Source: a virus
Virus record (IMG/VR): IMGVR_UViG_3300031227_007822
Span: 1-26,866 of that record
Length of the DNA: 26,866 nt
Reading direction: 5' to 3' (one strand)
This document shows positions 1 through 26,866 of this stretch, one piece after another; positions within the stretch are counted from its first letter, which is position 1, and each line of letters starts with the position of its first letter. A program made the translations under genes and the position numbers. The notes under the pieces are model-generated. The model had not been told where the DNA came from. It did not search any database and saw only the letters and a program-made list of their open reading frames with translations.

Positions 1-99
1 AATCTTCATGAAAAGCTTAACCATGCTGTGACCTTTTACCGTCTTTGCATACTTAGGTTCTTTATCTAAAATTCCTTCAATTTCTATTTTATTCAACAT
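1..99 (-). CDS. SSB-like single-stranded DNA-binding protein (N-terminal part)
   Basis: Only the first 33 codons lie in the window; the gene runs off the left edge. The start is the ATG at 99-97, with GGAAG upstream inside the preceding gene, whose stop it overlaps by 11 bases. The peptide opens MLNKIEIEGILDKEP and continues with a GHSMVKLFMKI strand. This matches the usual beginning of bacterial and phage SSB proteins (an 'MLNKV.L.G.L..DPE' strand, then a G....F.LA strand of the OB fold). SSB would coat single-stranded DNA during replication or recombination, which suits an early leftward operon. The match covers only two beta strands, so another OB-fold protein is possible. Confidence 0.5.
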   Translation of the reverse strand, partial: MLNKIEIEGILDKEPKYAKTVKGHSMVKLFMKI

Positions 100-379
100 C
101 GTAATCTTCCGTATTTTTTTTAATGTTATCCCGTCTTATTAATAAATCTTCTAATTTATTAATTAATTTAATTTCTTCAATTGAATCATACATAAATAAT
201 ATTCTGTCCTTGTATGGCAACATTGGCTCGAAAATTTTTGACATTTCTATAAACTTTTCGTCAGCTAGTGCCTGATAATTTGCTGCCTTATGATTTAAAT
301 TGAGGATTTCTGTAACCTCTTTTTGGATACTTGAGTCCAAAAGCTCTATTACTTCAATTATAGTGAATTCATTTTTCAT
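89..379 (-). CDS. Hypothetical protein, 96 aa, charged and helical
   Basis: The start ATG at 379 is preceded by AAAGG at normal spacing. The protein is rich in Glu, Lys, Ile and Leu and looks almost entirely alpha-helical, with a strongly charged C-terminus (RRDNIKKNTEDYDVE). No catalytic motif, membrane segment or signal peptide is visible. It lies in a leftward operon of small genes that ends in an SSB-like gene, with a translationally coupled overlap of 11 bases into that gene. An early accessory role in DNA metabolism or host takeover is a guess from position only; I do not recognise the family. Confidence 0.7.
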   Translation of the reverse strand: MKNEFTIIEVIELLDSSIQKEVTEILNLNHKAANYQALADEKFIEMSKIFEPMLPYKDRILFMYDSIEEIKLINKLEDLLIRRDNIKKNTEDYDVE

Positions 380-390
380 TATTTACCTTT

Positions 391-603
391 CTATTTAATT
401 ATTATATTTAACCATTCTTGCATTGTACCTAAATCAAGCAAATCTTCAGTAGCACTAATGCATGGAATATCCTCTAATGCGGAATATATCTGCATTGCCG
501 TTTGCTTGTCTTGCTCTGTGATGATTCCACCATCTTCTTTTCTTGTAACTAATTCACTTAAATCTTGTTCTAGAAGAAATATTTCTTGTGGTATATCCCA
601 CAT
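391..603 (-). CDS. Hypothetical small acidic protein, 70 aa
   Basis: The start ATG at 603 has GAGGAC upstream at good spacing (read on the minus strand). The 70-residue product is acidic, soluble-looking and probably helical. It contains an internal E-L-V-T-R-K-E-D-G-G turn and no recognisable motif. It lies 11 bases upstream of the next leftward gene in the same operon. An opposite-strand frame covering 458-640 is open by chance; the minus-strand frame has the ribosome binding site and the operon context. Confidence 0.65.
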   Translation of the reverse strand: MWDIPQEIFLLEQDLSELVTRKEDGGIITEQDKQTAMQIYSALEDIPCISATEDLLDLGTMQEWLNIIIK

Positions 604-605
604 GG

Positions 606-671
606 TTAGTCCTCATCTTTACACATTGAACAAACAATAAAACATATAATAATAATAACGATATAAGACAT
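606..671 (-). CDS. Possible 21-aa single-pass membrane mini-protein
   Basis: The ATG at 671-669 follows directly on the TAA of the upstream gene (TAAATG), and the frame closes at 608-606. The peptide is a short hydrophobic run (SYIVIIIICFIVC) followed by an acidic tail (CKDED), which reads as a minimal transmembrane peptide. There is no clear Shine-Dalgarno site, so translation would depend on coupling to the gene before it. It fills an otherwise empty 68-base gap in the leftward operon. It could equally be a chance AT-rich frame. Confidence 0.25.
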   Translation of the reverse strand: MSYIVIIIICFIVCSMCKDED

Positions 672-1046
672 TTAAAATATCAACATTAATTTTTGAAACA
701 TATCAATCTTTTGTGATGATGCATATTTTTCAAGCTCTTTATAACTGCATACTTGTACATCACCAAAATCTTTAAAAACGTATTTCATGTTTTCAAAGAA
801 TACACTAAGATTATCTCCAATCATTTCACTTACTTCATCGGAAATTCCAACTCCAACTAAAAAATAACAACCTTTATTGATAGTGCTTTTAAATTTTATT
901 GTATTGTGTAGAAAATTCATTATTGTGAAATATTCTTTTGGAGTGAGAGTTGCATTATCATCATTTGAAAGATCAAACATTTCTCTTCCCACGTTATAGA
1001 TAAAATGATCAAAGTTATTTGATTTGTATCCTCGTTTTTCTTTCAT
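672..1046 (-). CDS. Hypothetical protein, 124 aa, first gene of leftward operon
   Basis: The start ATG at 1046 has AAGGAAAG a few bases upstream on the minus strand. The product has mixed alpha/beta character, with a central glycine-containing strand (CYFLVGVGISDEV) and a helical C-terminus. I see no signal peptide, membrane segment or known motif. It is the first gene after the leftward promoter at 1093-1121, divergent from the Cro-like regulator gene. It is therefore probably expressed early and repressed through the TGTAA repeats in that promoter. Family not recognised. Confidence 0.7.
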   Translation of the reverse strand: MKEKRGYKSNNFDHFIYNVGREMFDLSNDDNATLTPKEYFTIMNFLHNTIKFKSTINKGCYFLVGVGISDEVSEMIGDNLSVFFENMKYVFKDFGDVQVCSYKELEKYASSQKIDMFQKLMLIF

Positions 1047-1071
1047 CTTCTTTCCTTAGACATTTAAAAAG

Positions 1072-1100
1072 TTGTAAATTAACTATAAATGTAATATACT
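1072..1100 (+). promoter_or_regulatory. Predicted rightward promoter for the Cro-like gene
   Basis: TTGTAA at 1072-1077, a 17-base spacer and TATACT at 1095-1100 form a plausible sigma70 promoter for the gene at 1154. It overlaps the -10 of the leftward promoter, so the two probably compete and share operators. The same unusual -35 (TTGTAA) recurs in the promoter predicted in front of the portal gene. Confidence 0.45.
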
Positions 1101-1114
1101 GTAATAAGATGTAA
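1090..1114 (+). promoter_or_regulatory. Operator candidate: three TGTAA elements at 10-bp spacing
   Basis: TGTAAT begins at 1090 and 1100, and TGTAAG at 1110: three copies exactly one helical turn apart. They lie inside the divergent promoters between the leftward operon and the Cro-like gene. Two more TGTAAT copies with the same 10-bp phase lie at 2171 and 2181 in the next divergent promoter region. Same-face phased direct repeats suggest cooperative repressor binding; the Cro-like protein at 1154 is the obvious candidate. Confidence 0.55.
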
Positions 1115-1121
1115 GAGTCAA
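1093..1121 (-). promoter_or_regulatory. Predicted leftward sigma70-type promoter
   Basis: Read on the minus strand there is TTGACT (-35, positions 1121-1116), a 17-base spacer and TATATT (-10, positions 1098-1093). Both hexamers match consensus at five of six places. The spacer contains the TGTAA repeat elements, so a bound repressor would block the promoter. It would drive the leftward genes starting at 1046. Confidence 0.6.
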
Positions 1122-1153
1122 GTGCTTTTTAAAATAAATTTAAAGGTTAAAGA

Positions 1154-1456
1154 ATGGTTTCTACAAGTGGAAATGGCAAGCTTTTTATTACCATAAAGAA
1201 CTATAAAAATAAAGGTCCGGAGTTAAGAGAGTTGTTAATACATTTTATTAATAATAACGGAATAGTGCTTAAACAACTAAGTGATGATAGTGGTGTTAAA
1301 TATCGCACGTTATTAAACTTTTATCATAATAAGAACGAATACATGTTCTTTAATAACATGCACAAGCTTGAAAGGTATTTATCAAAACGTTATGAAAAAA
1401 TATATATTTATACCCCTCCTTATATGCGTAATAATGAGTCTAAAAAGTGTAAATAA
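1154..1456 (+). CDS. Cro/XRE-type helix-turn-helix regulator, 100 aa
   Basis: The start ATG at 1154 has AAAGG seven bases upstream. Residues about 36-60 read as a Cro/C1-type helix-turn-helix: LKQLSDDSGV followed by KYRTLLNFYHNK, the pattern of 'LA..sGv....i..f..g' regulators. A further helix (MHKLERYLSKRY) follows and the tail is basic. The protein is about the size of a Cro or small C1-like repressor. It lies in a divergent promoter region with 10-bp-phased TGTAA repeats, so autoregulation and control of the leftward operon is the simplest reading. The helix-turn-helix call comes from sequence pattern; the operator assignment is inference. Confidence 0.7.
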   Translation: MVSTSGNGKLFITIKNYKNKGPELRELLIHFINNNGIVLKQLSDDSGVKYRTLLNFYHNKNEYMFFNNMHKLERYLSKRYEKIYIYTPPYMRNNESKKCK

Positions 1457-1586
1457 CCAACTAGATATATATAACCCACGCAGAAAGCTAACTCTAGAAA
1501 AAAAACAAACAATTCCTGCCGTTGCAATTCTAATATTATTAGTAGGAACAATTATAAGAATTTTATATTTGTCTCAAGATGATTAA
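1392..1586 (+). CDS. Possible small membrane protein (about 50-64 aa)
   Basis: An open frame overlaps the 3' end of the Cro-like gene in another reading frame. From ATG 1392 it gives 64 residues with an N-terminal hydrophobic stretch (YIFIPLLICVIMSL), a charged middle, and a second hydrophobic stretch at about 41-60 (IPAVAILILLVGTIIRILYL). A second ATG at 1434 would leave 50 residues with only the C-terminal segment. No strong ribosome binding site precedes either start. The clean transmembrane-like C-terminus, just before the terminator hairpin at 1594, favours a real gene. Function unknown; a superinfection-exclusion type membrane protein is only one possibility. Confidence 0.4.
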   Translation: MKKYIFIPLLICVIMSLKSVNNQLDIYNPRRKLTLEKKQTIPAVAILILLVGTIIRILYLSQDD

Positions 1587-1626
1587 TAAAAAAAAGCCCC
1601 CTAAACGTCTAAGTAAAAAGGGGCTT
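1585..1626 (-). terminator. Intrinsic terminator for the leftward gene at 1687-2028
   Basis: AAGCCCC (1594-1600) pairs with GGGGCTT (1620-1626) around a 19-base loop. Read on the minus strand the stem is followed by a long run of T. It therefore terminates leftward transcription coming from the gene at 1687-2028. It may also weakly stop rightward transcription from the Cro-like gene, although the U-tract on that side is poor. Confidence 0.7.
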
Positions 1627-1686
1627 AACCTTAATATCTTTAGATAAAAAGGAAATAAAGAAGGAGAAAAGTAGTAAAAAAACTTA

Positions 1687-2028
1687 TTAAATCCTTATTA
1701 CCGTAAGAGGACTGTAGTTATTTACTAGATCATAATTTTCAGAAGATAATATTCTTAACTGTGAATCTTTACCAAAGATAGTAATTAACGCACCCTCAAG
1801 CAAGTGCCTGATATTTATAAGCTTTTCCCTGCCTTGTGCCGTAGTACCCAACGCAAGAATGTAGTAAAAATCATTATCCGCTTTTAAGAATATAGAATTA
1901 TTTAACATATACCGAAACTTATTCTTATCTTTATTCTCATATCCACTTAGCTTTACAATAATATCTTCTGCTAAGCCAAAAAACTTCGCATTCTTCTTAA
2001 AATCTATACTATTCTTTTTCTTTGCCAT
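1687..2028 (-). CDS. Hypothetical protein, 113 aa
   Basis: The start ATG at 2028 is preceded on the minus strand by GGAG seven bases away. The first residues are basic (MAKKKNSIDFKKN) and the rest is mixed alpha/beta, including an FYYILALGTTAQGREKL stretch. I see no membrane segment and do not recognise the family. It stands alone as a leftward gene with its own predicted extended -10 promoter (2148-2176), a structured leader and its own terminator (1585-1626). It is therefore regulated separately from the rest of the leftward genes. Its divergent position opposite the winged-helix gene suggests an early regulatory or anti-host role, but that is inference. Confidence 0.65.
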   Translation of the reverse strand: MAKKKNSIDFKKNAKFFGLAEDIIVKLSGYENKDKNKFRYMLNNSIFLKADNDFYYILALGTTAQGREKLINIRHLLEGALITIFGKDSQLRILSSENYDLVNNYSPLTVIRI

Positions 2029-2040
2029 TACATAACTCCA

Positions 2041-2072
2041 AAAAAATAGCCTTTCCGGTATAGAAGAAAGGC
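2041..2072 (-). terminator. Terminator-like hairpin in the leader of the 1687-2028 gene (possible attenuator)
   Basis: GCCTTTC (2049-2055) and GAAAGGC (2066-2072) form a 7-bp stem with a 10-base loop. Read leftward the stem is followed by a T run and then directly by the GGAG ribosome site of the gene starting at 2028. A terminator in this place would act as a leader attenuator. Its loop (GGTATAGAA at 2057-2065) is exactly complementary to TTCTATACC at 2132-2140, near the predicted 5' end of the same leader. Confidence 0.5.
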
Positions 2073-2120
2073 CAAGATGTTCAAAAATCTAGTACCATTC
2101 AAAAAATGGAAAAATCATTT

Positions 2121-2147
2121 AATAACATCGATTCTATACCTGTTATT
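2121..2147. repeat. Inverted repeat with loop complementary to the 2049-2072 hairpin loop
   Basis: AATAACA (2121-2127) and TGTTATT (2141-2147) are perfect inverted repeats enclosing a 13-base loop. That loop contains TTCTATACC (2132-2140), the exact complement of the loop of the hairpin at 2049-2072. A third small hairpin, CCATT/AATGG at 2095-2109, lies between them. If one RNA spans both, loop-loop or 5'-end-to-loop pairing is possible. Confidence 0.45.
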
Positions 2148-2176
2148 ATTATAACATATTAATTAATAAATGTAAT
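2148..2176 (-). promoter_or_regulatory. Predicted leftward extended -10 promoter overlapping a TGTAAT element
   Basis: On the minus strand there is a perfect TATAAT (2153-2148) preceded by TGT, giving an extended -10. Seventeen bases upstream lies ATTACA (2176-2171), which is the complement of the TGTAAT element. It would drive the gene starting at 2028 with a leader of roughly 113 bases. A repressor on the TGTAAT repeats would cover the -35. Confidence 0.6.
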
Positions 2177-2186
2177 GGAGTGTAAT
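2171..2186 (+). promoter_or_regulatory. Operator candidate: two TGTAAT elements at 10-bp spacing
   Basis: TGTAAT begins at 2171 and at 2181, the same element and same 10-bp phase as the triple repeat at 1090-1114. It overlaps the -35 of the predicted leftward promoter and lies upstream of the winged-helix gene. It is therefore a likely second binding region for the same regulator. Confidence 0.5.
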
Positions 2187-2194
2187 AAAAAATA

Positions 2195-2240
2195 AGAAGT
2201 ATTTTTATTAAACCTCATATTATTTAATAAAAACACTTCT
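2195..2240. repeat. Long imperfect inverted repeat (18-nt arms) before the winged-helix gene
   Basis: AGAAGT-A-TTTTTATTAAA (2195-2212) is complementary to TTTAATAAAAA-C-ACTTCT (2223-2240) at 17 of 18 positions, with a 10-base loop. It is AT-rich and sits between the TGTAAT operator and the start of the gene at 2271. It may be a transcription terminator or leader hairpin, or an easily extruded element near a replication origin. No obvious U-tract follows on the plus strand, while a T-rich run follows when read leftward. Confidence 0.55.
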
Positions 2241-2270
2241 CAAAAACTTTTTATCTGTTAAGATATAAAG

Positions 2271-3224
2271 ATGACAACAATTGAATATAACTTACCCTCA
2301 TATCTGTTAAAAGTCAATAGAAAACAAGAAGAAATCCAAAGTAGTCTCTATAAAAAGCAACAACATATCTTTAAAGACCACATAAACAACCGTATATCAT
2401 CTATTAATCAACTGTCTGCAAACAAACGCAGGTTAACAACGCAAATAACCAGCATGATATGCAGATATCCATTAGTTCTTTCAAGCCAATCTTGGATAGC
2501 TAAACAAACAAACGTACAACGCGAAACCGTTAATAGAAATATAAAAGAATTAAATAATCTCGGAATAATAAAAAAAATAGATCGTGGCTACAGAATTAAC
2601 TCACATAAAAAAGGCGGTTTATTTAGACGAAACACGTGTCAATACAAAATAGGATACTACGTCAAAGACTTAATAAAACTTATTAACAATAGGCACCCTA
2701 GCCCCCGTCAGGCTATAGACCAGTTAGCTATCGCAATACCTGCTGTATATCTTTATATCGATCAAAATGTCACAGATACTAATATTAAATCTTTATATAA
2801 TAATATAACTAAGGCTGCGCCACAGTTTTTATATAAAAAAGAAGAAACTAAGAACCATAAAGTTGAAGATCTTACTAAAGTTTGCAACTTTCCAGGTTAC
2901 GAATCATTTTCGCTACAGAGTACTCCGCCAAAAGATAATTATGACCCATTTTTTGATTCCCCTGGTATCGAACAAGAACGACGTAGACGAAGATCTTTGT
3001 CTCGACTCGTTAGCCAACGTCACCAGTTTTGTAAGATGTTTTGTGGCCTGCGTAAAAAGGTTAGACTGGCCAGCAAAAATTACCAACTAAATAATAACCT
3101 CTTGAATTTTTATAAACTTAAAAGACAAGAAATTATTAAAATAGTTCAAAAAGACTCGTGGAATTTACAAACTTATCCAACCTGGATGTATAAACTAATA
3201 GAAGAGGTAGAAGGGAAATGTTAA
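2271..3224 (+). CDS. Winged-helix DNA-binding protein, possible replication initiator, 317 aa
   Basis: Residues about 65-109 form a clear winged helix-turn-helix: SSQSWIAKQTNVQRETVNRN is the helix-turn-helix, then IKELNNLGIIKKIDRGYRI is the last helix and wing. The rest is basic, including a run of arginines (EQERRRRRSLSRL) near residue 240 and a helical C-terminus. This layout (N-terminal wHTH, basic linker, helical tail) and its place as first gene of a rightward early operon, upstream of RusA, fit a phage or plasmid replication initiator. A transcription regulator is the alternative. The ATG at 2271 is the only reasonable start because TAA lies in frame just upstream. It lacks a good Shine-Dalgarno site. 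It overlaps the next gene by 7 bases. Confidence 0.65.
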   Translation: MTTIEYNLPSYLLKVNRKQEEIQSSLYKKQQHIFKDHINNRISSINQLSANKRRLTTQITSMICRYPLVLSSQSWIAKQTNVQRETVNRNIKELNNLGIIKKIDRGYRINSHKKGGLFRRNTCQYKIGYYVKDLIKLINNRHPSPRQAIDQLAIAIPAVYLYIDQNVTDTNIKSLYNNITKAAPQFLYKKEETKNHKVEDLTKVCNFPGYESFSLQSTPPKDNYDPFFDSPGIEQERRRRRSLSRLVSQRHQFCKMFCGLRKKVRLASKNYQLNNNLLNFYKLKRQEIIKIVQKDSWNLQTYPTWMYKLIEEVEGKC

Positions 3225-3625
3225 CAAAAGATCAAATAGAACAAATAAAATCCTTCCCAGAACCAGTTTTACAACAGATGAGAAAAGCTTTATCTTATTT
3301 ACCTAACAAAAAGAACGATTTTAACTGGATAATAAAGGGATGCATCGCAGAATGCAAAAGATTAAAAATGAATATTCCACACACTCTTAGAAAATACGGA
3401 TTTGATAACGCAGCAAATAAAGCACAACAAGGTATACGCAGAGACCTGCAACCATACGTTTATCAAGCAAAATATTATTCACATGAGGAGGCTAATCAAC
3501 AAATAGAGCAAATTCTTAATGATACATCAAGTTTTCAGGCCATGGCAAAATTGTTCGGCGACCAAAACGCTCGAAAATATCAACAGAAACTTGTCGATAA
3601 CATTATTAATCACGTCAAAGACTAA
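3218..3625 (+). CDS. Hypothetical protein, 135 aa, helical
   Basis: The start ATG at 3218 overlaps the winged-helix gene by 7 bases and has GAAGGGA immediately upstream, so translation is coupled. The product is predicted mostly helical, rich in Gln, Asn and Lys, with two cysteines (GCIAECKR) near residue 45. No known motif is visible. Its tight linkage to the winged-helix gene suggests a partner role in replication, for example a helicase loader or replisome accessory. I cannot support that from motifs: there is no Walker A. Confidence 0.65.
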   Translation: MLTKDQIEQIKSFPEPVLQQMRKALSYLPNKKNDFNWIIKGCIAECKRLKMNIPHTLRKYGFDNAANKAQQGIRRDLQPYVYQAKYYSHEEANQQIEQILNDTSSFQAMAKLFGDQNARKYQQKLVDNIINHVKD

Positions 3626-3634
3626 GGAAAGTAG

Positions 3635-3889
3635 ATGAAAGAAAAGTTAGAGTTTTATCAATCACCGGAATCAAAAAAAGAACAACTTCATTACGATAGA
3701 CAGAAAGCTTTACACGATAACATTCCAGATGAACTTGATAATCAAGGTAAGGTGTTTATTAGTTACAAGATAGAAGATACATACATTCATGATACTAAAT
3801 ACGGAACCAAGAAGCTTAACCACTGGATTTGTATCAAGGATTATTTAAAAGAGATAATTAAAGAAGAACTTAAAGTGGAAAAAGAATGA
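3635..3889 (+). CDS. Hypothetical protein, 84 aa, highly charged
   Basis: The start ATG at 3635 is preceded by AAGGAAAG. The protein is dominated by Lys, Glu and Asp, with a central KVFISYKIEDTYIHDTKYG stretch and an amphipathic Lys/Glu helix at the end. No recognised domain. Its end overlaps the next start by ATGA (4 bases), so it belongs to the same coupled operon as the RusA gene. Confidence 0.65.
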   Translation: MKEKLEFYQSPESKKEQLHYDRQKALHDNIPDELDNQGKVFISYKIEDTYIHDTKYGTKKLNHWICIKDYLKEIIKEELKVEKE

Positions 3890-4140
3890 TAAATATTGAA
3901 AAATATAAAAATGATTTAGAACACTTAGCCGCAATTAATAACTGCATAGAAGATAGAAGAGTTTATTTTGATAATGTTGAGGACTTTCAAAGAGCATTAA
4001 AAATTAATCAAATAAGAAGAGAACGCAACGCAAGAAGGAACGCAAACCTTAGCTCTCGTCTTTTCCGTGTTAAATATCAATTAGTAGATGTTGCTAAAAT
4101 AGACCGTTCACTTCTTGAATTACTTAAAGGAGAGTCTTGA
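3886..4140 (+). CDS. Hypothetical basic protein, 84 aa
   Basis: The start ATG at 3886 overlaps the previous stop (ATGA). The centre carries a run of arginines (IRRERNARRNANLSSRLFR), which could bind nucleic acid. The ends are helical and more acidic. No family recognised. Its own stop overlaps the TTG start of the RusA-type gene by four bases (TTGA), so the two are translationally coupled and a partner role in DNA processing is plausible. Confidence 0.65.
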   Translation: MINIEKYKNDLEHLAAINNCIEDRRVYFDNVEDFQRALKINQIRRERNARRNANLSSRLFRVKYQLVDVAKIDRSLLELLKGES

Positions 4141-4535
4141 AAATAATCTTGCTATTAAACCCGACTCCAGCGGCGCGGCCTAGAGTAAATAGACATCACA
4201 CATTTAATCCTAAGTCTGCTATTCAACAAAGAATGTCGTTCGAAATTAAAGCACAACTGCCCAACAATTATATACCCTCAATTAAGCCTATAATACTATC
4301 GCTATTCTTCTTTATGCCTATTCCGAAATCATTATCCAAGAAGAAACAAACGTTGCTTATAGGTAAACCTTGTATTAAAAAGAATGGTGATATTGATAAT
4401 CTATGCAAGATAGTATTAGATGCAAGTAATGGTGTTTTGTTCCGTGATGACTGCCAAGTGTATCATTTACTGACTCAAAAGGTTTATTCTGATAACCCGA
4501 GAATTGAGATAAGATTAATAGAATACGAAGGGTAA
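4137..4535 (+). CDS. rusA: RusA-type Holliday-junction resolvase
   Basis: This is a 132-residue endonuclease of the RusA family, which cuts four-way DNA junctions symmetrically as a dimer. The hallmark block is present: KKNGDIDNLCKIVLDASNG (residues about 81-99), then DD at 104-105 and a lysine at 115 in QKVYSDNPRIEI. D85, D87 and one of D104/D105 correspond to the metal-binding aspartates of RusA. The N-terminus has the family's P.ARPRV motif. The start is TTG at 4137, with AAAGGAG upstream and a TTGA overlap with the preceding gene. Its position just before the terminase genes suits resolution of branched DNA before packaging. Confidence 0.92.
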   Translation: MKIILLLNPTPAARPRVNRHHTFNPKSAIQQRMSFEIKAQLPNNYIPSIKPIILSLFFFMPIPKSLSKKKQTLLIGKPCIKKNGDIDNLCKIVLDASNGVLFRDDCQVYHLLTQKVYSDNPRIEIRLIEYEG

Positions 4536-4537
4536 GT

Positions 4538-4612
4538 ATGATTTTAGATTCTTATTTTGTAGTTCCCGACATTATATATTTAACACATTTCTCTGTAGAT
4601 TTATTAATTTAA
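4538..4612 (+). CDS. Possible 24-aa small protein
   Basis: An ATG at 4538, with AAGGG six bases upstream inside the end of the RusA gene, opens a 24-codon frame ending at TAA 4610-4612. The peptide is largely hydrophobic (DSYFVVPDIIYLTHFSVDLL). It nearly fills the 91-base gap before the terminase small subunit gene. The ribosome site is good, but such a short frame could be chance or a leader peptide. Confidence 0.3.
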   Translation: MILDSYFVVPDIIYLTHFSVDLLI

Positions 4613-4626
4613 AAAAGGAGTAGGGA

Positions 4627-5184
4627 GTGAGTAAAAACCCGGAAGAAGTAGCAACTGAAGCTCGCAAGTGTATGAAGTATAAGCCACGAGTAAGAAAAAT
4701 CTCCACCAAAAAGAAGAAACTTAAAAGATTCTATGAAGATGAAACTCTTTACATGGATATCTTCACACTTAAAGAGAAGCCTGTTAGTGATGCATTACTA
4801 GAGCAACTAGCTGCAAGACTTGTAGAATGGGTATTAGGTGCAGAAGAGAATGAACGCTTGGTATTTGAAGATTTCTTACGGTCTGTTGGTCGTACTGATA
4901 AAAGCTTTGCTCTTTTTATGAAGCGTTCGAGTAAACTTAAGGCAGCACATCGCTTTGCTTTAATGTGTCTTGGTGCTAATCGTGAGCGCGGTATGCTTTT
5001 ACAGCAATTGAATGGTTCTGGTGTTGTTGTTTCAATGCCTCTTTATAGTGAACGATGGAAAGAACTCTTAGAATGGAAAGCATCATTAAATAATAAAGAA
5101 GAATCTAAACCAACTACAATTAATGTAGTTATACCCGACTTAGTTAAAAAAGAAGAAATCAATGAACCTAATACCAAAAAATAA
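4627..5184 (+). CDS. Putative terminase small subunit, 185 aa
   Basis: GTG start at 4627 with AAGGAG and a second AGGGA upstream. The N-terminus is strongly basic (KYKPRVRKISTKKKKLKRF); the middle is helical (LLEQLAARLVEWVLGAEENE, then a SVGRTDKSFALFMKR segment) and the C-terminus is charged and probably disordered. It directly precedes and overlaps (23 bases) the large terminase gene, which is the standard place for the DNA-recognition subunit. The size is usual for small terminases. There is no strong family motif, so the call rests mainly on context and the basic, helical composition. Confidence 0.65.
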   Translation: MSKNPEEVATEARKCMKYKPRVRKISTKKKKLKRFYEDETLYMDIFTLKEKPVSDALLEQLAARLVEWVLGAEENERLVFEDFLRSVGRTDKSFALFMKRSSKLKAAHRFALMCLGANRERGMLLQQLNGSGVVVSMPLYSERWKELLEWKASLNNKEESKPTTINVVIPDLVKKEEINEPNTKK

Positions 5185-6580
5185 AATACCTCTCGAAGTT
5201 ACTCTTACATTAGATAAGTTCAAAGCAAGAGACTATCAAAAGGATTTTATCTATAACTTTGAGACTAAACAATATTCTAAGTTTATGCTGGTATGGCCTC
5301 GTAGAGCAGGTAAAGATTTACTTTCTTTCCAACTATGCCTAAGGGAGGCGCTTAAATACATGGGGTCTTACTATATCGTGTACCCAACGTACTCTCAAGG
5401 TAAGAAGATTATGTTTCAATCTGTTACTGCTGGAGATGCTGAAACCCCTAGACAGCGTTATATAGATTTTATGCCCAAGGAAGTTGTTAAGTCACTTAAC
5501 AAACAAGAAATGAGATGGGAACTTTATAACGGTTCAATTATCCAATGTGTAGGGTCTAAAGATGTAGATAGGCTTGTTGGAGTCTCGATTCAAGGTGCTA
5601 TCTTTTCAGAGTATGCAAAACAGAGTCCGGAAGTTTATAAATATTTACGTCCTGCAATTATGGAATCTAAGGGATGGTCTATATTTATATCTACTCCAAG
5701 GGGTCGTAATCATTTTTATGATTTATACAATATTTCTAAAGATTCTAAGGATTGGTACTCACAGCATTATAATGTTGAGCAAACTGGACATATTCCAATA
5801 GAAACTATAGAAACAGATATTGCTAATGGAGAATACTCGCAAGATCACGCCTTGCAAGAGTTCTGGTGTCGATTTGATGCGGGTATTGAAGGTACATATT
5901 ACGGTAAGTACCTTGACAGGATGCGTAAGGATGGTTGTATTACCGATATCCCCCATGAGCCGTCCTATCCAGTCCATACGGCTTGGGACCTGGGCTATAA
6001 GGACCCAACTTCTATAATCTTTTTTCAAAAAATTGGCGATTCAATTAGAATTATACGCACATATGAAAATACTGAAGAATATATTGAGCATTATCTTTCA
6101 TATCTGAATAAACTTAAAGATACGCATGGTTATATTTTTGGGAAACACCTGGTGCCTCATGATATAGCGGTGCATGAATACGGTGGAGGAATGACAAGGG
6201 CTGAGAAGGCGTCAAGATTAGGTTTTCATCTTACGCCAGTAACTAAGTTTGGCGATAAAAGGTTTGGACTTAAGGAGGGTATAGATAATGTAAGAACGTT
6301 ATTATCGCGTGTAAGGATAGATGAAGTTAATGCTGAGGGATTGGTCAGGGCTTTAGAGAATTACAGGAAGCAATGGAGTGAGAAGCTACAAGAATATACT
6401 GACAGTCCAAGACATGATAAGTATTCTCACATGGCCGATGCGATGCGATACTTGGCAGCAGGAATGAACAGACTTAATGAGAATGTAAAAAAGGAAGATT
6501 TGGAAGAATCGTTTTTAAAGCATAAGTATAATATGAATGATAAGAGTGGCTTTTTTAATAGTTTTAATAAAAGGAAGTAA
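5162..6580 (+). CDS. terL: Terminase large subunit (ATPase/nuclease)
   Basis: The DNA-packaging motor that docks on the portal, pumps DNA with ATP and cuts concatemers. The 472 residues carry an adenine-binding region (ARDYQKDF, about 22-29) and a Walker A of the terminase type, VWPRRAGKD (44-52). Walker B with the catalytic glutamate is AIFSEYA (146-152), and the coupling motif is STPRG (177-181). The C-terminal RNase-H-like nuclease has acidic residues D276 (AWDLG), D334 (VPHD) and D426 (SHMADAMRYLAAG). The length is normal. It overlaps the small-subunit gene and is followed after a single base by the GroES gene, an unusual neighbour. Confidence 0.95.
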   Translation: MNLIPKNKIPLEVTLTLDKFKARDYQKDFIYNFETKQYSKFMLVWPRRAGKDLLSFQLCLREALKYMGSYYIVYPTYSQGKKIMFQSVTAGDAETPRQRYIDFMPKEVVKSLNKQEMRWELYNGSIIQCVGSKDVDRLVGVSIQGAIFSEYAKQSPEVYKYLRPAIMESKGWSIFISTPRGRNHFYDLYNISKDSKDWYSQHYNVEQTGHIPIETIETDIANGEYSQDHALQEFWCRFDAGIEGTYYGKYLDRMRKDGCITDIPHEPSYPVHTAWDLGYKDPTSIIFFQKIGDSIRIIRTYENTEEYIEHYLSYLNKLKDTHGYIFGKHLVPHDIAVHEYGGGMTRAEKASRLGFHLTPVTKFGDKRFGLKEGIDNVRTLLSRVRIDEVNAEGLVRALENYRKQWSEKLQEYTDSPRHDKYSHMADAMRYLAAGMNRLNENVKKEDLEESFLKHKYNMNDKSGFFNSFNKRK

Positions 6581-6581
6581 T

Positions 6582-6845
6582 ATGGGTATGGAAATGTTAG
6601 AAAATTGGGTATTGATTAAACCTGTTCTACGTAAAGAGGATACAACTAAGTTATTAGGTACATTGAAATCAGAGTACAGGGGTGAAATCATATCTGTTGG
6701 AGATAAGATAAAGACAATGAAAAAAGGGGATATCATAGGTTATTTACCTTACAGTACAACTAACTATCAATTTGATGGGATTAGTTACAGCTTAATTAAG
6801 AGTGAAAATATTATTGGAATAATCAAGGGTGAAGAGAATGCATAA
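6582..6845 (+). CDS. groES: Phage GroES-like co-chaperonin, 87 aa
   Basis: The lid for the GroEL chamber. The order of elements follows GroES: an ENWVLIKPV strand (E. coli 'HDRVIVKR'), a mobile loop, then RGEIISVGDK (E. coli 'RGEVLAVG'), KKGDIIGY (E. coli 'VGDIVIF') and a C-terminal LIKSENIIGII strand (E. coli 'ESDILAIV'). The mobile loop (residues about 17-32) is several residues shorter than in E. coli, and the usual GGIVL is replaced by KLLGTL. The start at 6582 is chosen for AAAGGAAG four bases upstream; a longer frame inside terL has no ribosome site. It overlaps the GroEL gene by 8 bases, as a classical groES-groEL operon. Confidence 0.88.
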   Translation: MGMEMLENWVLIKPVLRKEDTTKLLGTLKSEYRGEIISVGDKIKTMKKGDIIGYLPYSTTNYQFDGISYSLIKSENIIGIIKGEENA

Positions 6846-8460
6846 TGAAATATTGATTGGTGAAAAAGCCAATGAAAAATTACTAGCTGGTGTTAACAAG
6901 ATAAGTGATGCAGTCAAGGCAACTCTTGGAGCAAAAGGAAGAAATGTTATATTAGCTAACTCATATAATTATCCAACTATTACTAAAGATGGGGTAACTG
7001 TAGCTAGAAATATTACTCTCAAGGATGAGTTTGAAGAGACTGGCGCAAAGATGGTAAAAGAGGCAGCATTAAAGACTGCTGAAGTAGCGGGTGATGGTAC
7101 AACTACAGCAACAGTTTTAGTTCAATCCATATACAGAGAAGGATTGAAATTAATATCTGCTTACAATGCATGTATGACAGATGTCAAAAGAGGAATAGAG
7201 AAAGCGGCAAAGATAGTAACAGAAGAGATTAGTAAGAATTCTATTTCTGCAGACAACAAAGAGATAATAAAGAAAGTAGCTTTAGTATCGTCAAACAATG
7301 ATGAAGTATTATCTAATCTTATAGTAGAGGCTTTAGATAAGGCTGGTGATAATGGTGTAATACTTGTAGGTGAGAATGCTAGCACTGAAAACTCTGTAGA
7401 GCTTACTCAAGGAATTAAGTTTGATAATGGATATATTTCACCATTCTTTATCAATAAGCCAGATAGGGGTACATGTGAGTATAAAGATGCTTATGTTCTT
7501 TTATTTGATGGCAATTTAAATTATATAAAAAACATCTTACCTTTACTGGAAAAGGTTGCAGCTAAGAAATCACCTCTTTTAATTATTGCTGAAGATATAG
7601 ATGGCGATGCTCTTGCCTCATTAATCTACAACAAGACGCATAAATTACTTGACGTTGTTTGTGTCAAATCACCTGCTTTTGGTCAACGAAGAAAAGAGCA
7701 TATGATTGACCTAGCGGCAGTTACCAAGGGTACAATAATTTCAGAAAGCATTATCAATGAGTATAACCCTAAGTTTATTTCTGAGTTTTTAACTGAGAAA
7801 GATAAGCTTTACAAGGTTAAGAGTGTCAAGATTGATAGAACCAGCACTATTATTGTTGGCTATAACGATGCAAAGAAAGATATTCTTGATCGTATAAACA
7901 TAATTAAACAACAATTAAGAATAGCTACTACTGATTATGATAAAGATAATATTAAAGCTAGAATAGCAGCACTTACAGATGGTGTTGTTGTGATTAAAGT
8001 TGGTGCAAATACGGCAACAGAGTTGAGAGATAAAAAAGACAGACTTGATGATGCTTTACATGCAACAAAGGCAGCAAAAGAAGGTGGAATTGTTGCGGGT
8101 TGTGGCATTGCTTTATTGAAGGCTGCTGAAAAACTAAGCAAGATTGATCTTAAGGGTGATGAAAAGTTTGGTGCTTTAGTTTTAGAGAAATCAATTAAAG
8201 AACCGTTCAAGGTTATTTTAGAAAATGCTGGAATAAGTTCTTCTGCAGGTTTTGATTTAAGTGGAGATAATGTTTCTCTTGATGTTATTACAGAGAAAGT
8301 GGGTAATATGATAGAAATAGGTATTGTAGATCCTACTAAGGTAACATTAACAGCTTTAAACAATGCGGTAGCTGTTTCATGCATGTTATTGAGTACTAAC
8401 GTTGTTGTGATTCCAGTACAGGATAAGGCATTAAGTCCCGTCTCGTCAGAATCTTTTTAA
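6838..8460 (+). CDS. groEL: Phage-encoded GroEL chaperonin, 540 aa
   Basis: A full-length group I chaperonin that would form a folding cage in the host cytoplasm. It keeps the ATPase residues: TITKDGVTVA (D51), GDGTTTATV (D86), D405 in the DDALHAT block (E. coli D398) and DPTKV (D498). The apical substrate and lid-binding surface is kept as well: GYISPFFINKP has Y199, F203 and F204 at the same numbers as E. coli, followed by ILPLLEKV. Unlike bacterial GroEL it has no Gly-Gly-Met C-terminal tail, ending instead in ALSPVSSESF, and E. coli AGGGVAL reads AGCGIAL. The ATG at 6838 (AAGGG upstream) is preferred over the GTG at 6829. It lies between the terminase and portal genes. Confidence 0.96.
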   Translation: MHNEILIGEKANEKLLAGVNKISDAVKATLGAKGRNVILANSYNYPTITKDGVTVARNITLKDEFEETGAKMVKEAALKTAEVAGDGTTTATVLVQSIYREGLKLISAYNACMTDVKRGIEKAAKIVTEEISKNSISADNKEIIKKVALVSSNNDEVLSNLIVEALDKAGDNGVILVGENASTENSVELTQGIKFDNGYISPFFINKPDRGTCEYKDAYVLLFDGNLNYIKNILPLLEKVAAKKSPLLIIAEDIDGDALASLIYNKTHKLLDVVCVKSPAFGQRRKEHMIDLAAVTKGTIISESIINEYNPKFISEFLTEKDKLYKVKSVKIDRTSTIIVGYNDAKKDILDRINIIKQQLRIATTDYDKDNIKARIAALTDGVVVIKVGANTATELRDKKDRLDDALHATKAAKEGGIVAGCGIALLKAAEKLSKIDLKGDEKFGALVLEKSIKEPFKVILENAGISSSAGFDLSGDNVSLDVITEKVGNMIEIGIVDPTKVTLTALNNAVAVSCMLLSTNVVVIPVQDKALSPVSSESF

Positions 8461-8467
8461 GGTTTTA

Positions 8468-8496
8468 TTGTAAACAAATTAGTAAACTAATATCAT
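8468..8496 (+). promoter_or_regulatory. Predicted promoter before the portal gene, with a palindrome in the spacer
   Basis: TTGTAA (8468-8473), a 17-base spacer and TATCAT (8491-8496) form a plausible sigma70 promoter in the 83-base gap after groEL. The spacer holds ATTAGT-AA-ACTAAT (8478-8491), a perfect 6-bp-arm palindrome that may bind a regulator. It would start the head-gene transcript separately from the chaperonin genes. Confidence 0.45.
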
Positions 8497-8543
8497 TAGC
8501 GTAATTAACTGTTTATTTACATAATTAAAAGTGAGGAAGGATA

Positions 8544-10556
8544 ATGTCACTATTTAATGAAATAAAGGTTGATGCGGCTAATTTAGAAGACAGAAATATT
8601 ATAGGGCGTCTCTCTGACTTTAGGGAGACGCATATTGCTCAAAATCAGACTGTCTGGAATGATGCTCATCGAGATTATTTATTTGAGGCTGGAGATCCTT
8701 CAGTTTATTTAGATTATCATGGTTCCCCGTATCCATTAAACTCTCAACCATTAGTTATAAACAAAATAAGGAATGGAATAAATTCAGTTAGCGGTTATCA
8801 ACGGCGAACTCGTAATTCTTTAAATGTTGTACCTGTAGAAAATGCAGATCAAGATACAGCAGATCAATTAACCAAGGTTTTAATGTGGGCTATTCAGAAA
8901 GACAAGGTTCAAGAAACATTTTCTGATGGGTTCAATGATGCAATGATAACTGGGCTTAGCTTTCTTGAAATGTGGGTAGATTATAGAGATGATCCACTTT
9001 CAGGAAATATTAAATTAAGTAACTGTCCGGTTACTTCTATAATGATAGATACCTTTTTTAGGAAGAAAGATTTATCTGATTGTAATGGAATATGGAAAAG
9101 ATCGTATCTTAGTTTGCAACAAGTAAAATCATTATTAGATGGTCGTGTTGATTACGATGTTGAGAAATTAGATACTGTAGAAAATCCAGATTATCAATTT
9201 ACATATATGCCTGAATCTATGTATTCAAAGAATGGTAAATTTTATACATATGATGAATTCTATTATGCAGATGCACGTAAGCAAAAGATAATGGTAGATT
9301 CAGAGACTGGGGCAGTAGTAGAAATATATCATGATGATGAACAGCATATAAAAGAGGTGATGTCTGAGTTTCCTAATGCTCAAATAAAAGAAAGATATAT
9401 TCCAACTATTAAAGTTGCGATCATTGTAAACAATAGAGTTATTTATGATGGTCTTAATCCTACTGGATTAGATTGTTATCCTTTTGTACCAATATTTGCT
9501 TATTTTAGGCCTGAATTAACTACGTATTCTGGAAGAATACAAGGTCTTGTAAGATCGATGCGTGATCCTAGTTATTTTTATAACATTCGTAAAAAACTAG
9601 AACTTGAAGGTTTAACAAAACAAATTAATACTGGGTTACTTTATAAACCTGATGCTCTTGTTGATATCAATGATGTTAATAAAACTGGTGAGGGTAAGAA
9701 CGTAGCTATTAAGTCTGAATTTGCTATGCAGGATGCAGTCACGCAACTTCAACCTATACCATTAGCACCTACTACACTTGAAGTATCAAATATTCTAGAA
9801 AGACTTGTAGCAAGTACTGTTGGACTAAACGAAGAGTTATTAGGTTCTGCAATAGATGATAAGGCAGCAATATTAAGTATGTTTAGGCAACGTGCAGGTT
9901 TAACATCATTACAAAGTGTGTTTGATAATCTTGATTATGCAATGAAATTATGTGGTGATAATTATATAAAATTAACGCAATTAAATTTTATGCCTGCCAA
10001 GATAAAAAGAATTATTAATGAAGAACCAAGTGAACAATTTTATAATAGAAACTTTGGAATATATGACTGTGTAATTGAAGAGGGCTTTGATACATCTACA
10101 CAACGTCAGCTTAATTTCAGTCAGCTTATGCAATTAAAACAAGAGGCTGGTATTGAAGTACCTCAAGAATTTATTATAAATGCTGCGACAATACAGAATA
10201 AAAAAGAATTAGTAGAAGCGCTTAATAAACAACAAGAAGCGGTATCACAACAAGCACAACAAGCACAAGAATTAGAACAACAAGAAGCTAAAGCAAGAAT
10301 TGATATGTTTGAGGCAAAGGCACAATATGATAATTCCGGTTCAAGTGAACGTCAAAGTAAGGTAGTAGATAATCTTGAGTCTTCAAATGAGAGAAAAGCA
10401 AAAGCAATGTTAGAGATTGAAGAAGCCAAGTTAAATATAGCTAAGACGTTAGAGGAATTAAAAAATATTCCATGGGAAGAAATAAGAAAACTTGCTGAAT
10501 TGTCTAAAGTCTTAAAGCAAGATGAAGAAGTAATTAATGCAAAGAAAGATATTTAA
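8544..10556 (+). CDS. Portal protein, P22-like, 670 aa
   Basis: The dodecameric ring at one head vertex through which DNA is packaged and ejected. The N-terminal third has the P22-type portal pattern: SQPLVINKIRNGINSVSGYQ, then RRTRNSLNVVPVE, a tyrosine/tryptophan-rich region and SFLEMWVDY. The size (670) is close to P22 gp1. The last about 130 residues are Gln-, Ala- and Lys-rich and form a long coiled coil (for example QQAQQAQELEQQEAKARIDM), comparable to the barrel helix of P22-type portals. The start ATG at 8544 has GAGGAAGG upstream. It heads the head module. Confidence 0.88.
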   Translation: MSLFNEIKVDAANLEDRNIIGRLSDFRETHIAQNQTVWNDAHRDYLFEAGDPSVYLDYHGSPYPLNSQPLVINKIRNGINSVSGYQRRTRNSLNVVPVENADQDTADQLTKVLMWAIQKDKVQETFSDGFNDAMITGLSFLEMWVDYRDDPLSGNIKLSNCPVTSIMIDTFFRKKDLSDCNGIWKRSYLSLQQVKSLLDGRVDYDVEKLDTVENPDYQFTYMPESMYSKNGKFYTYDEFYYADARKQKIMVDSETGAVVEIYHDDEQHIKEVMSEFPNAQIKERYIPTIKVAIIVNNRVIYDGLNPTGLDCYPFVPIFAYFRPELTTYSGRIQGLVRSMRDPSYFYNIRKKLELEGLTKQINTGLLYKPDALVDINDVNKTGEGKNVAIKSEFAMQDAVTQLQPIPLAPTTLEVSNILERLVASTVGLNEELLGSAIDDKAAILSMFRQRAGLTSLQSVFDNLDYAMKLCGDNYIKLTQLNFMPAKIKRIINEEPSEQFYNRNFGIYDCVIEEGFDTSTQRQLNFSQLMQLKQEAGIEVPQEFIINAATIQNKKELVEALNKQQEAVSQQAQQAQELEQQEAKARIDMFEAKAQYDNSGSSERQSKVVDNLESSNERKAKAMLEIEEAKLNIAKTLEELKNIPWEEIRKLAELSKVLKQDEEVINAKKDI

Positions 10557-10632
10557 AATACCGATAGCTGCATGGTGTAGTTAGAGGGAATAACCCTTAT
10601 CCTTTATGGATAGTTTCTACAAGGAGTCAATG

Positions 10633-10824
10633 ATGGCAAAAAAGAAATATTACAATTCTGTAACTATTACAGATAATAAAGGTAAAATGCCTTCAAGTAT
10701 GATTAAAGGTACGTATCCTGATACTGCTTATCTTCCAAATGTTGGAATAGATGAGAGTTTATCATCAGGAGATGCTTTTATTAAAGAAACACAAAACGCA
10801 ATAAGTAAAAAACCACGTAAGTAA
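10633..10824 (+). CDS. Hypothetical small basic protein, 63 aa
   Basis: The ATG at 10633 is chosen because AAGGAG lies six bases upstream; an ATG at 10606 in the same frame has no ribosome site. The product begins MAKKKYYNSVTITDNKGK and ends in KKPRK, with a central GTYPDTAYLP segment. It has no membrane segment or known motif. It lies between portal and scaffold genes, so a minor virion protein is likely from context. A GC-rich hairpin follows it. Confidence 0.6.
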   Translation: MAKKKYYNSVTITDNKGKMPSSMIKGTYPDTAYLPNVGIDESLSSGDAFIKETQNAISKKPRK

Positions 10825-10834
10825 ATCATGAACT

Positions 10835-10866
10835 GGGGCGGTTTTATATACTTTCCTTTCCGCCCC
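10835..10866 (+). terminator. GC-rich hairpin in head operon (terminator-like)
   Basis: GGGGCGG (10835-10841) pairs perfectly with CCGCCCC (10860-10866) around an 18-base loop. GTATTTTAA follows, which is only a weak U-tract. It lies between two small head-region genes and directly upstream of a strong ribosome site (AAAGGAGG). It may therefore be a partial terminator or an mRNA-processing or stability hairpin. Confidence 0.5.
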
Positions 10867-10885
10867 GTATTTTAAAGGAGGACAT

Positions 10886-11086
10886 ATGCCTTTAATGAAT
10901 AGAGAGAAAGGCTTTAGAAAGATAGCTACTAGAATTTTAAGAAACAATTCTGGATTAGTTAAAAGCAATTCATTTAAGCCAGATTTAAATTCGAATAATA
11001 ACTTAGATTATGAATCACATTTTAAGGATAAAGGTAATCCAGGTTTAATAAATAAGATTTTGGAGAATGAAAATACTAAGAAATAA
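10886..11086 (+). CDS. Hypothetical protein, 66 aa
   Basis: The start ATG at 10886 has an excellent AAAGGAGG upstream. The N-terminal half is basic and helical (REKGFRKIATRILRNN); the second half is Asn-, Asp- and Lys-rich and probably disordered. No recognised motif. The strong ribosome site and head-module position suggest an abundantly made small virion or assembly protein, but the sequence gives no function. Confidence 0.6.
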   Translation: MPLMNREKGFRKIATRILRNNSGLVKSNSFKPDLNSNNNLDYESHFKDKGNPGLINKILENENTKK

Positions 11087-11095
11087 GGTAAAAGT

Positions 11096-11629
11096 ATGAT
11101 AAAAAAGGAAAAGTCTAAAAAGTATAAGAACCCTCATATTTTAAATCCAAGTGATGAACCTGTTGACCTTGTTGGTAGCATGGTTGATGTCTATAAAAAA
11201 GCACCTGAAAATGATGCTACTATTGTTGATATTAATCAATCAGCAAATGATAAAATCTGGCGTGATATATGTGATTTTATAGAAGATGAACGAGCAAGAT
11301 ATGAAGATGTCTTTTTTGTTTCTATTTTAGATGTATTAGATATTGTCTTTGAAAAGAGTCATGATTTTAAAATGTTTTCTCAAAATTCATGTCCATATCC
11401 ATTATATAGGCAATCGGTTTACAGATGTTGGGCAAAGAGTGGTGATAAAGAATTTTTATGGGTAGTTCCTCAGCGTAAGAAAGCAAGAAATATGCGCAAA
11501 CATTGGAAGGAAGTTCCACCAAGAGATAGTGAGTTGCTTGAGTTTGTTATGAAATTTTATGATGGAACATTAAAGAAATTAAGTGATCAAATAAATAAAG
11601 AATTAGGAGCAAGTAATGGAAGTAACTGA
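11096..11629 (+). CDS. Hypothetical head-module protein, 177 aa
   Basis: Start ATG at 11096 with AAGGT upstream. After a basic, probably flexible N-terminus comes a helical region (VDINQSANDKIWRDICDF) and a distinctive aromatic and cysteine-containing core (CPYPLYRQSVYRCWAKSG, then LWVVPQRKKARNMRKHW). I do not recognise a named family. It lies between portal and scaffold-like genes and overlaps the latter by 14 bases, so an assembly or head-completion function is the natural inference. Confidence 0.65.
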   Translation: MIKKEKSKKYKNPHILNPSDEPVDLVGSMVDVYKKAPENDATIVDINQSANDKIWRDICDFIEDERARYEDVFFVSILDVLDIVFEKSHDFKMFSQNSCPYPLYRQSVYRCWAKSGDKEFLWVVPQRKKARNMRKHWKEVPPRDSELLEFVMKFYDGTLKKLSDQINKELGASNGSN

Positions 11630-12281
11630 AGAGAAGATAGAACAACCTCAAGTTGAAGAAGCACCAGTTGAACAACCTCAAGTTGAAGAACCTAAAGAAC
11701 AAGTTAAGGTTGAAAATCCATATGAATATAATGAACGTGATAGAAATGTAGCAGCTTTAAGAGAAGCTAATGAATTAAAAGACAGAGAATTAAATCAATT
11801 ACGAGAAAGATTAAAAAAAGCAGAAGATGATAAATATAATATAGATGATGATGATTTAGTTGAAGGTTCACATCTTAAACATTATAAAAAACAACTTGAT
11901 ACAACTAAAGAAGAATTTAATCAAAAGTTACAGAAAATTGAAACTAAAAATAAACTTATATCAGAAAATAATAATTTCTATGGAATTGTTACCATGGATA
12001 ACGCAGAAAAGTTAAGAAAGGCTAAACCTAAGCTTTTTCAGGCTATTAATTCATCTATAGATGAATATTCTGCTGGTTCTGCATTATATGAAGCTATTAA
12101 AGAATATGTAATAAATCCAAATACTAACAAACAAGAAAAGAAAATTATAGATGATAATTTACATAAACCTAAAGGTGCCGCTCAAGTTAGTGCATCTTCT
12201 CCTTTATCTTATGTAAACGATCCTTCGCGTAGATGGACACAAAAAGAAAAAGATGAGAATTGGAGAAATCGTCCTAAATAA
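11616..12281 (+). CDS. Scaffold-like capsid assembly protein, 221 aa
   Basis: It directly precedes the major capsid gene, the usual place of a scaffold. The N-terminus is acidic and repetitive (EQPQVEE occurs twice, encoded by an identical 21-base segment at 11640-11660 and 11670-11690). A predicted coiled coil follows at about residues 45-115 (ANELKDRELNQLRERLKKAE, then LDTTKEEFNQKLQKIETKNK), with a helical globular part and a basic tail (RRWTQKEKDENWRNRPK) after it. Acidic, coiled-coil proteins with a basic C-terminus are typical of scaffolds that bind the capsid protein. The start ATG at 11616 has AGGAG upstream. No protease motif is visible. Confidence 0.72.
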   Translation: MEVTEEKIEQPQVEEAPVEQPQVEEPKEQVKVENPYEYNERDRNVAALREANELKDRELNQLRERLKKAEDDKYNIDDDDLVEGSHLKHYKKQLDTTKEEFNQKLQKIETKNKLISENNNFYGIVTMDNAEKLRKAKPKLFQAINSSIDEYSAGSALYEAIKEYVINPNTNKQEKKIIDDNLHKPKGAAQVSASSPLSYVNDPSRRWTQKEKDENWRNRPK

Positions 12282-12288
12282 AAAATTC

Positions 12289-12318
12289 TTGAATAAATAT
12301 ATGATATTGGCGTATATT
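12289..12318 (+). promoter_or_regulatory. Predicted promoter for the major capsid gene
   Basis: TTGAAT (12289-12294), an 18-base spacer and TATATT (12313-12318) resemble a sigma70 promoter. A start about seven bases further on would fall near 12325, the first base of the hairpin array. It overlaps the perfect 12-bp inverted repeat at 12290-12324, so the promoter itself can form a hairpin or cruciform. Confidence 0.4.
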
Positions 12319-12324
12319 TATTCA
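12290..12324. repeat. Perfect 12-bp inverted repeat upstream of hairpin array
   Basis: TGAATAAATATA (12290-12301) and TATATTTATTCA (12313-12324) are exact reverse complements around an 11-base loop. The element follows the scaffold gene stop by eight bases and abuts the 24-bp hairpin array. It could be a terminator for the upstream operon, an operator, or part of the capsid-gene promoter. Confidence 0.65.
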
Positions 12325-12420
12325 GACGTAAGAGCCTCGTCACCTCACGGCGTAAGAGTCTCGCCAACTCATGACGTAAGAGTTTCGTCAGCTCATGACG
12401 TAATAAGTTCTCGTCAAACT
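12325..12420 (+). repeat. Four tandem 24-bp units, each a small hairpin, before the capsid gene
   Basis: Units start at 12325, 12349, 12373 and 12397, exactly 24 bases apart. Each is a 4-bp stem around TAAGAGNNT (11 bases in the last unit), followed by a 7-base linker. Units 1, 3 and 4 pair GACG with CGTC; unit 2 pairs GGCG with CGCC, a compensatory double change that keeps pairing. The array fills most of the leader between the scaffold and capsid genes. It probably acts as RNA structure (stability or translation control) or as a protein-binding array; which one is not shown by sequence. Confidence 0.8.
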
Positions 12421-12464
12421 TAAATGTATTGTGAAACTTATTCATTTATATTTAAGGATTCAAA

Positions 12465-13418
12465 ATGTTAAATCCACAAACACTTCCATACCCACAACAA
12501 TTATCATATGATAGAAATGTCATATCTACCCCATATGGAAGAAATACTCATAAAATTGGTTCGACAAAACGAACGTTACCAGTAAAAAGTAGCAGCACGT
12601 TAAAAATTGAAAGTTATGATGAACTCAATCCACCATTAGTACGAATTGGTGATACTGATATGGATGTACCACCACAAGATTTTAATTCTAGATTTAAGGA
12701 AGTTAAAGTAGAATTTTATGGTACTTATAGTCAAGTAAGTTCAAGATTAATTCTTCAATCTCAAAGTAATGTTTTAGAAAATTTATCTTTTGCAATGGGT
12801 AAAACTTTACGTAAAGCAGAAGATTTATTAACAAGAAATATGCTTATGTCTACAGCATCAGCAGTAAACTGTGTTTACGGACATAACGGAGATACTCCAA
12901 GAGAAGTTATAGATGCAGATTTATCAGATGCATATACATCTCTTTTGGGAGCAAATGCATATAATATGTTTGAAGGTTTGGAAGGTGAAAATAAATTTGG
13001 AACAGCTCCACAACAAAATGCTTATTTAGCATTAGCACATACAAAAATTGCTTCAACCCTTGATCGTATTTCAACTGAGTTTACAAAAACTATTAATTAT
13101 CCTTCTCAGACTAATGTAACTCCTGCTGAATATGGTTCTGCTAGCGGATTCAGATTCTTTTTAAGTACTAATGGAATGATTGAACCTTCAGCTTCAGTAC
13201 TAGGGAACGATATTATTCCTATCGTACTTGAAGGATGGGATTCAGTTAGTGTTGTAGAGCAAGATGAGTTTAGTGCTAGTTTCCTTTATAGACCTCCAGA
13301 AATGGTAAGTACATTAGGTTTATTTGCTGAAGTAGGATTTATTTTTGCTGAAAAAGCATTTATTCAACGAGATGACTGCGTAATTAAACTTAACTCAACA
13401 ACATATAAGGGAGCATAG
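12465..13418 (+). CDS. Major capsid protein, N4 gp56-like, 317 aa
   Basis: The shell protein of the head. It is 317 residues long with the pattern of N4 gp56-type capsid proteins (HK97 fold): a KVEFYGTYSQVSSRLILQSQ strand and helix, a long helix rich in Leu and Lys (LSFAMGKTLRKAEDLLTRNM), a GFRFFLSTNG strand and a C-terminal FAEKAFIQRDDCVIKL segment. The start ATG at 12465 has AAGGA upstream. It follows the scaffold-like gene and has its own structured leader, in keeping with very high expression. The family assignment comes from pattern similarity; the position makes the major capsid role secure. Confidence 0.82.
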   Translation: MLNPQTLPYPQQLSYDRNVISTPYGRNTHKIGSTKRTLPVKSSSTLKIESYDELNPPLVRIGDTDMDVPPQDFNSRFKEVKVEFYGTYSQVSSRLILQSQSNVLENLSFAMGKTLRKAEDLLTRNMLMSTASAVNCVYGHNGDTPREVIDADLSDAYTSLLGANAYNMFEGLEGENKFGTAPQQNAYLALAHTKIASTLDRISTEFTKTINYPSQTNVTPAEYGSASGFRFFLSTNGMIEPSASVLGNDIIPIVLEGWDSVSVVEQDEFSASFLYRPPEMVSTLGLFAEVGFIFAEKAFIQRDDCVIKLNSTTYKGA

Positions 13419-13426
13419 GAGTAATT

Positions 13427-14419
13427 ATGTCAACACTTACAACAAATAAATCAATAATTAACACGGGTAAATTTAAATCTGATGGAAAACCAAAGATTCT
13501 TAAGATTAGAAGCGATGTGGATTCATTAGAAGTAAGAAATTATACCCAAATGGCTACCACTAATGCAACTGGTAGAGGTATCAAGTTTGAATGGCAACGA
13601 GGAATGTCCGATGATACTGGTATAGAATACAAGAAACAAGCCAATGTAAATGCAGTAGATTGTGTAACTTTAACATCTGGCGGATTTACTCTTGTTGATA
13701 CATCAACTGATTCAGTCGGTGGTGCTGTAGCTGTTACTACAACATCTAATGCTGCTAAACCAGTAGTAGTAACAGCAACGACTACCGGTTTGCATGTTGG
13801 TACTATTGTTAGACTTCAATCCGTAGCCGCAGCATATAATATGTGTGGTATGGATATTGAAGTTGGAGCGGTTACACCTGCTACTAACTTTACTGCAGCA
13901 TATGCATTTTCATCGGCAAGAGCCGCTGGAACCGCTGGAACATATAGAATAATCAAGTATCAAAATAATAATATGCCACAAGTACGATACATTATTAATG
14001 TTACGCAAGCAGCTTCGGCAGTTATTACAATGTCAGTAACTCATGGTTATTCTGTAGGTCAACGTATAAAAATCGTTATGCCTGAAGAATACGACATGGT
14101 TGAGATCAATAATAAATATGTAACTGTAACAGCAGTAGATACAGCAAATAATACAATTACAGTTGATATTGATTCAACAGGATTTACAGCATTTGATTTT
14201 CCAGTTGATGCAGCACTTCCGTTTAGTCCAGCAATTACAGTACCTGATGGAAATGAAAACAAAATAGCTTATATCGAAACAACACCTTATACATGCAGTG
14301 ATGAAGGCTATCTTGGAATTGTTCTTGATGGTGGAGTTCAGGCCCCAACGGGTTCTGCTGATGACATTATTTATTGGAAATCAGAAACATCTCTTAATAA
14401 CACAGACGAAACCACATAA
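13427..14419 (+). CDS. Head decoration-like beta-rich structural protein, 330 aa
   Basis: It starts eight bases after the capsid gene, with AGGAG upstream. The sequence is Thr-, Val- and Ala-rich and almost all beta. Residues about 200-260 (THGYSVGQRIKIVMPEEYDM, then NNKYVTVTAVDTANNTITVD and STGFTAF) match a small beta-barrel module that recurs in phage structural proteins and is often annotated as an 'E1 FCCH-like' domain. An earlier half-similar segment (TGLHVGTIVRLQSVAAAYNM) may be a second, diverged copy. Position and composition fit a capsid decoration or head-fibre protein. It is probably not a tail protein, as it is linked to the capsid gene. Confidence 0.65.
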   Translation: MSTLTTNKSIINTGKFKSDGKPKILKIRSDVDSLEVRNYTQMATTNATGRGIKFEWQRGMSDDTGIEYKKQANVNAVDCVTLTSGGFTLVDTSTDSVGGAVAVTTTSNAAKPVVVTATTTGLHVGTIVRLQSVAAAYNMCGMDIEVGAVTPATNFTAAYAFSSARAAGTAGTYRIIKYQNNNMPQVRYIINVTQAASAVITMSVTHGYSVGQRIKIVMPEEYDMVEINNKYVTVTAVDTANNTITVDIDSTGFTAFDFPVDAALPFSPAITVPDGNENKIAYIETTPYTCSDEGYLGIVLDGGVQAPTGSADDIIYWKSETSLNNTDETT

Positions 14420-14423
14420 TAGT

Positions 14424-14443
14424 TAGGGGGCATAAGCCCCCTA
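14424..14443 (+). terminator. Perfect 8-bp GC-rich hairpin after decoration gene
   Basis: TAGGGGGC (14424-14431), the tetraloop ATAA and GCCCCCTA (14436-14443) form a perfect stem-loop immediately after the stop codon. No U-tract follows (TCTGCTTAAAAT), so it is either a weak terminator or an mRNA 3'-end stabiliser that reduces expression of downstream genes. Confidence 0.6.
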
Positions 14444-14466
14444 TCTGCTTAAAATAAGGAAGTGAT

Positions 14467-14868
14467 ATGCCAGCAAAAATAGAATCTAAGAAAGCATTGG
14501 TTGATAATCCAGTATTATCAGAGGCTTCAGAATATGAAAGAGATCATGAAGATGTTCGTGGTAAATTTCATAATTATGAATCTCCTGGAAATAGTCTTAA
14601 GTTTAGATATAGAAAATGGAAACAAGACGATATTGAAGAGTGGGAGTTTAATGATGGAGAAATAAAAAGTATTCCATTAATGGTTGCCATTCATTTAAGA
14701 CAGTCTGGTAAAGACAAGAAATATCAACATAAATTAAATTCAGAAGGTAAACAAGTTCAGCAAGAAGCTATTCCATTTAAAAGATACTCGTTTGAGTTCT
14801 TAGATTTTCTGCCTAAAGAAGCATATGAACATGAAGAATCATTGGTTGAAGTTAAACGTATAGGATAA
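14467..14868 (+). CDS. Conserved-looking head/neck hypothetical protein, 133 aa
   Basis: Start ATG at 14467 with AAGGAAG upstream. The core reads GKFHNYESPGNSLKFRYRKW, then DGEIKSIPLMVAIHLRQSG, a pattern I associate with small conserved virion proteins coded between capsid and connector genes in short-tailed phages. The rest is charged. No enzymatic motif or membrane segment. It ends three bases before the connector gene. A head-completion or neck role is inferred from position. Confidence 0.65.
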   Translation: MPAKIESKKALVDNPVLSEASEYERDHEDVRGKFHNYESPGNSLKFRYRKWKQDDIEEWEFNDGEIKSIPLMVAIHLRQSGKDKKYQHKLNSEGKQVQQEAIPFKRYSFEFLDFLPKEAYEHEESLVEVKRIG

Positions 14869-14871
14869 AAA

Positions 14872-15840
14872 ATGGCTGATTCATTATCAAGCCTTGAAAG
14901 AATAAAAAGAGAAGTAAGGTATTTATCAGAATGTCCTTCTGAAAATTTATTATCAAATTCTGAATTATTAAATTACATTAACAGTTTTATTTTATGTGAT
15001 TTTGCGGCTGAATTTCAACTTGATGAACTTGAAACAACTTTTTCATTTTATACAGATCCAAATGTTGATACATATGACCTTTGCACTACAGATGTTACAA
15101 GTGATTTATATAATTTTAAGAATATATATTCACAAGTATATGACCCAGCTTATATTCAAGGTTATGGAGCTAATTTAATTAAATCTAAAGTACTTTTTAA
15201 TGGTCTTTATATACCTATACCAGTTACTTATGAAGTTGGTTCAGGTAATGCAGTAAAGGTAAATTTTACAGGAACATTAGATAGTATTCCTGTTTTAAGG
15301 AATACTTTTAAGATTAATGCTTTAGATATAAATGATGATGGATTAGAAGCACATGATGATGGTGAAGGAAATTTAGCAGGAAATATTGTAGTTGGTGGAA
15401 CAATTGATTATTTAACAGGAGTATTTGATTTAACGTTTACAACGGCTGTTAAAAATCTTGAGGAAATAACTGCATATTATGAAACATATTATTCTAGTAG
15501 ACCTACAACGATTTTATATGCTAATAACAAACTTAAGTTTAGACCGGTACCTGATTTAATGTACAAAGTTGAATTATCAGTTACAAAACGACCTACAGAA
15601 TTACTAGCAGATGATGATTGTCCTGAACTTACACAATGGTGGGAATATATTGCTCTTGGTTCTGCAATGAAAATACTTCAGAGAAATAACAGAATGGAAA
15701 AAAAGGACAGACTTCAAGCTGAATTTAAAAGGCAACAATCTCTTGTTAGATATAAAACTATAAGAAATAATTCTAATCCAGATAAAGATTTTGATATTAA
15801 TGCATTACCTGCTAATAAAAGAGGTTTTTTTAACTGGTAG
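14872..15840 (+). CDS. Head-to-tail connector / adaptor-like protein, 322 aa
   Basis: N-terminal helical segment (SSLERIKREVRYLSECPSEN) and a beta-rich middle. The C-terminal block LKFRPVPDLMYKVELSVTKR, then a PTELL segment, a WWEYIALGSAMKILQ helix and a basic charged helix resemble adaptor proteins that dock under the portal ring in podoviruses ('p.p...Y.l.l....P..l', then '.we..i..ga...ll'). Compared with short adaptors it has an inserted beta domain (residues about 95-215). The start ATG at 14872 has AGGA upstream. It lies directly after the head genes and before the tail proteins, as expected for an adaptor. Confidence 0.68.
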   Translation: MADSLSSLERIKREVRYLSECPSENLLSNSELLNYINSFILCDFAAEFQLDELETTFSFYTDPNVDTYDLCTTDVTSDLYNFKNIYSQVYDPAYIQGYGANLIKSKVLFNGLYIPIPVTYEVGSGNAVKVNFTGTLDSIPVLRNTFKINALDINDDGLEAHDDGEGNLAGNIVVGGTIDYLTGVFDLTFTTAVKNLEEITAYYETYYSSRPTTILYANNKLKFRPVPDLMYKVELSVTKRPTELLADDDCPELTQWWEYIALGSAMKILQRNNRMEKKDRLQAEFKRQQSLVRYKTIRNNSNPDKDFDINALPANKRGFFNW

Positions 15841-15851
15841 AAAGGTAAATT

Positions 15852-15974
15852 ATGTTTACAGGAGTATTTTTAGTTGGTCTTATGTTCTTGATAATATTGT
15901 CATTATCACTTGTTTTTACAACAGAAGATATTGCAGGAATAAAAAAATACATAATTAGTAAATGGAGGAAATGA
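15852..15974 (+). CDS. 40-aa single-transmembrane protein (holin-like candidate)
   Basis: ATG at 15852 with AAAGG seven bases upstream, closing at TGA 15972-15974. The TGA overlaps the next ATG by one base. The peptide has one strong transmembrane segment (VFLVGLMFLIILSLSLVF, residues about 5-22), then an acidic TED turn and a basic amphipathic tail (KKYIISKWRK). Good ribosome site, tight coupling to the next gene and clean membrane topology make this a real gene in my reading. Small single-span proteins with a basic tail occur among phage holins and pinholins. No endolysin is in the window, so lysis function is only a candidate. Confidence 0.65.
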   Translation: MFTGVFLVGLMFLIILSLSLVFTTEDIAGIKKYIISKWRK

Positions 15975-16543
15975 TGGCGTATTATTCAAACATTCCAAAT
16001 TTAGATAATGCTAAAAATTATGATGCACCATTAATTAAAGATAATTTTAATGAAATAAAAACTTCATGGGATATAAATCATCAACCTTTAGGTGGTGGTA
16101 CAAGTGATGGTAAGCATAAACAAATAGATTTAACAGATCAGCATGCAAATATTCCAATAGTATCAGGTGTAAATGAAGTAACACTTTATGCAGATACAGG
16201 TGCATTATATTTATCTAAAGATACAGGCGATGCAATAGATTTTACTACAATAACTCCAACTACTGCAGTTAAAGGCTTTACAATACTACCGTCTGGTTTA
16301 AAGATGATTTGGGATACATTCACATTAATGACAGGTAGTTTAACATATACATCAACGTTTACAGGTGTAGATCTAACTACTTTATATAACCTTTCATATT
16401 CTGCATTTAATAATGGCGCTGAAGATTCAAGAGATGTTACGTTTACATATACAACTACTGGCGCCCCAATAACAGCTGTTAATTTCACAAGATCTTTGTC
16501 TGGGGCAGATGTTGAATTTAGTTATATGATTATAGGGGTCTAA
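15974..16543 (+). CDS. Tail fibre/appendage-like protein, 189 aa
   Basis: The ATG at 15974 is chosen because GGAGG lies five bases upstream and the preceding TGA overlaps it; an upstream ATG at 15962 contains that ribosome site. The N-terminal part has LIKDNFNEIKTSWDINHQP followed by GGGTSDGKHKQIDLTD, a pattern frequent at the start of phage tail-fibre proteins. The C-terminal half is Thr-rich and beta-only (FTYTTTGAPITAVNFTRSLS), like a receptor-binding head. It lies between connector and stabilisation genes. Confidence 0.62.
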   Translation: MAYYSNIPNLDNAKNYDAPLIKDNFNEIKTSWDINHQPLGGGTSDGKHKQIDLTDQHANIPIVSGVNEVTLYADTGALYLSKDTGDAIDFTTITPTTAVKGFTILPSGLKMIWDTFTLMTGSLTYTSTFTGVDLTTLYNLSYSAFNNGAEDSRDVTFTYTTTGAPITAVNFTRSLSGADVEFSYMIIGV

Positions 16544-16544
16544 A

Positions 16545-19097
16545 ATGGCTAAGGATCGCTTTTTAATAGCTCCTTTTAAATCAGGTTTGCAAAATAACGT
16601 TAAACCATTTCTTTTACCAGAAGATGCATTTCAGCAAATGGATAATGTTTATATAAAGGATGGTGTAATAAAGAAGCGATCAAGTCTTGGATATACTGGA
16701 TATGGAGCAACTAAAAAAAGGTTCGAACATTTAAATTCCAGATTAAAAATATTATTTAATAGATTAACTGTAGCTGGTGGAGTTGGTATTGGAATAACAT
16801 CTGGTGCTGGTGGTGCTACAGGAACACTTCCTACTGGTAGATTTCGAATAGGGCAAAAATTTACTATTGGTATAGAGATTTTTATAATTACAGCATTAGG
16901 AACTCCAGCTGTTATGACGACTACAGGAGGAGCAACAACAAGAACAATTGATACAGATACAGGAGCATATGTTTTTGCAGGAGCAGCAATTGATACTCAG
17001 ATTTATTTTTATCCTGATGGTAATTCAGGAGATATTGTTACTGATGCAACTGGACATGCAGAAGGTAGTGTCCCTGATTTAAATATTAAACCTGGTCAAA
17101 TATTTACAATTGGTGATGAAATATTTACTATTCCTGAAACTGGAACTCCAGTTACTCTTTTGAGAACTGGTCCTAATGTAGATGCATGTACTTTTGATAC
17201 AACAACAGGTGAATTTTATGTTGATAATGCTGCTAAAAATTCATCTATTTTATTTTATTCTTGTGAACCAGTTATGGGTTTATCTTTATTTGAAGCTTCT
17301 GACGTAAATGATCGTCAAGGTTTCGCATTTGATACAAGATATTCTTATAGATATAGTCCTGGAGGATATTGGATTGGTATAGATACAGAAACAAATTGGA
17401 ATGGAGATAATACAAATTATTTTTATACTACTCAATATCGTGGAGCATTATCTAATACAACTAATTTAATAACATCAAATTTCAAATATATAGAAGGTCT
17501 CGCTGGAACATTTGATCCAATTAGATATTATTCTTTAACCTCTTCTACATGGACAGATTTTACACCTAAAACAGTAATAGTTTCTGGAACTCAAGAACAT
17601 ACTATTGCAACAGCTAAAATCATTGTACCATTTGTTAATTCATTATTATTTTTTGGAACAGTTGAACAATATGAAGATACAGGTGTTCCGAGTGTTACAT
17701 TAACATATCATCCTAGTAGGTGTAGATGGTCCGGAATAGGAAATGCACTTGCACCGGCAACAGCTTTTCTTGAGCCTAATCAAACTGGTTGGAGTGGTGG
17801 AGGATATTCAGATGCAAATACACAAGAAGAGCTTATTTCTGTTAAACCATTAAAAGATAGGCTTGTAGTCTTTTTTGAAAGAAGTACATATGTATTGTTA
17901 TATACACGAAATCCAATTGATCCATTTAGATGGGAAAAAATTAATACACAATATGGGTCAGATAAAACATATTCTTCTATTGCCTTTGATAGTAATGTTC
18001 TGGCAATTGGTCAACAGGGAATTATAGCCACTAATGGAAATAATGTTAATAAAATAGATAGTAAAATACCTAATTTTTCATTTGAGGTTTCAAAAGAACT
18101 TGAATCTTTGAACAGGGTACATGGAATTCGTGATTTATTTGATGAAATTGTGTACTGGAATTATATCCCACAAGAAGATACAGGTATAAATACATATCCA
18201 TCAAAGTTATTAGTTTATAACTATGTAAATGATTCTTGGTCGAAATTCGATGAAACAATTACAGTTTTTGGTTATTTAGAACAAACAGATGCGGACATAT
18301 GGAAATATGACTATCAAACATGGCGTGAAGATTCTTCAACATGGAATGATGGAATTAGAAGTAAAAATTCAAGAAGAACTATTTGTGGTAATCAAAAAGG
18401 ATTTATTCATTATATTTATCCTGATTCTAATTTTAATGATGCTGCCTTATATGTAACTAATTTATCATGTAATGATGCTGTTGCAACTGATTCTGTTTTA
18501 ATAGTTACGTCTGAGTCACATAATTTAAAATCTGGTGATTTTATAGAAATTAGTTCATGTAGTGGTGTTGTATTCGAAGAAGGTGTTTATAAGGTTAATG
18601 AAAGAATAGATGCAGATTCATTTAATATTATTTTAAGGCCCAAAATAGATGAAACATATTTTTCAGGTGAATATATAGGTGGTGGTTTAGTAGCAAGAGT
18701 GTCTCAGATAAAAATAAAGTCTAAAGAATGGAATCCATACTTAAAAAGTGGAAGTGGTGTAAATCTATCAGAGATAAATTTTTATGTTACTAAAGAAAAA
18801 CTAGGCCAGTTAACAGTTGATTATTCTTTAAATTCTTCAAATATATCAATGCTAGAAGATGAGAAAAATCTTGGAATGAATCCTGGAGCTAATATTCTTG
18901 AATTAGGAGCATATGAGTTAGTACCATTTGAATCATCTCAAGAAAGAGTTTGGCATTCATTATATTTTGTTGGTTCTGGTAGTTTTATAAATATTTATAT
19001 TACATTAACAGATGACCAAATGATTTCTTATAGTAAATCAGGGTTTGAACTTCATGGAATGTTGTTATTAACTGACAGAAATTACGGTGGTTTATAA
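16545..19097 (+). CDS. Large tail hub/stabilisation protein (P22 gp10-like candidate), 850 aa
   Basis: Start ATG at 16545 with AGGGG upstream. The N-terminus (FKSGLQNNVKPFLLPEDAFQ, then DNVYIKDGVIKKR) is typical of phage tail hub or stabilisation proteins that begin with 'N..i.dG.i..R.G'. The middle (LISVKPLKDRLVVFFERSTY, then IDPFRWEKI, a TYSSIAFDSN segment and LAIGQQGIIATNG) looks like beta-propeller blades. Two similar modules occur at about residues 96-158 and 179-240 (RIGQKFTIGIEIFIIT and KPGQIFTIGDEIFTIP). Near residues 640-710 lies a beta-barrel resembling the FCCH-like module of the decoration protein. It probably forms the tail tube or plug under the adaptor; the P22 gp10 analogy is by position and style. 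Confidence 0.65.
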   Translation: MAKDRFLIAPFKSGLQNNVKPFLLPEDAFQQMDNVYIKDGVIKKRSSLGYTGYGATKKRFEHLNSRLKILFNRLTVAGGVGIGITSGAGGATGTLPTGRFRIGQKFTIGIEIFIITALGTPAVMTTTGGATTRTIDTDTGAYVFAGAAIDTQIYFYPDGNSGDIVTDATGHAEGSVPDLNIKPGQIFTIGDEIFTIPETGTPVTLLRTGPNVDACTFDTTTGEFYVDNAAKNSSILFYSCEPVMGLSLFEASDVNDRQGFAFDTRYSYRYSPGGYWIGIDTETNWNGDNTNYFYTTQYRGALSNTTNLITSNFKYIEGLAGTFDPIRYYSLTSSTWTDFTPKTVIVSGTQEHTIATAKIIVPFVNSLLFFGTVEQYEDTGVPSVTLTYHPSRCRWSGIGNALAPATAFLEPNQTGWSGGGYSDANTQEELISVKPLKDRLVVFFERSTYVLLYTRNPIDPFRWEKINTQYGSDKTYSSIAFDSNVLAIGQQGIIATNGNNVNKIDSKIPNFSFEVSKELESLNRVHGIRDLFDEIVYWNYIPQEDTGINTYPSKLLVYNYVNDSWSKFDETITVFGYLEQTDADIWKYDYQTWREDSSTWNDGIRSKNSRRTICGNQKGFIHYIYPDSNFNDAALYVTNLSCNDAVATDSVLIVTSESHNLKSGDFIEISSCSGVVFEEGVYKVNERIDADSFNIILRPKIDETYFSGEYIGGGLVARVSQIKIKSKEWNPYLKSGSGVNLSEINFYVTKEKLGQLTVDYSLNSSNISMLEDEKNLGMNPGANILELGAYELVPFESSQERVWHSLYFVGSGSFINIYITLTDDQMISYSKSGFELHGMLLLTDRNYGGL

Positions 19098-19573
19098 TGG
19101 ATAACAATTTAATAATTAACAAGATGTCTATTGAAGAAGATAAAGATGTGTTGTTTAATAAAATTAATGAACTTATAGATATTGTAAATTTAAAAACAAA
19201 TGGAATTTATTCTACTTTAGAATTTGATACTGGTAAGGTTTTGTTTGCTGATCCTAGTGTGAGTTCTGTTAATGATAAACCTGTACTTACAAGAAATATA
19301 TTTTGTAAGTGCGTTAATATTGGTGGTTTAAAAAATGCAGGTACTAGTCAAGAACCCCACGGTATAGATGTTAATGCTAACTTAATATTTATAGATGTGT
19401 ATGGATGTGCTACAAATCCAGGTGTCATGGGTATAAAATTACCGTATGCAAGTGCTACACTTATAAATAATGTTGAAATTTGGGCAGATGCAACAGATGT
19501 ATATGTTAAGACAGCTAAGAATATGCTTGCTTATACTACGTGTTATGCATTTTTAGAATATATAAAAATTTAA
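19097..19573 (+). CDS. Tail-associated structural protein, 158 aa
   Basis: The ATG at 19097 shares its first base with the previous TAA. After a short helix (IEEDKDVLFNKINELIDIVN) the protein turns beta-rich: YSTLEFDTGKVLFADPS, KPVLTRNIFCKCVNIGG, HGIDVNANLIFIDVYG, then IKLPYASATLINNVEIWADA. This pattern ('tg..w.....pvyrk.i..g.l.....  hgi......i.i.g') is common in small phage tail-tip and receptor-binding proteins. It is directly coupled to the stabilisation gene, so it may be its distal cap. Confidence 0.6.
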   Translation: MDNNLIINKMSIEEDKDVLFNKINELIDIVNLKTNGIYSTLEFDTGKVLFADPSVSSVNDKPVLTRNIFCKCVNIGGLKNAGTSQEPHGIDVNANLIFIDVYGCATNPGVMGIKLPYASATLINNVEIWADATDVYVKTAKNMLAYTTCYAFLEYIKI

Positions 19574-19582
19574 GGAGATCTG

Positions 19583-20179
19583 ATGGATGTAATGAGTTTA
19601 TTGGGATTAGGCGGAAAACCAGGACAAAGTACATATCTTCCACGTGTTACAGCAGGTCAAAAAAACGTACAAGATCAAGTTCTTAATAGTGCATCTGGTC
19701 AATTAAATTCAGGACAATTTGATTTTACTCCAATTGAACAACAAGCACGTAAAAATTTCTCACAAAGTACAATACCAAGCATTACAAATATGTTTAATAC
19801 ATCTGGCGGAGAAGGATTAAGGAGTTCTTCATTTAGTGGTGCGATTGGAAGAGCTGGTTCTGACTTAGAAACTAATCTTGCAGGAATGAAATCTGATTAT
19901 AACTTAAAGCAACAAGGATTAATTCAACAATTATTACAGATGGGAATGCAACCACAGTTTGATACTTATCATGAGCCAGAAGGAGAAGAAAGTGGGATTT
20001 TGGGAAATATAATGGGTTTAATAGGAAAAGATTTTGCTAGTGGTGGTAAAGGAACAACCGCAATTGCAGGATTACTAGGTGGTCCACATGGTGCAATGAT
20101 TGCATCTACTCTTATTGGTTTAATGATGTCAAATCAGAAAAATACAAATAATGATAGGGGTATACAATGGCCATCATAG
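19583..20179 (+). CDS. DNA-ejection-type internal virion protein, 198 aa
   Basis: Start ATG at 19583 with AAGGAG upstream. The N-terminus is Gly-, Gln- and Ser-rich; residues 49-75 read FTPIEQQARKNFSQSTIPSI followed by a GGEGLRSSSFSGAIG turn and an LAGMKSDYNLKQQGLIQQLL coiled-coil helix. The C-terminus is Gly/Ala-rich and hydrophobic (GTTAIAGLLGG, then MIASTLIGLMM), suitable for membrane insertion. Together with the two following proteins it parallels the set of three P22 ejection proteins (gp7, gp20, gp16), coded at the same place between tail and fibre genes. The assignment rests on context and composition. It overlaps the next gene by 13 bases. Confidence 0.6.
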   Translation: MDVMSLLGLGGKPGQSTYLPRVTAGQKNVQDQVLNSASGQLNSGQFDFTPIEQQARKNFSQSTIPSITNMFNTSGGEGLRSSSFSGAIGRAGSDLETNLAGMKSDYNLKQQGLIQQLLQMGMQPQFDTYHEPEGEESGILGNIMGLIGKDFASGGKGTTAIAGLLGGPHGAMIASTLIGLMMSNQKNTNNDRGIQWPS

Positions 20180-21465
20180 GAAATAGAAGAAAAGGAACTC
20201 TTGATAATTTATTTGGCGGAGCTGTACAACCTCTTAATCAAGCATTAGATATGTTGTTATCTGATAAAGTTAAATCTATGCAGGAAGATAGAGCTTCTCA
20301 AATACAGGAAGCTAATAAAGAAAAATATTATAATGATTTAGTGTCTTCTGGGATTAGTCCACAACTTGCAGGTATTTTAAGAAATGCTAGCGAGAGAGAA
20401 AGAATAGCTGCATTACAAAGTCCAATATTACCAGTTGGTAATCAAAATCAACAACAAGTACAACCGCAAGGCCAACCAGGTCAGCTAGGAGCATTAGGTC
20501 AATTAGAACAAGGACAAGGACAAGATCCAGGACAAGAACAAGGACAAGATCCAGGACAAGAACAAGGACAAGATCCAGGTATGGTAGGCAATCTTTTAGG
20601 ACAACAAGATCAAGGACAACAACAACAACCTGGATATGCAGATATAATTACAGCGGGGTTAAACAATTCACCACTTTTAAGACAGAATTCTGAATTAGCT
20701 GAGAAGAAATTTGAATTTCAAAAACAGCAAAAACAAGAAGATATAAAATTAAAAAAAGAACAAGACGTACAAAAATCTTTTCAAGCTGTAAAAGCAGATA
20801 TAGATGCAGCAGAAAAAACAATTATAAGGTCTAAAAATAAAGCTAAAAATGCTAAAGAATTAATGCATGGTATTAAAAAAAATGATGTTATTACTGGAAG
20901 AACTAAAGCAATAATAGATGATCTTGGTTTAAGTAAATATATAACAACAAAGGGAACACAATTAGCTGAAAAATCTTCATCAAGGATTTTAACTGATTAT
21001 ATTGAAGAAGCTTCTGGAACAGGAAGTAAACTAATTAAGGGTGTTTTAGACGCATACAAAAATATAACACCAAGATTATATTTACAAAAAGATATCGTAC
21101 ATCTTTTAGCTAGTGGTAATTTTTATAATGCTAAAAAAGAAATTGCTACTGCCAAATCAGAAGTTGATGTAGTTGAAAAATATCAAAGATTAGGAATAGC
21201 TCTTCCTGCTACTTGGAAAAAAGAAGCTAGACTTTTAGCTAAACCAAAACTAAAATTTCTTGATAATCAATATGGAATGGTTGCTGGTAAAGTGTTTGGT
21301 AAAGATACATATAAACATATGTATAAAGAAAATAAATTATTTAGAAATAAAATTAAAGATGGAACAATAAAAGATAAAGCTTATATACCTGCAGATTTAG
21401 GTGGATATTATAAGTATGATAAAAAAAATAAATCACTTACATATTTATTGCACAAACCTGAATAA
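20167..21465 (+). CDS. Ejection-type internal virion protein with Gln-rich repeats, 432 aa
   Basis: The ATG at 20167 has AGGGG upstream and overlaps the preceding gene. Residues about 95-160 are a Gln/Gly/Pro-rich low-complexity region containing a perfect EQGQDPGQ repeat, encoded by a 24-base tandem repeat at 20518-20579. A Lys/Gln coiled coil follows (EKKFEFQKQQKQEDIKLKKE), then a long helical, basic C-terminal domain. No enzymatic motif or signal peptide. The Gln-rich and helical make-up and the neighbours suggest a gp20-like ejection protein that leaves the head with the DNA. The function is inferred. Confidence 0.58.
   Translation: MAIIGNRRKGTLDNLFGGAVQPLNQALDMLLSDKVKSMQEDRASQIQEANKEKYYNDLVSSGISPQLAGILRNASERERIAALQSPILPVGNQNQQQVQPQGQPGQLGALGQLEQGQGQDPGQEQGQDPGQEQGQDPGMVGNLLGQQDQGQQQQPGYADIITAGLNNSPLLRQNSELAEKKFEFQKQQKQEDIKLKKEQDVQKSFQAVKADIDAAEKTIIRSKNKAKNAKELMHGIKKNDVITGRTKAIIDDLGLSKYITTKGTQLAEKSSSRILTDYIEEASGTGSKLIKGVLDAYKNITPRLYLQKDIVHLLASGNFYNAKKEIATAKSEVDVVEKYQRLGIALPATWKKEARLLAKPKLKFLDNQYGMVAGKVFGKDTYKHMYKENKLFRNKIKDGTIKDKAYIPADLGGYYKYDKKNKSLTYLLHKPE
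20518..20579 (+). repeat. 24-bp perfect tandem repeat inside ejection-type gene
   Basis: The unit GGACAAGATCCAGGACAAGAACAA occurs twice in full (20518-20541 and 20542-20565) and again for its first 14 bases (20566-20579). It encodes the repeat EQGQDPGQ in a disordered, Gln-rich region. Perfect identity at DNA level points to recent slippage or expansion, and copy number may vary among relatives. Confidence 0.8.
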
Positions 21466-21482
21466 TTTTTAAGGGTTAGAAA

Positions 21483-23057
21483 ATGTTAGATTTAGATAAT
21501 ATATATTATGCAAAAAAAGATAAACCTGAAGAATTAGTTTTAGGCACTGATGATAAAGATAATACATCTAATGAATATTATGATGATGAAGGAGTTTTAG
21601 GGTCATTATTAAGAAATACGGTTGTAACTGCTGGCAAAGGTATAAAAAAAGCATTAGATATTCCTAAGAATATTAAAGATACATTAGACTATGGTAAGGA
21701 ATTAACAAAAAAGATTCCTGGAGTAGGTGCTCTTTCTGATTTTTTAGAAAAGGGTGAAGATAAAAGTACTCAAGAAAATATTGATAAATTTATAGATACT
21801 GCATCAGGTACTAGTCTTGAAAAAGTTACACGACCTTTAAGAGAAAAGGTTTTCCCTAAAGGATATGAAGAACCACAATCAGAACGTGAAGAATTCTGGC
21901 AAAATACTCTTAGTTCAGCTGTTGGAGATATTCCATATCATTATTCCGGTGCATCAGCAGCACAAAAAGGAGCTGGATTAGCTCAAAAAGTTTTTAAACC
22001 TTTATTTAAGGCTGCTGCAAGTTCATCTGCATTTAATGTAACTAAAGATGTAAGCGAAGACTTGGGAGCGCCTCCTCTTTTATCAAATTTATTTGGAATT
22101 GTTGCATCTGCAGGAGTTAACGGATTTAACAAATTGCTTAAAAAGGGTGCTTCTTTAAGTAATAAAAGTTTAAACATTTTTGAATCTGAAATGTATAATA
22201 AAGCAACAGCAGAAGCTCCTAAAAAGCTTAAATTAAACTTGCCTGAAAATTTCACTAAAGATTTAATTAAAACTAAAGATGATTTAATGTTTGAATATTC
22301 AGGTAAACCTGCAATAAAGAATGTTATTAAAGAACAATTTGATCAGGTTATTAAACGAGTTAGTAAACATAAAGAATTAATTCCAGTTAGTGAACTTTCT
22401 CCATATGAATTATTTAATAAAGAGAATCTTAAAAACTTAAATGTAAAAAAAATTGGAAATGAATCTTTTATACAACGACCAATGAAAAATGCTGTAAATA
22501 TAGAAGATTTACAGCTTTCAAGAAAAGTTTTTAATAAAACTATTAATACATATAAAGGTAATCCTGAATATGGTTCTTTAATAAATAAATATGAGAATGT
22601 TAATAAAGTTATTAGAGGTAAGTTAGATAATTATGCAATAACTAATCCTGAATATGGAAAATATTATAATTCTGCTAAAAATTTAACAGACGTTACAAAT
22701 ACTCAAAGTTATTTAAGTGAATTTTTAAGTAAGAGTAAGTTTATTAATAAATATATTGATAAAACTCCATTGGGATTTTTAAAAAAACTATCGGGAGTAG
22801 CTGAACCTGGTTTACTTGCAACTTTAGGTTATACAAAAGCTGGTATACCTGGAGCAATAGGCGGAGCTGAAATTGGTAAGGGTATAAATAAAGCACAAGT
22901 TATTTTTAGGCAAATATTAAAAAGTCCAATAGTACGGGCAAGAGCAGCAGATGTTTTTAAAGAAGCAGCTAAACAGAGTCCAAAAGGATTAACATCTGCA
23001 TTAACTAAATTTGATAAGACATATAAAGAAGTTGAGGATTCAACGCTTATTTTGTAA
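21483..23057 (+). CDS. Large ejection-type internal virion protein, 524 aa
   Basis: Start ATG at 21483 with AAGGG upstream. The N-terminus is acidic; then come Gly/Ala-containing helices (TLSSAVGDIPYHYSGASAAQ, ASSSAFNVTKDVSEDLGAPP) that could interact with membranes. A helical, Asn/Lys-rich middle (RKVFNKTINTYKGNPEYGSL, VNKVIRGKLDNYAITNPEYG) resembles the tail-end region of many podovirus internal proteins. A Gly-rich segment (AGIPGAIGGAEIGKGINKA) near residue 460 precedes the end. It is the last of the three ejection-type genes, comparable in place to P22 gp16. No lysozyme or transglycosylase motif is visible. Its 3' end overlaps the leftward RHH gene by 18 bases. Confidence 0.58.
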   Translation: MLDLDNIYYAKKDKPEELVLGTDDKDNTSNEYYDDEGVLGSLLRNTVVTAGKGIKKALDIPKNIKDTLDYGKELTKKIPGVGALSDFLEKGEDKSTQENIDKFIDTASGTSLEKVTRPLREKVFPKGYEEPQSEREEFWQNTLSSAVGDIPYHYSGASAAQKGAGLAQKVFKPLFKAAASSSAFNVTKDVSEDLGAPPLLSNLFGIVASAGVNGFNKLLKKGASLSNKSLNIFESEMYNKATAEAPKKLKLNLPENFTKDLIKTKDDLMFEYSGKPAIKNVIKEQFDQVIKRVSKHKELIPVSELSPYELFNKENLKNLNVKKIGNESFIQRPMKNAVNIEDLQLSRKVFNKTINTYKGNPEYGSLINKYENVNKVIRGKLDNYAITNPEYGKYYNSAKNLTDVTNTQSYLSEFLSKSKFINKYIDKTPLGFLKKLSGVAEPGLLATLGYTKAGIPGAIGGAEIGKGINKAQVIFRQILKSPIVRARAADVFKEAAKQSPKGLTSALTKFDKTYKEVEDSTLIL

Positions 23058-23186
23058 ACTTTGTTCCTTAATATATTCTTTTTCAACATATGAAATAAGT
23101 ACTTTAGTTATTAATCTGGACATACTTATGTGTTTAGTTGCAGCTATTGTTTTTAAACTTGTATGTATATCTATTGGTATTTCCAT
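23040..23186 (-). CDS. Ribbon-helix-helix (Arc/MetJ-type) repressor, 48 aa
   Basis: The ATG at 23186 is chosen because AGGGGA lies six bases upstream; a longer TTG-initiated frame to 23240 has no better site. The 48 residues show the ribbon-helix-helix pattern: a strand MEIPIDIH (the DNA-contacting ribbon), helix 1 TSLKTIAATKH, turn and helix 2 ISMSRLITKVLISYVEKEY, then a basic tail. Such proteins bind operators as dimers. It is coded opposite to all its neighbours, between ejection and fibre genes. A palindrome lies in the shared upstream region with the fibre gene, so it probably represses itself, the fibre gene, or both. P22 has its Arc and Mnt repressors at the equivalent place. Confidence 0.75.
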   Translation of the reverse strand: MEIPIDIHTSLKTIAATKHISMSRLITKVLISYVEKEYIKEQSLQNKR

Positions 23187-23273
23187 AAAAAATCCCCTCT
23201 TCTTTCCGAATAAACTTATGTAATCCATAACGCTCTCCAATTCTATATAAATATATAAATTTATAACAAATAG

Positions 23274-23296
23274 TTTGTTTAATATTAATAAACAAA
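23274..23296. promoter_or_regulatory. Palindromic operator candidate between RHH gene and tail fibre gene
   Basis: TTTGTTTA (23274-23281), seven bases, then TAAACAAA (23289-23296): perfect 8-bp arms. It lies in the divergent intergenic region of the RHH repressor and the tail fibre gene and overlaps the -35 of the predicted fibre promoter. An RHH operator is the natural reading, though a small terminator-like hairpin cannot be excluded. Confidence 0.55.
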
Positions 23297-23304
23297 TCTA
23301 TATT
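23275..23304 (+). promoter_or_regulatory. Predicted promoter for the tail fibre gene
   Basis: TTGTTT (23275-23280), an 18-base spacer and TATATT (23299-23304) make a weak sigma70-like promoter about 40 bases upstream of the fibre start. The -35 and spacer coincide with the palindrome at 23274-23296, so repressor binding there would block it. The surrounding region is so AT-rich that other -10 sites are possible. Confidence 0.35.
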
Positions 23305-23344
23305 AAATTAGTTGTAAATTATTATTTTGGAGTAAGGAGTCAAA

Positions 23345-25258
23345 ATGGCAAAAACTTATGCAAGTGGACTTAAGTATAAAAAATATTTCCCCAGACTTTT
23401 TGGAGATCTTCAACAAGCACCTATTGTTCAACCTAGGGCACCTAAAACAACGGACTTTGCTGTCCCTGGCAGAGATTGGATTGATACAGTAGGAAATGAT
23501 GCATATAAATTAATTAAAATTTCAGGCAATATTGCAACATGGGTATGTACGGCGGGTGGAGCAATTGCACCAACATCTATGACAGTTACTCCAGGTGATG
23601 TAACAATTACCACTGGAGATTTATTTGTAAGTACAGGAATAGCTACAATAAATTCAACTTTAACTGGTGGTAGTATTGTTTCAGGATCAACAATAGCATC
23701 TACTACTACAATTACAGCTGGAACTGGATTAACTGTTACTACTGGTAATTGTACTATAAGTGCTTTAACAACTGCTGGTATTCTTTCAAATACCGCTGCC
23801 GGAGTTATTCAGTCAAGTGCTGGAGCAGCTGGTTATGTTTTAATTGGAACATCTGCAACTACAATTCCTACTTGGGGAGCGTTGACCGATGGAACAAATA
23901 TTAATATTACAGAAGCATCTGGTGGGATTACAATAGCTTTAACTAATGATGTTGCTATTTCAGGTTCATTATCTATTGCTACCGATCTTGATCTTATAAA
24001 TTCTGATGCAGCTGCAACAGCATTTGATCTTGGTCTATATAAAAATCGTGCATCAGCAGCAATTGTATCTGGAGATGCATTAGGGTCATTTAGTTATTAT
24101 GGTCATGATGGGACCGCTTATCTACAAACTTCATATATTTCTTCAACTTCATCAGGAGCAATAGCCTTAAATCAAATTGCATCAGATCTTAAATTTTATA
24201 CACATAGAGCAACAACTGATGTCAGTCAGCTTCGTATGACTATTGATCCAGATGGCGGTGTTACAATAGCTGCAGCTGATGCAGGTGTAACATTGACTTT
24301 ATCAGGTGGTGGTATAGATGTTACTGGAAATGCTGATATTGAAGGTAATGTTAATTTAACAAATGTTGCAGTATCTACGGCAGCTTCAGAACTTGCAATG
24401 TATAAAAATCGTGCTGGAGCCACACTTGTAACTGGTGATGCATTAGGTTCTTTAACCTTTTATGGATTTGAAGGAACTGGCAACATCGCAACTTCATATA
24501 TTTCAAGTACCTCTTCAGGCACAATTGCATTGAATTCTATCGCATCAGATCTTAAATTTTATACTCACAGAGACTCGACTGATGTTAGCCAACTGAGACT
24601 TACAATTGATCCAGATGGTGGAATCACCATGGCAGAAGCTGACGCTGGTAATACTCTTGAAATTACTGGTGGTGTTAAAGCTGTTGGTGAAATTATGGCT
24701 GAATCAATTTCTGCAGATGCTACAGGAGCACGTATAAGTATTCAAAAGAGCAGAACTGGCGGAGCCATTACATCCGGAGACGATTTGGGGTCCCTACATT
24801 TCTGGGGCGATGATGGTACATCTTATATTTCTGGAGCGTACATAAAATCAGATACCTCAGGGACAATAGCGACTGACAGAATTCCTGCAAATCTAGAATT
24901 CTATACCAGTGCAGATGATACTGCAGCTGCCGTTCTTCGTATGACAATTGATTCTGATGGTGGAGTTAATATGGCCGCAGCTGATGCTGGAGTTACATTA
25001 ACTATTGCTGGTGGCGGTATTAGTTCAACAGGCGGAATTACTGAGGCTACAGAAGATATTACTGTATCAACTGCAACTAAAGGTATTGTATTACCAGGCG
25101 GTCTTAAGATCATTACTGGTGCAGGTTCACCTCATGGTACAATTACAGCTCCAATTGGATCATTGTATTTAAATACAACTGGATCAGGCGTTGCAGACAG
25201 ACTTTGGGTGAATACTGACAATGGCACTTCGTGGACAAATTTCACTTCAGCAGCTTAA
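23345..25258 (+). CDS. Long trimeric tail fibre with three tandem ~115-aa repeats, 637 aa
   Basis: Start ATG at 23345 with AAGGAG upstream. The N-terminus (DFAVPGRDWIDTVGNDAYKL, then IATWVCTAGG) is a common virion-attachment head of phage fibres. Residues 75-215 are Thr/Gly-rich beta shaft. Three tandem repeats follow at about 222-330, 344-450 and 456-562, each with a YKNRA-like start, GDALGS, SYISSTSSGTIA, SDLKFYTHR and MTIDPDGG elements. The C-terminus (GSPHGTITAPIGSLYLNTTG, then WVNTDNGTSWT) is the familiar end of phage fibre and structural proteins. It probably binds the host surface. Repeats 1 and 2 are nearly identical in stretches of DNA, and the region around 24720-25000 looks richer in G+C than neighbouring genes, suggesting recombination. 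Confidence 0.85.
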   Translation: MAKTYASGLKYKKYFPRLFGDLQQAPIVQPRAPKTTDFAVPGRDWIDTVGNDAYKLIKISGNIATWVCTAGGAIAPTSMTVTPGDVTITTGDLFVSTGIATINSTLTGGSIVSGSTIASTTTITAGTGLTVTTGNCTISALTTAGILSNTAAGVIQSSAGAAGYVLIGTSATTIPTWGALTDGTNINITEASGGITIALTNDVAISGSLSIATDLDLINSDAAATAFDLGLYKNRASAAIVSGDALGSFSYYGHDGTAYLQTSYISSTSSGAIALNQIASDLKFYTHRATTDVSQLRMTIDPDGGVTIAAADAGVTLTLSGGGIDVTGNADIEGNVNLTNVAVSTAASELAMYKNRAGATLVTGDALGSLTFYGFEGTGNIATSYISSTSSGTIALNSIASDLKFYTHRDSTDVSQLRLTIDPDGGITMAEADAGNTLEITGGVKAVGEIMAESISADATGARISIQKSRTGGAITSGDDLGSLHFWGDDGTSYISGAYIKSDTSGTIATDRIPANLEFYTSADDTAAAVLRMTIDSDGGVNMAAADAGVTLTIAGGGISSTGGITEATEDITVSTATKGIVLPGGLKIITGAGSPHGTITAPIGSLYLNTTGSGVADRLWVNTDNGTSWTNFTSAA

Positions 25259-25269
25259 TTTTATTAATT

Positions 25270-25297
25270 AGAGGGTCTTTATGGCCCTCTTTAATTT
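25270..25297 (+). terminator. Intrinsic terminator after the tail fibre gene
   Basis: AGAGGGTC (25270-25277), loop TTTAT and GGCCCTCT (25283-25290) form an 8-bp stem with one G-T wobble, followed by TTTAATTTT. Stem, short loop and U-rich tail are those of a rho-independent terminator. It ends the fibre transcript. Confidence 0.75.
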
Positions 25298-25364
25298 TCA
25301 CTATGCTTCACAGATAGGGTGTTGCTAATGGTTTTTTTAAAAAAATAGTTGTTTGTGATTACAT

Positions 25365-25380
25365 ACCATATAATTATGGT
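25365..25380. promoter_or_regulatory. TATAAT-containing palindrome upstream of the 25424 gene
   Basis: ACCATA-TAAT-TATGGT is a perfect palindrome in its 6-bp arms. It contains a consensus TATAAT (25369-25374), but no convincing -35 lies 16-18 bases upstream. It follows the fibre terminator and precedes the next gene by about 45 bases, so a promoter or operator here is plausible. The rest of the gap (25298-25364) holds only a T7/A7 tract and nothing else I can identify. Confidence 0.35.
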
Positions 25381-25423
25381 CAAGTAGTATGTTTTATTAT
25401 TTTTTTACCTAAGAGGATGACCT

Positions 25424-25717
25424 ATGGAAGAGAAAATAACTCCAGAAGTACAAGCAAATCAACCAGTAGATGTAAAGGCTGAAGAAGTTAAGGATGAATC
25501 TGGAAAAATTAATACTTTGTTGCAAGCTAATTTGCACTATACAACAGTTATTAATAATCAAATTTATACTTTTATAACTCCATATAATTTTGATATTGTT
25601 GCAGCTAAACAAGCGGCATATTCATTTTTAGGGCAACTTGATTTAATAAAAGATCACAATGAAAAGAAATTAAAAGAAAAAGAAGAAGATACGAAATCAG
25701 AAGAAAAAGTTGCTTAG
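25424..25717 (+). CDS. Hypothetical charged protein, 97 aa
   Basis: ATG at 25424 with AGAGGA upstream. The ends are strongly charged and probably disordered (EEKITPEVQANQPVDVKAEE at the start, KKLKEKEEDTKSEEKV at the end). The middle (LHYTTVINNQIYTFITPYNF, then AAKQAAYSFLGQLD) is a small ordered core of strand and helix. No family recognised. It stands between the tail fibre and two small virion-like proteins, so a virion or assembly-helper function is possible. Confidence 0.62.
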   Translation: MEEKITPEVQANQPVDVKAEEVKDESGKINTLLQANLHYTTVINNQIYTFITPYNFDIVAAKQAAYSFLGQLDLIKDHNEKKLKEKEEDTKSEEKVA

Positions 25718-25731
25718 ATAAAAGAATAATA

Positions 25732-25756
25732 AATGGGGGGTATTTTGCCCCCCATT
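25732..25756 (+). terminator. Perfect 9-bp GC-rich hairpin before the 25772 gene
   Basis: AATGGGGGG (25732-25740), a 7-base loop and CCCCCCATT (25748-25756) form a perfect stem. It is followed by AATAGGAGAAAA, that is, directly by the ribosome site of the next gene and no U-tract. It may be a partial terminator or an mRNA-protecting hairpin at the 5' end of the next cistron. Confidence 0.6.
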
Positions 25757-25771
25757 AATAGGAGAAAAAAA

Positions 25772-26098
25772 ATGGGAAAACAAGTTAAACCACTGCCATT
25801 ATATGAATTCGATGCTACAACATTAACTGTTAATTATCAGGAAATAAATGGAGTACCTTATGATTATCCTGTTAATTATTTGAAAATAATAAACAATTCC
25901 AAGCTTCCTGTATGGATTAGTTATGATGGCACAAATGATTGTGATTTTGTGAGAGTAGATAGTGATTCAATTTTAGATTTAATTAAAGAATCAAGATCAA
26001 ATCAATTAGCATTACCAAAATATCTAACAGTTTATATCAAATCTACTGCCGTTAGTGTCGGACAGATAGTTATGGTTGCATATACTATTGATTATTAA
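25772..26098 (+). CDS. Small beta-rich virion-like protein, 108 aa (paralogue of next gene)
   Basis: The ATG at 25772 is used because AGGAG lies just upstream; an ATG at 25733 in the same frame falls inside the hairpin and has no ribosome site. The product is a compact beta protein (YEFDATTLTVNYQEINGVPY, then DYPVNYLKIINNSKLPVWIS, a KYLTVYIKST strand and VGQIVMVAYTIDY). The YPVNYLKI.N segment and overall strand order match the next gene, suggesting duplication. Small proteins of this type are usually virion decoration or fibre accessory proteins; the function is inferred. Confidence 0.65.
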   Translation: MGKQVKPLPLYEFDATTLTVNYQEINGVPYDYPVNYLKIINNSKLPVWISYDGTNDCDFVRVDSDSILDLIKESRSNQLALPKYLTVYIKSTAVSVGQIVMVAYTIDY

Positions 26099-26122
26099 AA
26101 TTTTAGAGGAGAAGGAGCAAGG

Positions 26123-26476
26123 GTGTCGTTATCTAATAGTGGATGGTTTGAACCTTTAAGAAGTGTAGATTATACTGTAATTACCGATACATTTAAAGTT
26201 TTAGGTTCAAAATTTTCTTATCCAATTAATTATATGGATATTACAAATCTTACTGACAAAGTAATAGAAATCGGAATTGCAAATCCTGCATCAACAGCAA
26301 TTCAAATCAAAACTTTAGCATACAATGCCACATGGGTATTTGATATTTCAAGTAATAAGACAAATGGTAAAGAAGGATCATTGTCTAAAGGAACACAATT
26401 ATATCTAAGATATAGAGGTCTTGTTGCACCTACAACAGGTACCGTTGATGTAACAACCTTTTATACAATAGATTAG
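26123..26476 (+). CDS. Small beta-rich virion-like protein, 117 aa (paralogue of previous gene)
   Basis: GTG start at 26123 with AGGAG upstream. It shares the fold pattern of the preceding protein: DYTVITDTFKVLGSKFSYPI, then NYMDITNLTDKVIEIGIANP, a WVFDISSNK strand, KGTQLYLRYRG and a terminal TVDVTTFYTID strand. YPINYMDITN aligns with YPVNYLKIIN of its neighbour, and both end in a T.D or D.D strand. Tandem duplicated small virion proteins are the best reading. No membrane segment or catalytic motif. Confidence 0.65.
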   Translation: MSLSNSGWFEPLRSVDYTVITDTFKVLGSKFSYPINYMDITNLTDKVIEIGIANPASTAIQIKTLAYNATWVFDISSNKTNGKEGSLSKGTQLYLRYRGLVAPTTGTVDVTTFYTID

Positions 26477-26485
26477 GAGTATGTA

Positions 26486-26866
26486 ATGTCTCAAATAATA
26501 CAATTTAGATCATTAAATGCTCCGGTAGAAACATTAACTGGAAATGATGCTGTAGCTGTTTCTCCAATTTTAGCAAATATAAATTTTTTAGGTGATGGAG
26601 TTATTGTTACAGTAACTGGAGATATCGTAACTGGAACAATGTTAATAAATACTCCTGGTCTTGCTGATAAATATATTACTGATGCAGGTACGGCAGTTCC
26701 TCTTTTAGGCGAATTAAATGTAATTGGTGGAGCAAATATTAATACTGAGCTTCTTGCTCCAGCTACTAATACAATAGCTATTAATCTTGATGATGATGTA
26801 TCTATTCTTGGAAGTTTTGATTGTGTTGATGATATTACATCAAGTACTGGAAATTTAATTATAAGC
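26486..26866 (+). CDS. Tail fibre-like protein, N-terminal 127 aa (cut by window end)
   Basis: ATG at 26486 with AGGAG upstream; the frame stays open to the window edge. The translated part is beta-rich with a recurring pattern seen in phage fibres and fibre-tip proteins: a segment opening QIIQFRSLNAPVETLTGNDA, then YITDAGTAVPLLGELNVIGG followed by ANINTELLAPATNTIAINLD, and DITSSTGNLII at the end. The YITDAGTAVP.LGELNVIGG block matches a repeat widespread in phage fibre proteins. It is probably a second receptor-binding fibre downstream of the main one. Confidence 0.7.
   Translation, partial: MSQIIQFRSLNAPVETLTGNDAVAVSPILANINFLGDGVIVTVTGDIVTGTMLINTPGLADKYITDAGTAVPLLGELNVIGGANINTELLAPATNTIAINLDDDVSILGSFDCVDDITSSTGNLIIS

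Follow-up and report, generated by a model that had tools for sequence, protein, structure and literature searches.

A tandem array of small pseudoknots before a phage major capsid gene as a candidate translational switch

Introduction

Tailed phages must match the supply of hundreds of capsid subunits to that of scaffold and DNA and, to our knowledge, RNA-level control of phage capsid synthesis is largely obscure outside a few models. The window analysed here, which spans an entire 26,866-base IMG/VR record, belongs to a podovirus-like phage encoding a large terminase, a P22-type portal, GroES/GroEL, a putative scaffold and a major head protein. Between the last two genes lies a short repeat array that an earlier note read as four plain hairpins with a compensatory base change, possibly acting on the capsid mRNA or as a capsid nucleation signal. 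Which structure do these repeats form, and how could it act on the capsid gene that follows?

The array and its gene neighbourhood

The features of the locus are as follows.

11616..12281, + strand: putative scaffold gene (221 aa, acidic), an ORF between the portal and capsid genes
12289..12318, + strand: sigma-70-like promoter TTGAAT-18-TATATT (9/12), predicted start at about 12325
12290..12324, no strand assigned: perfect 12-bp A/T-rich inverted repeat overlapping the promoter
12325..12346, + strand: pseudoknot unit 1; stem 1 12325-12328/12338-12341 (GACG/CGTC), stem 2 12332-12334/12344-12346 (GAG/CTC)
12349..12370, + strand: pseudoknot unit 2; stem 1 12349-12352/12362-12365 (GGCG/CGCC), stem 2 12356-12359/12367-12370 (GAGT/ACTC)
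12373..12394, + strand: pseudoknot unit 3; stem 1 12373-12376/12386-12389 (GACG/CGTC), stem 2 core 12380-12382/12392-12394 (GAG/CTC)
12397..12422, + strand: last pseudoknot unit, AAG type; stem 1 12397-12400/12412-12415 (GACG/CGTC), stem 2 12404-12409/12417-12422 (TAAGTT/AACTTA)
12419..12456, + strand: hairpin sequestering the Shine-Dalgarno (SD) sequence; arms 12419-12428 (CTTAAATGTA) and 12447-12456 (TATATTTAAG), of which 12419-12422 is common to stem 2 of the last unit
12454..12458, + strand: SD sequence AAGGA of the capsid gene, its AAG paired within the hairpin
12465..13418, + strand: major capsid gene, 317 aa, its product matching phrog_1357 (major head protein) at E 3.8e-11

The four units with a period of 24 (starts at 12325, 12349, 12373 and 12397), their GACG/CGTC stems (units 1, 3 and 4) and the GGCG/CGCC stem of unit 2 were recovered as first described, as was the location of the array between the scaffold gene, ending at 12281, and the capsid gene, starting at 12465. 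The name of the scaffold gene is positional, as its product (11616..12281) had no PHROGs or Pfam match. TRF reported the array as a tandem repeat (12325-12417, 3.8 copies) whose score of 112 was the second highest in the window. The motif GRCGTAAGAGNNTCGYC had three exact copies in the window, all in the array, and with up to three mismatches it had four matches compared to 0.38 expected, a number reached in none of 100 shuffles. The earlier description needs correction in unit 4, where the loop is TAATAAGTTCT; since this loop is 11 nt long, the unit ends at 12422.

The inverted repeat at 12290-12324 (TGAATAAATATA/TATATTTATTCA) stops where the first array unit begins, and could be an operator or a hairpin of read-through RNA.

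Structure and covariation of the pseudoknot unit

The seven bases that had been taken for a spacer between hairpins proved to be part of the structure. The linker CTC (AACTTA in unit 4) pairs with GAG (TAAGTT in unit 4) in the loop, so that stem 1 stands while each unit becomes a small H-type pseudoknot, with the linker as the 3' half of a second helix. The layout of unit 1 is GACG-TAA-[GAG]-CCT-CGTC-AC-[CTC], and stem 2 in the window is of two types, GAG(T)/(A)CTC in units 1-3 and TAAGTT/AACTTA in unit 4. The earlier reading had overlooked this pseudoknot, the distinct last unit and the strand common with the SD-sequestering hairpin. Single-sequence folding was uninformative for the isolated array, because a knot-free fold missed stem 2 and preferred another structure (z -1.6); compact pseudoknot families of this kind escape both knot-free folding and Rfam scans.

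Many relatives carried tandem repeats of the same build in other letters just before the capsid ATG (GGCGTACAGAGTCTCGCCAACTC, GGCTGTATCGCCCCATCGCCAGGGC and GGCTGTACGGGCATCGCCAACCC), in which 3-6 loop bases pair directly 3' of the stem (GAG/CTC, GCCC/GGGC and GGG/CCC). The consensus unit measures 22-26 nt. Its stem 1 is GRC(N)G/CGYC, its loop opens with U/C-A-(N), and the 3' arm of stem 1 is flanked by a near-constant U on its 5' side and a near-constant A on its 3' side; stem 2 pairs the hairpin loop with the nucleotides immediately 3' of stem 1 and is typically GAG/CUC or GGG/CCC in non-terminal units. The spacing between units ranged from 0 to more than 30 nt in relatives.

A simple scanner for this design found 141 units in 55 leaders compared to 6.4 in dinucleotide shuffles, and an improved version found 349 units in 100 distinct leaders; these are related to one another, and only identical 200-nt leaders had been removed. 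Both counts come from a scanner tuned on the same data; the anchor-only stem-2 test, the covariation test and the sequence-only searches of IMG/VR depend least on this tuning. For the anchor-only test, 211 units were chosen; the selection used stem 1 together with the anchors U/C-A and UC and took no account of stem 2. All three core stem-2 pairs were Watson-Crick in 74% of them at one fixed register, whereas other registers reached at most 12%, save 32% and 37% in two that extend the same helix. Complementarity between loop and tail (stem 2) was 96%, compared to 40% when tails were exchanged between units.

Both helices also covaried across the relatives, bearing out the selection on structure that the base change in unit 2 had suggested. 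Among 51 equal-length units, pairing was present in 98% of cells with 55 double changes, compared to at most 50% when slid; for stem 2 alone, 95.4% were paired with 32 double changes, compared to at most 55%. The 100% pairing of stem 1 in this set is partly built in, because stem 1 served to choose the 51 units; in an independent test, the stem-1 flanks paired at 57% of anchor sites compared to 22.5% when swapped. Plain hairpins joined by a linker were ruled out, as the linker covaries with the loop. Pairing between neighbouring units was also considered and is unnecessary, since stem-2 types differ among neighbours yet match within units (L060 and L030). The three-dimensional form of the unit is less certain, because the lengths of loop 3 (no more than 0-2 nt beside a stem 1 of 4 bp) and of loop 2 (2-3 nt) are atypical of coaxial, textbook H-type knots.

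Occurrence in relatives and specificity for capsid genes

Relatives were collected by portal alignment, which gave about 80 IMG/VR contigs (42-46% portal identity), and by capsid alignment, which gave 80 more. About 100 genomes of uncultured podoviruses carried the array, usually with 2-5 and up to 8 units, right upstream of the major capsid gene. Checking relatives for a missing array or unconserved stems, as the earlier note had proposed, thus turned out in favour of the element. The capsid proteins of array-bearing relatives shared as little as 39% identity with that of the window (39% for L060). The capsid protein of the window, with at most 40% identity to others, forms a very long branch of the tree, yet the window keeps the full array design. 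No close match to the capsid protein of the window was found among cultured phages.

Across 1.49 Mb of relatives, scanned on both strands, 87 of the 90 clusters of at least two units lay in capsid-gene leaders, and the remaining three preceded capsid genes interrupted by an insertion (intron-split). Scans of the whole IMG/VR with DNA patterns as the sole criterion returned 97 loci, 76 of them with a capsid gene downstream; the rest were three that end with the contig just past the array, 17 single coincidences, nearly all in apparently coding DNA, and the locus L329. These scans used stricter unit patterns, which succeeded where a loose one (GTAAGAG..TCG followed by a second GTAAGAG) had been useless, its printed matches being scattered and coding-like by eye, with no capsid leader among them. 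Among cultured-phage capsid homologues (21-27% identity), no array was found in the scaffold and capsid leaders of the annotated L217, L219 and L221 or in the upstream DNA of the unannotated L218 and L220; scanner matches occurred only in L218 and lacked the U/C-A anchor. Overall, the evidence is strong both for the predicted tandem pseudoknot structure and for its association with capsid genes.

The G+C-rich phage L329 carried three tandem units (4172-4295) between a scaffold-like ORF and the gene for a major head protein (phrog_14242, E 1e-21) without detectable similarity to the family of the window (hhalign probability 0.5%). Its last unit has the stem 2 ACGG/CCGT, followed by CCGTTGAG, which is complementary to CTCAACGG covering the SD region. 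On this one case, the element appears to follow the capsid gene and not one capsid protein sequence.

The longest array (L295:4589-4800) consisted of seven near-identical 24-nt units, an AAG-type last unit and then the SD sequence, making it the clearest instance of the design; the near-identity suggests recent duplication of its units, and the locus offers a natural series for unit-number dependence.

Split capsid genes were seen in L008, L029, L034, L043, L068, L082, L135, L136, L169, L172 and L209, the insertion lying either just past roughly codon 14 or in the vicinity of codons 80-118. The insertions resemble self-splicing introns and had no Rfam match at the gathering score.

No Rfam 15 family was detected at the gathering score in the window, nor at the array in ten relatives, where only two tRNAs were reported, and the best weak matches in the window (E 0.69-10) were to no element of such kind. 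Searches of the open-access literature found nothing on tandem pseudoknots of phage capsid genes, and the papers on tandem pseudoknots, judged by title, were not about phage leaders. The impression that no named element of this kind exists therefore held, with neither an Rfam family nor a paper found.

Position of the array in the capsid transcript

The promoter predicted in the window, which would place the RNA start at the first unit, found support in the relatives. Within the 200 nt upstream of 83 leaders, a TATAAT-like box ending 6-10 nt before the first unit was matched 33 times, compared to about three per bin, and terminator-like hairpins occurred upstream in 30 of the 83 leaders compared to about 11 after mononucleotide shuffling. 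From the peak of -10-like boxes together with these hairpins, the capsid mRNA is predicted to be a transcript of its own that starts at the first pseudoknot (12325 in the window). The + strand of the array held no terminator-like site (a G+C-rich hairpin followed by a U run), so the array itself does not qualify as an intrinsic terminator or attenuator.

At 16 loci where the scaffold and capsid genes abut (e.g. L003, L130, L193 and L210), no array lay between the two. In this scaffold-first group, the 14 scaffold leaders examined had one or two pseudoknots upstream of the scaffold start codon, with scores far above those of mononucleotide shuffles, and the last pseudoknot abutted the SD sequence. 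In the predicted transcripts, the element hence keeps its place at the front of the capsid transcription unit.

The last unit and the Shine-Dalgarno hairpin

The last unit differed from the others in its second helix, as an AAG-type (SD-like) stem-2 strand was present in 53 of 89 last units compared to 30 of 170 other units. Moreover, in about half of the leaders, that of the window included, the stem-2 partner strand of the last unit doubled as the 5' arm of a hairpin covering the SD sequence; in the window, this hairpin is the predicted fold once the knot is ignored. Some complementarity to the SD region is expected because SD sequences are alike, and 23% (maximum 30%) of leaders with swapped SD regions had an anti-SD helix with a score of at least 4 overlapping the last stem 2, compared to 56% of the 100 leaders themselves. 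At a score of at least 6, the proportions were 3% with swapped SD regions and 24%, while the penultimate unit reached these two scores with the SD region in 5% and 0% of cases, respectively. The arms of the anti-SD hairpin vary between phages (CTTGAAAG/TTTTCAAG, CTTTAAAT/ATTTAAAG and CTTAGA/TCTAAG), hence this hairpin covaries too. At the level of sequence, about half of the leaders, above the swap controls, thus have the two mutually exclusive structures expected of a riboswitch-type element, one of them hiding the SD sequence, and the strand common to both would imply a translational switch.

In about 44% of leaders, the last stem 2 had no direct overlap with the SD region. On the capsid tree, the overlap label required 19 changes for 44 rows compared to a shuffled mean of 32; as the label is scattered over the tree, the link between last unit and SD sequence was repeatedly gained or lost. 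By eye, the SD sequence in one lineage without this overlap, that of L013, L015, L040, L075, L175 and L180, pairs with bases just before the ATG (e.g. AAGG-AAAA-CCTT-ATG in L013), and this short hairpin is perhaps an alternative gate.

Proposed mechanism and alternative explanations

We propose, with a probability of about 0.62, that the array is a cis-regulatory RNA switch in the 5' leader of the major capsid mRNA, built of tandem miniature H-type pseudoknots; we infer the switch, its direction and the transcription start from the patterns given above. The upstream units would act as a platform of repeats at the extreme 5' end of the RNA, and the last unit would be the output. In the window, its UAAGUU strand would mimic the SD region UAAGGA, and the two would compete for one strand, AACUUA. 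With the last pseudoknot formed, the ribosome-binding site would be open; with this pseudoknot open, the AACUUA strand would pair with the SD region and capsid translation would fall. A phage protein binding the tandem units cooperatively would set the switch and tie capsid synthesis to the assembly stage. We put forward this protein trigger tentatively, at odds well below even; it is favoured over other triggers because a protein would be well served by a compact, repeated motif whose loop bases are fixed, and because T4 gene 32, the nearest analogue with a working mechanism, acts in this way. The capsid protein is disfavoured as a universal ligand because that of L329 is unrelated, and the scaffold or another protein is more likely. 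A role linked to the capsid mRNA agrees with the earlier proposal, whose mRNA stabilisation and protein binding are both still plausible; a nucleation signal found no support.

The main rival to a switch set by a protein is that the first knot, at or close to the first base of the RNA, and the knots behind it block 5'-end-dependent decay (RppH/RNase E or RNase J) and give a long-lived capsid mRNA, the anti-SD hairpin being secondary. The -10-like box 6-10 nt before the first unit in the 83 leaders, from which the RNA should start at the knot, a unit number varying freely from 2 to 8, as in a passive shield, and the large amounts of capsid protein required all fit such protection. It needs, however, neither a differing last unit nor a stem 2 matching the SD region, and the last pseudoknot abuts the SD sequence in the scaffold-first group; as the whole explanation it is unlikely, and both functions can coexist. 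We consider it more doubtful still that each unit binds a small molecule or a metal, with tandem units giving a steep, digital response in SD access. The near-constant loop bases (U/C-A opening loop 1 and the U and A that flank the 3' arm of stem 1) could make a pocket, the strand exchange resembles an expression platform, and small H-type pseudoknots serve as aptamers in the preQ1-I and SAM-II riboswitches, but known aptamers are larger than these 22-26-nt units, a capsid gene is not an obvious metabolite target and no Rfam match was found.

Two further explanations carry little weight. An RNA decoy for a host endoribonuclease toxin or another defence, placed in a strongly expressed late transcript, would recall type III antitoxins, whose repeats fold as H-type pseudoknots (PMC8860590); the fixed place of the array next to the capsid gene or the neighbouring scaffold gene across about 100 genomes, the differing last unit tied to the SD region and the lack of a toxin gene adjoining the array in the window make it very improbable. 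Least credible of all is an operator or promoter array acting at the DNA level through a DNA-binding protein, without an RNA role: the 24-bp period in the window and the inverted repeat overlapping the promoter would suit it, whereas the spacing of 0 to more than 30 nt in relatives, the change of sequences while both crossing helices stay paired and the position of the array downstream of the predicted start speak against it.

The candidate switch shares traits with several known systems. In T4, T2 and RB69, the gene 32 mRNA leader holds a single pseudoknot that acts as an autogenous translational operator, and in T4 the binding of gp32 nucleates at the pseudoknot and spreads over the unstructured ribosome-binding site (PMC3014915). 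The array is likewise a phage leader pseudoknot element upstream of the ribosome-binding site and start codon and tied to translational control, but it comprises 2-8 small tandem knots, has a strand common with an SD hairpin, precedes a capsid gene and belongs to an unrelated phage group. Like type III antitoxin RNAs (ToxI and CptI), whose precursor is cleaved and bound by the adjacent endoribonuclease toxin (PMC8860590), it consists of tandem H-type pseudoknot repeats 5' of a gene. Unlike them, it lies directly upstream of a major head protein gene and not of an endoribonuclease toxin gene, and its last unit competes with the capsid SD region.

A pseudoknot competing with SD-region pairing is also the trait that the array shares with translational riboswitches of the preQ1-I, SAM-II and SAM/SAH types, in which an H-type pseudoknot competes with or controls SD access. 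It differs from these in having no Rfam match, in being smaller and arrayed, in its capsid target and in that the knot appears to free the SD sequence and not to hide it. For a podovirus whose portal is of the P22 type, such control over a head-assembly gene recalls phage P22 itself, where synthesis of the scaffolding protein is autoregulated post-transcriptionally; we do not know the P22 RNA element to be a pseudoknot array.

It is possible, at somewhat less than even odds, that the array represents a new class of cis-regulatory RNA, a multi-copy pseudoknot sensor at the 5' end of phage capsid mRNAs that integrates the occupancy of several identical units and whose differing terminal unit gates the ribosome-binding site, a module for capsid dosage control transferred or evolved among phages of unrelated capsid families. 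If so, we know of no earlier translational switch made of arrayed pseudoknots. The capsid leader would be a conserved, covarying and recognisable entry point to the RNA-level control of capsid synthesis, small enough for reconstitution in a reporter.

Hosts and other observations in the window

Portal relatives with at least 440 bits were present in 9 of 234 Chlamydiota genomes (G001, G004, G041, G168, G040, G127, G220, G047 and G147) compared to 1 of 399 Pseudomonadota genomes, the latter being the search centre; G001 and G004 had first turned up in the capsid search. Environmental chlamydiae are thus plausible hosts, hinting at a group of tailed phages that infect them; as the Chlamydiota matches lay on separate contigs of about 5-41 kb, a binning error is possible.

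Elsewhere in the window, a phage chaperonin pair, GroES-like (102 aa) and GroEL-like (543 aa), lies at 6537-8460 between the terminase and portal genes. The motif ATAAATGTAAT-N4/5-TGTAATAA occurs at 1085-1110 and 2165-2190, in two intergenic regions flanking divergent early genes, and is possibly the operator of a phage regulator. In-frame short repeats were present at 20508-20579 (24 bp) inside a structural gene and at 11640-11697 (15 bp) at the N-terminus of the putative scaffold.
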